From positions 248,001 through 312,000 of the forward strand of contig NC_009515.1 in the NCBI RefSeq assembly GCF_000016525.1: a stretch of DNA of 64,000 nucleotides, written 5' to 3'. The first letter of the stretch is position 1. Every line of letters begins with the position of its first letter. Below are positions 1 to 64,000 of this stretch, piece by piece. The notes under the pieces are model-generated. The model did not search any database. It had not been told where the DNA came from and saw only the letters and a list, made by a program, of their open reading frames with translations. Made by a program: the position numbers and the translations under genes. This DNA is from Methanobrevibacter smithii ATCC 35061. Its GTDB lineage: Archaea > Methanobacteriota > Methanobacteria > Methanobacteriales > Methanobacteriaceae.

Positions 1-1083
<1,083 letters not shown>

Positions 1084-1084
1084 C

Positions 1085-1095
1085 TATAACATATA
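1085..1095 (-). promoter_or_regulatory. metY promoter-proximal 11-mer shared with cysE
   Basis: The 11-mer TATAACATATA (plus strand) lies 41 bases upstream of the metY start, next to the A/T run that is the best TATA-box candidate. The same 11-mer is found at 10964-10974, about 45 bases upstream of the cysE start. It could be part of the basal promoter in both genes or a half-site of the dyads found at 1178-1295. The DNA is AT-rich, so chance is possible. Confidence 0.4.
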
Positions 1096-1177
1096 TTTTT
1101 AAAAATCCCATATTTTTTTTATCCCTTCTAAACTAAATATGATGTGCATTATGATTTTCAATATAAAATATATCACA

Positions 1178-1295
1178 TGTTATAATGCTATATAACAATA
1201 GTTATTTAACATATATAAATGTTTTGGGTAAACCTAAAAATACAATTTACGAAAACTAAATGAAATTATAATGCGTGTTATAATATCATATAACA
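1178..1295. promoter_or_regulatory. Two TGTTATA-N6-TATAACA dyads upstream of metY
   Basis: Two copies of an identical dyad, TGTTATA then six bases then TATAACA, lie at 1178-1197 and 1276-1295, 98 bases apart. Each sits in an imperfect direct repeat of about 45 bases that continues with ATAG, a TTTAA block and ATATAAA. They are 134 to 251 bases upstream of the metY start. No other gene starts in this gap, because the adhesin gene on the other side ends here. Related palindromes occur before cysK (12037-12076). I read them as binding sites for a dimeric regulator of sulfur amino acid genes. The regulator is not proven. Confidence 0.55.
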
Positions 1296-1327
1296 ATAGA
1301 CATTTAAAGTATATAAAGGTTTTTATT

Positions 1328-1361
1328 AAAAAAAGTAAAAGAGAATTTGAAATCCTCTTTT
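1328..1361 (-). terminator. Hairpin and T-run after the adhesin gene
   Basis: Directly after the adhesin stop codon the transcript can form a hairpin (1337-1361, arms AAAAGAGGATTT and AAATTCTCTTTT with one G-U pair, the innermost pairs probably open). A run of T residues follows on the minus strand (complement of 1328-1334). The layout matches the terminator after the other large adhesin-like gene at 27902. Confidence 0.6.
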
Positions 1362-4300
1362 TTAAGCAATTGTAATGTTGTTTCCTATTTGGTATTCGTT
1401 CCAGATAGATGTGATGATATATTTACCTGGATTTAAACGGATATTTAAGTTTGCTATACCGTTTTCATCTGTTGTTTTATGGTAGAATACACCATTTACG
1501 TTAAATGATACATTTTGGTTAGCTAATGCTTTACCTTGACCGTCAAGTGTTTTTGCAGTGAAATTACTGCCGTCTAAGTATTTCATGTCAAGCTCTTTAG
1601 TAATTAAAGTTGGCAATACTGTAATGCTGTTGGAGACTCTGCAGCCTTCGTATTCAGCTGTTACAATGTAGGTGCCCGGACGTAACTTAATACCTAAGCT
1701 AACAATACCATTGTCATCAGATACTCTGTGGTAAAAGACTCCGTTGATGTTGAAGGTTACTTCCTGACCAGCTGCAACTTTACCGTCTTTACCTATTACC
1801 TTAAGAGTATAACCGGATTCATTTAAGTAATATTTAACCAAATCAGAATTACCAACAAGTAATGATTTGACAGTTACTTTATTTGAGTTTTCCTCACCAG
1901 TAACAAGATTATAATTGGTTATAATATATTCCTTAGGAAGCAATTGGATGTTTAAAGTAGCTATACCTTCACCATTGGTAGATTTAGTATAGAAAACACC
2001 ATTAATGTTAAACTTAATAGTAGCATTAACTAAAGCCTTACCGTTGCTGTCCAGGAATAGTGCAGAATACTGAGTTGCATTTCTAAACATTTTAACAATA
2101 TCATGGCCAATAACAGTAGATTTAATTGTTATATTACATTTAACAGAGATATTGTTGTAATTTGAAGTTCCATTAAACAGTACTAATCCTTCATATACTC
2201 CAGGCATTAACTTAAGTGCCATTGAAGCAGTTCCTTTATTATCAGTAATTTTAGTATAATTTACACCATTAATTACAAATATTAAAGTTTCATTAGCTAT
2301 CGGATTACCTTTATAATCAGTTAAAACTGCTGTAAATCTTGTTCCATCTTTATAAAACATGACAATGTCATCTGATTTTAAGTTAAGATTTTTATTAACA
2401 TCAACAGTCATGTTAAGTTGTTTAACAGAATTAAGATATTTATCATCTCCCGAATAGTACACAACAACATCATAAGTACCATTATCCAATACACCAGTGA
2501 TAACTTTAGCAGTTCCATTAACTACAGTTGCATTATACTTTTTATTTCCAATGATTATTGTAACATTTCCTGTTGCATCTTTTGGCAGACTTACAGTTAT
2601 TGTAGCATTTTCTCCACTTTGAACCCTGGAAATATCAACATCAATGTCATATTTAGCTATTTTGCCTACATTAAATGAGGTTATGTTTGTACTAGCTCCA
2701 TAATTAGCATCTCCACTATATTTAACTACAATGTCATATTTGCCGACAGGCAAGTCACTTACAATTAAACTGGCTTTACCATCCTTAATATTAACAGTAA
2801 TATTTTTATTGTTAACACTAACAACCACATTACCTGTTGCATTTTTATTGACAAATACATCAATTGTAGCATTTTCACCTACAACAATATCATTAACGTT
2901 GATTAAAATAATTGAGGTTTCTTTAGCTACAATAACTTTAATATTAAATATTTCATTACCATATTCTACAGTAATTGTGTCATTGTCAGATATTGTGTAA
3001 TTAACACTAGCTGCATTATTAATAACTTTAGCCAGATTATCTGATAATGTGCCATTAATCGCACTGAATTTAACATTAAATTCAGGAAGAGCATTAGTTA
3101 AATCATAAAGTTTTCCATCGTTGCCTTGATATTTATCAAATGTTGCTTTTATAACTTGATTTCCTGTGATATTTTCAATAATGTTTGGAGTTACACTCAT
3201 AATAATCCAATTTGAAACATCTACATCCTCACATGGAGTATCTTCATCCCATTTACCTGCACCAACCAATTTTGAAGGATCATTATTAGTTCCCCACCAG
3301 TTGTATTGTGCATTAGCAGAAGGATTGTATCCACAATTATAAATTACATAATTGGAGGAAGCATTTTCCAATAATACTGAATAATGAATATTTAAATTAC
3401 CATAATTATAAATTGCATTTCCATAATATCCATTACCTGCAGCATTGTTTTCAAATATTGAATTTAATATGTTTACATCACCTTTAGCCAAAATAGCTCC
3501 ACCATCCTTAGCAGCCATATTATCTCTAAATGTGGCATTAGTTATGTTTACTTTAGAACTTAAAGACCATAAAGTAATAGCTCCTCCATTTCCTACAGTA
3601 ACTCTGTTAGATTCAAAAATAGAGTTTTCAACTATAAGGTTTCCACTGGAAATATAAACAGTTCCCAATCTTGCAATATTATTGTCAAAATCAGAATCAA
3701 CTATTTTTACAGTACCTCCCGTTGAATAAACAATTCCATATGATGAAGTGCCTGAAGCGATATCATTGCCTGATAGAGTTGAATTAATCAATGCAAGATT
3801 ATTGCTGTTGTATATTAATCCATGCCCAATATTATGAATTATTTTAGAGTTTTTGATTGTCATTACTCCAGTATTGTAAATAGCACTCATAGTATTAGCT
3901 AAAGCATCAGTTATTTCATTATCATAAATGCTTATATTATTTAGTGTAAAATCAGCTCCTAAATTATAAACTGCACATCCAAAGTTGCTTTTTGCTTTAG
4001 TTAATTCCAAATTAGCTAAATTAATAACTGCAGATTTATTTGTTGTAGAAATTATTTTGCCATTATTATCAGCATCAATAATGACTTTGCCTGAACCAAT
4101 TATATTTACAGACTTAGTTATTTCCAATCCATATTCCAGATAAGTTCCCGGCGCTATGTAAATTGAATATCCGTCACTTACTAATTCTAAAGCTTTTTTG
4201 ATTGTAGCTACAGGACTGGTTTGGCTACCATTGTTTTCATCATTTCCTTCCTTAGATACCCAGACATCTCTTTTAACTTCTTTTATAATGACATCAATGA

Positions 4301-7300
4301 CTGAACTTTGATTGGCAGACTTTACAACAATTTTATTGCTGTTTTCTATAGTATATGAAAAAGTAACTAATCCGTTGACAGTATTTAGAATATTTCCATC
4401 AAAATCAACTGCTGTTTCCGGAATATGTTTTGTTAATGTATGAATTTTACCACCAACACCCATATAATGGTTGAAATCAACATTGACATTTATAGTTTCA
4501 CCTTTTTCACCGGAAATACTTTCAGGAGCGTTCATTATTACCCAATTTTTAATATCCTTTCCCGCAGGTGTGTTGGTTCCCCACCAGTTATAATCAAGAG
4601 AAATTTCGGATTTGCCGTCTTCTTCCACACTTGTATAATTAACAAATCTGTTGTTAGTGATAATACAATAATCCACATTTAAAGAAGACCCGTCTCCAAG
4701 ATAAAAAATACTGTTTTCAAGGTTATTTCCGTCAACAACAGAATTTGACATTTTTAAAATAGCATTTTTAGAAATTGAAATTAAATATCTGCTGTTTACA
4801 TTGTTTATTACAGTGTTAACAATATCAACAGAACCTGAAGAAAGATACAATACTCCCAAATCAGCATTAATATTGCTGAATGTACAGTTATATATTTTAA
4901 TATTATTCCCATATACTTTTAAAACTGCAGATCCGTCATTTTGTGAAAATACAATGTTATTAAATTCCACATTATCTGCTTTGCAGATAAAGGCATTATT
5001 GGTCAAAATAACTTTGCCCAAACCTGTAATAGATACTTCCTTATTTATTGTTATCTGACCTTGAGAATAACTTCCTTCCATAACATATATTGTAGATGAA
5101 TTTTTAGCCAGCTCAATTGCTTTAGCTATTGTAGCTACCGGAGAGTTTTCACTGCCGTCATTTGCATCATTACCCTCAGCTGATACCCAAATAGCATCAA
5201 TGACTTTGGAAATAATTTTAATAGTAGCTGTCTGGTTACCTGATTTTACAGTAATTGTATCATTATTATTTACAGTATATGGAACACTAGCTATTCCATT
5301 AACACTATATGCAACATTGTTTAACAAAGTTCCATTGATTGTACTGAATTTAACAGTTATTGGAACATTTACGGACAAATCATAAATTTTACCACTTGCA
5401 TCTGTATAATGATTGAAATATACTCCCACATCAATTGTTTTACCTTTTTGAGCAGTTATATTATCTGGTGTGGTCATTATGATCCATTTACTGATTTTAT
5501 CATTGGAAACAGTATTATTTCCCCACCAGTTATAATCCATAGTAACTGCAGCATTTCCTGATTTAACATTGAATATTTTGTTAACTTTATTATCAACAAT
5601 GCTGGAATAAGATACATCAAGAGTATTTCCATTTGTAAGCTGGAAAATTTCACTCTCAGAGCTGTCTCCAGCAGTATTGTTTGAAATTACCGTGTTTTTA
5701 ATATTAATATTAGCATTTGCACTTGATCCGTAAATAAGATACTGACCAAAACCAGTAGAAGTCATACCAACAGTATTATTCACAATTACAGTATTTAGGA
5801 TATTTAATTTACTTCTTGACTCAACAACTGATTGCATTGGACCGGATGAACCTCTAATAACAGTATTATTTAAAGTTACAACTGCATTTTGATTATCAAT
5901 ATAAAATATTCCTCTTAAATATGCACACTTATCATTTTCTACAACATTATCAGCTAATTTGGAATTTGAAATAGTTAATCCGTCAAAAATATACTCCCCA
6001 CTTCCAGAAACATGAATAATAGCTGATCTGGAAGCAGTTCCTACTACATTTTCAAAAGTACAGTTTTTAATTTCTGCATCTGCTGTAGTGCCTATGTCCA
6101 TAGCACCATATCTGGCTCCAATATCTTTAAAAGTACAATTAATTACTTTAAGAAAACCATCACCTTCAATATATAATGCTGCAGATCTTGTTTCTTCAGA
6201 TATTAAATTTGCAAAAGTAATGTTTATAAATTCCAAATTGCATCCGTCTTCAGTACATGAAAATGCACGGTTTCCAGTTCCTCTTATAATAACATTATTT
6301 CCTTCACCAATAAATGACAGCGTTTTATTGATTTCTAAAACTTTTTGAGAATACTCCCCATCCATTATATGAATAGTATAACCTGATTTTGCTATTTCAA
6401 TAGCTTTAGTTATGCTGGCTAATGGTTTGTCTTTACTGCCGTCGTTAGTATCACTACCTGTAGTTGCTACCCATAACTCATCAATACTTCCGTCAAGATT
6501 AATTTTAATATTTTTAGTATTGGAATCTTTAATTAAATTTTTACCAACACTTAACGTTGCAACACCATTAGCTTTAGGGCTAACGCTAACTTCTGCAGCT
6601 CCGTTTTTGACAGTTATACTGTTCTGATTCAAGGTAGCATATTTTTCATCGATAATTGCATTAAGATTAAATACAGGCAGTTTTGTATTATTAAATACAA
6701 TCTGATAAGCAGAATCTCCAGAAATAGTATTATTACCGACAATACTTAATTTAGCTATTGTAAAATCACATTTATACAATATTCCAACAGAACCATAGGT
6801 AGCTGCATTTGTACCCCAGTAATTATCCCTACAGCTTTTAATATATTCAATATTTACATGATTGATATTGTTTATAAAAACATTATTGTCAATAGTGTTT
6901 ACATTCAATCCATTTTCAAGTAATGCATTGGAAATATTGTTATTCATTATTACATTACTGTTTATAAAAACAGAATTATATCCGCTGACTCTGAATATGT
7001 TAGTTGCAGTATTATTGATAAAATAAGAATTAGTTACAGTTAATGAACCTCCATCAGCCCATATTAAACTTTTATATCCTGACTTTTGAAAAGTAACATT
7101 ATCCAGTACAAGATTACCTCCATTTTGATAAATTAACCCTTTATCATCTGTATTATAATTCAAATCAGTTATTATAACATTTTTTAAAGTTAAAGTACCT
7201 TTATTAACAGCAAACAGCCTTACATCTTTGGAATTGCTTCCATTTATTATGTGTGATGCACCATCAACAGTTGTATCTTTATCAATTATGATACCTGATG

Positions 7301-7559
7301 ATAAAGAACCATCACTTGAAGAATCATATTTATAATCCTTATCCAAACTTATGTTCGGATTTGCCTGAATATTCGAATTCAAATCACTAAATGTTCCAAC
7401 ATCCTCAGGAGCAGTTAAAACATCCTCAGAATATGTGGAATTAACTTGCAAGCCATCATTATATCCAACATTATTTAAATCTTCATTAGCATTAACTAAT
7501 GACATGGAAAATGTTAAAATAATCATGATAACTAAAATAAATCTTTTTTTAATCATCAT
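1362..7559 (-). CDS. Adhesin-like surface protein, beta-helix plus Ig-like repeats
   Basis: Secreted 2,065-residue protein. Residues 1-24 are a signal peptide (Lys-rich start, hydrophobic core, ending near NA). Three parallel beta-helix units follow, each opened by a WVxxxGxDxNDGSxxxPxAxI header near residues 363, 788 and 1098, and rich in Asn ladders and NxWWGxN turns. Two Ig-like repeats (about 1530-1700; GKYDIVVKYSGDANY type) come next, then four C-terminal repeats of about 85 residues with the core NGVFYHKTTDENG and ending PGKYIITS. There is no membrane anchor at the C-terminus, so attachment is unknown. The four C-terminal repeats match, in the same order, those of the protein at 24750. 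Binding partner unknown; adhesion to cells or glycans is inferred from the family. Confidence 0.85.
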   Translation of the reverse strand: MMIKKRFILVIMIILTFSMSLVNANEDLNNVGYNDGLQVNSTYSEDVLTAPEDVGTFSDLNSNIQANPNISLDKDYKYDSSSDGSLSSGIIIDKDTTVDGASHIINGSNSKDVRLFAVNKGTLTLKNVIITDLNYNTDDKGLIYQNGGNLVLDNVTFQKSGYKSLIWADGGSLTVTNSYFINNTATNIFRVSGYNSVFINSNVIMNNNISNALLENGLNVNTIDNNVFINNINHVNIEYIKSCRDNYWGTNAATYGSVGILYKCDFTIAKLSIVGNNTISGDSAYQIVFNNTKLPVFNLNAIIDEKYATLNQNSITVKNGAAEVSVSPKANGVATLSVGKNLIKDSNTKNIKINLDGSIDELWVATTGSDTNDGSKDKPLASITKAIEIAKSGYTIHIMDGEYSQKVLEINKTLSFIGEGNNVIIRGTGNRAFSCTEDGCNLEFINITFANLISEETRSAALYIEGDGFLKVINCTFKDIGARYGAMDIGTTADAEIKNCTFENVVGTASRSAIIHVSGSGEYIFDGLTISNSKLADNVVENDKCAYLRGIFYIDNQNAVVTLNNTVIRGSSGPMQSVVESRSKLNILNTVIVNNTVGMTSTGFGQYLIYGSSANANINIKNTVISNNTAGDSSESEIFQLTNGNTLDVSYSSIVDNKVNKIFNVKSGNAAVTMDYNWWGNNTVSNDKISKWIIMTTPDNITAQKGKTIDVGVYFNHYTDASGKIYDLSVNVPITVKFSTINGTLLNNVAYSVNGIASVPYTVNNNDTITVKSGNQTATIKIISKVIDAIWVSAEGNDANDGSENSPVATIAKAIELAKNSSTIYVMEGSYSQGQITINKEVSITGLGKVILTNNAFICKADNVEFNNIVFSQNDGSAVLKVYGNNIKIYNCTFSNINADLGVLYLSSGSVDIVNTVINNVNSRYLISISKNAILKMSNSVVDGNNLENSIFYLGDGSSLNVDYCIITNNRFVNYTSVEEDGKSEISLDYNWWGTNTPAGKDIKNWVIMNAPESISGEKGETINVNVDFNHYMGVGGKIHTLTKHIPETAVDFDGNILNTVNGLVTFSYTIENSNKIVVKSANQSSVIDVIIKEVKRDVWVSKEGNDENNGSQTSPVATIKKALELVSDGYSIYIAPGTYLEYGLEITKSVNIIGSGKVIIDADNNGKIISTTNKSAVINLANLELTKAKSNFGCAVYNLGADFTLNNISIYDNEITDALANTMSAIYNTGVMTIKNSKIIHNIGHGLIYNSNNLALINSTLSGNDIASGTSSYGIVYSTGGTVKIVDSDFDNNIARLGTVYISSGNLIVENSIFESNRVTVGNGGAITLWSLSSKVNITNATFRDNMAAKDGGAILAKGDVNILNSIFENNAAGNGYYGNAIYNYGNLNIHYSVLLENASSNYVIYNCGYNPSANAQYNWWGTNNDPSKLVGAGKWDEDTPCEDVDVSNWIIMSVTPNIIENITGNQVIKATFDKYQGNDGKLYDLTNALPEFNVKFSAINGTLSDNLAKVINNAASVNYTISDNDTITVEYGNEIFNIKVIVAKETSIILINVNDIVVGENATIDVFVNKNATGNVVVSVNNKNITVNIKDGKASLIVSDLPVGKYDIVVKYSGDANYGASTNITSFNVGKIAKYDIDVDISRVQSGENATITVSLPKDATGNVTIIIGNKKYNATVVNGTAKVITGVLDNGTYDVVVYYSGDDKYLNSVKQLNMTVDVNKNLNLKSDDIVMFYKDGTRFTAVLTDYKGNPIANETLIFVINGVNYTKITDNKGTASMALKLMPGVYEGLVLFNGTSNYNNISVKCNITIKSTVIGHDIVKMFRNATQYSALFLDSNGKALVNATIKFNINGVFYTKSTNGEGIATLNIQLLPKEYIITNYNLVTGEENSNKVTVKSLLVGNSDLVKYYLNESGYTLKVIGKDGKVAAGQEVTFNINGVFYHRVSDDNGIVSLGIKLRPGTYIVTAEYEGCRVSNSITVLPTLITKELDMKYLDGSNFTAKTLDGQGKALANQNVSFNVNGVFYHKTTDENGIANLNIRLNPGKYIITSIWNEYQIGNNITIA

Positions 7560-7773
7560 ATCCCCGTTAACTTCATTTTAAATTAATATACATTGAAACT
7601 TAAAGTTTTTTATTGAAATAAAATAATTCTTAAGTTTAATCAATATATTTATAATACAAGCATATTTATGATTTGTCAAAATATTTTGAGCAAATTAAGG
7701 AAAAATGTTGCAAAAAACAATAATTTAAATATAACACAAACATAAATTTACAAGTATAGGAGAGTGTAAAATT

Positions 7774-8298
7774 ATGAAAACTGTAGCAATCGTAGGAAGT
7801 CCTAGAAAAGACGGAAACTGTGATATTTTAGTAAACAAAGTATTGGAAAAAATTGACGGTGAAAAAAGCATTTACTATCTTAATGAATTAGATATTGGTT
7901 TTTGTAAAGCCTGTCAAGCCTGTCAAAAAGGCGACTGTGTAAAAGATGATGATGCAAGAAAAATCATTGATGAAATGCTTGAAGCAGATTTATTTATTTT
8001 CTCAAGCCCAATTTACTATGGTCAAATGAGCGGACAAGCAAAAACATTAATTGACAGATTCTATCAAGTTTCACAAAATCCAAATAAAAGCTTAGAAGGT
8101 ACAAAAGTAATAGAAATATTTACCCAGGCTCAACCAAGCGATGCATTTGCAGCCTACATTGATTCAATGAAAGTTATACCATTTGGATACATGGGTATGG
8201 AAATAATCGATACCATTGTTGCAAAAGGAGCTGCTGGAAAAGGTGACGGATTAGAAGAAGCTATTGCACAAATAGAAAAAATAGGAGATAAATTATAA
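7774..8298 (+). CDS. Iron-sulfur flavoprotein / FMN reductase family
   Basis: A 174-residue flavodoxin-like electron carrier. The N-terminus VAIVGSPRKDGNCDIL is the FMN phosphate loop of the NADPH-dependent FMN reductase fold, and SSPIYYGQMSGQAKTLIDR is the second flavin-contact segment. Residues 49-59 hold the compact cysteine motif C-X2-C-X2-C-X4-C, typical of the Isf iron-sulfur flavoproteins of methanogens, which bind one [4Fe-4S] cluster. A role in redox or oxygen defence is known for the family. The partner here is unknown. The start has a GGAG site ahead of the ATG. It is transcribed alone, convergent with cysS, which ends seven bases away. Confidence 0.85.
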   Translation: MKTVAIVGSPRKDGNCDILVNKVLEKIDGEKSIYYLNELDIGFCKACQACQKGDCVKDDDARKIIDEMLEADLFIFSSPIYYGQMSGQAKTLIDRFYQVSQNPNKSLEGTKVIEIFTQAQPSDAFAAYIDSMKVIPFGYMGMEIIDTIVAKGAAGKGDGLEEAIAQIEKIGDKL

Positions 8299-8305
8299 AT
8301 CTCCT

Positions 8306-9652
8306 CTAATCACTTATTTCATAACCTAAATCAGTTAGCTGATTTCTTATTTTATCAGACAATTCATATTGTTTGTTGTTTCTTAATTCTTGTCTAACAT
8401 CTGAAATTAAAGTTAATAATTCATCAGAAGATCCTGTATCTTTTAAAACAAAATCAATACCTAAAATAAAACCAACATCATCTAAAAATTCACGAATAGC
8501 TGAAACATCTTCATCAGCTAAAGAATCAATTTCACTTTTGGAATCATTTATTAATCCGAAAATAGCTGCAATAGCTTTTGGAGTGTTGAAATCATCATCC
8601 ATACTTTTAAAGAATTCTTCTTTAGCAATTTTTAATGGAGCATAATCAGAAGTGGCATTTTCTATGATTTCACATTCTAATGATTCATAATATTTTTTAA
8701 TTTTATCTAAACTTTTTTCAGACTGATGAAGTGACTCTTTTGAAAAGTCAATTGGACTTCTGTAATGAGTAGACAATACAAAGAACCTGAATACATCAGC
8801 ATCATATTCTTTAAGTAATTCACGAATCGTAATGAAATTATTTAAAGATTTGGACATTTTTTCTCCTGAAACATTTAAAAATCCGGTGTGTAACCAGTAA
8901 TTTACCATAGGACTTTTTCCGCTAACTGCTTCCATTTGGGTGATTTCTGCTTCATGATGAGGGAATATTAAGTCAAGCCCCCCTCCATGAACATCATATT
9001 GCGGTCCGAAGTAGTATTCAGTAATAGCTGTATCTTCAATATGCCATCCAGGTCTTCCTTCACCCCATGGAGAGTTCCATACAGGTTCATCTACATTTTC
9101 TCTTTTTTTCCATAATGCAAAATCAATCGGATTTTTCTTAGTAGTTTTAGCTATTTCCCTATGGGATTCCAATTCTTCAATGTTTCTATTTGATAATTTT
9201 CCAAATTCCTTAAAATTGTCTATTCCAAAATAGACTCCGTCTTCAGTTTCATAAGCAAAACCTTTATCAATTAATCTTTGAATCTGATCAATTATTTCGC
9301 CCATGTGGTCAGTAGCTCTTGCAAATAAATTAACTCCTGTGACATTTAATTTAGCCATGTCTTCAATATATCTTTTTTCAAACTTCTTAGCTATATCACC
9401 TGCAGGAATTCCAGTTTCTTTTGATCTTTTAATTATCTTATCATCAACATCAGTAATGTTCTGAATATAAAATACTGTATAACCTTTATATTCCCAGTAT
9501 CTTTTTATTGTATCAAAAGAAATGTAAGTTCTTCCATGACCAATATGAGCATCATCATAAACAGTAGGTCCACAAACAAATAAATTAATTCTATTATCAT
9601 TCATGGTTTCAAAAGTTTCTTTACTACGAGTTAAAGTAGAATAAATTTCCAT
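8306..9652 (-). CDS. cysS: Cysteinyl-tRNA synthetase
   Basis: Class I synthetase charging tRNA-Cys. The HIGH-type motif is in VYDDAHIGHGRTY near residue 29 and the KMSKS motif in GEKMSKSLNNF. Zinc ligands of the family are visible, including Cys in LFVCGPTVYD and HHEAE. About 448 residues, the normal length. An upstream in-frame ATG at 9673 exists, but GAGGT lies just ahead of the ATG at 9652 and the protein from there begins MEIYSTLTRSKE as in homologues, so 9652 is chosen. The gene for its own substrate tRNA lies 35 bases upstream on the same strand. Having CysS means this organism need not use the SepRS/SepCysS indirect route of many methanogens. Confidence 0.96.
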   Translation of the reverse strand: MEIYSTLTRSKETFETMNDNRINLFVCGPTVYDDAHIGHGRTYISFDTIKRYWEYKGYTVFYIQNITDVDDKIIKRSKETGIPAGDIAKKFEKRYIEDMAKLNVTGVNLFARATDHMGEIIDQIQRLIDKGFAYETEDGVYFGIDNFKEFGKLSNRNIEELESHREIAKTTKKNPIDFALWKKRENVDEPVWNSPWGEGRPGWHIEDTAITEYYFGPQYDVHGGGLDLIFPHHEAEITQMEAVSGKSPMVNYWLHTGFLNVSGEKMSKSLNNFITIRELLKEYDADVFRFFVLSTHYRSPIDFSKESLHQSEKSLDKIKKYYESLECEIIENATSDYAPLKIAKEEFFKSMDDDFNTPKAIAAIFGLINDSKSEIDSLADEDVSAIREFLDDVGFILGIDFVLKDTGSSDELLTLISDVRQELRNNKQYELSDKIRNQLTDLGYEISD

Positions 9653-9687
9653 AAAATACCTCAAAAAAAGCAATAATTAATAAATGA

Positions 9688-9759
9688 AGGCAAGCTAGGG
9701 ATTTGAACCCCAGTATCATGGTCTGCAGCCACGCACCTAAGCCGCTCGGTCAGCTTGCC
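9688..9759 (-). tRNA. tRNA-Cys (GCA anticodon)
   Basis: On the minus strand the 72-base sequence folds as a cloverleaf. The acceptor stem GGCAAGC pairs perfectly with GCTTGCC, the anticodon stem CGTGG pairs with CCATG around the loop CTGCAGA (anticodon GCA, Cys), and the T-arm has the TTCAAAT loop. The discriminator base is U, the identity base for tRNA-Cys. CCA is not encoded. It lies between the HTH regulator and cysS, on the same strand as both, and may be cotranscribed with cysS. Confidence 0.95.
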
Positions 9760-9812
9760 ACAAAAAATAAAACAGTAATTAATAGTTTGACTATTATTAC
9801 ATATATAGTTTA

Positions 9813-10196
9813 CTATTTACATTCAGTAACTTCAGAACCTAAACAACCCTGACAGTCTTCATCAAGATCATTCTTATCAATGTTTAATTGTTTTAAAACA
9901 TCCCCAATTTTAATATGTTTACAAATGGAACATGTTCTACCAATTATTTCAGTTTTTTTAGCTTCACCATTACGTAACTGAACAGCTAATTCCTTAACCA
10001 TTTCTTTTACATTTGGACTTAATTCAATACCGCTGCCCCTTTTATCAGTAATATACTGAGACACAGCAGGCTGAGTTATATCCATAAGCTCGGAAACATC
10101 TTTTTGTTTCATACCTAAAGCTAGCAAATCTTTAGCTAATTCTGATCTGATTGCAGGTATTACATACCATACAACAATTTCACAAGGCGGTTTCAT
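9813..10196 (-). CDS. Cys-rich HTH regulator (COG2522-like) in the cysteine operon
   Basis: A 127-residue DNA-binding protein. Residues 18-60 form an XRE-like helix-turn-helix (MKQKDVSELMDITQPAVSQY) preceded by MKPPCEIVVWYVIPAIR, the signature start of archaeal COG2522 regulators. In thiamine regulators this HTH is fused to a ThiN domain, but here the partner domain is absent. Instead a short tail carries two CxxC pairs (CSIC and CQGC) plus a further Cys near the C-terminus, suited to bind Zn or Fe-S or to sense thiols. The gene starts nine bases after cysE, so the two are one transcript. I infer that it controls cysE, cysK and perhaps metY; the effector is unknown. Confidence 0.78.
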   Translation of the reverse strand: MKPPCEIVVWYVIPAIRSELAKDLLALGMKQKDVSELMDITQPAVSQYITDKRGSGIELSPNVKEMVKELAVQLRNGEAKKTEIIGRTCSICKHIKIGDVLKQLNIDKNDLDEDCQGCLGSEVTECK

Positions 10197-10205
10197 GTTA
10201 ATCTC

Positions 10206-10919
10206 CTATTTTTTCAATAAATCATCCAATTCGTCTTCATCATCTTCAGTTAAACAAATTGAATTTTTTTCATACAAAATTTTAATGTGTTTATCATTTT
10301 CTTTAAGATGCTTTGTAAGAGTATTGATTGCATCAGCGACAGGATCCGGAAGCTTATTATGGTCCAAATCAACAGTCTTATGCTGAATTTCAATATTTTC
10401 AGCATTTTTACTTCTGACAATTCTTCCAGGAACTCCAACACATGTGGAATCCGGAGGAACATCCTTTAAAACAACTGCACCGGTTCCTATTTTAGAATAT
10501 TGGCCAACAGTAATATTACCCATTACTTTAGCTCCGGCACCAATAATTGCTCCTTTTTCTACAGTCGGGTGTCTTTTAGTTTTTTGTGTGCTTGTTCCTC
10601 CAAGAATTACTCCCTGATAAATAAGTACATCATCACCAACAATTGCAGTTTCTCCAACAACAACACCCATTCCATGGTCAATAAAAACACGTTTACCTAT
10701 AGTTGCGCCGGGATGGATTTCAATACCTGTTAAAAATCTGGCTAAATTTGAATTCATTCTAGCCAATAACTTTAAAGAGTGATTCCATAGATAATGGCTG
10801 ACTCTATGCATAATAATAGCATAAAAACCAGGATAACATAAAAATATCTCTAGAGTACTGCGTGCTGCCGGATCCTTCTCCTTTATTGTCTTGATTTCAC
10901 TCTTTAATCTACCAAGCAT
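10206..10919 (-). CDS. cysE: Serine O-acetyltransferase
   Basis: Makes O-acetylserine from serine and acetyl-CoA, the first step of cysteine synthesis. The C-terminal half is a left-handed beta-helix of hexapeptide repeats with the family signature HPGATIGKRVFIDHGMGVVV and the catalytic His residues in it. The last 50 residues are a charged tail. About 237 residues. The frame is open from a TTG at 10925, but GGGG sits seven bases ahead of the ATG at 10919, giving MLGRLKSEIK, so that start is chosen. The sequence is like bacterial short-form CysE, suggesting an old transfer from bacteria. Its product feeds cysK, encoded 90 bases upstream on the same strand. Confidence 0.95.
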   Translation of the reverse strand: MLGRLKSEIKTIKEKDPAARSTLEIFLCYPGFYAIIMHRVSHYLWNHSLKLLARMNSNLARFLTGIEIHPGATIGKRVFIDHGMGVVVGETAIVGDDVLIYQGVILGGTSTQKTKRHPTVEKGAIIGAGAKVMGNITVGQYSKIGTGAVVLKDVPPDSTCVGVPGRIVRSKNAENIEIQHKTVDLDHNKLPDPVADAINTLTKHLKENDKHIKILYEKNSICLTEDDEDELDDLLKK

Positions 10920-10946
10920 TAACAAACCCCAAATTGTATTTAGAAT

Positions 10947-10984
10947 ATGTATATCTATAAAAATATAACATATAGTATATACAT
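10947..10984 (-). promoter_or_regulatory. cysE upstream region with inverted repeat and TATAACATATA
   Basis: The 90-base gap between cysK and cysE holds a perfect 8-base inverted repeat (ATGTATAT at 10947-10954 and ATATACAT at 10977-10984). Between the arms lies the 11-mer TATAACATATA (10964-10974), which is also found before metY. This suggests that cysE has its own promoter and possibly its own operator rather than depending only on cysK readthrough. Confidence 0.35.
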
Positions 10985-11009
10985 TTTCTATAATACATAA
11001 TATATAAAT

Positions 11010-11957
11010 TTATTCAAATAACCAGTCAACAGATAAATATCTTGAACCGTCATCAGGTAAAATAGCCAATATTCTTTTACCTTTATTTTCATCCCTTTTA
11101 GCTACTTGAATTGCAGCCCATGTTGCTGCTCCAGATGAAATTCCTGCAAAGATTCCTTCTTTTTTAGCTAAATCAAGTAAAGTGTTACCTGCATCTTCAT
11201 CTTTAACAGGAATAATCTCATCAATAATATCAGAATCATAAATAGACGGAACAAAACCTGCACCAATACCTTGGATTTTATGAGGACCTTTAACTCCTTT
11301 TCCTAAGGTTTGGGAAGACTCAGGTTCAACAGCTATAATTTGAACATCAGGATTTTCCTCTTTTAATACTTTTCCAATACCTGTAATAGTTCCCCCAGTT
11401 CCTACACCAGCAACTACAGCATCAATTTTACCTTCAGTATCTCTTAAAATTTCTTTAGCAGTAGTTTGAGAATGAATTCTTGTATTAGCTTCATTATCAA
11501 ATTGATGTAAAACAATACCATTTGGAATTTCTTTTTCCAATTCATCAGCTTTAGCTATAGCTCCACCCATACCTTCTGAACCTGGAGTTAATACTAATTC
11601 TGCTCCAAAGATACCTAACAATTTCCTTCTTTCAATAGACATGGTTTCAGGCATTGTTAAAATTAATCTGTAACCTTTAGCAGCTGCAGCAAAACCTAAT
11701 CCAATACCGGTATTTCCACTAGTTGGTTCAATAATTACAGAACCTTCTTTAAGCAAACCTTTTTCTTCAGCATCTTCAATCATTGCAACTGCAACACGGT
11801 CTTTTACACTTCCAGTTGGATTGAAAGATTCCATTTTTACATCTACTTCTGCATCTAAATCTTCAGTTATATTATTTAATCTTACAATAGGAGTATTTCC
11901 AATAGCATCAATAACACTATCTAAAACTCCTCTTTTTAATTCTGGGACATTTACCAT
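11010..11957 (-). CDS. cysK: Cysteine synthase (O-acetylserine sulfhydrylase)
   Basis: PLP enzyme joining O-acetylserine and sulfide into cysteine. The cofactor Lys is in NPTGSVKDR near residue 47, and the substrate-binding loop EPTSGNTGIGL and the phosphate-binding loop GVGTGGTITGIGK are intact. At 315 residues it has the normal length. Start supported by GGAG ahead of the ATG. It is the first gene of the locus cysK, cysE, regulator, tRNA-Cys, cysS on the minus strand. Two palindromes lie 80-119 bases upstream of the start (12037-12076), just beyond the probable TATA box near 11986-12000. Control by the regulator encoded two genes downstream is inferred. Confidence 0.96.
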   Translation of the reverse strand: MVNVPELKRGVLDSVIDAIGNTPIVRLNNITEDLDAEVDVKMESFNPTGSVKDRVAVAMIEDAEEKGLLKEGSVIIEPTSGNTGIGLGFAAAAKGYRLILTMPETMSIERRKLLGIFGAELVLTPGSEGMGGAIAKADELEKEIPNGIVLHQFDNEANTRIHSQTTAKEILRDTEGKIDAVVAGVGTGGTITGIGKVLKEENPDVQIIAVEPESSQTLGKGVKGPHKIQGIGAGFVPSIYDSDIIDEIIPVKDEDAGNTLLDLAKKEGIFAGISSGAATWAAIQVAKRDENKGKRILAILPDDGSRYLSVDWLFE

Positions 11958-12036
11958 AATTATTTCTCCTAATTAATTCCATTTAAGGTATATTATAAAG
12001 GGTTAATCATTAATTGTCATATTTTGGAATACCTAA

Positions 12037-12076
12037 TATAACAATAGTTATTGTTTATAACTACTGTTATATAACA
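12037..12076. promoter_or_regulatory. Palindromes upstream of cysK
   Basis: Two dyads stand side by side: AACAATA-GT-TATTGTT at 12040-12055, in a longer TATAACA...TGTTTATA frame (12037-12059), and the perfect palindrome TGTTATATAACA at 12065-12076. The string TATAACAATAGTTATT is also present at 1191-1206, at the right edge of the first metY dyad. The gap contains only the cysK promoter, since nth ends here. Both dyads are upstream of the likely TATA box. Confidence 0.55.
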
Positions 12077-12105
12077 ATGTTTTTATTTATAAATGTTTCG
12101 GAAAA

Positions 12106-12738
12106 TCAGCAGTAATCACAAATATCTGAAATCGGACACATTTCACATTGAGGACTCATAGGTTTACAGATAGTTTGACCAAACTGAACCATCAAATCAT
12201 TTAATTTAATCCATAATTCCTTAGGGGCAATTTTAGCCAATTCCACTTCTGTCTGTTCAGGTGTTTTGGTATTTACCAAACCAATTCTGTTGGAAATTCT
12301 GTGAACATGAGTGTCAACAGGAATAGCCGGAAGTTCAAATGCATAAACCAGAACACAATTGGCAGTTTTACGGCCAACACCAGGAAGCTCAACCAACTCC
12401 TTTAGATTGTCCGGAACTTCACCACCATACTGATCAATCAAAATCCTTGAAACCTCTTTAATTCTAGCTGCTTTTACACGATAAAAACCTGAACATCTAA
12501 TTAGCTCTTCAACATCATCAGTTGGAGCATCAACTATTTCATAAATGTTTTTATATTTGCCAAATAAGTTTTTAGTAGCCTGGTCTGTATTTTCATCTCT
12601 TGTTCTTTGAGATAAAATTGTCCTGACTAAAACTTTGTAGGGATCCTTATTTACAAACTCCCTGATTTTATATAACTTATTTAACTCATCTACAATTTTA
12701 ATAACCTTTTCAGTTTCTGTTAATTCCAACACCAACAC
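12106..12738 (-). CDS. nth: Endonuclease III (DNA glycosylase/AP lyase)
   Basis: Base-excision repair enzyme removing oxidised pyrimidines and cutting the abasic site. The helix-hairpin-helix [12 protein letters not shown], including the catalytic Lys, is near residue 116; the catalytic Asp lies in [11 protein letters not shown]; and the C-terminal [4Fe-4S] loop has the family spacing C-X6-C-X2-C-X5-C. About 210 residues. The frame opens with GTG at 12738, but the AGGA site is only two bases from it, so GTG at 12732 is also plausible. It follows aroA with almost no gap and is probably cotranscribed with it. Confidence 0.95.
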
Positions 12739-12741
12739 TTC

Positions 12742-14058
12742 CTAAATTAACTCCAGTTCAACTCCAATTTCTGACATGGCTTCAATGAAATTAGGAAAAG
12801 ACACATCAAAAACTTCCCCATTTTTAATTTCTATATCATGTTTTAGACCAACCAATGAAAATGCCATAGCCAGCCTATGATCTTTATGTGAATCAACAAC
12901 ACCTGAACGGATTCCTCCTTCAATAGACATGCCGTCTTCAAATTCTTTTAACTTGCAGCCTAATTTCTTAAGTTCACTACATGTAGTAGCTATCCTATCT
13001 GTTTCTTTAACTCTGGCATGTTTAACACCTGTAATATTAGTGGTTCCATCAGCCAGAGCTGCTAAAATAGCTACTGTAATTAATAAATCAGGAGCATTTG
13101 ACAAATCAACATCAATACCTTTTAAATTACCTTCAGATGAGATTTCCACATAATCATCAAAAATCTCTATTTTTGCACCCATCTTCTTTAAAATATTCAA
13201 TATTAACTTATCTCCCTGTTTAGAATCTTTAAATAAATTTAATATTTTTGCATTTCCACCATAAATAGCTACAGCTGCAAGCAAATAAGATGCTGATGAA
13301 TAGTCGCCTTCAACTACATAGTCACAGGATTTATATTCCTGTTTAGATATTTTAAATTCATCAATGCGGCAATTTTTAGATTCCCTGTCACAGTCATCAT
13401 GACGTACAAAGAATTCATTTTCAATTTTAACACCAAATTTAGCCATTATATCACAGGTCATATTTACATAAGGGCGTGACTTGAATTCAGGCAGTACAAA
13501 TAAATCAACTCCATTTTCAGATAAAGGAGCAGAAATCAGAATTGATGAAATAAACTGAGAACTGACATTGCCTAAAATATTAGTTTCACCACCCACATAA
13601 CCTGGCTTGATTAAAATAGGTGCTTTCCCATTACCATTAATTGAAGCTGCACATACACCTAATGAAGCCAATGATTCTGTTAAAATCTCCATAGGCCTTG
13701 TCTGCAAAGAGTCATCTCCTGTTAATATAACTTCATTGTCAGCCAAACTGGCTATGCTTGTCATTAATCTTAAAGTAGTTCCGGAATTACCTAAATCAAT
13801 AGGAACTTCTGATGAATTGTGCAATTTACCATTGGTTCCGATCACTTCCAAATAATCATCTTTTTTAGTGATATTTGCTCCTAAAGCTCTGCATACATTA
13901 ATGGATGACAAAACATCCTGTGAAAAAAGCATATCATGAATTTTGGATGTTCCATCAGCTAAAGAAGCTAATATAACTGCCCTGTGAGAATAACTTTTAG
14001 AGGGTGGTGCCTTAACTTCACCACCAATATTGGAAATAGTTTTAACTTTAAGATTCAT
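12742..14058 (-). CDS. aroA: 3-phosphoshikimate 1-carboxyvinyltransferase (EPSP synthase)
   Basis: Shikimate pathway enzyme joining phosphoenolpyruvate to shikimate 3-phosphate. Recognised by the substrate-binding PPSKSYSHRA near residue 18, the GNSGTTLRLM loop near 87, and KETDRIA with DHRLAMAF in the C-terminal domain. With 438 residues it has the usual length. It heads a two-gene unit with nth. Aromatic amino acid genes are otherwise absent from the window, so the pathway is scattered. Confidence 0.95.
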   Translation of the reverse strand: MNLKVKTISNIGGEVKAPPSKSYSHRAVILASLADGTSKIHDMLFSQDVLSSINVCRALGANITKKDDYLEVIGTNGKLHNSSEVPIDLGNSGTTLRLMTSIASLADNEVILTGDDSLQTRPMEILTESLASLGVCAASINGNGKAPILIKPGYVGGETNILGNVSSQFISSILISAPLSENGVDLFVLPEFKSRPYVNMTCDIMAKFGVKIENEFFVRHDDCDRESKNCRIDEFKISKQEYKSCDYVVEGDYSSASYLLAAVAIYGGNAKILNLFKDSKQGDKLILNILKKMGAKIEIFDDYVEISSEGNLKGIDVDLSNAPDLLITVAILAALADGTTNITGVKHARVKETDRIATTCSELKKLGCKLKEFEDGMSIEGGIRSGVVDSHKDHRLAMAFSLVGLKHDIEIKNGEVFDVSFPNFIEAMSEIGVELELI

Positions 14059-14149
14059 ACTGATAATTATATTTTATAAATTATTATATTTATCTGAAAA
14101 GTAAAAAATTTGAAAAAAAGAAATGAAGTGAGGTTTTTTTTCAATTAAA

Positions 14150-14869
14150 TTATTTAACTCTTTGAAGTACAATTGATATGAAATTTAAATATTTGCAAGC
14201 TCCTGCATCAACAGCTTTTTTATCTCCGGCAGCATATTCATTATCACAGTTAATCCAATCTGTCCAAAGTTCTTCATTTCCTTCCATTTGTTTAATTGAA
14301 ATAACCTTTGATTTATTGGATTTATCAACTATATTCTTCCAATAATCCATATCATGAATATAATCTAACTGTTCCTCATTCCAGGAAAGCAATAATTCAT
14401 CAGGCAAATCATCATGACAATCTTTTTTCATGCCAGGAACTGCAATATACACATAACCCCCAGGCTTGATAAATGGAATTATTTTTTCATCTAAAAAGTT
14501 ATCATCTCTTCCAAAGTAATTATATGAATCTGCACAAATTATCGCATTAAAAAATTCATGTGCAAATGGTAAATCATTAGCATCAGCTTTAATAGGAATT
14601 ATTTCATCACCTGAAAGTCCCATTTCATCAAAAAATTTCTTGTTTTCTGTTGGGTCGCTCCACAAATCAGTTGGAAAAACTTTAAAACCATATTCTTTTA
14701 CAAGAAATACTGAAGTTAAACCATTACCACTCCCCAAATCCATTACAGTAGCAGAATCAGAAATATTGTGATTCAGTAATAATTCTTCAACTAATTTTAA
14801 AGGATTTGGACCCATAATTTTATTTTCAACTAAATTTTTATCATACTTTTTTGATTTCTCATAATTCAA
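14150..14869 (-). CDS. Class I SAM-dependent methyltransferase
   Basis: About 239 residues with a Rossmann-fold methyltransferase core: motif I is VMDLGSGNGLTSVFL, the acidic strand-2 end is FPTDLW, and ADANDLPFAHEFFNAIICADSYNYFG-like motifs cover strands 3-4, cut here for length. The substrate cannot be told; small-molecule methyltransferases near this family act on cofactors or metabolites. The frame is open from a GTG at 14878, but that GTG is part of a GTGAT ribosome site, so the TTG at 14869 is preferred. It stands alone between aroA and valS. Confidence 0.75.
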   Translation of the reverse strand: MNYEKSKKYDKNLVENKIMGPNPLKLVEELLLNHNISDSATVMDLGSGNGLTSVFLVKEYGFKVFPTDLWSDPTENKKFFDEMGLSGDEIIPIKADANDLPFAHEFFNAIICADSYNYFGRDDNFLDEKIIPFIKPGGYVYIAVPGMKKDCHDDLPDELLLSWNEEQLDYIHDMDYWKNIVDKSNKSKVISIKQMEGNEELWTDWINCDNEYAAGDKKAVDAGACKYLNFISIVLQRVK

Positions 14870-14972
14870 GGTAATCACTTAAAAAATTGTTAATTTAATA
14901 AAAACAAATTAATTTTAGATAAAAAAAAGAATAAAAACTTTACTATTAAAAAAAATAGGAATTGAAGTAAAA

Positions 14973-17690
14973 TTATCTAATTACTTCAACAATAACATCT
15001 AAATTTTCAGACTGCAGGATATCCACTTTTTTACCGGAAGCTCCTACAATTTCTTTTGAGATGTTTAATAAATCTTTACCAACAGTAATCTCCCCAATAG
15101 CCAATTCACCTGAATTTTCTAATTCATCAGCTATTTCTTCAATGTCCCTGGATTTTAGGTAACCTATGATTTTTCCGGCATCTTTTTTAAACATCGGTCC
15201 GATTTGAGACATGTCAGGTTCAACTTCAATGATTTTTTCATGGACTTCAGGTTTTCCTGTTTTAATAGCCAAATCATCAATTTTAAGAGTTCCTTCAATA
15301 TCCTGTGAAAATTCATTGAACACTTCAACTAAATTGCCGTCATTGGTATAAACATTGACTTCAGATAACTGAGCGTTAAGAGGTATTTTTGAACTGGATT
15401 TGAATCTTCTTACTTCATCGATTAAATCTACAGTGATATTACCTTTATTTTCGTATTCTTCACTTACCAAATCTTCATTAACTTCAGGCCAGGAGGTTTT
15501 ATGAATAGATTCCCCGTCACCGAAGTACTGGTAAACTTCCTCTGCAAAGAATGGTACAATTGGAGATAATAATTTTAATGAAGTTTCAATAACATTTCTT
15601 AAAGTGTATTTAGCTGCTTTTCTTGATGAATCGCTTACATCATCATTGTACAATCTGTATTTTACTGCTTCAATGTATTCATCACAGAAATCATGCCAGA
15701 TGAACTTTTCAATTGATGTGATTGTAGTTGCAAAATCATAATTTGCAAATGCATTATCTACAACTTTATTGAGGTTATTTAATTTAGATAAAATCCATAA
15801 ATCAAGGGGATCAAAGTTATCTTTTATTTCATCATAGTTTACCTCTTCATCAAATATCTGCATACTAATGAATCTGAATGCATTCCAGAATTTTCTTAAG
15901 AATCTGTAACCGTGTTTAATGTCTTTCCAGTCAAATATTACATCTGAACCCGGTACACTGTTAGCTGCCCATGTTCTTAAAGCATCTGCACCATACTGTT
16001 CAATTACTTCATCAGGTGCAATTACATTTCCTCTGGACTTACTCATTTTGTATCCGTCTTCACCAAATACCATACCATTGATTACAATATCATCAAATGG
16101 TTTTTTACCGGTTAAAGCAAGACAACGAAGTGTCGTATAAAATGCCCATGTTCTGATAATATCATGTCCCTGTGGACGGATATTTGCCGGGAAATTGTTT
16201 TCATAACCTTCATTAGGCCATCCTGCAATTGAAAGCGGTGAAATGGAACTGTCCATCCATGTATCTAAAACATCCTCTTCTCCGATGAATTCTTCACAGC
16301 CACAGCTGCATGCTTTTTTAGGTTTATCATGAGTCGGATCAACTGGCAAGTCTTCAACATCAGGAAGCATTACTTTACCACAATCTTTACAGAACCAGAC
16401 AGGTATAGGAGTTGCAAATAACCTTTGTCTTGAAATACACCAGTCCCATTCCATAGAATCTGCCCAGTTAATCATACGGCTTTTCATGTGTTCAGGAACC
16501 CAGTTCATTTCTTCTGCTGCTTCTTTAGTTTGCTCGATTAACTTATTTACAGCTACAAACCATTGTTTTTTAACTAAAATTTCAATAGGAGTTTTACATC
16601 TCCAGCACTGACCAACATTCTGGTCAACTTTTTCCTGTTTTAAAAGATATCCTTCATCTTTCAAATCTTCAATAGTTTTAGCTTTACATGTAGCCAAATC
16701 CATTCCTTCATATCTTCCTGCAACTTCAGTTAATCTGCCTTTTTCATCAATAGCATCAAGAATTTCCAGATTATGTTTATTTACCCAGGCTACATCTGTT
16801 TTATCCCCGAAAGTACAAACCATTACTGCACCGGTACCAAATTCAGGGTCTACTTCTTCATCAGGGTAAATTTTTACTTTCTGATGAGATAAAGGCACTT
16901 CAACATATTTATCAACTAAATGAGCATATCTTTCATCATCAGGATGAACTACAACAGCTACACAAGCAGACATTAACTCCGGACGGGTAGTTGCAATCAT
17001 TACTCCTTCATCTTCAGGATTAGCCTCTTTGCCTGAAACTTTAGAACTGGCTATATTATCATAAGAATCTTCCATAGCTGGCGGGAAGTTAACATAGTTT
17101 AAAAATGTTTCATTATCGCTGTATTCCACTTCTGCAAAAGCAATAGCTGTTTCACAACGAGGACACCAGTTAACCGGATGGATTCCCTGGTAAATCAATC
17201 CTTCATCATACATTTTTAAAAAGGAATACTGTGTCCTTTTCATGTATTCCGGAGTCATTGTAATAAATTCACGGCTCCAATCCTGTGAAAAACCTAAAGC
17301 TTGCATCTGATCTTTCATTTTAGCTATGTTCTGGGTAGTTAACTCAATACAATACTCTCTGAATTTAGCTCTTGAAACATCATTTTTCTTAATTCCATGA
17401 GTTTCTTCAACTTTAACTTCAGTAGGAAGACCGTGACAGTCCCATCCCTGAGTAAATAGAACGTCTAATCCTTTTAATCTCCTATATCTTGCATTCATAT
17501 CAATATAAACCCAATTCAATACATGGCCTAAATGAATAGAACCTGTTGGATATGGTGGTGGAGTATCAATTATATATCTAGGTTTAGTTCCATCACCGAG
17601 GAATTTATAAAGTTCCTCATCTTCCCATTTTTGCTCCCAAATCTTTTCTTTTTTAAAATCATAGTCTTTAGGAATATTCTCATTTGACAT
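14973..17690 (-). CDS. valS: Valyl-tRNA synthetase
   Basis: Class I synthetase of 905 residues. HIGH-type motif in [17 protein letters not shown] near residue 50 and KMSKS in [11 protein letters not shown] near 545. The editing domain lies between them ([19 protein letters not shown]), with a zinc-type CxxC pair (CWRCKTP, CKDCG, CSCGC). The C-terminus lacks the long coiled-coil arm of bacterial ValRS and ends with a short mixed domain, as is usual for archaea. Start supported by GGAG nine bases ahead. Monocistronic; the gap of 449 bases upstream is described separately. Confidence 0.96.
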
Positions 17691-18139
17691 ATCTTTTCTC
17701 CAAATAATTAAATAAAAATAATATTATTAAATATGTATTTCTTTATTTAAAAATATATAAGAAAAATTTAAATTATCCGGAAATCCTTTTTGAAATTTTG
17801 TTGAATCAAACTAATATTTTAAGATGCATTCCTTATTTATACATCCATACGGTTTAGTGCTGTTTATTCTACTGAATTTTCATTTTATTTTTATTTAACG
17901 ATGAATTTCAAGAGGTATTTAATTTCTTCATTAATATCTCATCAGATAAATTCAGTATCACAGAATTTAAAAACCATATAACAGATTAATAATTAAAATA
18001 AATCAATATGCAACTTCTGCTGTAAAAAAAATTAGAAAAATTTCAACAGAGTCAGAAACTTAATAAAAACAGATACTTTAATAATGATTAACTACACTAA
18101 ATAATAAATGTATAAAAGAATATAAAAGGACTGTTAAAA
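17691..18139. other. 449-base gene-free gap between valS and an unknown membrane gene
   Basis: Divergent promoter region, very AT-rich. Near valS an A/T run around 17740-17760 could supply its TATA box; near 18110 a TATAAAAG stretch could serve the plus-strand gene. In the middle (about 17840-18060) I see no open frame of useful length, no tRNA and no clear repeat. A decayed gene or an unannotated small RNA cannot be excluded. Confidence 0.5.
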
Positions 18140-18499
18140 ATGGAATTATTATGGTTTTATGTTGCAATCGTATTAGCTATAAGCGACACAATCCACACAC
18201 AAATCGTATGGAAAATCTTTAATAAGTTCTACCTTATTTTAGGAGGAATAATTAATAATTCAGTAAATGCTCCATGGAAAACATGGATTATACATGAATT
18301 AATGGAAGCAGGATTCCACTTTATTTTTGTGTCTATAGCATTTTTAAACTTAGAAATAGGAATATTAGCAGCATTTATTCATTTTGTGATAGATGTAAGC
18401 CACACATTACTTATTAGCAGTCATATGAATGAATTAGAACACAGATCATTACATTTTGTAATTGAATCATTATTCTTCATAGCTATTTATGGATTATAA
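18140..18499 (+). CDS. Small His-rich membrane protein of unknown function
   Basis: A 119-residue protein with three or four likely membrane helices (about 4-22, 30-42, 62-83, 105-118). His, Asp and Glu residues cluster at helix edges: DTIHTQ, IIHELMEAGFHF, DVSHTLLISSHMNELEHRSLH. That pattern resembles metal-site membrane proteins, but I do not recognise the family. The start is supported by AGGA before the ATG. It is followed 25 bases later by pheT on the same strand and is probably cotranscribed with it. A link in function to translation is not evident. Confidence 0.65.
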   Translation: MELLWFYVAIVLAISDTIHTQIVWKIFNKFYLILGGIINNSVNAPWKTWIIHELMEAGFHFIFVSIAFLNLEIGILAAFIHFVIDVSHTLLISSHMNELEHRSLHFVIESLFFIAIYGL

Positions 18500-18524
18500 A
18501 AATAATTTTATTGGAGTATATTAA

Positions 18525-20186
18525 ATGCCAGTTATTACATTCAAATATCAAGATTTAAAAGATTTAGGAATAGATATGGAAAAAGACGAATTGATAAACA
18601 CTTTACCAATGATGTCAAGTGATATTGAAGACTTTGATGATGAAGAAATCAAAGTGGAATTTTTCCCGAATCGTCCGGACAATTTATCTGTAGAAGGAGT
18701 TGCCAGATCTTTTAAAGGCTTTATCAATCAGGAAACAGGACTTCCAAAATACGAAGTTACACCATCAGATGAAAGTGTAATTGTAGATGCCAAAGTAGCT
18801 AAAATCAGACCTTATATTGCATTTGCAAAAATCGAAGGTGTGGATTTTACTGGTGACAAACTTAAATACATTATGGATTTCCAGGAAAACCTCCACTGGG
18901 TAATCGGAAGAGACAGAAAAAAAGTAGCTATCGGTATTCACAATGCAGATGTTGTATCCCAGCCATTTAATTACATAGCTACTCCTAAAGATGAAAATGC
19001 ATTTGTTGCTCTTGAAAAAGATACTCCAATGACTCCTGAAGAAATATTAACCCAGCATGAAAAAGGAGTTGCCTATGCTCATCTTCTTGAAGATTTTGAT
19101 AAATATCCTTTAATTTTAGACAAGGATAATCAGGTACTTTCCATGCCCCCAATCATCAACGGAGAACTTACAAAAATTGATGAAAATGTGAAAAACATTA
19201 TTGTAGATGTAACTGGAACTGACGAACGTGCAGTTAACCAGTGTTTAAACATTATCTGCAGTTCATTTGCAGAAGTCGGCGGAAAAATAAAAAGTATGGA
19301 AGTTAAATACGAAGACAAAAGCATAACTACTCCTGATTTAACTCCTCAAGTAAAAAATGTCCATGTTGATGTAGCTAACAGTTTAATTGGTGGAACTGAC
19401 TTAAATGCTGAAGATATACAACAGTTATTATCCCAGGCACGTTTTGATTCAGAAATATTAAATGACAATGAATTAAAAGTTTACATTCCATCCTACAGAA
19501 TAGATATCCTTCATGAAGTGGATGTTGTTGAAAACATTGCGGTACAATACAGAATTAATGATGTTGAAGCTAAACTTCCAGACATTTCAACAATAGCTTA
19601 CGAACATGACTGGTTCAGATCAGAATCCCTTATGAGAGAAGTTATGATTGGATTAGGATTCCAGGAAATCATGAGTTTAATGCTTACTAATGAAGATGCA
19701 CACTTCAGCAAAATGAAACAAAAGGAAATTGACCACGTTCAGGTAGCAAGACCTATTACAATTGACAGAACCATGATTCGTACCAGCCTAATCAACAGTT
19801 TAATGGAGTTTCTAGAAGACAATAAACACGAAGATTTACCTCAAAAAATATTTGAAATCGGTGATGTCCTATACATGGATGAAACCCAGGAAACTAAAGT
19901 AAGAGCTTCCAAAAAACTAGCCGGATTGATTTGCCACTCAAGTGCGAACTTTACTGAAATCAAATCTGTTGTAACCAGCTTACTTCAAAACTTAGGTTAT
20001 TCCATGGAAATCAGCGACAGCAACAATCCCAGTTTTATAGCTGGAAGGGTAAGTGATGTAAAAGGAACTTCAGCTAATGGAAATATATCCGGTTTCTTCG
20101 GCGAATTCTCTCCGGAAGTAATCACTAACTTTACCCTAGATTATCCTGTAATCGGATTTGAAATTGAATTTAACCCACAGGAATAA
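18525..20186 (+). CDS. pheT: Phenylalanyl-tRNA synthetase beta subunit
   Basis: Beta chain of the alpha2-beta2 class II synthetase, 553 residues, the short archaeal form without the bacterial N-terminal tRNA-binding extension and C-terminal RRM-like domain. Recognised by FFPNRPDNLSVEGVAR near residue 46, the B3/4 editing domain, and the B5 domain followed by the catalytic-like domain with YRINDVEAKLP and RTSLINSLMEFL. GGAG lies ahead of the ATG. pheS is not in the window. A T-rich stretch right after the stop (20200-20220) may end transcription. Confidence 0.95.
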   Translation: MPVITFKYQDLKDLGIDMEKDELINTLPMMSSDIEDFDDEEIKVEFFPNRPDNLSVEGVARSFKGFINQETGLPKYEVTPSDESVIVDAKVAKIRPYIAFAKIEGVDFTGDKLKYIMDFQENLHWVIGRDRKKVAIGIHNADVVSQPFNYIATPKDENAFVALEKDTPMTPEEILTQHEKGVAYAHLLEDFDKYPLILDKDNQVLSMPPIINGELTKIDENVKNIIVDVTGTDERAVNQCLNIICSSFAEVGGKIKSMEVKYEDKSITTPDLTPQVKNVHVDVANSLIGGTDLNAEDIQQLLSQARFDSEILNDNELKVYIPSYRIDILHEVDVVENIAVQYRINDVEAKLPDISTIAYEHDWFRSESLMREVMIGLGFQEIMSLMLTNEDAHFSKMKQKEIDHVQVARPITIDRTMIRTSLINSLMEFLEDNKHEDLPQKIFEIGDVLYMDETQETKVRASKKLAGLICHSSANFTEIKSVVTSLLQNLGYSMEISDSNNPSFIAGRVSDVKGTSANGNISGFFGEFSPEVITNFTLDYPVIGFEIEFNPQE

Positions 20187-20295
20187 TTCAATTTTCTAAT
20201 TACTCTTTTTTTAATTTTATTTTATCAAAGGATTTAAAGATAAATCACTTATAAACAATTTTTCCAATTATTAGACAATTTAGATAATTATCCTG

Positions 20296-20478
20296 TCAAT
20301 ACCACAGTTTTTTCATTTGAACATCAATTTCAGAGTAATTTACATCAGGATTATTCTGAGAAGAATTGTTAACTGAAATGCTTTGTGAATCTTCACCAGG
20401 CTGTGCTGTTTGCTCAACAGCTATCAAAACACCGCCAACAGCCATAATTACAATTAAAAATAAAACCCAGTTATTCAT
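20296..20478 (-). CDS. Small single-pass membrane protein, unknown
   Basis: A 60-residue protein: one hydrophobic helix at residues 4-21, then a Ser/Asn/Gln-rich polar tail outside or inside the cell. No family recognised. Its GGAG ribosome site lies inside the last codons of the YjbQ-family gene, which ends three bases before the ATG, so translation is probably coupled. That coupling is the main reason to believe it is a real gene. Confidence 0.6.
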   Translation of the reverse strand: MNNWVLFLIVIMAVGGVLIAVEQTAQPGEDSQSISVNNSSQNNPDVNYSEIDVQMKKLWY

Positions 20479-20480
20479 GG

Positions 20481-20894
20481 TTATTCTCCGATTACAGTTA
20501 TATTAATTATCCTGTTGTGTCTTGGCCCGTCTAATTCTATAAAAAATACTGACTGCCAAGTTCCCAAATTTAATTTATTGTTAGATATTGGAACAGACTC
20601 ACTAGAAGAGAGTAAAAATGATTTTAAATGAGATTCAGCATTATTATCAATATTATCATGTTTATAACTAAATTTATTGGAAATTATATTAGATAACACA
20701 AATTCCAAATCTTCAAGCAGACCTTCCTCATTTTCATTTACACAAATAGCTGATGTGGAATGTTTGGAAAATATATTTACAATTCCATTACTGATATTGG
20801 AATTAGCTATTATTTCATTGATTTTAGATGTTATATCAATAATTTCAAAAGTCTTATTTGTATCCAAATTAATCTCAATATTTTCAATTAGCAT
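20481..20894 (-). CDS. YjbQ/UPF0047 family protein
   Basis: A 137-residue protein with the family core: GIVNIFSKHSTSAICVNENEEGLLEDL in the middle, cut here for length, and GTWQSVFFIELDGPRHNR with the C-terminal metal-binding His/Arg region. Family members have been tied to thiamine-phosphate synthase activity in vitro, and the natural role is unclear. No ribosome site is visible, and a TTTAAATA box lies about 30 bases before the ATG, so the mRNA may be leaderless. Its first codons and promoter are duplicated at 22618-22696. Cotranscribed with the 60-residue membrane protein. Confidence 0.85.
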   Translation of the reverse strand: MLIENIEINLDTNKTFEIIDITSKINEIIANSNISNGIVNIFSKHSTSAICVNENEEGLLEDLEFVLSNIISNKFSYKHDNIDNNAESHLKSFLLSSSESVPISNNKLNLGTWQSVFFIELDGPRHNRIINITVIGE

Positions 20895-20936
20895 TATAAA
20901 AATATTATATGAAACTAGTATTTAAAAATTAAAAAA
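20854..20936. repeat. Copy A of an ~80-base imperfect direct repeat flanking the ATPase gene
   Basis: This segment covers the first codons and the promoter of the YjbQ-family gene. A second copy at 22618-22696 keeps the order TTATTTGTATCCAAATTAA, then ATATT, CAATTA, ATATTATAT, and AGTATTTAAAAATTAAAAA at the far end, with scattered substitutions. The two copies flank a 1.7 kb unit that holds the DUF4143-type ATPase gene. Confidence 0.8.
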
Positions 20937-20946
20937 CAAATAAAAC

Positions 20947-21019
20947 CTGTAAAATTTTACAGACTCGAAAAATTAAGAAAAATTCATAATCTAAATAAAA
21001 TAACCTGTAATATATTACA
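20947..21019. promoter_or_regulatory. Two 14-base palindromes TGTAA-N4-TTACA
   Basis: TGTAAAATTTTACA (20948-20961, extended by one pair to CTG...CAG) and TGTAATATATTACA (21006-21019) are perfect palindromes 58 bases apart, each preceded by ACC. The second overlaps the stop codon of the ATPase gene. They lie 54-125 bases upstream of the YjbQ-family start on the same strand. Either they are operators for that gene or the first is the stem of a terminator for the ATPase gene; its 7-base arms would leave no loop, which favours a protein site. Confidence 0.45.
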
Positions 21020-22469
21020 TAAATGCAAATGTTTCAGGAGGTAAATAAATAATATTATCTTCTTTGACAATATTTGATTTGGTATTTGAAATAATTATAC
21101 CATGAGAAGAATTATATGTACTAATAGCACGTTTAATTTGACTTTTATCCTTTTTACCACAGCTTACTTCAATTGGAATAGGTTTTTCTAATCCTCTTTG
21201 AACAATAAAGTCAACATTTTTCCCACTACTTTTTTTATTGCTGTCATCATAGTATATTTTATAATTTATGTGATTTTTATTATCCAAATCATGAAAACTT
21301 GAAGCTACATAAGTTTCAAGCAGTTTTCCCATATATGCTGTTTCATCCTCAAAGGTAGCATTGCCTATATTTAATATAAGATTATGTTTTAAACTTGATG
21401 TTGCAAAAAAATATTCATAAGGTTTTGTTGTTCGTTTTACTGATGAAGTAAACGGTTCAATATGAAATATTAATTGTGTTTTTTCAAGAATATTTAATAC
21501 TTTAGTGACTAAAGCAATCTTGGCATCAAAATGATTTGAAAGAGAACCTTTTGAAACTTCACCGGGATTTTGAAAAGCAAAAAAATTCAAAATCTGAAAA
21601 GCAAGATATTGTGTATCATTATTTATACCTCCAATATTGGCCATATCCGTTGTAACAACTTTATCCACCATATCAACAATTTTTTTAGTTATATCATTAG
21701 TATTTTGATAAAATGAAGATGGAAAACCTCCAAATTCTAAGAAATTTTTCCATTCAGACATGTCATAGTTTGAAAAACTTGAATATATATTAATTATTCT
21801 TCTTTCTAACTCTGCAATATTTTGCACATTTCCGTCAAAAATCATTTGAATTAATGACTCTGAAATATCATTTTTAAAATTTCCATATTTTAATTTTAAA
21901 TGTTCTGAATATGTTAACGGGTAAATTGGAATATTTAATAATCTCCTTGCAGCATCAGGATTATAAGAAAGTTTTAGTGCAGATGATCCACTGAAAATCA
22001 TGAAAATATTTTTAGTACCGTCAAATATTAATTTTCCATTTAATACCCATTCTTTATCATATTGTGCTTCATCAATTAAAATGAATACTGGTTTAGATAA
22101 TGTTTCAATTATTGAATTATGATATGTTTCTAAATAGGAATTGACAACACTAAAAATATCCGCATTACCTATTTTTTTTAATCGATCACAAGAAAAATAC
22201 AAAATATTTTCAGGAGATATCCCTCTTTCTTTTAGAAGATATTCATATACCTGAAATAGCAGAGTTGTTTTTCCAACATCACGTACCCCCGGTAAAACAA
22301 GAAAACGATTTATATTATCTCCTTCAAGAAAATTATCAATATATTTTATAATATTATCATAATCAGAACGTTTATTAAATTTTTTATCTTTGTGTGTTAA
22401 CTCCTGATTTAATTTCATAGGTACTGACAATATTTGATTTCTAATATATTTATTTTGCAATTCGTTCAT
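21015..22469 (-). CDS. AAA ATPase with DUF4143 domain
   Basis: A 484-residue P-loop ATPase. Walker A is PGVRDVGKTTLL near residue 60, Walker B is VFILIDEAQ, and the sensor-like FSGSSALKL follows. A winged-helix/DUF4143 region continues to a nuclease-like C-terminal patch, VDFIVQRGLEKPIPIEV, that resembles the restriction-endonuclease-like fold of this family. Such ATPases are numerous in archaea and anaerobic bacteria, often as accessory or horizontally moving genes with unproven function. GGGGG precedes the ATG. It is bracketed by a duplicated piece of the neighbouring YjbQ gene, which suggests that it was inserted. Upstream there are repeated TATATAAATAACTAT words. Confidence 0.85.
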   Translation of the reverse strand: MNELQNKYIRNQILSVPMKLNQELTHKDKKFNKRSDYDNIIKYIDNFLEGDNINRFLVLPGVRDVGKTTLLFQVYEYLLKERGISPENILYFSCDRLKKIGNADIFSVVNSYLETYHNSIIETLSKPVFILIDEAQYDKEWVLNGKLIFDGTKNIFMIFSGSSALKLSYNPDAARRLLNIPIYPLTYSEHLKLKYGNFKNDISESLIQMIFDGNVQNIAELERRIINIYSSFSNYDMSEWKNFLEFGGFPSSFYQNTNDITKKIVDMVDKVVTTDMANIGGINNDTQYLAFQILNFFAFQNPGEVSKGSLSNHFDAKIALVTKVLNILEKTQLIFHIEPFTSSVKRTTKPYEYFFATSSLKHNLILNIGNATFEDETAYMGKLLETYVASSFHDLDNKNHINYKIYYDDSNKKSSGKNVDFIVQRGLEKPIPIEVSCGKKDKSQIKRAISTYNSSHGIIISNTKSNIVKEDNIIYLPPETFAFM

Positions 22470-22617
22470 TGTTTTGCCCCCTCAAAATAATAACTATTAC
22501 TATATATAGTCATAGTTATTTATATATACTACTATTTTTAACAGTTATAGTTATTTATATATAACTAACCTTTTTAATCATCATAGTTTTAAAATTTAAG
22601 GTTACATCATCATTTAG

Positions 22618-22696
22618 TTTATTTGTATCCAAATTAAACCTAATATTTCCAATTATGAAAATATTATATAAAACCAGTATTTAAAAATTAAAAAAA
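22618..22696. pseudogene. Copy B: decayed start of the YjbQ-family gene
   Basis: Same orientation as copy A, with about five bases lost exactly where the start codon should be, plus substitutions, so nothing can be translated from it. The homology ends where the YjbQ reading frame would continue (22617 and below). It is a relic of the gene's start and promoter, left beyond the ATPase gene. Confidence 0.7.
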
Positions 22697-22717
22697 AGAA
22701 AAATGAAAAAATGTTTA

Positions 22718-24496
22718 TCACATTTTATTTTTACGTTTATATCCTATTATTAATAAAACCAATAAAGCGATTATTGCAAGAATAATAACTCCTGATGTAT
22801 TTTGAATTACTTTAGATATTTTATTTGGAGACACTAGCTCATAGGATTTTCCTTCTTTTGATGAACCGTCATCACTTGGAGAACCACTGCTGTCTGAAGA
22901 TTTTGCTGCACTTTGATCTCCTTTAGCCATAGCATCTTTACCGCTTAAAGATTCATATTTCTGATAGTAATCAGAACTATTTGTTCCAAGATTTTGTGAA
23001 AATTCATCAGAGTTTTTGATATTTGCAATACCACTCTCACCAGAAGCATCTCCTGAACCAGAACTGTCACCAGTTTTATTACCTGAGTTATCACCATCAG
23101 AACCAGACGGTTTGCCGTCAGATCCCATGTTGTCATCTTTACCAGAATCACCATTACCTGAATCGTCTTTTTTATTATAAGAAATTACATTCTGCTTTAT
23201 TTTTTTAATTTCCTGATTATGTTCTCCGCCAACCTGAATTTCAACTTGGTGGTCAACATTAGGATCTACTTTAATTACTGCCTTACCATTTTCCAAAGTT
23301 GCAGTATACATATTACCGTCAACTTCAACCTGAACTGCAATAGTTCCAGCTTCTTTTACTGGAGTATCATCTTCAACCATTTGAATTCCTATACCGTTAG
23401 GTAATGATATTGCATTTAACCTTAAGATTTTGGCAAGCAACAGCGGGCAGACAAATGTGTTTTCAGGGTCATCAGAATTAAAAAAATTCGGACCTAATGT
23501 AATCATATTCTGTAAAGGATTATTTTTAGCCTGGAAGTTTTCATTATGTGCAAATGAATTATATGACACATAAACTCCATTATTAGCTACAGCACTATAT
23601 GCATCCCCGAATAAAAGACCATTACCAGATTCAAAACCACCCAATTCACAGTCAGGGTTTTGAATATTGTGAATCATGGTATTTGCTTTAATTTCATCTC
23701 CCCAGGACTGACAATTTATATAAATACCATTTGTATTGTAATTAAGGAAATTATGAGTATAGGAATTGTTAAAAGATTTGCCGTATAATGAAATTCCGTT
23801 AAAACTATTATTGCAGCAATAATTTGAAGTTATATTGGAATTATCAATATCATAAATCTCAATTCCTGATCTGCCATTGAACATCATTGTGTTATTGGCT
23901 ACATAACAACTGGAAACATTTTTAAGCTGAAGCCCGTTTTCCTTGGCATTATTTAAAACATTTCCAAATAAAGTTACATTCTTTGAGTTTTTAACCAAAA
24001 CATTATTTCCGGCATCAACAATAGAATTTTCCCTAATAATGGTATTGTCCGAATTATCAACAATAACTCCATAATCTGATGATGCAGCTACAATATTAAA
24101 TCCGGATAAGACACTGCCTGCACTATTTTTTGTGAAATAAAATCCAAAAGTTTTATCAATATTTAACTCCTGAGCTTTATTGGACAGCTCTCCAGATGTA
24201 TAAACCGTGCTGTTAACATTAGAGATAATATTTACTTTTTTGTCAACAACTAATGAAATCCCCTTATATTCCTTGCTAACAAAATTAAATGTATCTCCCT
24301 GTCCAGCATTATCCAACATTGATTGAATGTCATCATTGGACAAGTCGGAAGAAACATCATAGATAGTAGTTCCCATAACAATGTCATCATTACTGTATTG
24401 TAATTCATCAGCTCCGTAGACAGATGAAATCAGGATTAAACCTAAAAGACATATGATAAAAAGATTTAACAGTTTTTTATATTTCTTTTCAATCAT
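22718..24496 (-). CDS. Membrane-anchored beta-helix surface protein
   Basis: 592 residues: signal peptide at 1-28, a NosD/CASH-like right-handed beta-helix at about 100-330 with repeated NNTIxxNxI-type rungs (IRENSIVDAGNNV, SGIEIYDIDNSNI), a beta-sandwich-like segment near 390-430, then a Gly/Ser/Asp-rich low-complexity linker (about 440-500), and a C-terminal hydrophobic helix (about 563-584) followed by YKRKNKM. This is the classic layout of a cell-surface protein anchored in the archaeal membrane, with the linker crossing the pseudomurein wall. Unlike the two other beta-helix proteins in the window it has an anchor and lacks their C-terminal repeats. Ligand unknown. Confidence 0.85.
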   Translation of the reverse strand: MIEKKYKKLLNLFIICLLGLILISSVYGADELQYSNDDIVMGTTIYDVSSDLSNDDIQSMLDNAGQGDTFNFVSKEYKGISLVVDKKVNIISNVNSTVYTSGELSNKAQELNIDKTFGFYFTKNSAGSVLSGFNIVAASSDYGVIVDNSDNTIIRENSIVDAGNNVLVKNSKNVTLFGNVLNNAKENGLQLKNVSSCYVANNTMMFNGRSGIEIYDIDNSNITSNYCCNNSFNGISLYGKSFNNSYTHNFLNYNTNGIYINCQSWGDEIKANTMIHNIQNPDCELGGFESGNGLLFGDAYSAVANNGVYVSYNSFAHNENFQAKNNPLQNMITLGPNFFNSDDPENTFVCPLLLAKILRLNAISLPNGIGIQMVEDDTPVKEAGTIAVQVEVDGNMYTATLENGKAVIKVDPNVDHQVEIQVGGEHNQEIKKIKQNVISYNKKDDSGNGDSGKDDNMGSDGKPSGSDGDNSGNKTGDSSGSGDASGESGIANIKNSDEFSQNLGTNSSDYYQKYESLSGKDAMAKGDQSAAKSSDSSGSPSDDGSSKEGKSYELVSPNKISKVIQNTSGVIILAIIALLVLLIIGYKRKNKM

Positions 24497-24749
24497 GTCA
24501 ATCTACCATCAACATACATTATAAATCAATAATTATATTGATTAAATTTGTATATGGAAATCAAAGCATATAAATATTTTCAAATAATTTAGCACTTTAT
24601 AAACAATTTAAACAAAAAATAACAATTATACCCTACTTTTAAAGTAAATATATTAAAAATTCAAATCGAAATATTTATTATAACTATAAACAAACGATAT
24701 ATCATTAAGTACCTAACAAGTATTTAATATCATTAAATGAGGTAGAATA

Positions 24750-27700
24750 ATGAATAAGAAAGGATTGATATTATCCATATTCATATCATTAATTGTTATT
24801 TTATCTTCAGGCTCTGTTTTTGCAGAAGACATAAGCAATGCAAATTCTGATGACAGCGCTTCAAGTCCAATAGCAAATGATGCAGTTTATGGAGAAATAA
24901 CAACATCTTCAAATTATACTGTTCATACTGGATCAAATAGTTCAACTATTCAAAACATTATAAACAGTATGCATGACGGGGATGTATTGAATTTTGAAAA
25001 AGGTGAATATAAAGACATTTGCATATATATTGATAAAAATATTACTGTAAACGGTAATGGTGCACAATTAATCGGTTATCAAACACCGGGAATCAACAAT
25101 ACAAATATTCCAGATATTGTTAAAAACACAACAAAAACTGGAGGATACGGAATAAGTAATTTTGCAACTGTTTATATTCTTAAAACATCAAATGTAAAAC
25201 TTAACGGATTAACTATGATTAGTTTAAACAGCACAACTTATTCCAATGCTGTACTTTACGCTTACCAATCCAAAAATTTAGAAATAATCAACAATACCAT
25301 AATCGGATCTTCATGGGGTATTTATTTACAGACTTGTGTAAATACTACAATAAATCAGAATACCATTAAAAATCAGGCAACAACCGGTATTTTAAACTTT
25401 GGATCTGCAAAAAGCATAATAAAAAATAATAAAATTACAAATGCTGTAAACCACGGTATTGACATAAGACACGGAACCGGACCAAACGTAACAGTATTCA
25501 ACAACACCATCATCGGTTCAAAAGAAGGAATATACCTTATGCATTCCGGAGGACATACTGTATATAACAACACCCTTATTAACTGTACCATCAGTTCAAT
25601 AACCTGTTATGGTTCTTCTAATATTTACATATACAATAATACAATGTTCAAATCAAGAATGGGAGTATTATTGGGTTCAGGATTTTCAAATATTACCATT
25701 GGTGAAAATAATTACAACTTAGCTAATTTACCTTACCCTCCTACTTTTGTATATTATGTTGGAATCGCAGATTCTGCATATCAAAGTCCGCAAAGTGTAA
25801 GTGGAACTTATAGTGACAGCAGTACTTATTCTCCAGAATACACCAATAAAATTGATATTGAAGCTCCTAAAGATATTGTAATTGATTATAATGGAATATT
25901 AAAACCTACTGGAACTACCTACACTGTTCCTGTCGGCACTGCAAGTGAAGATATTCAAAAAATGATTGATTCAATGAAAGACGGAGACACATTATCCTTT
26001 GAGAAAAACGGAATTTATGAAAATATCTGTATTTATGTTGATAAAAACATTAAAATACTTGGAAATAATGCAACATTAATCGGATATGAAACAAAAGGTG
26101 TTAACAACTCCAATATTCCTTTAAAAGTATGGAAAAAAACTAATGAAGGAGGATATGGATGCGTTTACTTCTCAGTATTATATTTATTCAATACCGATAA
26201 TGCAGTTGTATCTGATTTGAATATCGTTGGAAAAGCTCCAGGATATAATCCAAATACTGTTGGTACAACTACTGACGAATATAAAACTACTTCAATTTAC
26301 TCAGAATCCAATAAAAACATAACAATTACCAATTGTGATGTAAAAGGATCATCATGGGGTATTTTCTTACAATATAATAAAAATGCAGTTATTGCAAATA
26401 ACAACATCCATGACCAATACACAACAGGATTAATAAACTTCGGATCAGCTAACAGTATTATTGCAAATAACACAGTTACCAATGCTGTAAACCACGGTAT
26501 TGATGTAAGACACGGAACCGGACCAAACGTAACAGTATTCAACAACACCATCATCGGTTCAAAAGAAGGAATCTACCTTATGCACTCTTCCGGACACAAA
26601 GTATACAATAACACTATTATTAAATGTACTTTAAGCTCTATAACTGCATACGGTTCAGGTAATGAAGCAATATTCAACAACACATTAAGTGGAAGCAGAA
26701 TAGGCATAATTGTTGGTGGCGGATACTACAATGTAACCATCGGCAGCAATAATTACAATTTAGACAGATTACCATTCCCTCCATCATTCCCATACTACAT
26801 TGTTCAGGCAGACAATAAATACCAAACTCCTGACAAAACACAGGGAACTTACTATGACTCTGCAAAAGAACCAAAAGCAGTTATTATCGTTGATGACATT
26901 ACCATGTATTATAAAAATGGAACTAAATTACATATTACTTTAAAAGACAACAAAGGATATAATTTAGCAGATACTCCAATTACAGTTACAATAAATGGTG
27001 TTTCTTACAATAAAACCACTGATAAAAATGGTGCTGTTGAAATGAATATTTATTTAAAACCTGGAGTATACACTGCAACAGTTGCTTATGCAGGAAATAA
27101 AACAATTGGAGCAAATTCCGTAGATGCTAAAATTACTGTTTTACCAACTATAACAGGTAACAACATAACTAAAATGTATCAAAATGGAACTCATTTCTTC
27201 GCTGCATTTGTAAACGGTCAGGGAAAAGCATTGGCAAACACCAAAGTTACATTTAATATCAACGGTGTATTCTACACCAAGCAAACCAATGATAAAGGAA
27301 TAGCCAATTTAAATATCATGTTAAGACCTAATCATTATATTTTAACTGCATACAATCCTGTTACCGGTGACGAACAAGGATTTAGCGTAGATGTCAAATC
27401 TTTAATTGAAGCTAGTGATTTAACTAAATATTACTTAAACGCTTCCAGATTCCAGGCAACAATATACAACAAAGACGGATCTTTAGCAGTAAATAAAGAA
27501 GTAATCTATAACATCAACGGTGTTTTCTACACCAAAACTACTGATGAAAACGGTGTTGCAAGCTTAGGAATTAGCTTAAGACCTGGAAATTACATTATTA
27601 CAACTATAGTTGACGGCTTGGCTATGGGTAATAACGTAACTGTTATGCCAACATTAGTAACTAAAGATTTGGATATGAAATACCTTGATGGAAGTGACTT

Positions 27701-27899
27701 TACTGCACAAACCTTAGACGGTCAAGGAAATCCGTTAGCTAACCAGAATGTATCATTTAACGTGAACGGTGTATTCTATCACAAAGTAACTGATAAAGAC
27801 GGTATTGCATCATTAAAGATAAGATTAATGTCCGGAGAATATATCATTACTTCATACTGGAACAATTTCCAAACTGGAAACACAATAAAAATAGCATAA
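24750..27899 (+). CDS. Adhesin-like protein with duplicated beta-helix and four C-terminal repeats
   Basis: 1,049 residues with a signal peptide (1-25). Two tandem beta-helix units of about 345 residues follow (about 50-370 and 385-715), each opening YTV-GT-----IQ-MI-SM-DGD and sharing HGID-RHGTGPNVTVFNN. Then come four repeats with NGVFYTKTTDENG-type cores (about 715-1049). The four match those of the 1362-7559 protein one to one and in order. No C-terminal anchor. GAGGT precedes the ATG, and a strong terminator follows. The two beta-helix units share near-identical DNA over about 90 bases, a sign of recent gene conversion. Surface adhesion is inferred from the family. Confidence 0.87.
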   Translation: MNKKGLILSIFISLIVILSSGSVFAEDISNANSDDSASSPIANDAVYGEITTSSNYTVHTGSNSSTIQNIINSMHDGDVLNFEKGEYKDICIYIDKNITVNGNGAQLIGYQTPGINNTNIPDIVKNTTKTGGYGISNFATVYILKTSNVKLNGLTMISLNSTTYSNAVLYAYQSKNLEIINNTIIGSSWGIYLQTCVNTTINQNTIKNQATTGILNFGSAKSIIKNNKITNAVNHGIDIRHGTGPNVTVFNNTIIGSKEGIYLMHSGGHTVYNNTLINCTISSITCYGSSNIYIYNNTMFKSRMGVLLGSGFSNITIGENNYNLANLPYPPTFVYYVGIADSAYQSPQSVSGTYSDSSTYSPEYTNKIDIEAPKDIVIDYNGILKPTGTTYTVPVGTASEDIQKMIDSMKDGDTLSFEKNGIYENICIYVDKNIKILGNNATLIGYETKGVNNSNIPLKVWKKTNEGGYGCVYFSVLYLFNTDNAVVSDLNIVGKAPGYNPNTVGTTTDEYKTTSIYSESNKNITITNCDVKGSSWGIFLQYNKNAVIANNNIHDQYTTGLINFGSANSIIANNTVTNAVNHGIDVRHGTGPNVTVFNNTIIGSKEGIYLMHSSGHKVYNNTIIKCTLSSITAYGSGNEAIFNNTLSGSRIGIIVGGGYYNVTIGSNNYNLDRLPFPPSFPYYIVQADNKYQTPDKTQGTYYDSAKEPKAVIIVDDITMYYKNGTKLHITLKDNKGYNLADTPITVTINGVSYNKTTDKNGAVEMNIYLKPGVYTATVAYAGNKTIGANSVDAKITVLPTITGNNITKMYQNGTHFFAAFVNGQGKALANTKVTFNINGVFYTKQTNDKGIANLNIMLRPNHYILTAYNPVTGDEQGFSVDVKSLIEASDLTKYYLNASRFQATIYNKDGSLAVNKEVIYNINGVFYTKTTDENGVASLGISLRPGNYIITTIVDGLAMGNNVTVMPTLVTKDLDMKYLDGSDFTAQTLDGQGNPLANQNVSFNVNGVFYHKVTDKDGIASLKIRLMSGEYIITSYWNNFQTGNTIKIA
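25440..25532 (+). repeat. Near-identical direct repeat inside the adhesin gene, copy 1
   Basis: This segment is repeated at about 26481-26573, an offset of 1,041 bases. Only two differences occur near the left side (GACATA against GATGTA), and at least 60 consecutive bases after them are identical. The rest of the two beta-helix units is far more divergent, which points to gene conversion or strong constraint on this stretch. Confidence 0.85.
26481..26573 (+). repeat. Near-identical direct repeat inside the adhesin gene, copy 2
   Basis: Second copy of the repeat at 25440-25532. It encodes the same NAVNHGID-RHGTGPNVTVF segment, with Val replacing Ile at one residue. Confidence 0.85.
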
Positions 27900-27901
27900 A
27901 A

Positions 27902-27932
27902 AGAGGTTAAAAACCTCTAATTTTTTCTTTTT
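27902..27932 (+). terminator. Hairpin terminator after the adhesin gene
   Basis: Perfect 7-base stem AGAGGTT / AACCTCT (27902-27908 and 27912-27918) with an AAA loop, followed by a T-rich tract (27921-27932). It begins two bases after the adhesin stop codon. Confidence 0.8.
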
Positions 27933-27951
27933 TAAAAAAATAATTTTAAAA

Positions 27952-28170
27952 TCAGTAACTGTTTCTTCTAGAATAAGCTATATAAACAATGAATATTCCT
28001 ATTAAAAGAAGAACTATTTGTGGAAATATTGCAAATAAAACAACCGGAATCAATTTCAATTCTGCTAAAATCCATAAAAGGGCATAAACTACAATTAAAA
28101 TTCCCAGAAGCATAGCCATTTTATTAGCTATTTCCCTAAAATCATATGGAATTCCACTTGGTATTGGCAT
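27952..28170 (-). CDS. Small two-helix membrane protein, unknown
   Basis: 72 residues with two hydrophobic helices (about 19-39 and 42-64) and a basic C-terminus RRNSY. No family recognised. A GGTG site precedes the ATG, and the start lies ten bases after the rpiA stop, so it is the last gene of the egsA operon. Confidence 0.65.
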   Translation of the reverse strand: MPIPSGIPYDFREIANKMAMLLGILIVVYALLWILAELKLIPVVLFAIFPQIVLLLIGIFIVYIAYSRRNSY

Positions 28171-28180
28171 TATAACACCT

Positions 28181-28846
28181 TCACAATTCTTTTATACCTT
28201 CAGAAGTACCAATTATGACTTTATCAACCATCTGAGTAAAAATACCATTTTCAACAACACCTGGAATAGAATTTAAATCTATTTCCAAATGCATAGGGCT
28301 TTCTATTTTTTCAAATTTGGCATCAATGACAAAATTTCCATTATCTGTTATAACCGGTCCGTCCTTACGCTCACCCATTCTTATTTCACATTCTGCACCC
28401 ATGTCCTCTAAAGTTTGTATAACCACACGTGATGCATCAGGAATTACTTCCACAGGTACCGGAAAGTTTCCAATTTCTTCAACATATTTTGATTCATCTA
28501 CAATTACAATAAATTGTTTTGCAGAGTAATCCACAATTTTTTCCTTGGTGTGAGCTGCTCCTCCACCTTTAACAAGGTTAAGGTTTTTATCCACTTCGTC
28601 TGCACCGTCAACAGCCAAATCAATGTCATGCTCTTCCAAGCTGGTAACCGGTATGTTCCACTGTTTAGCAAGCAGTAATGACTGGAATGAAGTAGGAATT
28701 CCCATGACATTTATTCCTTCATCAGCTATTCTTTTGCCTACTGCTTCAATGAAATAATGAGTTGTAGATCCGGTTCCAAGTCCTAAAATGTCTCCGTCTG
28801 TAACATATTCTGCTGCTTTATAACCTGCTTCTTTTTTAAGATTCAT
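28181..28846 (-). CDS. rpiA: Ribose-5-phosphate isomerase A
   Basis: Interconverts ribose 5-phosphate and ribulose 5-phosphate. Motifs: [16 protein letters not shown] (phosphate loop), [11 protein letters not shown] with catalytic Asp, and [14 protein letters not shown] with catalytic Glu and Lys. The frame is open to an ATG at 28855, but AGGA is only one base from that codon and ten from the ATG at 28846, which gives MNLKKEAG and is preferred. About 221 residues. Third gene of the egsA operon; it supplies pentose phosphate for nucleotides. Confidence 0.94.
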
Positions 28847-28866
28847 ATTTATCATATCCTTATTTT

Positions 28867-29304
28867 TTAAATAACAAAACCTAATGTAAGTTTATTAAGT
28901 TTATATCCTTTTTTGCATTCACCTTTATGTTTCCCATGATTTTTCAAAACAATACATTTGTCTCCGTCTACCAGTCCTTCAGGGAAACAGTAATCATAAT
29001 ATTCACATTCTTCATCACAGTCAGCAGATTCATAGGAAAATGTAGATCCTTCAAAAATACTTTTTGATGAAGAAAGTAATGTTATGTTAGATCTGTCAAC
29101 TTCCACTGGAATAACTGTATTTTCAGCATGAACCGGGCACTTTTGTTCATTGTCACGAACATCAATGATTTTATATTTCCTATTTTTTTCTAAAGAGTCA
29201 ACACATGATGCTTTAAATCTACAATTTTCGCATTCATCTACAGAACCATAAAAAATAAACTCATTACCCTTTTTTGCCAAATCTTTACCAATTAATGTAA
29301 TCAT
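28867..29304 (-). CDS. UPF0179 family Cys-rich protein
   Basis: 145 residues of an archaea-specific uncharacterised family. Eleven Cys residues are spaced as CENC...C near residue 23, then one in QKCPVH, then [11 protein letters not shown], and two near the C-terminus. That suggests Fe-S or Zn binding and possibly a redox role; the function is unknown. Its start overlaps the egsA stop by four bases (ATGA), so translation is coupled. Confidence 0.85.
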
Positions 29305-30347
29305 TTTATCACCCCAGTTTTTAGAGCTAACTCATAAGCTGCATCTTCAGATATACCGTTATCACCTAAAATTGTATATCTTTCAGGTCTAATAGTATGT
29401 GCCATTGTTAATGCATCAATGACATTTTCATCACTAATTCCCAATTCCTTAGCAGATGTTGGAGCTCCAACAGCTTTTAAACTATCTCTAATAAATTTCC
29501 AGTCCCCACCATATAAATACATCATCAATATAGTTCCAACACCGCACTGTTCACCATGCAGACAGGGTTTATCTAAAATTTTATCCAAAGCATGGGAAAA
29601 TGTGTGTTCTGATCCGCTAGCAGGACGGCTGGAGCCTGCAATACTTATAGCCATTCCACTGCTAAACAAAGTTTTAACAACAAGACGTGCACTTTCCTCC
29701 AAACCAGGTTTAATACTGTCAACATTGTCAGTAATCATTTTTGCAGACATTATAGACAATGAAGCTGCAGATTCACTATATGACTCGTTTTTTAAACGGT
29801 GAGCCAATTGCCAATCCTTAATAGCTGTGAAATTTGAGATTAAATCAGCACATCCTGCAGACAATAATCTGAAAGGTGAATTTGCAATAATCTTACTGTC
29901 TGCAATAACAGCTATCGGTGCATGGGCTTTAGCAGATGTTGAAGTTTTAGGATTTTTTATTGAAGCTAAAGGAGATACAATACCGTCATGTGAAGCAGTA
30001 GTTGGCATTGAAACAAAAAATACATTTTTATCATATGAAGCTAATTTAGCTACATCAATAACTTTTCCTCCCCCAACACCTAAAACATTAGTGCCTGAAG
30101 TAATCATTTCACTGACTTCTTCTACTGAATCATATGATACTTTTTCAACAATTTTAACATCCACTTCAATATCCTGATTTTCAAGACTTTCAATAGCATG
30201 TTTTGCTGCAATATCATATGTATTCGGACCTGTTAGAACCAAAACTTTATTGTCCAAATGCAAATCCTTGCAGATTTCGCCGGTTTCATATATAACATCA
30301 GGTCCGATGTATACTTCACGGGGCATTTGTATTTTTCTAGTATTCAT
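29301..30347 (-). CDS. egsA: sn-Glycerol-1-phosphate dehydrogenase
   Basis: Makes sn-glycerol 1-phosphate, the backbone of archaeal membrane lipids, from dihydroxyacetone phosphate with NAD(P)H. 348 residues with the NAD loop VLGVGGGKVIDVAKL, the PTTASHDGIVSPLAS segment, and metal-binding His in SGSEHTFSHALDK and LHGEQCGVGT, as in the Fe/Zn alcohol dehydrogenase superfamily. It heads the operon with UPF0179 and rpiA and is divergent from proS across a 150-base promoter gap. This gene alone marks the DNA as archaeal. Confidence 0.96.
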   Translation of the reverse strand: MNTRKIQMPREVYIGPDVIYETGEICKDLHLDNKVLVLTGPNTYDIAAKHAIESLENQDIEVDVKIVEKVSYDSVEEVSEMITSGTNVLGVGGGKVIDVAKLASYDKNVFFVSMPTTASHDGIVSPLASIKNPKTSTSAKAHAPIAVIADSKIIANSPFRLLSAGCADLISNFTAIKDWQLAHRLKNESYSESAASLSIMSAKMITDNVDSIKPGLEESARLVVKTLFSSGMAISIAGSSRPASGSEHTFSHALDKILDKPCLHGEQCGVGTILMMYLYGGDWKFIRDSLKAVGAPTSAKELGISDENVIDALTMAHTIRPERYTILGDNGISEDAAYELALKTGVIK

Positions 30348-30498
30348 AATATCTCCTAAACATAATATACATTTGTATATCTTTAATTAGTAGTTATAAA
30401 TAACTTATTATTTTAGACTGTAAAAAATTTTCTTTAAATAGATTTAATAGGCATTAACAACTGATATATAATTATTATAAAAATTTAATTAAGGTGAT

Positions 30499-31908
30499 AT
30501 GGTGGAAAATTTTAGTGAATGGTTTCATGACATATTAGAAGAAGCTAACATAACTGATTCAAGATATCCTATTAAAGGAATGGCTGTATGGATGCCTTAC
30601 GGTTTCCAAATAAGAAAATATACAACAAATTTAATAAAAGAAGTATATGACCGTGATCATGAAGAAGTTTTATTTCCACTTCTTGTTCCAGAAGCAGAAC
30701 TGGCTAAAGAAGGATTACATGTAAAAGGATTTGAAGATGAAGTTTACTGGGTTACTCATGGAGGTAAAACACAATTAAATGAAAAATTAGCCCTAAGACC
30801 AACTAGTGAAACATCAATCTATCCAATGTATTCACTATGGATTAGATCCCATATTGATTTGCCGTTGAAATATTATCAGATTGTAAATACATTCAGATAT
30901 GAAACAAAACATACAAGACCACTTATTCGTGTTCGTGAAATTACTACCTTTAAGGAAGCACATACTGCTCATGCAAGTAAAGAGGAAGCAGACATTCAGG
31001 TTCAGGAACATATTGAAAACTATAAAGAAATCTTTGATACATTAGGTATTCCATATACTTTAACAAAAAGGCCGGAATGGGATAAATTCCCAGGGGCAGA
31101 CTATACAATGGCATTTGATGCAATTATGCCTGATGGAAAAACCCTGCAAATCGGTACTATCCATAATTTAGGCCAAACCTTTGCAAAAACATTTGATATA
31201 ACATTTGAAGATAAAGACGGAGAACATAAACTGGTTTATCAAACATGCGCAGGTTTATCTGATAGGGTAATAGCTTCTGCAATTGGAATTCACGGAGATG
31301 AAAAAGGATTACGTCTTCCACCTGAAATTTCACCAAAACAAATAACTATAATTCCTATTTTATTTAAAAAAGGAAAAGAAGAAGTTTTAGCTAAATGTGA
31401 AGAGCTTAAAAAAGAGTTTGAAGCTGCAGGATTACGTGTAAACATTGATAATCGAGACATCAGGCCAGGTAAAAAGTTCTATGACTGGGAATTAAAAGGA
31501 ACTCCAATAAAACTTGAATTAGGCCCTAGAGATTTGGAAAACAACAAGACAATAGCTATGCGTAGAGACCAGCTGGAAAAAATCGAACTTGATTTAGATG
31601 AAAACCTCGTAAGCAATGTAATCCGTTTAATTGATGAGTTAAATGAAAATCTCGCTGAAAGTGCAAAAGAATTCCACACAGACCACATCAAATTTGCATC
31701 TGATATTGATGAAGTCAGAAAGCTAATTGAAGAAGGTAATGTTGTAGCAGTTAACTGGTGCGGAGACACTGACTGCGGAGAGAAAATAGAAGAAATCACT
31801 GGTTATTCAGTTTTAGGTATCTATGAAGAGCTTGAAGAAGCAGGCAAAAAATGTATACTCAGTGACGAAGATGCAAAATATGTTGCATTAATAGCTAAAA
31901 CATACTAG
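30499..31908 (+). CDS. proS: Prolyl-tRNA synthetase (archaeal/eukaryal type)
   Basis: Class II synthetase, 469 residues. The N-terminus [20 protein letters not shown] is typical of the archaeal form. Motif 2 is in [21 protein letters not shown], the motif 3 Arg is in [11 protein letters not shown] and later segments, and the anticodon domain is followed by the C-terminal zinc-binding extension ending in KTY. The bacterial editing insertion is absent, as expected. GGTGAT precedes the start, which is GTG or ATG within ATGGTGGAA. First gene of the proS-cofC-thiD unit. Confidence 0.95.
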
Positions 31909-31918
31909 AGATGAAACT

Positions 31919-32593
31919 ATGGATGACATTTATGGAATAATACCTGTCAGTAAATTTAAAGAATGTAAAACCAGATTATCTCCATTTTTAAGTGAGGAAG
32001 AAAGGGAAAACCTTCTAAAAGTCATGCTTAAAGATGTTACTGATACTTTAAGAAAATATACTGATAAAATAATTATAATCAGTGCTGATGAAGATGTTTT
32101 AAATTATGCCAAAAGCTTAAATTTAAGTGTTTTGAAAGAAAATGACAATTCAAATTTAAATAAAGCATTAAAACAGGCTATGGAATATTGTAAAGGCAAA
32201 ACCAAAAAAGTAATCATAATGCCATCCGACATTCCACTCATCGGTAAAACCAACCTTAAAATGGTAATTGATTCAAGCAAACAGCTTGATTTCATTATTA
32301 TTCCTTCAAAAGGCGGGGGAACAAACACTATAATTATGAAACCACTGGCTATCAGAACCAAATTCGGAGATTTCAGCTATAAGGAACATGTAAATGCCGC
32401 TGACAGGAAAAACTTGAATCCGCAAGTTCATGACTCCTTATTTATGGCTTTAGACGTCAATACAACTGAAGATTTAGGGGAAATAATAGTTCATGGTGAA
32501 AATACTGAAACCAGACGTTATTTAAAAGAACTGAAAATAAATGTTGAATCAGTACACGGCAGCGAACGTTTGAAAGTCACAAGAGGCAGTTAA
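31919..32593 (+). CDS. cofC: 2-Phospho-L-lactate guanylyltransferase
   Basis: Activates 2-phospho-L-lactate (or a related C3 acid) with GTP for coenzyme F420 synthesis, the hydride carrier of methanogenesis. 224 residues; the nucleotidyltransferase N-terminus IIPVSKFKECKTRLSPFL and the metal site IIMPSDIPLIGK are intact. It begins 10 bases after proS and ends directly against the thiD start, so the three genes form one operon. Confidence 0.92.
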   Translation: MDDIYGIIPVSKFKECKTRLSPFLSEEERENLLKVMLKDVTDTLRKYTDKIIIISADEDVLNYAKSLNLSVLKENDNSNLNKALKQAMEYCKGKTKKVIIMPSDIPLIGKTNLKMVIDSSKQLDFIIIPSKGGGTNTIIMKPLAIRTKFGDFSYKEHVNAADRKNLNPQVHDSLFMALDVNTTEDLGEIIVHGENTETRRYLKELKINVESVHGSERLKVTRGS

Positions 32594-33334
32594 ATGATTG
32601 TAATGTCAATAGCTGGAGTAGACCCTTCAGGAGGAGCAGGTATCCTTGCAGACATCAAAACATTTCAGGCACTTGGTGTTTACGGAACCGGAATTGTAAC
32701 TGCACTTACTGCCCAAAACCCCCAAATGATGTACTCCCTAAAAGCTATTGAAACTGACTATGTTGAAGAACAAATTGATGCAGTTTTAGACAGCTACAAT
32801 GTTGAATATATCAAAACAGGAATGTTATATTCAAAAGATATCATCAAAACAGTTTCTAAAAAAATCAGAGAATATAATCTGAAAGCTGTTGTTGATCCGG
32901 TTATGGTGGCAACATCCGGAGGAGAATTAGCCAAAGATGATTTGAGTCAAAATCTGCTTAAGTATTTACTTCCGAAAGCCATCCTAACAACTCCAAATGT
33001 TTCTGAAGCTGAAAAATTAACCGGGATTAAAATTGCTGATGAAGAAAAAGCTGAAATAGCCTGTGAAAAATTAGGAAAAATCTGTAATAACATTATAACC
33101 GGCGGACATCTAAACGGAACAAATATCACCTGTATTGATGGAAAAATCAGTACATTTAAACAGGAATTACTGAAAACAGATAATGTGCATGGCAGCGGCT
33201 GTAATTTCTCAGCAGCTATTGTAAGTTATTTAAGTCAAAAAAACGATTTGAAAACAAGTATTTTAAAAGCTTCAGAATATACTTACGAAAGTATAAAAAA
33301 TGGAAAATATGGAACTTTAATAGCTAAATTATAG
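32594..33334 (+). CDS. thiD: Hydroxymethylpyrimidine (phosphate) kinase
   Basis: Phosphorylates HMP and HMP-P for thiamine synthesis. 246 residues of the ribokinase fold: SIAGVDPSGGAGILADIKTF at the N-terminus, TALTAQNP, and the C-terminal catalytic DNVHGSGCNFSAAIV. In many archaea ThiD is fused to ThiN, but here it stands alone. The ATG follows the cofC stop codon without a gap. It is convergent with the ABC transporter ATPase, whose stop is three bases away. Confidence 0.93.
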   Translation: MIVMSIAGVDPSGGAGILADIKTFQALGVYGTGIVTALTAQNPQMMYSLKAIETDYVEEQIDAVLDSYNVEYIKTGMLYSKDIIKTVSKKIREYNLKAVVDPVMVATSGGELAKDDLSQNLLKYLLPKAILTTPNVSEAEKLTGIKIADEEKAEIACEKLGKICNNIITGGHLNGTNITCIDGKISTFKQELLKTDNVHGSGCNFSAAIVSYLSQKNDLKTSILKASEYTYESIKNGKYGTLIAKL

Positions 33335-33337
33335 CTA

Positions 33338-34096
33338 TTAGAAATCTTCCACATTTAATTTATCAAGTACTTCTTCTTGAATTTTAATAAATTCTTCGGA
33401 TTCTCTTTTTCTAAGTCTTGGCATATCTACATCAAAGACTTCTTTAATTTTACCCGGATTTTTATCCATTATAACAATTTTATCTGCAAGATAAATCGCT
33501 TCATCAACATCATGAGTTACAAAAACAATTGTATTTTTAAATCTTTTCCAAACTCCAATCAGCTGTTCCTGAAGCATGTGCCTATTTTGCATATCCAATG
33601 CAGAAAATGGTTCATCCATAAGCAAAATAGGTGAATGGTTAAGCAAGGATCTAATAATTGCAACCCTTTGTTTCATACCACCTGAAAGTTCATGAGGATA
33701 ACTATCTTTAAAGTCAATTAAACCAACACTTTCAAGATATCTTTCTGCAGCCTTAAGATTTTCCTCTTTAGTTCTGTCTTTTTTGAGATTAAGACCGAAC
33801 ATCACATTTTCCAAAACTGTCAGCCATGGAAATAATGAATATTGCTGAAAAATAACTGCCCTATCACCAGATGGTTTTTTAACAACTTCACCATCTGCTA
33901 TAACTTCCCCTGAAGTCGGTTGGTCAAGACCAGCTATCAAACGAAGCAGAGTTGTTTTACCGCAACCGGAAGGGCCTAAAAGACAAACGAATTCACCATC
34001 CCCAATATTTAAATTAACATCATCTAAAACTTTTATATCATGATCCAAACCGCGGCCATGAAAAGATTTATTTATATTTTTAATTTCAATTGCCAT
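33338..34096 (-). CDS. ABC transporter ATPase, nitrate/sulfonate/taurine (SsuB/TauB/ThiZ) family
   Basis: 252 residues with Walker A GPSGCGKTTLL, Q-loop FQQYSLFPWLTVLENV, signature LSGGMKQR, Walker B ILLMDEPFSALD and the H-loop His in VTHDVDEA. The PWLTV Q-loop is typical of the SsuB/TauB/NrtD/ThiZ group. It is cotranscribed with the permease upstream. No substrate-binding protein is nearby, so the substrate (sulfonate, taurine, thiamine precursor or other) is open. The position next to thiD fits a thiamine precursor, and the sulfur genes elsewhere fit a sulfonate; neither is decisive. Confidence 0.9.
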   Translation of the reverse strand: MAIEIKNINKSFHGRGLDHDIKVLDDVNLNIGDGEFVCLLGPSGCGKTTLLRLIAGLDQPTSGEVIADGEVVKKPSGDRAVIFQQYSLFPWLTVLENVMFGLNLKKDRTKEENLKAAERYLESVGLIDFKDSYPHELSGGMKQRVAIIRSLLNHSPILLMDEPFSALDMQNRHMLQEQLIGVWKRFKNTIVFVTHDVDEAIYLADKIVIMDKNPGKIKEVFDVDMPRLRKRESEEFIKIQEEVLDKLNVEDF

Positions 34097-34106
34097 TTTA
34101 AACTAC

Positions 34107-34847
34107 CTACCAGAATACTCTTTTTTCTATAAGTCCGAAGACATAATCAAGGATTAAACCAATCAAACCAATAACCAACATACCTACAACAGTAGTACCT
34201 GTATCAAATAAATTTGTAGCTGTTAAAATTAAATATCCTAAACCGCTACTTGAACCTATCATCTCTGCAGAAATAGTACACATTAAAGCTATTCCCACAC
34301 CAACTTTAAGTCCGGAAACTATAGGCGGTACTGCAGAAGGTAAAATAACCTGTGTAAGTACTGTTTTATCATCTGCTCCCAGTGTTTGTGCAGATTCAAT
34401 TAAAACTTTATCGGTTCTTTTAACTCCATCAATTGTGTAAATAAGAATCGGGAAAACACAGCCTATGAAAATAATAAATATAGCAGGAGCTGTTCCGATT
34501 CCAAACCACAATATTGAAAATGGAATCCAAGCTATCGGAGGTATTGGCCTTAATATACTGATTACAAAACTACATAAAGTTTCCAACTTGCTATACCATC
34601 CAAGCAATATTCCTAAAGGAATAGCTACAATAGATGCAAGAATCATACCACCAAATACTTTAAATAAAGTATCCATAGTATCAACAAAAAGTTTTCCAGA
34701 TTGTATTATATTCCATGCAGAATTGCAGACACTACCTGGACTTGGTAAGAAATAAGGATTAACTAACTCTAAAACAGAAGTTATGATATACCAGATAATT
34801 ATAATTAAAATTGGTAAAATTATCGGTGTGAACTTATCTTTATTCAT
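34107..34847 (-). CDS. ABC transporter permease, SsuC/TauC family
   Basis: 246 residues, six likely membrane helices, with the BPD-transport signature ESAQTLGADDKTVLTQVILPSA that couples to the ATPase. Partner of the gene ten bases downstream. No binding protein gene precedes it, although most operons of this family start with one; the gene upstream is a divergent protease. The binding protein is presumably encoded elsewhere or lost. Confidence 0.9.
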   Translation of the reverse strand: MNKDKFTPIILPILIIIIWYIITSVLELVNPYFLPSPGSVCNSAWNIIQSGKLFVDTMDTLFKVFGGMILASIVAIPLGILLGWYSKLETLCSFVISILRPIPPIAWIPFSILWFGIGTAPAIFIIFIGCVFPILIYTIDGVKRTDKVLIESAQTLGADDKTVLTQVILPSAVPPIVSGLKVGVGIALMCTISAEMIGSSSGLGYLILTATNLFDTGTTVVGMLVIGLIGLILDYVFGLIEKRVFW

Positions 34848-35016
34848 TAAATCACTTACATAAAATTTTTTTTACAATTATTAATATTGATTGTATTTTT
34901 ATATAAATATTTCACATGATTTTAAGTAGATAATCACAAATCAAAATTGTATCCAAAGGTATATATATTGCAAAAGGTAAAATAAATGTTACATAAAATA
35001 AAAGTGAGGTGTAGCT

Positions 35017-35952
35017 TTGGAAGCAAATAGAAGATTTTTTTCAAAAATTGGATTTAATTATTTTGCACTTGGAATAATCGTATTGGTGCTAAATCTATTC
35101 ATCGGATTATTTATAAGCATAATTAATCCAAATCTTTTATCTAATCAAACAATGATGACATTTTTCTCAGCTATTTGGACTTATCTCTTACCCTTACCAA
35201 TATTTATTTATATAATGAGAAAAACAGAAGCAAAAACTCTTGAAAAACATAAAATGACCGTTAAAACATTTGTAATATGCATATCAATTACAATGTTTTT
35301 AATGTGGATCGGAAATATAATGGGAGTTATTATAACTTCAGGAATCGGCTCACTGATACAGCATGAGGTAGCCAATCCTATTAATGATGTGATAAACAAT
35401 TCCGGTTTAGTTGCAAACTTGATTATAATAACCACAATAGCTCCAATCTTTGAAGAACTTATATTCAGAAAGTTATTAATTGACAGAACTATAAAATACG
35501 GAGGTACAATCTCAGTACTTCTTTCAGGATTATTATTCGCATTTTTCCATGGGAATTTAAATCAGTTTTTCTATGCATTCCTTCTTGGAGGATTTTTTGC
35601 AATAATCTATATAAAAACAGGACAAATCAAATATACAATAGGATTACATATGATTATAAATTTCATAGGATCAGTTGTCAGCCTATTTGTCTCACAACCA
35701 TTAATGGACTTGGCTAACGGAAGTGTGATTTCACCAACAAGCACATTTGGTGTTATTTTATACATATTAATAACTTTAGGATTAACAGTTATGGGTTTGA
35801 TTTATTCCATCAAGTATTTCGATAAAAGCCGGTTTGACGGAAGCGAAAAGGAAATAATTCTAAAAAATCCAGTAAGTACAATCCTTTTAAATCCGGGGAT
35901 AATCTGTTTTATATTACTGATGTCATATACAATATTTACATCAATAGCTTAA
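35017..35952 (+). CDS. CPBP-family intramembrane metalloprotease
   Basis: 311 residues and about eight membrane helices. The family motifs are present: FEELIFRKLL (EExxxR), FAFFHGN and LHMIINFIGS (HxxxN), which place two Glu and two His in the membrane active site. Members process CAAX-type prenylated proteins or confer bacteriocin self-immunity; the substrate here is unknown. The start is TTG, chosen because GAGGTG lies five bases ahead and no ATG fits. Confidence 0.87.
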   Translation: MEANRRFFSKIGFNYFALGIIVLVLNLFIGLFISIINPNLLSNQTMMTFFSAIWTYLLPLPIFIYIMRKTEAKTLEKHKMTVKTFVICISITMFLMWIGNIMGVIITSGIGSLIQHEVANPINDVINNSGLVANLIIITTIAPIFEELIFRKLLIDRTIKYGGTISVLLSGLLFAFFHGNLNQFFYAFLLGGFFAIIYIKTGQIKYTIGLHMIINFIGSVVSLFVSQPLMDLANGSVISPTSTFGVILYILITLGLTVMGLIYSIKYFDKSRFDGSEKEIILKNPVSTILLNPGIICFILLMSYTIFTSIA

Positions 35953-35969
35953 AAAATAAAATAAGAAGT

Positions 35970-38093
35970 TTATGCAGTTTCTACTACATTAACTTCTATT
36001 TCCCTTGGTTCTTTTAATACAGAACGTGTACTTAAAGCTCCTAAAAGCATAGTTGATAAATTATGTATCAATGAAGATGTTGATGGAGTTATAATTCCAA
36101 ACATACCCAGTGCTATTAAAGAACCGTTAATGCCAATTATACTGTGATAATTAGTATCTATTTTATTTAACATACCAACACTCAATTTTCTAAGTGTTAT
36201 TAAATCATATAAATTATCAGACAATAAAGAAACATCTGCAACTTCTCTGGCAATATCTGAAGAGTTTTTCATTGAAACAGACACATCAGCAGCAGCCAAT
36301 GCAGGAGAATCATTTATTCCATCTCCGACCATAATAATAGTTCTGCCTTCTTCTTTTAAACTTTCAACAATACTGGCCTTATCTTCAGGAAGCACCTGTG
36401 AGCGGTATTCAGTTATGCCCAATGCTTCAGCGCTGCTTTTTGCACCACTTTCACTGTCTCCAGTCAACATGATAACATTTTCAATACCTAATTTTTTAAG
36501 CTCTTCAATAACATCCCTAGCTTCTTTTCTTACAGGGTCGTTAATACATATGATACCTTCAAGTTTATTATCAATAGCCAAATAAACAACCGAATATTCA
36601 CAGACTTTTTCGTCAATGAGTTTTTCATCTTCTTTGGATATTTCTACACCTTCATCATCAAATAAAAAGTGTCTGCTTCCTATAACAGCACGTTTGCCAT
36701 TATAACTTGTTGCAATACCATGAGCTACAATATATTCAACTTCACTATGGTCTTCATCATGTTTTAGACCTTCCTCTTCAGCCTGTTTTACAATAGCCGT
36801 AGCAATACTATGTGCAAAATGCTCTTCAATACATGCAGACATTCTTAAAATTTCATCTCTGGAGTAATCTCCAAGAGAAATTACATCAACAACTTTTGGA
36901 GTTGCATTAGTAAGAGTTCCTGTTTTGTCGAACACTATTGTATCTGCAGTTGCATATTTTTCAAGGAATTTTCCACCTTTAACCATCATCCTATTATCTG
37001 AAGCTTCTTTCATTGCTGAAATAACAGATAATGGAGTTGTTAATTTAAGTGCACATGAGAAATCAACCATTAAAACAGACAATGCTTTTGTAGTATCCCT
37101 TGTTATCAGATAAGTAAGGAATGTTGTAAGGAAACTGTATGGCACAATAGAGTCTGCCAATTCCTCAGCTTTACTTTGAGCATCTGCTTTTAATTCTTCT
37201 GAATTCTCAATAAGATTTATAATTTTATTTAATCTGGTTTCTTTATCAAAAGAATAAACTTGAACAATCAGATTACCTTCTTCAACAACAGTACCTGCAT
37301 GAACTGTTTTTCCAGGCATTTTATGGACAGCCAATGGTTCTCCAGTCATGGTTGCTTCATTAACCATCCCTTCACCGTCAACAACTTTACCATCTACAGG
37401 TATTACATCACCCATATGAACTTTAATTTTATCATCTTTGTTAATTTGGGATATAGGTTGTTGTATTTCCTCACCATCTTCATTTACTACCCATACAGTA
37501 TCAATATTTAAAGTTAAACTTTCTTTTAAAGTATTTTTTGTTTTTTGTAATGTGTAGTCTTCAAGCAAATCGGAAATTGATAATAAAAACATCATAGAAC
37601 TTGCCGGATCGAAATCTCTTTTAAGAAGTGATCCGGTAACTGCTGCACCATCAAGTAGAGCAACATCCACTCTGAAACTTGTTAAACTGTCTAAAGCATG
37701 CCATATATACTTAATAGCTCTATAAACAGTCAATAAATTCCTAATTGGAATAGGCAATACAATTTTACCTAATACCCTTCTCACAAGCATACCTGATAAA
37801 CTAACCCAAAAATTATTAGTTAACTCATTTGAACTCATGTACATGTCAGGTTCAACTTCAACCAAATCATCCTCAGTTATTTTATCAAGTGCTGCAAAGA
37901 CTTTGTCTCTGTTTTTAACATCATCATAATAGATTAAAATACTTCCGTTTCTATGAGATGTGAAAACTTTTTTAATAAAATTATTTTCTAAAAGCAATGA
38001 AGAAATACCATAACCCTCCTTTTTGGTGAAGGCAGCCTGGCCTGAACGAACTCTGATACGAGTTCCGTTATTATACATTACTTGGTATTTCAT
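35970..38093 (-). CDS. Atypical P1B-type metal ATPase
   Basis: 707-residue ATP-driven metal pump of the membrane. Clear P-type motifs: TMTGEP actuator loop, phosphorylation site FDKTGTLT, and MVGDGINDSPALA. The metal-site helix reads DFSCALKLTTPL instead of CPC, and the HP locus of P1B pumps reads HFAHSIATA, so Ser replaces Pro in both signatures. A truncated HMA-like domain without CxxC occupies residues 1-80. Known relatives with this helix sit beside small DUF6110 proteins, as here, and I infer export of Mn or Fe rather than Cu. It is expressed behind DtxR-like operators with the small upstream gene, which ends ten bases before it. Confidence 0.85.
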   Translation of the reverse strand: MKYQVMYNNGTRIRVRSGQAAFTKKEGYGISSLLLENNFIKKVFTSHRNGSILIYYDDVKNRDKVFAALDKITEDDLVEVEPDMYMSSNELTNNFWVSLSGMLVRRVLGKIVLPIPIRNLLTVYRAIKYIWHALDSLTSFRVDVALLDGAAVTGSLLKRDFDPASSMMFLLSISDLLEDYTLQKTKNTLKESLTLNIDTVWVVNEDGEEIQQPISQINKDDKIKVHMGDVIPVDGKVVDGEGMVNEATMTGEPLAVHKMPGKTVHAGTVVEEGNLIVQVYSFDKETRLNKIINLIENSEELKADAQSKAEELADSIVPYSFLTTFLTYLITRDTTKALSVLMVDFSCALKLTTPLSVISAMKEASDNRMMVKGGKFLEKYATADTIVFDKTGTLTNATPKVVDVISLGDYSRDEILRMSACIEEHFAHSIATAIVKQAEEEGLKHDEDHSEVEYIVAHGIATSYNGKRAVIGSRHFLFDDEGVEISKEDEKLIDEKVCEYSVVYLAIDNKLEGIICINDPVRKEARDVIEELKKLGIENVIMLTGDSESGAKSSAEALGITEYRSQVLPEDKASIVESLKEEGRTIIMVGDGINDSPALAAADVSVSMKNSSDIAREVADVSLLSDNLYDLITLRKLSVGMLNKIDTNYHSIIGINGSLIALGMFGIITPSTSSLIHNLSTMLLGALSTRSVLKEPREIEVNVVETA

Positions 38094-38103
38094 GTTTTAA
38101 ACC

Positions 38104-38364
38104 TTATTCGTCATCTTCAACATAAATTGCTTTTTTATCATCTTTATTAGCATCAACAACAATGTCCTCCGCATTTTGAACCATGTCCTGGTAACATTCT
38201 TCAGCATCTTTTTTTGCAGCTAAAACAGCAGCCATACCCTTAGTACATCCTTCTTTTACTGCTTTAGATTCAAGGATTTTTTTACCTGCAATAGCTGCAG
38301 CTATTCCTCCAACAAAAATTAATGCGTGTTTATGTTCCATTAATTTATCAATGTATTCTTCCAT
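38104..38364 (-). CDS. Small DUF6110-like protein, partner of the metal ATPase
   Basis: 86 residues: one hydrophobic helix near 13-30 with a Gly zipper (FVGGIAAAIAGKK), then a charged helical tail rich in Asp, Glu and Lys with two Cys (EGC, EEC) that ends in an acidic EDDE. It resembles the DUF6110 family, which is found next to this kind of P-type ATPase; the name is from memory of the family. It may act as an accessory or metal-buffering subunit. GGAGG precedes the ATG. First gene of the two-gene unit, with operators 37 or more bases upstream. Confidence 0.7.
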   Translation of the reverse strand: MEEYIDKLMEHKHALIFVGGIAAAIAGKKILESKAVKEGCTKGMAAVLAAKKDAEECYQDMVQNAEDIVVDANKDDKKAIYVEDDE

Positions 38365-38400
38365 ATTATTTCCTCCGTTATAAAATATTATTAATTAAAA

Positions 38401-38466
38401 CCTAAATTATTTAGGTCTACCTAAAACTTATATTGGTTATATTATATAAATGTTAGGTATACCTAA
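38401..38466 (-). promoter_or_regulatory. DtxR-like operators flanking the TATA box of the metal-ATPase operon
   Basis: Perfect or near-perfect dyads: TTTAGG-TCTA-CCTAAA (38410-38425), TTAGGTATACCTAA (38453-38466), and an overlapping everted pair CCTAAAT-T-ATTTAGG (38401-38415). Between the first two lies TTATATAA (about 38441-38450), a good TATA box for the minus-strand operon. TTAGG-N4-CCTAA is the shape of DtxR/MntR-family sites. Two sites bracketing the TATA box would block TBP/TFB or RNA polymerase, so metal-dependent repression is inferred. fdhD, divergent, starts 73 bases to the right and might share control. Confidence 0.75.
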
Positions 38467-38538
38467 AAAAAACAATTATGAAAACAGATAATTTAAAATA
38501 TAACAATTGTTAATAATATCTAATAAGAGGGAGTTCAT

Positions 38539-39369
38539 ATGGAATTTATCAAAACAATAGATGCAATTAAATGGAAAGATGGAAATTATGAAAAAACAGA
38601 AGAAAAAACTGTTGAAGACGAATATGCTTACTTATTTATTGACTGCCTACCTCCAAGAAAGTTTTCAGTTTATCCGAAAAACTTAGATGACTTTGCAATC
38701 GGATATTGTCTTGGAGAAGGTTTAATAAAAACAAATGAAGATATAGAAGAAATTAAAGTAAGTAAAACAAATGTATTAGTTAAAACTCGTCTTAACCATA
38801 CTCCTGAAGAGGATTTTGAACAGTACGATATAGTTCAAAAAAGAAAAGGAGAGTGCGAACATGCCTGCGTTTGCAGATTACTTGAATATCAGGGAGTAAA
38901 TTCAGACAATGCCGGAGGAATAAGATCCCAGTTAAAAACAGTGACTCCAAACAATTCCACTTTAAAAATTGATGCAACACAGATTATAAAAGATATGGAT
39001 AATTTAAAAGAAAATGCCAAAATCTGGCAGGATACAGGAAGTGTTCATGTAGCTCAGCTAATTTATAAAAATAAAAGCATCATAAGAGAAGATGTAAGCA
39101 GACATGTAGCTGTAGACAAAGTCATTGGAGCTGCTTTTAAATCAGGATATGATTTGACACAATCATACATCACATACAGCGGAAGAATGCCTGCAGATAT
39201 GCTTATAAAAGTAATAAGAGTAGGAATTCCAATCATCATATCCAATGCAGCACCTGCAGCTTCAGGATATGAAATAGCTAAAAAAGGCAATATAACAATG
39301 GTTGGATTTGTTAGAAATAACAGATTTAATCTCTACAGCGCACCGCAGAGAATAAATCTTGAAAAATAA
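38539..39369 (+). CDS. fdhD: Formate dehydrogenase accessory sulfurtransferase FdhD
   Basis: 276 residues. Passes sulfur to the molybdenum or tungsten cofactor of formate dehydrogenase. Family features: the central GSVHVAQLIY region, EDVSRHVAVDKVIGAA, and the C-terminal SNAAPAASGYEIAKK cofactor-binding loop. The usual CGxCG-type loop is replaced by a CEHACVC region that keeps Cys residues. GAGGGAG precedes the ATG. No fdhAB genes are in the window. M. smithii-type methanogens use formate, which fits. Confidence 0.9.
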   Translation: MEFIKTIDAIKWKDGNYEKTEEKTVEDEYAYLFIDCLPPRKFSVYPKNLDDFAIGYCLGEGLIKTNEDIEEIKVSKTNVLVKTRLNHTPEEDFEQYDIVQKRKGECEHACVCRLLEYQGVNSDNAGGIRSQLKTVTPNNSTLKIDATQIIKDMDNLKENAKIWQDTGSVHVAQLIYKNKSIIREDVSRHVAVDKVIGAAFKSGYDLTQSYITYSGRMPADMLIKVIRVGIPIIISNAAPAASGYEIAKKGNITMVGFVRNNRFNLYSAPQRINLEK

Positions 39370-39371
39370 AA

Positions 39372-39698
39372 TTATTGTGTTTCGATAACACTATTTAAAA
39401 TTTGAACAGCTTTACTGAAAGCAGGCATTCCAGAAGTTAAAAGGACAATTTTTAAAACATCCATTATTTCTTCTTTGGTAATGTCCAATTCTTTCATTCC
39501 GCTTTTTATTTGTTTTTTAGTAGCTCTTGGATCTGCTCTTGAAGCTGTAATTCCAATAGCTATTAATTTTTGAGTCTTATAATCAAGTGCATATCCGTCG
39601 TAAACTACTTCACTTATATCTTTAACAAGCTCGTAGAGGTCAGGATATTCCCCTTCAAGTTCATGAATTCCTTTTCCATAAAAAACTTCATCTTTCAT
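39372..39698 (-). CDS. Carboxymuconolactone decarboxylase-like (AhpD fold) protein
   Basis: 108 residues of the all-helical AhpD/CMD fold (YALDYKTQKLIAIGITASRADPRA, cut here). The redox CxxC of true AhpD proteins is missing (TASRADPRAT in its place), so thiol peroxidase support is unlikely, and the function is unknown. Convergent with fdhD, whose stop is two bases from its stop. It has its own promoter gap upstream. Confidence 0.8.
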   Translation of the reverse strand: MKDEVFYGKGIHELEGEYPDLYELVKDISEVVYDGYALDYKTQKLIAIGITASRADPRATKKQIKSGMKELDITKEEIMDVLKIVLLTSGMPAFSKAVQILNSVIETQ

Positions 39699-39757
39699 AT
39701 AACCACTCCCTTAATTGATTGGTTATTATATAAAAAATAAGTTATATATAAATGTAA

Positions 39758-40183
39758 TCAGTTATTTTCAATAGCTTCACGAACTTTTTTAATAGCGATT
39801 TCCTTTTTAGCCGGATATGCTGCTATTTTAACTTTAAGATGAATTGAATCTCCAGAATCTACAATTGTAATTTTTTCGTCAACTGCATCTTCTTTAGATA
39901 ATCGTAAAAATAAATTTCCTTTATCATCAACTTTGCGTTCCAAATCATTATTTAATTTATCAAGTTGATTTTGGTCTAATTCTAAGAGTAAATTAAAAAA
40001 AGCTTTTGTTTGTCTTTTCTTATCTACAACACCTGAGAGTATAATGATTTTATCTTCCATTAATCCTTCTGCATCTTCACTTTCAATTTCAGCATCTGGA
40101 AATATGTTGTAGATGGCCTGAGTTAATTCATCGAGATTTTCACTCTCATAAACAAACTCTCTAAATCTGATATTATGAATCAT
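39758..40183 (-). CDS. Archaeal RNA-binding protein (COG1325-like)
   Basis: 141 residues with IHNIRFREFVYESENLDEL at the start and KEIAIKKVREAIENN at the end, matching the archaeal family often annotated as an exosome-associated or RNA-binding protein and found next to rpl15e. It starts 30 bases after rpl15e on the same strand, so it is cotranscribed with a ribosomal protein. A role in RNA or ribosome maturation is inferred from this context. Confidence 0.78.
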   Translation of the reverse strand: MIHNIRFREFVYESENLDELTQAIYNIFPDAEIESEDAEGLMEDKIIILSGVVDKKRQTKAFFNLLLELDQNQLDKLNNDLERKVDDKGNLFLRLSKEDAVDEKITIVDSGDSIHLKVKIAAYPAKKEIAIKKVREAIENN

Positions 40184-40213
40184 TTTATCAAAAAAGGTAT
40201 TAAGAAAGGAGAT

Positions 40214-40768
40214 TTATTTTTTTCTCCTTGCTTGTTCACTACCTTTTCCTTTGGAAGTTAATCCACGTCCTTTAGTTCCAGCACTAGTTAAGCCTCTGAG
40301 AGCTCTGTTAGTGTGTTTTTTGGAGCAAATCCAATTGATTTTTTCATCATTAACAATAGAAGGACTTTGTGGATCTACTAAAATAACTTCATAATATTTA
40401 TATTTACCGTCAGCCCATACCCAGTAAGAGTTTAATACTTCTAAATTAGGGTATTTTTTAGCTACACGTTCTTCAGCAATCCTTTGAATGGATTTAGCTT
40501 GGGTAATTTTGTTTACACCCATTCTTTTAGGTTTACGTCCTCCGATAAAACGAGATTTCCTTCTTCCACCACGTCTTACTCTGGTTCTTACTAAAACGAA
40601 ACCTTTTTTAGCTCTGTAACCTAAACTTCTAGCTCTATCAAGCCTGGTTGGTCTTTCAATTCTTTGAACTGCTGATTGCCTTCTCCATTTAGGAGCTCTT
40701 TCCCACATTAATTCCCTTACATAGGATTCATCTGGGTTTTTCCATGCATCTCTAATATATTTATACAT
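40214..40768 (-). CDS. rpl15e: Large-subunit ribosomal protein L15e
   Basis: 184 residues, very basic. [20 protein letters not shown] at the N-terminus and the [22 protein letters not shown] core are the L15e hallmark of archaeal and eukaryotic ribosomes. GGTG precedes the ATG. The 5' leader contains two inverted repeats, described separately. Confidence 0.97.
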
Positions 40769-40786
40769 AATAACACCTTTTGTTCA

Positions 40787-40823
40787 GCTTTTTTAAAAAG
40801 CCACATCCATGAGACATTGTCTC
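40787..40823 (-). promoter_or_regulatory. Two inverted repeats in the rpl15e leader
   Basis: On the minus strand GAGAC-AAT-GTCTC (40811-40823) is followed by an A/T-rich dyad GGCTTTTTAAAAAAGCT (about 40786-40802). Both lie within 60 bases upstream of the start codon, just ahead of the GGTG ribosome site. They could form tandem hairpins in the leader of a ribosomal protein mRNA. Autoregulation is speculation. Confidence 0.35.
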
Positions 40824-40980
40824 GAAAAAAGTTATGTAATCGTCAATAAATCAACGATAATAAAATATTTGTTTTGTTTATTTATAAAGTTATGGTTAAA
40901 CATATAAAGAAAAATTAGTATTGAGTGTTAACGAATTATTTATAATTAATCCCATATAAATATTAATGAGGATGAAAAGT

Positions 40981-41379
40981 ATGAAAATGCCTGATAAATT
41001 AGATTCAAAACTGCTGGCTCCCTGCGGAATAAACTGCATCAGCTGTGAGAGATATCAAAATCCGTGTGCAGGATGTTTAATAGGTGATGACGGAAAAACT
41101 AAAGCCAGTTTGAAATGCAAAATAAAATCCTGCTTTGATACAAAGAATTTTAGCTATTGCGGAAGGTGTAGTGAATTTCCATGCCCTCAAATGAAAAAAC
41201 ACAGCAAAAAATACATCAAAAGATATGATTTAAATACACTTGAAAGTGCCAAAAGAATAAAAAATATGGGTATTGGCAAAATAACAGATTCAGACCGTGA
41301 AAAATGGACCTGTCCACAATGTGGCGGAGTAATTAAATTTCAAACTAAAAAATGCAGTGAATGTGACTATTCATTATAA
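40981..41379 (+). CDS. DUF3795-type Cys-rich protein with zinc ribbon
   Basis: About 132 residues. The N-terminal part LLAPCGINCISCERYQNPCAGC is the DUF3795 pattern, followed by further Cys (LKCKIKSC, YCGRCSEFPC). The C-terminal CPQCGGVIKF...CSECDY is a zinc ribbon. Function unknown, probably metal binding. In-frame ATGs exist at 40966 and 40972, but GAGG lies nine bases before the ATG at 40981, so that start is used. It stands alone before the importer operon. Confidence 0.8.
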   Translation: MKMPDKLDSKLLAPCGINCISCERYQNPCAGCLIGDDGKTKASLKCKIKSCFDTKNFSYCGRCSEFPCPQMKKHSKKYIKRYDLNTLESAKRIKNMGIGKITDSDREKWTCPQCGGVIKFQTKKCSECDYSL

Positions 41380-41391
41380 CTCTTTTTTTAA

Positions 41392-41531
41392 AAGTAATAC
41401 TTATGGCTAAAATAAGCTTATAAAAGTAATACTCCCTTATTTTTTAAAAAATAATACTTAATATATAAATAAAATAAAAAAAAAGTAATACTTAATACTT
41501 TTAGGCAAAATAAAGTATTTTAGTAATACTT
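41392..41531 (+). promoter_or_regulatory. Array of five AAGTAATACTT palindromes before the importer operon
   Basis: AAGTA-A-TACTT is an 11-base odd palindrome. It occurs at 41392-41402 and 41483-41493 exactly, and with one change each at 41424-41434, 41449-41459 and 41521-41531. Centres are 25-38 bases apart. An inverted pair AATAC-N16-GTATT (41494-41519) also lies here, with spacing like nickel regulator sites. The array ends 119 bases before the substrate-binding protein gene. A metal-responsive repressor such as NikR is the best guess from the operon content. Confidence 0.65.
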
Positions 41532-41649
41532 TTTTTAGTAAACCTTATTAATTATTACGATAATAAAAATTATTAGGTTGTTATTATATCATACTAAATA
41601 TTATATTGATATTACTAACAAGCTACTTTTTTAATAATTAAAACGAAAT

Positions 41650-43278
41650 GTGAAAAAAATGGATAGAAAATATCTTATAGGTGCAATACTTGTAATTATT
41701 GTTATAATTATAGGATGTGCTGTTTATTTCGGACAGTCACATGTAGAACGTGCTGATGACGAACTTGTAGTTGCAGCTTACAGTCACGGAGGAGAACCAG
41801 AATCTGGTTTTGATCCGATTTTAGGTTGGAACTATTATTCAGAACCTTTAATACAAAGTACTTTATTAAAAATGAACAGAAATATGAGTTATGAAAATGA
41901 TTTAGCCACTAATTATACAATAAGTGATGATTATAAAACATACACTGTTCAAATAAGAGATGATGTTAAATTTACCGACAACACACCATTAGATGCTGAA
42001 GATGTTGCATTTACATATAATGAAGCTAAAAAAACTGGAGCTAGCTTAGACTTAAGTAATATGAATAATGCAACTGCAGTAAACCCAACTACAGTACAAT
42101 TTGATTTAAACAAATCAGATTCCACTTTCCTAGATAAATTAGCATATATTGGTATAGTACCATCTGATTCCTACAACAATGAAACTTATGGAAGTAACCC
42201 TGTTGGATCAGGACCATATAAATTTGCTCAATGGGATAAAGGTCAGCAAGTAATTTTAGAAAGAAATGACAATTATTATGGAGACCAACCGGAATTCAAA
42301 AAATTAACTATTCTTTTCGCTCAAAATGAAGCTGCATTTAATGCTGCTAAAAATAAAGAAGTAGATGTATCTGCTGTACCTTTAGCTTATGCAAAAGAAA
42401 ATGTTGACGGATACAATATGTATCTCATGGACACTATTGATGTAAGAGGAATTTCCCTACCAACTAAAATGAATACTGGTGAAAAGAATCCTGACGGTGG
42501 AGATGTAGGTAACAATGTAACTGGAGATATCGCAATTAGAAAAGCTCTAAACTATGGTATTGACAGAACCAGCCTTTGTGAAGGTGCATTAAACGGAATA
42601 GGATATCCTAATTACGATGGAATTGCTCACCAATTACCATGGGCAAACAATGCAACTGCTATTGAAGACGGAGACATTGCAAAAGCAAATGAAACCTTGG
42701 AAAAAGCAGGATGGGTTGACAGTGATGGTGACGGAATCCGTGAGAAAAACGGAACCAAAGCATCCTTCGAATTATATTACTCATCTGATGCTCCTGAAAG
42801 ACAAGCAATTGCAGTTTCTGTTTCTGAACAAGCAAAAGAAATGGGTATTGAAGTAAAAGCTATTGGTTCTAATTGGGATGAAATGGATGGAATTAAAAAT
42901 TCACAGGCAATTGTCTGGGGATTCGGAAGTACTGACCCGTCAACAATCTGGTCAGAATACCACAGTTCCCAGGCAGGTATTGGATACAATAACCCATCAT
43001 ATGTAAACGACAGTGTTATTGATCAACATATTGACAATGCATTTAAACAATCACGTGAAAGTTCATATTCCGAATGGTCTAATGCAGTTTGGGACGGCAG
43101 TCATGGTATTTCACCACAAGGTGACGCATCATGGTTATGGATCGGTGAAATCAAATACGGATATTTCGTAGATGACAGCTTAGACATATCCAACGATACT
43201 GCTCTTTTACAACCTCACGGAGGAGACATATTTGGAAACATATATGACTGGAAACGTGTTTCATCAATAGAAAAATGA
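41650..43278 (+). CDS. Nickel/peptide-type ABC substrate-binding protein
   Basis: 542 residues, family 5 solute-binding protein (DppA/NikA). Residues 6-26 are a hydrophobic segment with a Cys (IIIGCAVYF), either an uncleaved anchor or a lipobox-like signal, which holds the protein outside the membrane. Family features: YTVQIRDDVKFTDNTPLDAEDV near residue 95, cut here, GSGPYKFAQWDKGQ near 180, and AIRKALNYGIDR near 297. Start codon GTG; the ATG four codons later is an alternative. It heads the five-gene importer. Substrate is nickel or oligopeptides. The adjacent [NiFe] hydrogenase cluster and the upstream operator array favour nickel, but sequence alone cannot decide. Confidence 0.85.
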   Translation: MKKMDRKYLIGAILVIIVIIIGCAVYFGQSHVERADDELVVAAYSHGGEPESGFDPILGWNYYSEPLIQSTLLKMNRNMSYENDLATNYTISDDYKTYTVQIRDDVKFTDNTPLDAEDVAFTYNEAKKTGASLDLSNMNNATAVNPTTVQFDLNKSDSTFLDKLAYIGIVPSDSYNNETYGSNPVGSGPYKFAQWDKGQQVILERNDNYYGDQPEFKKLTILFAQNEAAFNAAKNKEVDVSAVPLAYAKENVDGYNMYLMDTIDVRGISLPTKMNTGEKNPDGGDVGNNVTGDIAIRKALNYGIDRTSLCEGALNGIGYPNYDGIAHQLPWANNATAIEDGDIAKANETLEKAGWVDSDGDGIREKNGTKASFELYYSSDAPERQAIAVSVSEQAKEMGIEVKAIGSNWDEMDGIKNSQAIVWGFGSTDPSTIWSEYHSSQAGIGYNNPSYVNDSVIDQHIDNAFKQSRESSYSEWSNAVWDGSHGISPQGDASWLWIGEIKYGYFVDDSLDISNDTALLQPHGGDIFGNIYDWKRVSSIEK

Positions 43279-43322
43279 TTTAAATGATTCAAATCATTTA
43301 AAATCATTTTATTACTTTTTTT
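43273..43322 (+). terminator. Hairpin between binding protein and permease genes (attenuator)
   Basis: Overlapping the stop codon of the binding protein gene, the arms AAATGATTTAAATGAT and ATCATTTAAAATCATTT pair almost perfectly around a TCAA loop with one bulge, followed by T-rich sequence up to 43322. In binding-protein-dependent transporters a partial terminator at this place gives more binding protein than membrane subunits. Confidence 0.65.
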
Positions 43323-44331
43323 GGACAACGATATTATGTCAAATCATGAAAAAATACTCAAATTTTTAGGATATCGGCTGGTAAGATTTATCATCCTACT
43401 TATTGCAATTATTATAATCAGTTTTATAATGGTCGATTTATCACCAATAAATCCTGTAAAGACTTATATCAGTAATATGATTGTCAGTCCAGAACAAGTT
43501 GCAGCATTGGAAGCCTATTGGGGTGTTAATGAACCTATAACTGCCAAAATAATGAATTGGTTAGGTAATATTATTCATGGTGATTTAGGAAATTCATTAA
43601 TATTTAGAATACCTGTTATAGATGTTATTAAAGAAAAATTTTTCGCATCATTAATCTTAATGATGACATCCTGGGCAATATCAGGAGTTCTTGGATTTTT
43701 ATTAGGAATTGTTGCAGGGTATAAAAAAGATACCTGGATTGACAAAGCAATCAAAGTTTACTGTTACATTTTACAGTCTGCTCCAACATTTTGGATTGCA
43801 TTAATTATATTAATGGTATTCAGTATTCAGCTTGGATGGTTCCCTTCAGGACTTGGAGTTCCAATTGGAAGTTTAAGCCAGGATGTAACTATATGGGAAT
43901 GGTTAAACCGTTTAATTTTACCGGCATTTACATTAAGTATCTTAGGTGTAGCTCAAATTGCATTGTATACCAGAGATAAGTTAATTGAAGAAATGAACAG
44001 TGATTATTTCTTATTTGCAAAAGCAAGAGGAGAACACGGATGGTCACTTATTAAAAGACACGGAATCAGGAATGTTCTTTTGCCAGCAATTACACTGCAA
44101 TTTTTAAGTTTCAGTGAACTGTTTGGAGGAGCAGTTCTTGTAGAACAAGTATTTACATATCCTGGAATTGGACAGGCTGCAGTTTCAGCAGGTTTAAGAA
44201 GTGATGTTCCATTATTATTGGGAATTGTCATATTCAGTGCAATATTCGTTTATGTAGGTAATTTAATAGCAGATATTATTTACAACTTTGTAGACCCTAG
44301 AATTAAAGAAGGTGAAGAGGATGGTCAATAA
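43321..44331 (+). CDS. ABC permease, DppB/NikB family
   Basis: About 336 residues, six membrane helices, with the GxxLGxxxGY motif region FLLGIVAGYKKD and the ATPase-coupling loop FAKARGEHGWSLIKRHGIRN. The frame opens with TTG at 43321, and ATG at 43336 (MSNHEKILKF) is equally possible because no clear ribosome site is seen. First membrane subunit of the importer. Its end overlaps the next permease. Confidence 0.9.
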   Translation: MDNDIMSNHEKILKFLGYRLVRFIILLIAIIIISFIMVDLSPINPVKTYISNMIVSPEQVAALEAYWGVNEPITAKIMNWLGNIIHGDLGNSLIFRIPVIDVIKEKFFASLILMMTSWAISGVLGFLLGIVAGYKKDTWIDKAIKVYCYILQSAPTFWIALIILMVFSIQLGWFPSGLGVPIGSLSQDVTIWEWLNRLILPAFTLSILGVAQIALYTRDKLIEEMNSDYFLFAKARGEHGWSLIKRHGIRNVLLPAITLQFLSFSELFGGAVLVEQVFTYPGIGQAAVSAGLRSDVPLLLGIVIFSAIFVYVGNLIADIIYNFVDPRIKEGEEDGQ

Positions 44332-45169
44332 AAACAAAAAAACATCAAAATTAAATATGAATCTAAGAACAAAAACATTATTGACTATATCTTTAATAGT
44401 ATTACTTTTAGTTTTAGTAATAATTACCAGCTTATCCATAAATCCAGGAGATATTAAAACAAATTTCCAGCTAATGAACCAGGCTCCGTCATTTGAACAC
44501 TTATTCGGTACTGACTGGATAGGCAGAGATATGTTTACCCGTACATTAAAAGGATTAGGATTAAGTATCCAGATTGGAATTGTTGCATCAATATTAAGTA
44601 GTATAATAGCAGTGATTCTTGGATTATTGTCCAGTTTCAACAAATATTTTGACACTTTTGTTTCATGGATTGTAGATTTATTCCTGTCTGTGCCTCACAT
44701 ATTGGCAATAATTCTTATTTCAATTGCATTAGGAGGAGGGGCATTTGGAGTTACTGTCGGTGTTGCATTGACACATTGGACATCCCTAACAAGAGTTCTT
44801 AGAGCTGAAATAAAACAGATTCAAACTTCAGAATATGTAAAACTATCTAAAAACCTTGGAAAATCTAAACTTTGGATAGCTACAAAACAGATATTGCCTT
44901 TAATTGTAAGTCAGATAATAGTTGGAACTATATTAATTTTCCCTCATGCAATTATGCACGAAGCCAGTGTTACATTTTTAGGATTCGGATTATCTCCTCA
45001 CGAACCTGCTATTGGAGTTATCTTATCTGAATCAATGAAATATCTTGCAACTGGAAACTGGTGGTTAGCACTATTCCCTGGTTTATCTTTATTAATAATT
45101 GTATTGCTCTTTGATATAGTTGGAGAAAATATTAAAAAATTACTTAATCCGGCAAGTGCAAATAACTAG
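44321..45169 (+). CDS. ABC permease, DppC/NikC family
   Basis: About 282 residues with an N-terminal helix, then the typical HLFGTDWIGRDMFTRTLKG block near residue 65 and the coupling loop VKLSKNLGKSKLWIATKQILP. The frame is open from GTG at 44312, but GGTG is then part of the ribosome site, so the ATG at 44321 is chosen. It overlaps the upstream permease by 11 bases, so the two are translationally coupled. Confidence 0.9.
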   Translation: MVNKNKKTSKLNMNLRTKTLLTISLIVLLLVLVIITSLSINPGDIKTNFQLMNQAPSFEHLFGTDWIGRDMFTRTLKGLGLSIQIGIVASILSSIIAVILGLLSSFNKYFDTFVSWIVDLFLSVPHILAIILISIALGGGAFGVTVGVALTHWTSLTRVLRAEIKQIQTSEYVKLSKNLGKSKLWIATKQILPLIVSQIIVGTILIFPHAIMHEASVTFLGFGLSPHEPAIGVILSESMKYLATGNWWLALFPGLSLLIIVLLFDIVGENIKKLLNPASANN

Positions 45170-45180
45170 GAAGTGTCAAG

Positions 45181-46113
45181 ATGAATAAACTATTAGACGT
45201 TAATAATGTATCAATCTCATTTATACAATACACAAAAGGATTAAAACAGCAAAATCTTAAAGTAATTACAGATTTAACCTTGGATATTGAAGAAGGAGAA
45301 ATTTTAGCAGTATTAGGTTCAAGCGGATCTGGAAAAAGTTTATTAGCACATGCAATATTAGGCATTTTACCGGATAATGCTGATTTAAATGGAGAAATAA
45401 AATATAACGGAAATGTTTTAAATCAAAAAGCAAAAGAAGAAATTCGGGGAAAAGAAATTTCATTAATTCCACAGTCCGTTAATTTTCTAGACCCTTTAAT
45501 GAAAATAGCTGACCAGGTTATTGGAGAATGTGAAACTGAAGAGGAATGCCGTGAAAAACAAATAAAACAAAGAAAAATATTTGAAAAATACGGATTAAGT
45601 GAAGATGTTGACAATATGTACCCATTCCAATTATCCGGAGGAATGGCAAGACGTGTTTTAATTTCAACAGCTCTTCTTTCAAACCCTAAATTAATAATTG
45701 CTGATGAACCAACTCCAGGATTAGATCAAAAATCAGTTAAAGAAACCTTAAATTATCTAAAACAGATGGCTGATGACAATGTAGGGGTACTGTTAATTAC
45801 TCACGACATTTATGCAGCTTTAGAAGTTGCCAACAGAATTTGTATATTTTATTCCGGTTTTGTAATTGAAATAGTTGATACAAAAGACTTTAAAGAAGGT
45901 AAAAACTTATTACATCCATATACTCAGGCATTATATGAAGCATTGCCTAAAAATGGATTTAAACTAACTAAAGGGCATCAGCCATTACACGGAGAAATTC
46001 CAAACGGATGTCCGTACTATGACCGGTGTGATTCTCCTTTAGAATACTGTAATGAAAAAAGACCTAACTTAATTAACAACATCAGATGTTTTAAATACAA
46101 TCAGGAGGAATAA
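45181..46113 (+). CDS. ABC ATPase, DppD/NikD family
   Basis: 310 residues: Walker A GSSGSGKSLL, signature LSGGMARR, Walker B LIIADEPTPGLD, switch His in LITHDI. The C-terminal oligopeptide domain ends with four Cys (GCPYYDRCDSPLEYC and a later IRC), the Fe-S-like site seen in DppD-type subunits. It energises the importer together with the shorter ATPase that follows one base later. Confidence 0.9.
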   Translation: MNKLLDVNNVSISFIQYTKGLKQQNLKVITDLTLDIEEGEILAVLGSSGSGKSLLAHAILGILPDNADLNGEIKYNGNVLNQKAKEEIRGKEISLIPQSVNFLDPLMKIADQVIGECETEEECREKQIKQRKIFEKYGLSEDVDNMYPFQLSGGMARRVLISTALLSNPKLIIADEPTPGLDQKSVKETLNYLKQMADDNVGVLLITHDIYAALEVANRICIFYSGFVIEIVDTKDFKEGKNLLHPYTQALYEALPKNGFKLTKGHQPLHGEIPNGCPYYDRCDSPLEYCNEKRPNLINNIRCFKYNQEE

Positions 46114-46114
46114 A

Positions 46115-46729
46115 ATGGAATTAATTGGAAAAAACATAACCTACAAATATCCTTCTTCAAAAAAATATGTTTTAAAAGATGTGGATATCACATTAAACAG
46201 CGATAAAATTACTGGACTAATTGGAGAAAGCGGAAAGGGTAAATCAACATTATGTAAAATATTATCTAATTATATTCCAAAATATGATGGGGAAGTTTAT
46301 CTGGATAATCAGATACTTCCTAAAAATGGATTTTGCCCTGTTCAATTAATTTTTCAGCACCCTGAAAAAGTAATGAATCCAAAATGGAAAATGAAAGATA
46401 TTTTAGAAGAATCCTGGAATGTCAGTGATGATTTAATAAGTGAATTTGGTATTCAGCAGTCATGGATGAGCAGATATCCAAGTGAGCTTTCAGGTGGAGA
46501 ACTGCAAAGATACTCTGTTTTAAGATCACTGAATCCGAAAACAAAGTTTTTAATAGCTGATGAAATGACAACAATGCTTGATGCAGTCACACAGGTGCAA
46601 ATATTGGATTCAGTTATTAAAATTATTAAAAAAAGAAAAATGGGATTACTTATTGTAAGTCATGACTTAGACTTAATCGATACCATTTGTGATGATAAAA
46701 TTTATTTAAAAGATATTAATAATATTTAA
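46115..46729 (+). CDS. ABC ATPase, NikE-like, short form
   Basis: 204 residues: Walker A GESGKGKSTL, signature LSGGELQR, Walker B FLIADEMTTMLD, switch His in VSHDLDL. It lacks the C-terminal oligopeptide domain carried by its partner, and the short length is typical of nickel-type second ATPases (NikE/CntF-like). That leans toward metal rather than peptide transport. GGAGG precedes the ATG. Last gene of the importer operon, convergent with the CBS gene. Confidence 0.88.
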   Translation: MELIGKNITYKYPSSKKYVLKDVDITLNSDKITGLIGESGKGKSTLCKILSNYIPKYDGEVYLDNQILPKNGFCPVQLIFQHPEKVMNPKWKMKDILEESWNVSDDLISEFGIQQSWMSRYPSELSGGELQRYSVLRSLNPKTKFLIADEMTTMLDAVTQVQILDSVIKIIKKRKMGLLIVSHDLDLIDTICDDKIYLKDINNI

Positions 46730-46741
46730 ACTATTAATATC

Positions 46742-47377
46742 TTATTTTCTAGCTTTTCCTACTTTACGGGCGATTACCAATTCCCCAACAGATATTAATC
46801 CTGCAAAGAAATTTTCAAGACCTTTGGTTGCCCAAATAGCCTCACCAAAAGTAGCTTCCCTTATTGTTGCTTCATAATCTTCAGGTTTTACTTTTTTACC
46901 GGTTGCCCTTTTAGAAACAATAGCTGCTGCAGCCATTAATTCATCCCAGGTTACACCTTTTAACTGTTTGCACATTGCAACATATAACTTGTAAACTTTA
47001 ATATCATAAAGTGCAGACAAAAGTTCTACAATATCACAAGCACGAATCATTCCCACAACCTGATTATCATCATTTAAAACAGGTACAGTAACAAATTTAT
47101 TGTTTGCTGTTTCTATAACTGCAAGTCTTGAAGGTGCATTTTCATTGATAGTAGTTATTTCTTCATAGGAACTCATGATTTCCTTAATTTTATCATTACC
47201 TTCACGTAACCCCTTAGTAATTTCAAAAGAAGTTACCCATCCAACCAAATGTTTATTATCATCTACAACAGGGCATGTGAACCTACGTATTTTTTCCATG
47301 GTGATAGAAACATCTTTAACACTGTCCTCAGGACTTATATATACAAATTTTTTATCCATTAACTCTTTAGCTTTCAT
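46742..47377 (-). CDS. CBS-domain protein at the end of the eha cluster
   Basis: 211 residues. Two CBS domains cover 1-120 (KELMDKKFVYISPEDSVKDV; then VPVLNDDNQVVGMIRACDIVE), which usually bind adenosyl ligands. A helical C-terminal domain of about 85 residues follows (GVTWDELMAAAAIVSKRATGK). It is the last gene of the minus-strand unit that carries the polyferredoxin and Ftr paralogue, so an energy-status sensor for this module is a reasonable guess. GGGG precedes the ATG. Confidence 0.8.
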   Translation of the reverse strand: MKAKELMDKKFVYISPEDSVKDVSITMEKIRRFTCPVVDDNKHLVGWVTSFEITKGLREGNDKIKEIMSSYEEITTINENAPSRLAVIETANNKFVTVPVLNDDNQVVGMIRACDIVELLSALYDIKVYKLYVAMCKQLKGVTWDELMAAAAIVSKRATGKKVKPEDYEATIREATFGEAIWATKGLENFFAGLISVGELVIARKVGKARK

Positions 47378-47389
47378 AAAACAACCCCT

Positions 47390-48214
47390 TTAGTCAATTT
47401 CAACAAAGTTCAACGCCCCAACAGGACAGTGACTTGTACAATTAATACATCTTATGCATTTATCATTATTCAATACCACTTTCTCTTCATCTAACCAAAT
47501 AGCTTCCACAGGACAGTTCTCTTCACACAAATAACAGTTAACACATTCGTCCTGATTAATTTCAAGATTTTTAGTGTGAACAATAGGTCCGATAGTTCTG
47601 TCTAATTTAACAGAGTCATTTTCGCAAAATTGAACACAGGCCCCGCATCCAATACATAACTTTTTATTAATGACCGGATACAATACATCATCTTCCAGTT
47701 CAATATCAACATCAATGCCCAATTCTTCAAAATAGGACTTGAACTCCAATGTGAAAGCATCAGTTGGGCAAAATTTAGCACAGTTATCGTAATTGGCAAG
47801 ATCAGAATAATCAATAGAAATATCATTCATTCTAACTACCCTATGAGGACGACTAATACTAGCTAAATTATATTCAATAGCCTCATCACCTTCATCATGA
47901 TTATATGAAACTTTATTGTCTATTAATTTAATAGCTGAAACAGGACATGTTTGAACACATATTTCACATTTAACACAATCATGAGTGATTTTAGCTATTT
48001 TAAAAATATTAGCTGGTTCAATAGCATCAACCGGACATTGGTCAACACACATATTACATCTTATACAACGTGGTGCTATAGCAATGATTTCTTTTTGAGA
48101 AAAGAATTTATTTAACTCAAACTGAAAATCATCCCCACTATCATGTATTTCCACAGATTTTAAGAGAATTTCACGCTCCAAACTACTTATCTGCTTATCA
48201 AAAGATATATTCAT
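47390..48214 (-). CDS. Polyferredoxin (third in the eha region)
   Basis: 274 residues with five full CxxCxxCxxxC ferredoxin motifs (CIRCNMCVDQCP, CVKCEICVQTCP, CIGCGACVQFCE, CVNCYLCEENCP, CIRCINCTSHCP) and a sixth with only two Cys (NCAKFCPTDA), so five or six [4Fe-4S] clusters. The N-terminal 50 residues have no Cys. Likely an electron wire between Eha and downstream reductases. It lies 12 bases ahead of the CBS gene and after the kinase gene. Confidence 0.88.
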   Translation of the reverse strand: MNISFDKQISSLEREILLKSVEIHDSGDDFQFELNKFFSQKEIIAIAPRCIRCNMCVDQCPVDAIEPANIFKIAKITHDCVKCEICVQTCPVSAIKLIDNKVSYNHDEGDEAIEYNLASISRPHRVVRMNDISIDYSDLANYDNCAKFCPTDAFTLEFKSYFEELGIDVDIELEDDVLYPVINKKLCIGCGACVQFCENDSVKLDRTIGPIVHTKNLEINQDECVNCYLCEENCPVEAIWLDEEKVVLNNDKCIRCINCTSHCPVGALNFVEID

Positions 48215-48281
48215 ACTATTACCAACTGAATAATTTTTTATTTAAATTTAATTTTTGTTTTTAATAATTAATAAAGATTAT

Positions 48282-49241
48282 TTAATTTATAAATTCCTTT
48301 AAATCTTTTAAATTAGGGAATTTTTCCATTCCAAAACCTTCAATTGCCTTACTAGCTACCCAATTTCCAATTTTACAAGATTCTTCAAGAGAATAACCAT
48401 TTAATTTACCGTATAAAAATCCACTGTTAAAGCTATCTCCGGCACCTGTTGTATCAACAACACTGCATTCGTAGGTGCCAACATCACATTCCTCACTATC
48501 AGTAATTGCAAAAACACCTTCGGAACCTTTTTTAACAACAACAGTCCGAATACCTTCATCTAAAATATGAACAGCTATTTCTTTTACAGACAATTCATCA
48601 GCACAGTCAATAGCTTTGTAATAATCTTCATACAATAATCTTAATTCATTTTCATTAATTAACAAAATATCTGTTTTATCCAAAATCGGCTCTAACTCTT
48701 TTAATCCTTTTTGAACATATAACATTCCAGGATCAAAGCTCAGTAAAGTATTATCATTAAGTTTGTCCAGCAGTTCGATTTGAGTCTTGAATGAATCGCC
48801 AACAAAGGAAGTGTAATGCATTATTTTACATTTTGAAAGATTCAATAAATTAATTTCATCCAGTACTATTTCATCATTAACTCCAGGATCAACATAAAGA
48901 CAGCGTTCGCCTTTTTCATCAACAAAACCTAATACTTTACCTGTGTTGCCTTTATCTGCATAAATCAAATTATTAGTATAAACTTCATTCATGGCCAAAT
49001 TCAGTTCAATCAAATCTCCGTCATCATCTTCAGCTATTTTACCAATTATGGATGTTGGACATCCTAATCTGGCCAGCCCGATTACAGTATTTGCTGCAGA
49101 TCCTCCAGGAGTATCTTTTTGAGATTTAATGAAACTTTCCTCATCATTACATGCAATATTTTCTACTGTATGCAATTTGTCAACATTCAAAGCTCCAAAA
49201 CCTATTACATCAACATTAATGTCACTGTCTAAAAATTCCAT
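48282..49241 (-). CDS. PfkB/ribokinase-family sugar kinase
   Basis: 319 residues of the ribokinase fold: GFGALNVDKLHTVENI at the N-terminus, the GGSAANTVIGLARLG substrate loop near residue 47, and the C-terminal signature VDTTGAGDSFNSGFLYG with the catalytic Asp. The substrate is unknown (sugar or nucleoside). A ribokinase-like gene at this place next to eha and an ftr paralogue is also known from Methanothermobacter, as far as I recall. The link to hydrogenase function is not understood. Confidence 0.85.
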   Translation of the reverse strand: MEFLDSDINVDVIGFGALNVDKLHTVENIACNDEESFIKSQKDTPGGSAANTVIGLARLGCPTSIIGKIAEDDDGDLIELNLAMNEVYTNNLIYADKGNTGKVLGFVDEKGERCLYVDPGVNDEIVLDEINLLNLSKCKIMHYTSFVGDSFKTQIELLDKLNDNTLLSFDPGMLYVQKGLKELEPILDKTDILLINENELRLLYEDYYKAIDCADELSVKEIAVHILDEGIRTVVVKKGSEGVFAITDSEECDVGTYECSVVDTTGAGDSFNSGFLYGKLNGYSLEESCKIGNWVASKAIEGFGMEKFPNLKDLKEFIN

Positions 49242-49250
49242 TTTAAAACC

Positions 49251-50144
49251 TTATTTTAGAATATCTAATAAATTAATATTTTTGTCTCCAAGTTTTCCGT
49301 CATAATTACCTGCAGATATGCTAATTACACCATCAACTTCCAAAGCAGCATCAATTCCTGCTTTTACAGCTTCATTCATTGCATCTTCACTTACTGCATT
49401 AATTACAATTTCAGGAATATAATTAACTTCACCAGGAACTTTAGATTCACTGCCTAAACGCTCTTTTAAAGAAGGACAGTAAACATGATTTGTAGTAGGT
49501 CCGATTTCAGGATAATTAGTTTCCGGTTTTGAAGCTGCAGAACATATGTCAAATGGTGCAATAGCTCCAGTAACTGATTGAATTGCATCAAGAGCTCTTT
49601 TTCCACCTTCCAAAACAGCTTCCTGAGTTTCACACAAATACCAGAAGTTGCCTCCCATAGTACCTTTGTTTAAAGATAATTTTTCTTCAATTTGGAAATC
49701 AGGTACTGCAATTGGAACATTAATCAATTTACGGCCATATTCTTCTACAGTCCATTCATAGCCGTCACCACAATGTCCGACAATATCCATCATTTCTATA
49801 TATTCATCACTTTTTTCATCAGGATAATCAAAAACCCTCATAAATGGTTTGACTAAAATATCCTGTCTAATCCTGTAAGATAATTCAAATGCGAATTTTT
49901 CAACATTATCTCCACCAAGCCAGTATTGTACCACTGCACCGTATCTGCCGTCAGGAGTTTCGCTTTTTGCTAAGAATCCTTCAACTCCACCTTCAACTCT
50001 TCCGATTACAGCACTTGGAGTGGATGTTGAATCATAAGCTGCTCTTTCAACTAATTCTTTAGTAGGGCCGGTTATTAAAGCTCTTACATATTGGCCTTCA
50101 AAAGCTTCAAAAAATGTATTTTCTACTTTTTCATAACTCATCAT
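49251..50144 (-). CDS. ftr: Formylmethanofuran:H4MPT formyltransferase paralogue
   Basis: 297 residues, full length for Ftr, the enzyme moving the formyl group from methanofuran to tetrahydromethanopterin in CO2 reduction. Family segments: [38 protein letters not shown], and [13 protein letters not shown]. The location inside the eha transcript suggests a second copy (FtrII-like) rather than the main enzyme; whether it is active cannot be judged here. Two ATGs stand in tandem at the start behind GGTAAT. Confidence 0.9.
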
Positions 50145-50163
50145 ATTACCTTCTTAATAATTA

Positions 50164-51210
50164 TTAACCTAATCCACCAACGTCTTCGCCACGGATACGA
50201 TTTCTCATTTCAATACTTTCTTTCAATATATCTTCAAAATTATCCGAATCAACTATTTTAATAAGTGGATATTTAATATTTTTAAATATTCTAAAAAATT
50301 CTTCATTAATTTGTGAATCAATTTTATAATCTTCAAATAACTTTTTAATATTATCTGAATTATTATAATCATCAATAAAAGTTAAAACTGCTTTTTTATC
50401 ATTGTTAGCATAAATATTAGCTATTACTGCTGTTGCAATTGCACTTGGAGATACGATAGCTATTTGAGCTTCCCTTAACGGATAATCATTACCGTTAAAA
50501 GATATACTGATTCCATCATGCTCACGGGCAAATCTCAATGGTTCAACATCCGTAATGCTGTCTCCAATATAGAGAATTTCATTAATATTGATATTGTCAC
50601 GAGATATTATGTCATCAATAGCTAATTTTTTACCTTCACCGCCAATAACATCAATATTTTTAATATTTTCATAAATCCCCATTTTAGGAATTTCACTGAA
50701 GAAAATATCATCGAACAGCTCATAATTTTTAGGATTTTCCAGTATCTGCTTTTTAAATTCAGCAATTTTAAGTATTTCTTCATCAATAAGATTTAACTCA
50801 TCCATATCAACATCAGTATAATATGTGTTTTCAAATGGAAATTCCATAAAATTAGATACTGCTTCAATATATTGACCATAGCTAGTACTAACTATGTAAG
50901 TATTCATAGCACTTTGAAGGTATTTTAATAGAAATCTTGAATCGTTAACTACATAGATATGTTCCCGTGAAAAATTAATCAAATCTTCATTTTTAAGATT
51001 TTCAACAGCAAAAAAGGGCAAGATTAATTTCAGTGTGTTGCCTGCTTTATAATTATCTTTTTTAACTTCATCTACAAGATAATCATCATATAAACTAAGA
51101 ATTTTAAATAATTCATCTCCATCCTCAATGAAATGTGCACATAACTCAAAAGCATTGTCATTTAAAGTTAATGGACCTTCACAGTCTGTAATAAATGATT
51201 TTTCAAACAC
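50164..51210 (-). CDS. ehaR: HAD-like hydrophilic Eha-cluster protein (EhaR-like)
   Basis: 348 residues. KSFITDCEGPLTLND at the N-terminus and ILYIGDSITDVEPLRFAREHDG later are HAD phosphatase motifs, but the first Asp motif is DCEGP rather than DxDxT. It lies directly after EhaQ, as EhaR does in other methanogens. A soluble accessory role is assumed. Start GTG, behind GGTGAT. The symbol rests on position and length. Confidence 0.75.
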   Translation of the reverse strand: MFEKSFITDCEGPLTLNDNAFELCAHFIEDGDELFKILSLYDDYLVDEVKKDNYKAGNTLKLILPFFAVENLKNEDLINFSREHIYVVNDSRFLLKYLQSAMNTYIVSTSYGQYIEAVSNFMEFPFENTYYTDVDMDELNLIDEEILKIAEFKKQILENPKNYELFDDIFFSEIPKMGIYENIKNIDVIGGEGKKLAIDDIISRDNININEILYIGDSITDVEPLRFAREHDGISISFNGNDYPLREAQIAIVSPSAIATAVIANIYANNDKKAVLTFIDDYNNSDNIKKLFEDYKIDSQINEEFFRIFKNIKYPLIKIVDSDNFEDILKESIEMRNRIRGEDVGGLG

Positions 51211-51214
51211 ATAA

Positions 51215-52576
51215 TCACCTGAAATTAACTAATTTTATTGCAGTTACAGGACAAATTGCCTCACATTGTCTGCAATAAATACAGTTTTCCTCATTAAAAG
51301 TAACTTTATCCCCTTCAAGTATCAATGCATCAGTCGGACAATTTTTAACACAAATTCCACAGCTTTGACATTTTTCACTGGCCAATGAAAAGTCAGCTTC
51401 CCTTTGGCCTTTCAGATCAGACCTGCTGAAGAACAAATCACATCCTTTACTATGGAAATAATCATCATAAGCTCGGATTGCTCCAAACTGACAGTCTCCA
51501 ACACATCTTCCACAGTAAACACATTTATTTTCATCTATGACAATTGGTTTTGGAGCATCAAGTGATATTGCACCAGTCGGACAACTGTTTAAACATTCAC
51601 CACATGCAATACATTTTTTGTCAAATACTTCAATGCCGCGGTTTATCAAATAAGATTCAAACAGCTTGCCGAATTTTTTAATTTCAATATTTTCCCCTAA
51701 ACTTAAATTCAACTCTCTGTTCATCATGTCATTGACATTATATTGAATATATCCCTCATAATCAACATCATCAAATTCCAAAGATAATGTTTTTGATATT
51801 TTCTTAAGAGAACCGTTTAATCCAATTAAATCAATAGATAATCTTTTCATATCCTTATCTACAATTTCAGAAACCATGTCATAAGACTTAATCTCACTAT
51901 ATAATTTAAATGCTTTTTTACGTGAAGAATATTTAATAGCTGTTGACGGACAGGAATGCATACACTCCTCACATCTTGCACAGTATCCCGGATTAATATA
52001 AGGCAATTTATTAGTTTTGGAAACATTGATTGCACCTGCTGCCGGACAAACTCTGGTACAGGTCATACAACCGATACAAACATCCTGGTTAACAATAATA
52101 ACTTTTCCGCCTTTAACTGTTTTTGGAAGAAGCTGACCATATTTAATTGCATCAGTCGGACAGACTCTAAAACAATATCCGCATCTGACACAGGTATCAG
52201 GATTTATTACACTGTAAGCTTCTCCAGTGTCAACTGCATGAATTTTAATTGAACCTGTTTTACATGCCTGAACACATGCCCCGCAGGATTTACATAATTT
52301 TGTGTTGATATTTGGAACGTTTTCCTTAATTGGTTCTGCAATATCCACATCCATATGTATTGCATCATAAGGACAAGCATTACGACATAATACACAACCA
52401 AAACAGGTACTTTTTATTTTAGTAAAACCGTCATTAGGATCAACATATATTGCTTCAATCGGACAGGACTCAAGACATGGCTTGTCTGTACAATTTGCAC
52501 ATTTGCTCTGATTAATTGAAGATTCAACATCTACATCCCTTAAAGGTCTTGGAGTTTTAGTATAACTATCAATCAT
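51215..52576 (-). CDS. ehaQ: EhaQ polyferredoxin, ten [4Fe-4S]
   Basis: About 453 residues with ten ferredoxin-type Cys motifs that I can count (CANCTDKPC, CFGCVLC, CKSCGAC, CVRCGYC, CIGCMTC, CARCEEC, CIACGEC, CVYCGRC, CQSCGIC, CIYCRQC). A Cys-free stretch of about 110 residues lies between the sixth and seventh. This matches the known 10[4Fe-4S] EhaQ. The frame opens with TTG at 52585, but the ATG at 52576 (MIDSYTKTP) follows a GGGTTGAG site and is preferred. It passes electrons from the hydrogenase to soluble acceptors. Confidence 0.92.
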   Translation of the reverse strand: MIDSYTKTPRPLRDVDVESSINQSKCANCTDKPCLESCPIEAIYVDPNDGFTKIKSTCFGCVLCRNACPYDAIHMDVDIAEPIKENVPNINTKLCKSCGACVQACKTGSIKIHAVDTGEAYSVINPDTCVRCGYCFRVCPTDAIKYGQLLPKTVKGGKVIIVNQDVCIGCMTCTRVCPAAGAINVSKTNKLPYINPGYCARCEECMHSCPSTAIKYSSRKKAFKLYSEIKSYDMVSEIVDKDMKRLSIDLIGLNGSLKKISKTLSLEFDDVDYEGYIQYNVNDMMNRELNLSLGENIEIKKFGKLFESYLINRGIEVFDKKCIACGECLNSCPTGAISLDAPKPIVIDENKCVYCGRCVGDCQFGAIRAYDDYFHSKGCDLFFSRSDLKGQREADFSLASEKCQSCGICVKNCPTDALILEGDKVTFNEENCIYCRQCEAICPVTAIKLVNFR

Positions 52577-52581
52577 AACAC

Positions 52582-53625
52582 TCAACCCATAACTACCTCT
52601 TCATTTAAATTTGAAGCTTTGACTGTAACATTTACTATCTTTTCACCATTTTCATCCTCTTCTAAAGAGAATTTGGAAATGAAATATTTAATTGTTGAAA
52701 ACGGACAGGACTGATAACAAATACTACAGCGTAAACATTTATTTTCATTTCTCACAATAGTGTCATTCTTTTCATCAAAGGAAATTGCTTTAGTAGGGCA
52801 ATCCGGAATACACATTTGACATTTCTTGCAGGTTTCACTATCCCAGTCAATAATTCTAATTTTAAGTCTGTTAATAGCATTAGTTAATATTTCTAAAGCT
52901 ATCTCTTCATCAGATATTATTTCCAATGCTTTATCAAAAATATCGGAAAGCGGGAAATTATACTGTAAAAGCCTGTCTTTTTTCAGGGACCTTAAATCTT
53001 CTTCCTTATTGTTAATGTATTTTTCAAGAAAAGTTACAACCTGAGCTATCAGCTCTTTTTGATCTTGGATATTGTCAACGAAAACTCCTTTCATAGCACC
53101 GTTTACCGGACAAACATCAAGACATTCTCCACATGAAATACATTTAAATGGATTTACAACAACCTTGCCGTCATCTTCAACATGGATTGCTCCGACAGGA
53201 CATTGTTTCATACATTTTTTACATCTGATACAAAGATAATCGTCAATGATAAATTGTCTTTTAGAAGGAATAATATTAAATTCAGGCTTCAATAAATGAT
53301 TTTCCCCACATTCTAAAGTTTTAGGTTCAGTCGGACAGACTTCTGCACAAAAACCGCATCTGATACAGGCAGATTTATTTATTATCGGATAAGTAACGCC
53401 TTCCTTTGTTTCATCATCCTCATCACGAACTAATTTAATTGCATTTGGAGACGGACATGAAGAAATGCAAGCACCACAACCAATACAATATTCTTTAATT
53501 ACATTTGGAAAGTTTCTAAATCTGGATGGTTTTTCTACAATTTCCGGACTGGTTTTGGCATTAGTAAATCCCTGTGCCCATGCTTTTCTGGCAAAATCAT
53601 AAATATACCACATCAAAGAAGACAT
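52582..53625 (-). CDS. ehaP: EhaP polyferredoxin, six [4Fe-4S]
   Basis: 347 residues with six CxxCxxCxxxC motifs (CIGCGACISSC, CIRCGFCAEVC, CIRCKKCMKQC, CISCGECLDVC, CKKCQMCIPDC, CLRCSICYQSC), matching the known 6[4Fe-4S] EhaP. A Cys-free helical linker separates motifs four and five. It starts one base after the hydrogenase large subunit gene and leads into EhaQ. Confidence 0.93.
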   Translation of the reverse strand: MSSLMWYIYDFARKAWAQGFTNAKTSPEIVEKPSRFRNFPNVIKEYCIGCGACISSCPSPNAIKLVRDEDDETKEGVTYPIINKSACIRCGFCAEVCPTEPKTLECGENHLLKPEFNIIPSKRQFIIDDYLCIRCKKCMKQCPVGAIHVEDDGKVVVNPFKCISCGECLDVCPVNGAMKGVFVDNIQDQKELIAQVVTFLEKYINNKEEDLRSLKKDRLLQYNFPLSDIFDKALEIISDEEIALEILTNAINRLKIRIIDWDSETCKKCQMCIPDCPTKAISFDEKNDTIVRNENKCLRCSICYQSCPFSTIKYFISKFSLEEDENGEKIVNVTVKASNLNEEVVMG

Positions 53626-53626
53626 T

Positions 53627-54751
53627 TTACCTTACCTCAAAAATATTTTTAGTAGTTGTATTGCCTTTTTTATCAGTAATAGCAACTCTTTCTGCACATG
53701 CAACACAAGGATCACTTGATGCATAAGTGGATACTGCATCTGCAACAGTAGCAACATCCTTAATCATATATTTTGCACAGGAATCCATATTTGAAATACT
53801 TGGAGTCCTGATGGAAATATGTTTAATTAAATTACCGTTGGTTTCAATCATATAACTTACTTCACCACGAGGAGCTTCATTTCTCCATTCAGCATATCCT
53901 GATTTAATATCAACAGGAACACGAATATCTCCTTTAGGCATGTTTTCAATAGCCTGCCTGATTAAACTGATACACTCAGGTATTTCATCAATCCTGTTTA
54001 AGGTTCTTGCATAATTGTCCCCTTCTTTTCTCCAGATGGTTTTAAAATCAAAGTGGTCGTTGTAAGTATAATGGTCTTCCCTTAAATCATGCTTTAATCC
54101 GGATCCTCTTCCAATAGGACCTACAGCTTTTCCTTTAATAGCTTCTTTTTTAGTCATTACTCCAACATTACGGGAACGCATTCCAATAGCAGGACCTTCT
54201 GCATAAATCTCTCTTAATCTTGGAATTCTCTCTTCAATAATTTTCAGATTATCAAGAATCGGTTTGAAATGACGTTCATCAGCATCCATTTTAACTCCAC
54301 CTACTACATTCCAACCCATATTAACTCTATTTCCAGTTAACAGTTCAATAGAATCCATTGCATATTCCCTTATATCCAAAGATTGCATATATAATGTTTC
54401 ATGATCAATAGATTTGAAAAATGTAGAATTACCAAGCAAATGACTTTGAATCCTGTCTAATTCATTTGTAATAACCCTTAAAAACTGAGCTCTTAAAGGT
54501 GCATAAACTCCGGAGATTCTCTCAATAGTTTCTGCAAATGATTGAGTATGTTCATAAGAACATATTCCGCAAACTCTTTCAGCCAAATAAATACCTTTTT
54601 GCCAAGTTTTACCTTCAATTATCTTTTCAATCCCTCTGTGAACATAACCATATTCAATTTCGGCTTTAACAACTCTTTCTCCTTCGGTCTGAAGTTTTAG
54701 CCTTATCGGTTCTTTTAAATATGGGTGAATCGGACCAATAGGTAATATCAT
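53627..54751 (-). CDS. ehaO: EhaO, [NiFe]-hydrogenase large subunit
   Basis: 374 residues. The four Ni ligands are visible: [10 protein letters not shown] (RxCGxCxxxH) near residue 60 and [10 protein letters not shown] near the C-terminus, where Arg takes the usual His position. The tail of about 20 residues after DPCxxC could be a processing peptide or the natural end. It resembles NuoD of complex I and group 4 hydrogenases. It splits H2 on the cytoplasmic side of the membrane complex. Its ATG overlaps the EhaN stop. Confidence 0.94.
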
Positions 54752-55197
54752 TTCTTTTCCCTCCCACGATTAGCAATAGCCTGTGGACCCACAGCTAAAA
54801 TTGCCTCTAAAATTTCACTAGGTCTAGGTGGGCAACCAGGTATCTCTGCATCAACAGGTATAAAATCAGAAGCAGGAGCATAAACTTTTCCACCTTCCTG
54901 ATTAAATACATCTCCTGATTGAGGACAATTTCCAACAGCCACTACAATTTTTGGTTCAGGAGCTTTATCGTAAACTCTCTTTAAATTATCAACCCACTGC
55001 TCGGTAACAGCACCAGTCAATAATAAAACATCAGCTTCACGAGGATTGTTATGAACATAAATACCATACTGCTCTAAATCATATCTTGGAGAAGTTAATG
55101 CAACCAGTTCAACATCACACCCATTACATCCTCCGCAATTCACAATACAAACATGAATTGAGCTTTTCCTCACAACATCCTTAATAGCATTTAACAT
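54748..55197 (-). CDS. ehaN: EhaN, [NiFe]-hydrogenase small subunit
   Basis: 149 residues, NuoB-like, holding the proximal [4Fe-4S] cluster. Ligands: [15 protein letters not shown] near residue 17, [13 protein letters not shown] near 95, and [13 protein letters not shown] near 127. Overlaps EhaO by four bases. GAGAGG precedes the ATG. Confidence 0.93.
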
Positions 55198-55235
55198 CTA
55201 TAAGCCTCTCAAAATTATTAATTATTATATTTATA

Positions 55236-55628
55236 CTATTCATTATTTATATTCTTTAATAAATTAAATAAATCCTTTCTACCCTCATCTAAAGCAATAT
55301 CATAAGATTTCCCATCAATAATCTCATTAGCCACTTTATTTTTAAGTTCATCACCCTGTTCTACAGACAATAACTCCAATACATCCACATACCAGGGCAA
55401 CCTTAAATCAGCATCCAATCTTTCAAGTAAACATTTGTGATTGGCAATTTCCAATGTTCCATGTAATGCTTCTAAAGAAGACATATCCAATAAATCCATA
55501 AACAAATCTTCCAAATCTTCAGTTGTGCATCCAAATTCTTTTGAAAAAGGAATTATTATATCTTCCTGCCATTTAAAACTTCCAATCACTCTTTTTTTCA
55601 TTAAATTAAGTTTAGCTTCATTATCCAT
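55236..55628 (-). CDS. ehaM: EhaM, hydrophilic subunit
   Basis: 130 residues, soluble and mostly helical (KWQEDIIIPFSKEFGCTTEDLEDLFMD, cut here), the Eha-specific DUF1959 type. It lies between the membrane subunit EhaL and the small subunit EhaN, as in other eha clusters. Role in the complex unknown. GTGAT precedes the ATG. Confidence 0.82.
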   Translation of the reverse strand: MDNEAKLNLMKKRVIGSFKWQEDIIIPFSKEFGCTTEDLEDLFMDLLDMSSLEALHGTLEIANHKCLLERLDADLRLPWYVDVLELLSVEQGDELKNKVANEIIDGKSYDIALDEGRKDLFNLLKNINNE

Positions 55629-55638
55629 ACAATCACAA

Positions 55639-55938
55639 CTAGATTAAATGCATTATCAAATAAACAATAACAGCAGCAATTATTCCTATTAAAGTCTCTA
55701 TCCTACCATATCCCGGTCTTTCACCTATTACAAAACCAGCCAAAAGAAGACCGACAGCTATCAAACCTTGAGAAAATTGACAATTAACTGCCAGCATCCA
55801 ACCAATAACTGAAACCACACACATTACAACATTTAAACCTTTAACAATGAAAGGTTCTCCATGCTGCTTATAACTGTATAATAATCCAATTATTGACCCT
55901 ATAATAAATGCAAGTAAATAAATTAAAAATTCCAACAT
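55639..55938 (-). CDS. ehaL: EhaL, membrane subunit
   Basis: 99 residues with three predicted membrane helices (about 1-20, 33-70, 80-97). Named by length and position in the conserved order K-L-M; no catalytic motif expected. Confidence 0.75.
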   Translation of the reverse strand: MLEFLIYLLAFIIGSIIGLLYSYKQHGEPFIVKGLNVVMCVVSVIGWMLAVNCQFSQGLIAVGLLLAGFVIGERPGYGRIETLIGIIAAVIVYLIMHLI

Positions 55939-55948
55939 AATATCATCT

Positions 55949-56206
55949 CTAAACTGGTCTAAATCTTATTATAAATAAACATATAATCACTATAAAAGTT
56001 ATGACAAAAAATAACTTTTCTAAATTCTCAATATGGTGAGAAAAATGCCCTTTAAGAGTTAAAATAATTAATGCAGTACAAAATAACATTAAAATAACCA
56101 TATATCCAATTAAAGTTGTATGAAGGAAAGTAGTTATTAAAGTAAGAACCACTGCACCAAATCCAACTAAAGAAGTTAAATATATTGTAGCTTTATCATT
56201 CATCAT
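55949..56206 (-). CDS. ehaK: EhaK, membrane subunit
   Basis: About 85 residues, three membrane helices. The frame is open from 56221, inside EhaJ, but GAGG lies just before the ATG-ATG pair at 56206/56203, so the later start is used and the overlap with EhaJ disappears. Named by position. Confidence 0.72.
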   Translation of the reverse strand: MMNDKATIYLTSLVGFGAVVLTLITTFLHTTLIGYMVILMLFCTALIILTLKGHFSHHIENLEKLFFVITFIVIICLFIIRFRPV

Positions 56207-56213
56207 CTCAACC

Positions 56214-57074
56214 TCATACAAATATCATTAAAAGTGTTCCAACAAAACAAACCGCACCAATTGTTATCTGAGTCATAACAGAATGGTTCGGATTTAACAT
56301 TGGAGTTACAGCATTAATAAATCCAGTAATAAATGTTATAATTATCATTCCCAAAGCATAATAAACCGGAGATAAAGGTCCAAAGAATATTGTTAAAAAT
56401 ACCCAAAGCATCACATACCATGAAACAGACTCTGAAAACATTATAAATCCTCTTAAGAATCCAAAGTGTTCTGTTTCAAATCCGGAAATTAAATCTTTAC
56501 CTTTTGTAATTCCAAATGGAGAATACGGAGACTTGGATATAATCAGCATAAAGAACATCAGAGCAGCTAAAGGAATGGAAAATGCCAAAGGACCATGAAC
56601 TCCCTGATATGCTATAATTTTTCCAATATTCATGGAATCTGTTTTTAAATAAACAAGAACAATAGCTGCAAATAATGGAAGTTCAGTAGCTGCAGATAAA
56701 ACTGCCCTTACACAGCTCAGTTTACCATAAGGAGAACCAGAACTTGATCCGGAATTATGTTCCACAATTTTGTAAACTGCATAAACACCAAACAGGATAA
56801 GTAATGAATCATGAGCTACAGGACCTACAATAACACCAACAACCCAAATTATAGCCAAAATAACAACAATACCAACATAAAATGGCATTGAAACAGTTTT
56901 TGGAAATGAAGATTCTTTAAAAAAGAACTTTAAAGAATGTAATAAATGCTGAATAATTGGAGGGCCCGGTCTAAGCTGAACACGAGCAATGACTTTTCTG
57001 TGCAAACCTAAAAGCAAACTGCCTGCAAGGAATGCGATTATTACATTAATTAAAATATCTGCCATCAAATTCAT
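56214..57074 (-). CDS. ehaJ: EhaJ, NuoH-like membrane subunit
   Basis: 286 residues with about eight helices. [24 protein letters not shown] is the NuoH/HyfC signature loop (cut here) that touches the hydrogenase arm, and [20 protein letters not shown] is the second conserved cytoplasmic segment. One of the two Eha membrane proteins with clear complex I homologues; it couples electron transfer to ion movement. Confidence 0.92.
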
Positions 57075-57081
57075 AATACCA

Positions 57082-57297
57082 CTAATATCCTGTAAATGGT
57101 TCTTTTATCCTTTCTTCCTTATCATCTTTTCTCGGTTTGGCCATTGTTAATAAACCTAAACCTAAAATCCATAATGGAATTCCGAAAATAGCTATTACAT
57201 ACACAGCCCAGCTGGCCATATCAAATATTAAAGCAGCCAATATAGCCAATGTAGAGATTGCCAATAATATAATACTTATAATTTTTTGAATATCCAT
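57082..57297 (-). CDS. ehaI: EhaI, small membrane subunit
   Basis: 71 residues, two helices (5-25, 30-52), then a basic tail [16 protein letters not shown]. Named by position between EhaH and EhaJ. Confidence 0.75.
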
Positions 57298-57304
57298 ACT
57301 CTCA

Positions 57305-57976
57305 CTACCATAAAACTAATAATAATATCTCCACTGCTCTAATAATAACAAATAATGAACTTAAATGAATAATAACCAAAAATGGAGAACCTGGAGTTCT
57401 AAACATTTCTGCCTTACTTGCAAAGAATGGTGCAACACCACACTCTCCCAAAATTCCAAGCAGCATCAGTAAAGCACCAAAAATCATCATTGGAGTTGCA
57501 TGCATTTGATTTAGCACCAGCAAACTCAATGTTCCAGAAGAAGCAAGGACAATAGCTGCTCCACCAAATAACGGCAAACTACACATCATAGCTATTAAAC
57601 CATAATTAAAAGCAGAGTTTAAAACACTAACCTGCCTTACAGCTGAAACAATACCAATATTCACAATACCAATTAATGCTATGAACAAAGTAAAGTTAAA
57701 CAAATCTCCAGTAATCATTGCCCCTGCAGAAGCTATACCACAGATTACAGATAAAAATCTTCTTTGCTTAAACTCTTTTGGACCTACTTTCACATCTGTA
57801 TTTCCAAGTTTCATGAAAGTAGCTTCGACTTGTGTTTCTGGTTTACTTACAGCTATCAATAAGGTAAACCCTAACATTACAGCAAATAAAAACAAATTAA
57901 GAGGTGTGAAGTACAATACAATATCCCCAAAAGGAACTGTACCCAATAAATTTCCACCAAGTGTACTAAAATCCAT
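57305..57976 (-). CDS. ehaH: EhaH, NuoL/M/N-like membrane subunit
   Basis: 223 residues, about six helices, resembling part of the antiporter-like proteins of complex [26 protein letters not shown] (cut) is a helix-loop typical of these. The second conserved Eha membrane subunit and a candidate ion channel. Shorter than NuoL/M, as known for Eha. Confidence 0.82.
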
Positions 57977-57982
57977 ATTTAC

Positions 57983-58678
57983 TTACTCCTTATTCATATC
58001 TTCTCTCATAAGCACTCCAATTAAACCAACTTTTGAAGCTACTTTTAATAACAATCCACAAGCCGCTAAGAATAAACTTAATAACCATAACTTAGGCATT
58101 ATAAAGAATAATGCAAATCCAATAATCCATAAACACCAAGCAATACCTGAAACTCCACCAAGTCCTTCTAAAGTGAAAACAGGCAAACCTCTTGCTTTTT
58201 TAGAAATTGCATATAATAAAATTCCCCCACCCGCTACTGCACCACCAGTAAATCCGGTTAAAAAGATACCATAAGCTATTAAAGCCAAAGCAATGAAATT
58301 AGGTGCTGTAGTCATAATTTCCAAATCCAAATTAAATGGAATCGGGAATAATGAAGTGCCTTCAGGCAAGCTTCTTTTAGGATTCTGTTCAATGATATGC
58401 ATTTCCCTTGAAAGTAAAATCTCTGAAATAGCTAATGTTTCAGCCAGTTCAACTACCAAACCAGGTAAAATCAGAGATTCAGCCAAATCAGTTCCTACAG
58501 CAGAAACAACAAAAATCATTGCAAGACCAATTAAATCTGTAAGAATAAGTATATGAATTTCTTCTTTTTTCATAGCAATAGCTATTGATCCTATAAATCC
58601 GATAATCAAACCTGCATAAATTGCCGGCAAATACATTGATATAAATGCTTGAGGAACAAACTCAGGAACCAATACCAT
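57983..58678 (-). CDS. ehaG: EhaG, membrane subunit
   Basis: 231 residues, about seven helices with one soluble loop (REMHIIEQNPKRSLPEGTSL). Its ATG overlaps the EhaF stop by one base. Named by conserved order and size. Confidence 0.78.
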   Translation of the reverse strand: MVLVPEFVPQAFISMYLPAIYAGLIIGFIGSIAIAMKKEEIHILILTDLIGLAMIFVVSAVGTDLAESLILPGLVVELAETLAISEILLSREMHIIEQNPKRSLPEGTSLFPIPFNLDLEIMTTAPNFIALALIAYGIFLTGFTGGAVAGGGILLYAISKKARGLPVFTLEGLGGVSGIAWCLWIIGFALFFIMPKLWLLSLFLAACGLLLKVASKVGLIGVLMREDMNKE

Positions 58679-59271
58679 TAATTATCCCTCCTTAATTGCC
58701 TGGCTCTGGATTTAGCATCATTTATTTTAACTTCATTAGCTACTTTTACTGAATCCCCTATAGCCTTCTTAACATTATCTCTTATTTCGTTTTCATCATT
58801 TTTTCTATTCATTGTATAATTCATAGACAGCCATGAAGCTATAATAAAGGACATCATCAATATGGAAGATTCCAATATTGTATCAAAACCACGAGTATAA
58901 TACAATATTTCGTCAATTAATCCACCAGGAGAAGAATAAATAGATGTACCGAAATATGGTGAAATCTGAGAAACCCATAAAGCTACTGGTGACATATATG
59001 ATGTAATCATACCAATTTCTTCAGCATTTTGAGGAAACTGAGCCATAACTATACCTGGAGTTTTTAAAATTTCTCCTCCCCTATCATAAGGTGCTACAGC
59101 TAATCCAGCATCCATCTGTTCTTGAGGTTCAGGTCTGGGATAAATTTGACCAGGATTTAAACTCATCGGAACAATAAAACCTATTAAAAGGATTATTCCC
59201 AATGAAAAAGCAAAAATCCTCGGAACATTTTTTGGATTAGCCAATTTATTCCATAAAGCTCCTATCCTCAT
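58678..59271 (-). CDS. ehaF: EhaF, membrane-anchored subunit
   Basis: 197 residues: a helix near 18-37, an extended outside segment ([20 protein letters not shown]), a second helix near 136-155 and a charged C-terminal tail. Overlaps EhaE by four bases. Named by order and length. Confidence 0.75.
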
Positions 59272-59528
59272 ACGTCTGCCCCCATTTCTTCTAAACGAAT
59301 AATTGCTCTAAACAAAACAAAAGTAATAACAACAGTTGTTGCAAGTAATGTTAATAAAGCTAAAACATGATTATAAGTTAACAGCACCAAACAAACTCCA
59401 ATAGAAGCCACTTCTGTATTGAATGTTCTTATAATAGGGTCTTTTACACCTGGACCCCATGCAGTAGCTAAACTACCTACAATAGCTAGAAAAATACCAA
59501 CATAAAAGAACAGATTAACATCAATCAT
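59268..59528 (-). CDS. ehaE: EhaE, small membrane subunit
   Basis: About 86 residues with three helices. The frame is open from 59579, inside EhaD, but GGTGAG lies just ahead of the ATG at 59528 ([11 protein letters not shown]), which is the natural start and overlaps EhaD by eight bases. Similar in layout to MnhG/MrpG-type small subunits. Confidence 0.76.
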
Positions 59529-59790
59529 GTAACTCACCACTTTTAACTTTTCTTTGTCTAATTTCTTTAATTTTAACAATAGCCATAATAAAAATTAAAG
59601 TACATAAAGGATCAGACAATGCAACAAACATTGCAACATCCAAATATCTAAATAGCACCACAACAAGTAAAAAACCTGCATCCATTATGGAAAACATAAT
59701 TACTTTGTCTAATGGTTTTTTCAATAATATTACTCCAAATGCTCCGATTAACATTAAAGCTATTGCAATAATTGATACAACAAATTCCAT
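59521..59790 (-). CDS. ehaD: EhaD, small membrane subunit
   Basis: 89 residues, three helices with [24 protein letters not shown] near the N-terminus (cut), then a basic tail that overlaps the EhaE start. Resembles small Mrp/NuoK-like proteins. Named by position. Confidence 0.75.
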
Positions 59791-59799
59791 TTCAACGCC

Positions 59800-60051
59800 T
59801 CAATCAAGAATTATTTCATCATCAAGCTTATCCAAACTTGTTGCAATAGCATTAGCACTAATTGTAGAACATATGAAAAATGCAGCAGCAACTACAAATG
59901 CAAATGGTGTTTTAATTACCAAAGCTATTAATGCAGGAACTCCAAAGCCAATGACATTTAAATAAAGCAATTTTGAAACTCTATTTTCAGTTATTAAAGC
60001 CCTTAATGCCACATATATTAATATTATCCCAATTATTATTTCAACATACAT
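59800..60051 (-). CDS. ehaC: EhaC, small membrane subunit
   Basis: About 83 residues, three helices, NuoK/MrpC-like in size. An ATG at 60069 lies in frame inside EhaB, but GAGTGAT stands four bases before the ATG at 60051 (MYVEIIIGI), so this start is used. Ends with an acidic tail LDKLDDEIILD. Confidence 0.75.
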   Translation of the reverse strand: MYVEIIIGIILIYVALRALITENRVSKLLYLNVIGFGVPALIALVIKTPFAFVVAAAFFICSTISANAIATSLDKLDDEIILD

Positions 60052-60055
60052 ATAA

Positions 60056-60553
60056 TCACTCTTTAGCATGCCTATTGAACTTTTTAGCTATTTTACCCAG
60101 GATAATAGATGCTCTGACTTGATCAATTCCTTGAATTGTTAAAATAGCTATACATATCCCTGCTATAAACATTTCAGGAGTCAAACCTACAAATGAACAT
60201 ACAAACAATATAACAGTTATAGTTAAAGAACCGGTAGTTCCGGCATAACCTGGATCTGCACACAATCTATTTCCCATAAATACAAAGAAAGCGGCCAGTA
60301 TACCTCCAGGAATTCCTAAAATCATATATCCAATAGACGCTATTAATGTACCGGCAGAAGCATCAGGAGAACATAAAATATTTCCTTGGAAAAATCCACC
60401 AGCAATATCTCCATTTCGTTTTTCAATTGAATCTCCAACAGTCTGAACCCCTTTAACTCCAGGCTGTTGTGGAAGTCCAAAATAAGTATCAATAATAACG
60501 AAGTTTAACCAACAGATAACAGATGCTACTATAATACCAATTATCTCATTCAT
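60056..60553 (-). CDS. ehaB: EhaB, membrane subunit
   Basis: 165 residues with four helices and a soluble loop near 25-60 ([20 protein letters not shown]) and [15 protein letters not shown]. The ATG overlaps the EhaA stop codon by one base (TAATG), so translation is coupled. Named by position and length. Confidence 0.78.
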
Positions 60554-60930
60554 TAGCCGGCCTCCTCTTCATTATCTTGTAAAGGTTTTGGAAATACTTC
60601 ATAAAACAAATATTTCACAAATAATGCAGTTAATACACCAATAACTACAGACAACACTAATCCATTGTAGATAAATGTATAACCTAAAACAAAGAAAAGT
60701 GAAAGAATACCTATAGCTATTACTGGAGTAGGATATAACGCACTTACATCAAAAGAATACATATATGGTTTACTTGGTAATAATGGAACTCGTAAAATTA
60801 AAGCAACTACAATTGATACTGCAATTGCTACAATATAACATAATGCAGCATCAAAACTAGAAATATTAATATTTGCAAGGCCATAAGCACCACTATAAAC
60901 ACATGAATGCACCATACTAAGATTAAACAT
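60553..60930 (-). CDS. ehaA: EhaA, membrane subunit, first gene of the eha cluster
   Basis: About 125 residues with three or four helices. The frame is open to 61011, but GAGAGG lies eight bases before the ATG at 60930 ([14 protein letters not shown]) and a TTTATATA box lies about 40 bases further up (near 60971-60979), so 60930 is the start and the promoter of the whole cluster is here. It is divergent from the epimerase gene across about 100 bases. Confidence 0.8.
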
Positions 60931-61034
60931 ATAATATTCCTCTCTATAATTATTAATTATTACAAATGAAAATATATAAATGTTGTTACTTAAAAATAGC
61001 TTATACAGCAATAATAGAATGTCAAGTGGTCTAA

Positions 61035-61964
61035 ATGAAAAATAAAAATATAATAATAACCGGAGGACTTGGTTTTATAGGTTCACACATTGCAGATGAA
61101 CTAATCGAAGACAATAATGTCACTATAATAGATAATCTTTCTTCAGGAAAAGTAGAAAACTTGAAAAACCCAGCTCATGAAAATTTGACCATTATAAAAA
61201 ATAACTTAAATGATATGAATTTAGATGAAACATTTGCAGATACAGATTACATATTCCATCTTGCAGCTATGGCCAGTGTTCCATTAAGTGTAAATGACCC
61301 CATCAAATGCAATGACAATAATGTAAACTCAACTATCAAATTACTGACAGCTGCAAAAAACCAGAACGTGAAAAAAGTAATATTTTCATCATCTTCAGCA
61401 GTTTACGGAAACAATGCAAACATGCCTTTAAAAGAAAGTGAATTGATGATGCCTACTTCACCTTATGCGGCATCCAAAGCAAATTGTGAGTTATATCTGC
61501 AGGCATTTGAAGAAAGTTACGGTTTGAAATCAATAGCTTTAAGATATTTTAATGTATTCGGCCCCAAACAAGATAAAAACTCTCAGTATGCTGCAGTAAT
61601 TCCAAATTTTATTGATGCAATACTCAATAATGAACATCCTATAATCTACGGAGACGGTCAGCAAACAAGAGATTTCATATTTGTAAAAGATGTTGCAAAA
61701 GCAAATATAGCTGCAGCAGAATCAAATTATACCGGGCCTGTAAATATAGCTACAGGTGAAAAATTAACAGTAAACAGATTATATGAAATAATTGCAGATT
61801 CTATGGAAAGCGATTTGGAACCTGTATATGTTGATAAGAGAAAAGGAGATATTGAACATTCAATAGCTGATATTGACAAAATGAGTGAAATTAATTTCAA
61901 AGCTGATTCATCCAACTTTGAAAAACAGATTAATGAAACCATACAATGGTTTAAAGAAAATTAA
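61035..61964 (+). CDS. NAD-dependent sugar-nucleotide epimerase/dehydratase (GalE-like)
   Basis: 309 residues of the extended SDR family. NAD loop GGLGFIGSHIADEL, the SSSSAVYGN segment, catalytic YAASK (Tyr-x-x-x-Lys), and QTRDFIFVKDV, typical of UDP-sugar epimerases. Acts on UDP-glucose, UDP-GlcNAc or a related sugar for cell-surface glycans. Fits the surface-protein content of the window, but it is not next to glycosyltransferases. Single gene. Confidence 0.88.
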   Translation: MKNKNIIITGGLGFIGSHIADELIEDNNVTIIDNLSSGKVENLKNPAHENLTIIKNNLNDMNLDETFADTDYIFHLAAMASVPLSVNDPIKCNDNNVNSTIKLLTAAKNQNVKKVIFSSSSAVYGNNANMPLKESELMMPTSPYAASKANCELYLQAFEESYGLKSIALRYFNVFGPKQDKNSQYAAVIPNFIDAILNNEHPIIYGDGQQTRDFIFVKDVAKANIAAAESNYTGPVNIATGEKLTVNRLYEIIADSMESDLEPVYVDKRKGDIEHSIADIDKMSEINFKADSSNFEKQINETIQWFKEN

Positions 61965-61975
61965 AAAATAGAAAT

Positions 61976-62350
61976 TTAGTGGAATCCGCAATGAGAGCAG
62001 GTTTCACATAATTCTTCTTCTGAAGGAACGGTTTTTCCAGTTTCCTGCAATAACACAGACAATGCATAATAATCTTCAGATGCATTTTCTTCTCTTAAAA
62101 CCGGAGAGATACCTTTAAAAATACATTTAATATCACCAGTTCCACCAATATCTACAGCAGTTGGTTCACCCATCTGAAATCTGTTGAAATATTCAAGAAC
62201 TTCATCTCTTAAAGCTGAAGGTACTCTGAAATTAAATGAAAGTATATTATTTTCTTTCATTTTAAGTCCAACATATTTTTGTTTTATTTCATAATTTAAT
62301 CCTAATTTCTTTTTAAAAATTACAATATCAGATATGTCTGAAGATGCCAT
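61976..62350 (-). CDS. Small protein with C-terminal CxxCxxCxxH, unknown
   Basis: 124 residues, soluble. The body has no motif I recognise (VPSALRDEVLEYFNRFQMGE in the middle). The C-terminus ends CETCSHCGFH, a CxxCxxCxxH set for Zn or Fe-S. It is transcribed toward the epimerase gene, with its own promoter shared with the divergent XRE-cupin gene. Confidence 0.65.
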   Translation of the reverse strand: MASSDISDIVIFKKKLGLNYEIKQKYVGLKMKENNILSFNFRVPSALRDEVLEYFNRFQMGEPTAVDIGGTGDIKCIFKGISPVLREENASEDYYALSVLLQETGKTVPSEEELCETCSHCGFH

Positions 62351-62585
62351 TTGAATTCCCCCGAAATATTTTTTTTAACTAAAAATTACTTATAACTTTT
62401 TTTAGTATATAAACTATTCTTTCATAAAAAATTAATTTTTCAAAATTCATAACGAATTATCACGATTTTTAATAAGGTTTATATAAATTAAAAATCATAC
62501 TTACATCATTATAATAATTATTGTTATATATATAATAATACACTAATAATTTTAATAAAATTAACATATAACTGAGGTGTTTACT

Positions 62586-63137
62586 TTGAACGAATATAAT
62601 AAAAATATTGGTAATAGAGTAAAAGAATTAAGAGAACTCTCTGATATTACCATTCAAGACTTTGCAGAGGAATTAGATATTGATGAAACAATGTATAAAC
62701 AATATGAAAATGGTGAAGTAGACATACCAGCAAGTTTCTTATGCGAAATTGCAAATAAATTTCAAGTTGATTTAGGTTTACTTTTAACTGGTGAAGAAAC
62801 CAGAATGAATATTTTCGATGTTACCCGTGCAGATAAAGGTATTTCAGTAGAAAGAAGAAAAGAGTACAAATACGAAAATTTATGTACCAAATTCATTGAC
62901 AAAAAAGCTGAAATTTTTATTGTAACTGTGGATCCTAAAGAAGACGCAGTTCCTTCATTAAACAGTCACCCTGGACAGGAATTTAACTATGTTCTTGAAG
63001 GCTCTTTAAAATTTTATATCCACAATAATGAAATTACATTAAACGAAGGAGATTCAATCTTCTTTGATTCCAGCCATAGACATGCTATGGTTGCACTTAA
63101 CGATGAAAAAGCTAAATTTTTAGCTATAATAATGTAA
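62586..63137 (+). CDS. XRE-cupin transcriptional regulator
   Basis: About 183 residues. Residues 8-63 are an XRE helix-turn-helix ([20 protein letters not shown]). A C-terminal cupin domain follows ([20 protein letters not shown], then [20 protein letters not shown]) with His positions of a metal or ligand pocket. The frame opens at GTG 62577, but that GTG is part of GAGGTG, so the TTG at 62586 (MNEYNKNIG) six bases later is chosen. It sits 19 bases before the acyl-CoA synthetase gene and very probably controls it. Confidence 0.88.
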
Positions 63138-63156
63138 AACCACAGAGGTTAATAAT

Positions 63157-64000
63157 ATGACATCATTAATTGAAGATTATGTAAATAGAGTTGATTTTGA
63201 CTCATATGAAGATTTTCACAAAAATTTTAAAATAACATATCCTGACAATTTTAATTTCGGGTTTGATGTAATCGACAAATATGCTGAAATAGACCCTGAA
63301 AAAATCGCTTTAATCTGGACAAACGATGAAGATGAAAAACACACTTTCACCTTTTCAGATGTTAAAAAGTATAGTAATAAAATTGCAAACTTTTTTACTA
63401 AAAAAGGCATTAAAAAAGGTGATAAAGTAATGCTTACCTTAAAAAACAGATACGAATTCTGGTTTACCATGGTTGCATTGCATAAAATCGGAGCAGTAGC
63501 TATTCCTGCAACCCACATGTTAAAACTTCATGATATTGATTTCAGGATAAAAAATGCCAATGTCAAACTTATCGTAACTGTTGAAGAAGACAGATTAATT
63601 CCAGATTATGAAGAAGCTCAAAAGGAACTTGGCACTGATTTGGTAAAATGTGTAATTGAAAGGGATCTTGACGGCTGGATTAATTTTAATAAAGCTATCG
63701 AAGAGGAAAGCGATGAATTTGAAAGACCGACCGGAGACGATGAAGTGCTTGCAGATGACATTTCATTAATTTATTTCACATCAGGTACAAGCGGACTTCC
63801 TAAAATGGTAGCTCACAAACAAACTTACGGATTAGGACACATTCCAACAGCTAAATATTGGCATAAAGTAGAAGAAGACGGTATACACCACACAGCAGCA
63901 GATACCGGATGGGGAAAAGCAGTCTGGGGAAACTTCTACGGACAATGGATTGCAGGATCTGCAGTTTTCATATATGATTACGACAGATTCAACGGTATTA
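63157..64000 (+). CDS. AMP-forming acyl/acetyl-CoA synthetase, 3' end cut by window
   Basis: The first 281 residues of a family of about 550. The P-loop-like A3 motif is YFTSGTSGLPKMVAHK near residue 205. The N-terminal TSLIEDYVNRVDFDSYEDFHKNF (cut) and the HTAADTGWGKAVWGNFYGQW segment resemble archaeal acetyl-/medium-chain acyl-CoA synthetases. It activates acetate or other acids to the CoA ester with ATP. ATG behind GAGG. Cotranscribed with the XRE-cupin regulator. Substrate unknown; the window ends in frame. Confidence 0.88.
   Translation, partial: MTSLIEDYVNRVDFDSYEDFHKNFKITYPDNFNFGFDVIDKYAEIDPEKIALIWTNDEDEKHTFTFSDVKKYSNKIANFFTKKGIKKGDKVMLTLKNRYEFWFTMVALHKIGAVAIPATHMLKLHDIDFRIKNANVKLIVTVEEDRLIPDYEEAQKELGTDLVKCVIERDLDGWINFNKAIEEESDEFERPTGDDEVLADDISLIYFTSGTSGLPKMVAHKQTYGLGHIPTAKYWHKVEEDGIHHTAADTGWGKAVWGNFYGQWIAGSAVFIYDYDRFNGI

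Follow-up and report, generated by a model that had tools for sequence, protein, structure and literature searches.

We found that an ATPase gene in the gut methanogen Methanobrevibacter smithii ATCC 35061 lies between two copies of the start of its neighbor, the housekeeping gene yjbQ, and that it entered this place together with its own 5' region. The window is a 64,000-nucleotide stretch of the chromosome (NC_009515.1, positions 248,001 to 312,000), in which one copy (R1) belongs to an intact yjbQ gene and the other (R2) lies beyond the ATPase gene. The two copies are probably attachment-type duplications that mark the entry of a site-specific element, which has since lost its integrase, a reading that we favor with some reserve. 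The locus is laid out as follows.

20481-20894, minus strand: yjbQ (UPF0047) gene, 137 amino acids, intact, TIGR00149; its start is duplicated and its neighbor order is conserved in the genus
20854-20936, minus strand: R1, the near copy, with the yjbQ promoter and codons 1-13/14; weak similarity runs on to 20944
20945-21019, no strand: palindromic stretch, CCTGTAAAATTTTACAG ... CCTGTAATATATTACA, between R1 and the ATPase stop codon; repeat D14
21015-22469, minus strand: AAA_14-DUF4143 ATPase gene, 484 amino acids, PDC-S01 family, the cargo of the insertion
22490-22597, minus strand: native 5' region of the ATPase gene, containing TATA-like repeats of 35 bp (D5), the 5' edge of the moving unit
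22619-22695, minus strand: R2, the far copy, a yjbQ start without start codon in the ancestral position behind the adhesin-like gene
22718-24496, minus strand: adhesin-like NosD/beta-helix gene, whose 3' end abutted yjbQ before the insertion, judging from the outgroup layout

Between yjbQ and pheT, a 60-amino-acid ORF (20296-20478) occurs in the window species and its sister species only, among the yjbQ loci compared.

The two copies are made up of the direct repeats D1 (20893-20944 and 22652-22703, 88% identity) and D3 (20854-20890 and 22619-22655, 89% identity), which are in register except for a 6-nt gap. Joined, they score 80.3 bits over 77 aligned positions with 7 mismatches and the gap; when both flanks were shuffled 400 times with their dinucleotides preserved, the highest score was 34.7 bits. 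The recurrence of about 80 bases of yjbQ promoter and first codons beyond the ATPase gene, described in the initial annotation, is thus real, and chance similarity of AT-rich background, named there as a possible refutation, can be ruled out. R1 carries the promoter TTTAAATACT. R2 retains the promoter part, and its ATG has gone through a 6-nt deletion common to the window species and its sister species. Between these species R1 differs at 1 of 83 and R2 at 1 of 77 positions, whereas R1 and R2 differ from each other at 7-8 of 77, which together with the common deletion indicates that the duplication predates the species split. Given that the whole locus has diverged by 7-8% between the two species, the single difference in R2 suggests that it is not in free decay and may be kept as a promoter, one that may now serve the ATPase. 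R2 had been called decayed and without a start codon; the loss of the start codon stands, but free decay does not. R1 and R2 are closer to each other than to any outgroup yjbQ start, and the spare start thus did not come from a distant species.

We compared the locus across the genus, using one genome per species. yjbQ is present in 58 of 60 congeners, and the order yjbQ-pheT-orf119-valS is kept in most outgroup loci. In 30 other Methanobrevibacter species an adhesin-like ORF of 200 codons or more, whose tail reads ..YGYRRK.., stops 35-72 bp upstream of an intact yjbQ. Where outgroup species lack the ATPase, yjbQ has only one start, immediately behind the adhesin-like gene, and the DNA examined at outgroup yjbQ loci, some of it on short contigs, yielded no ATPase homologue. 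In the window, ~61 bp separate the end of the same kind of adhesin-like gene from the start that R2 has lost. R2 thus holds the ancestral position, and R1 and the ATPase have been added. The ATPase is found at yjbQ in the window species and its sister (G011) only; in the latter yjbQ is 93% identical, the ATPase is 97% identical and in the same place, and R1 and R2 are both present. Since both carriers have both repeats, a unit of ~1.7 kb was inserted before their split. The single yjbQ start in ATPase-free outgroups and a repeat similarity far above AT-rich background together support insertion with landing-site duplication as the right history, as first proposed. The empty site looked for on that proposal is seen at the species level as a single intact yjbQ start behind the adhesin-like gene, and ATPase-free relatives, which might have carried both copies, show one yjbQ start only.

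The 5' edge of the moving unit can be placed. Eight or nine species have orthologues elsewhere in which the ATPase 5' region (22490-22597) is 75-81% identical, and this conservation ends ~20 bp short of R2. Several of these orthologues lie near a XerA-like gene, which indicates that the ATPase has changed place. A pair of TATA-like repeats, each 35 bp long, lies ahead of the ATPase gene (22493-22562); it is also present in orthologues elsewhere and is possibly a self-regulation site. The 3' side is unstable, with the remnant of a DDE transposase gene in the sister species and the palindromic stretch in the window species. The latter is absent in the sister species, matches the ends around an IS66-like transposase gene (G000:C1:6134-7339) and is probably an IS remnant of later date. 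As these remnants differ between the species, they are not the cause of the older insertion. The insert lacks the marks of a transposon (IS) insertion, a short target duplication and terminal inverted repeats at its ends; its duplication is ~80 bp long. The duplication is better described as a gene-end duplication of the attachment-site type than as a transposon target duplication.

Direct repeats are enriched around DUF4143-type ATPases of the genus. Taking direct repeats within 700 bp, of 57-229 columns and at least 60 bits, we found 22 of 114 distinct ATPase genes in Methanobrevibacter to be bracketed, at ~19 loci, some of which possibly represent one inherited event. Genes were called as simple ORF picks, and controls were taken either at the ATPase loci or around yjbQ. 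Of these other genes 4 of 363 were bracketed, and 0 of the 180 that lie over 3 kb away from any ATPase (p = 2e-10). By these tests 83 of the 114 ATPases have neither repeats nor an integrase. Beyond Methanobrevibacter 3 of 31 ATPases are bracketed, two of them trivially. The notion that such duplications are a footprint of how these ATPases spread therefore holds within the genus (22/114 versus 0/180). The repeats fall into several families, which rules out one mobile sequence common to all. The best-resolved ones are gene ends, namely the 3' end of a DUF1848 gene and the 5' end of a CMD gene. Duplicated gene starts, expected beside other DUF4143 genes, are thus found at CMD, but many other repeats copy a gene 3' end. 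A simple gene-start rule is ruled out, as DUF1848 and integrase 3' ends also serve, and the repeat at L184 was not confirmed as a gene start. At each of the seven loci examined, the repeat copies point the same way, regardless of how the intervening genes run. Between the copies lie ATPases, ATPase_2-like genes and toxin-antitoxin pairs of MNT/HEPN or AbrB/PIN look, the genes at these loci being named by sequence appearance. Another repeat family, with TACGAATAATTCGTA, brackets whole operons besides ATPases (L188, L218, L199, L203), with genes that appear to encode sirtuin-like proteins, flavoenzymes and regulators.

The largest repeat family, formed by the DUF1848 3' end, ties the repeats to tyrosine recombinases. 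In several genomes, the DUF1848 3'-end fragments share one breakpoint to the nucleotide, and each follows a common arm, which intact DUF1848 genes do not have. A common breakpoint with an arm is the mark of site-specific recombination. At the loci examined, the arm is confined to two settings, next to these repeats and 14-195 bp away from tyrosine recombinase genes. An intact integrase of 368 amino acids (L257) is flanked by the arm and the DUF1848 3' end, and this flank shares 91% identity over 228 bp with the repeat that brackets an ATPase at L165. At L215, same-orientation copies of the CMD 5' region bracket an integrase and ATPase module, then a second ATPase, then the intact CMD gene; an intact integrase lies at the same CMD start at L264. 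The CMD gene of L215 is, by analogy, the closest gene-start counterpart of yjbQ. Integrase homology is present within 1.2 kb of 10 of the 114 ATPases and of 0 of the 180 distant controls, and the integrase-ATPase pairs are often tail to tail, 41-75 bp apart. Many integrases also lie beside a conserved gene block (..YHGILTHNGEIKVAKGDVE.., MSFENTKQTIFTGTELDYEE.., ..ALLKKYIKDN..), found among L249-L263 for example at L251, L253, L254, L256-L258, L260, L261 and L263; the block with ..YHGILTHNGEIKVAKGDVE.. is probably a separate integrated element family.

The yjbQ locus shares with site-specific integrative elements the bracketing direct repeats, the intact target gene and the empty site, and differs in having no integrase; by analogy we class it as a putative remnant. 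Neither the ATPase flanks nor the spacers searched by BLAST contain integrase homology in either species, and BLAST of the spacers revealed no link to the known DUF1848-type arm. In 67 genomes neither an element with a yjbQ-start attachment site nor a second yjbQ-start site was found. yjbQ shows one insertion event only; breakpoint recurrence is seen instead at the DUF1848-targeted repeats. As no integrase or arm survives at yjbQ, the mechanism proposed there rests on analogy, and we infer on this basis that an integrase acted at yjbQ itself. The ATPase with its 5' region would have been inserted into the first yjbQ codons on the lineage ancestral to both carrier species, in a site-specific reaction of the tyrosine recombinase kind. 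The element would have supplied a spare yjbQ promoter and start (R1), leaving yjbQ intact, and the original start would have ended up beyond the ATPase (R2). Later, the integrase gene would have been lost from between R1 and the ATPase tail, given that comparable elements have it in a tail-to-tail arrangement with the ATPase, facing the target gene. The end state would be an integrase-less module flanked by attachment sites, resembling a CIME.

The same layout would result if a small circle with the ATPase and part of the yjbQ start had integrated by homologous recombination, in a Campbell-type single crossover with no dedicated recombinase. It is a serious rival, as a 2.9-kb integrase-less chromosomal circle has been reported in the window's species, excised with borders inside genes and packed in vesicles by an unknown mechanism (PMC12134362), and R1 and R2 coalesce within the lineage as such an event would have it. 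However, ~80 bp is short for homologous exchange, and in the well-resolved cases the common breakpoints at DUF1848 and the integrase-linked arms favor site specificity. We thus regard circle integration as unlikely, though well worth keeping in mind. If the DNA had been cut in a staggered way or nicked at two points ~80 bp apart, repair synthesis with capture of ATPase DNA would likewise leave near-equal copies of local sequence, as a very long target duplication, and a single locus cannot separate this from integration. Elsewhere, however, several genomes have repeats at identical sites and with common arms, which random breaks would not produce, making this origin improbable. Least probable of all is a tandem duplication of yjbQ in which the ATPase replaced most of the first copy: it would explain a piece of the gene start next to the complete gene, but BLAST detects no yjbQ 3' remnant between the ATPase stop and R1, and the two-step history would have to be repeated at each of the several unrelated genes that show this gene-end pattern.

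The inserted gene itself belongs to a widespread family. Its product matches AAA_14 (81 bits) and DUF4143 (56.2 bits), both over the Pfam cut-offs, and the PDC-S01 models (best E = 8e-30), the same family models as for the PDC-S01 defence candidates in PADLOC (PMC12988326). By these matches, it is a candidate defence ATPase, with an unproven anti-viral role. The parts consulted of that study place S01 fourth among prokaryotic defences by frequency and treat prevalence, phylogeny and cross-domain transfer, not integration sites. Sequence searches returned no significant relative among solved structures. The predicted model (pLDDT 86) resembles as a whole AAA+ proteins such as ORC/Cdc6 and Apaf-1, and its C-terminal part matches winged-helix proteins by fold. 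The conserved residues D420, E434, K440 and Q444 would suit a nuclease, and no structural match confirmed a nuclease fold for DUF4143. Carriage by a virus finds no support, as no relative was found in phages or viral contigs. A 34% identical ATPase is encoded on the Methanosphaera plasmid pNP174 (L314), near nucleotidyltransferase/HEPN genes.

We compared the locus to known integrated systems. The dusA islands (PMC4482086) also target the 5' end of a protein gene, are bounded by direct repeats and displace the original 5' end, while the new 5' end keeps the gene working. They are, however, bacterial, contain an integrase and have att repeats of ~21-28 bp, whereas the yjbQ case is an integrase-less archaeal locus with a ~80 bp repeat and essentially one cargo gene. 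CIMEs are cis-mobilizable islands without integrase, flanked by attL and attR, as the ATPase module is by att-like direct repeats. They accrete serially with repeats in one orientation, as do the arrays in the genus. Known CIMEs derive from conjugative elements; our module is CIME-like in its layout and putatively mobile. Archaeal integrons (PMC9668308) also consist of small modules separated by same-orientation repeats. In the genus arrays, in contrast, the repeats are duplicated gene ends with an arm, and recombinases lie beside the cargo rather than at one array end. The same integrase seeds matched an integrase at the end of a cation efflux gene (L249:6313-7476), which fits the published M. 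smithii provirus Msmi-Pro1 (PMC8371274); the ATPase module, in contrast, has no viral genes.

About a fifth of the DUF4143 ATPases in the genus are scarred by repeats, and several scars contain an integrase attachment site. The literature searched contained no mobility mechanism for PDC-S01, and the scars with a matching integrase family offer a concrete and testable route for its spread in Methanobrevibacter, as well as a means to trace the origin of such genes and of neighbors traveling with them. It is possible, though we would put it forward tentatively, that PDC-S01 ATPases are a principal cargo of a large and largely unrecognized class of very small archaeal elements, which land in the starts or ends of protein genes, form arrays and shed their integrase to leave orphan defence genes. 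Such elements, if real, would consist of one tyrosine recombinase and one defence or toxin-antitoxin module. We also noted a tail-to-tail pair of DUF4143 ATPases (G000:C1:1844523-1847356 and G011:C1:74206-77039), of which the sister-species copy contains one ATPase that is a pseudogene with 16 internal stops.
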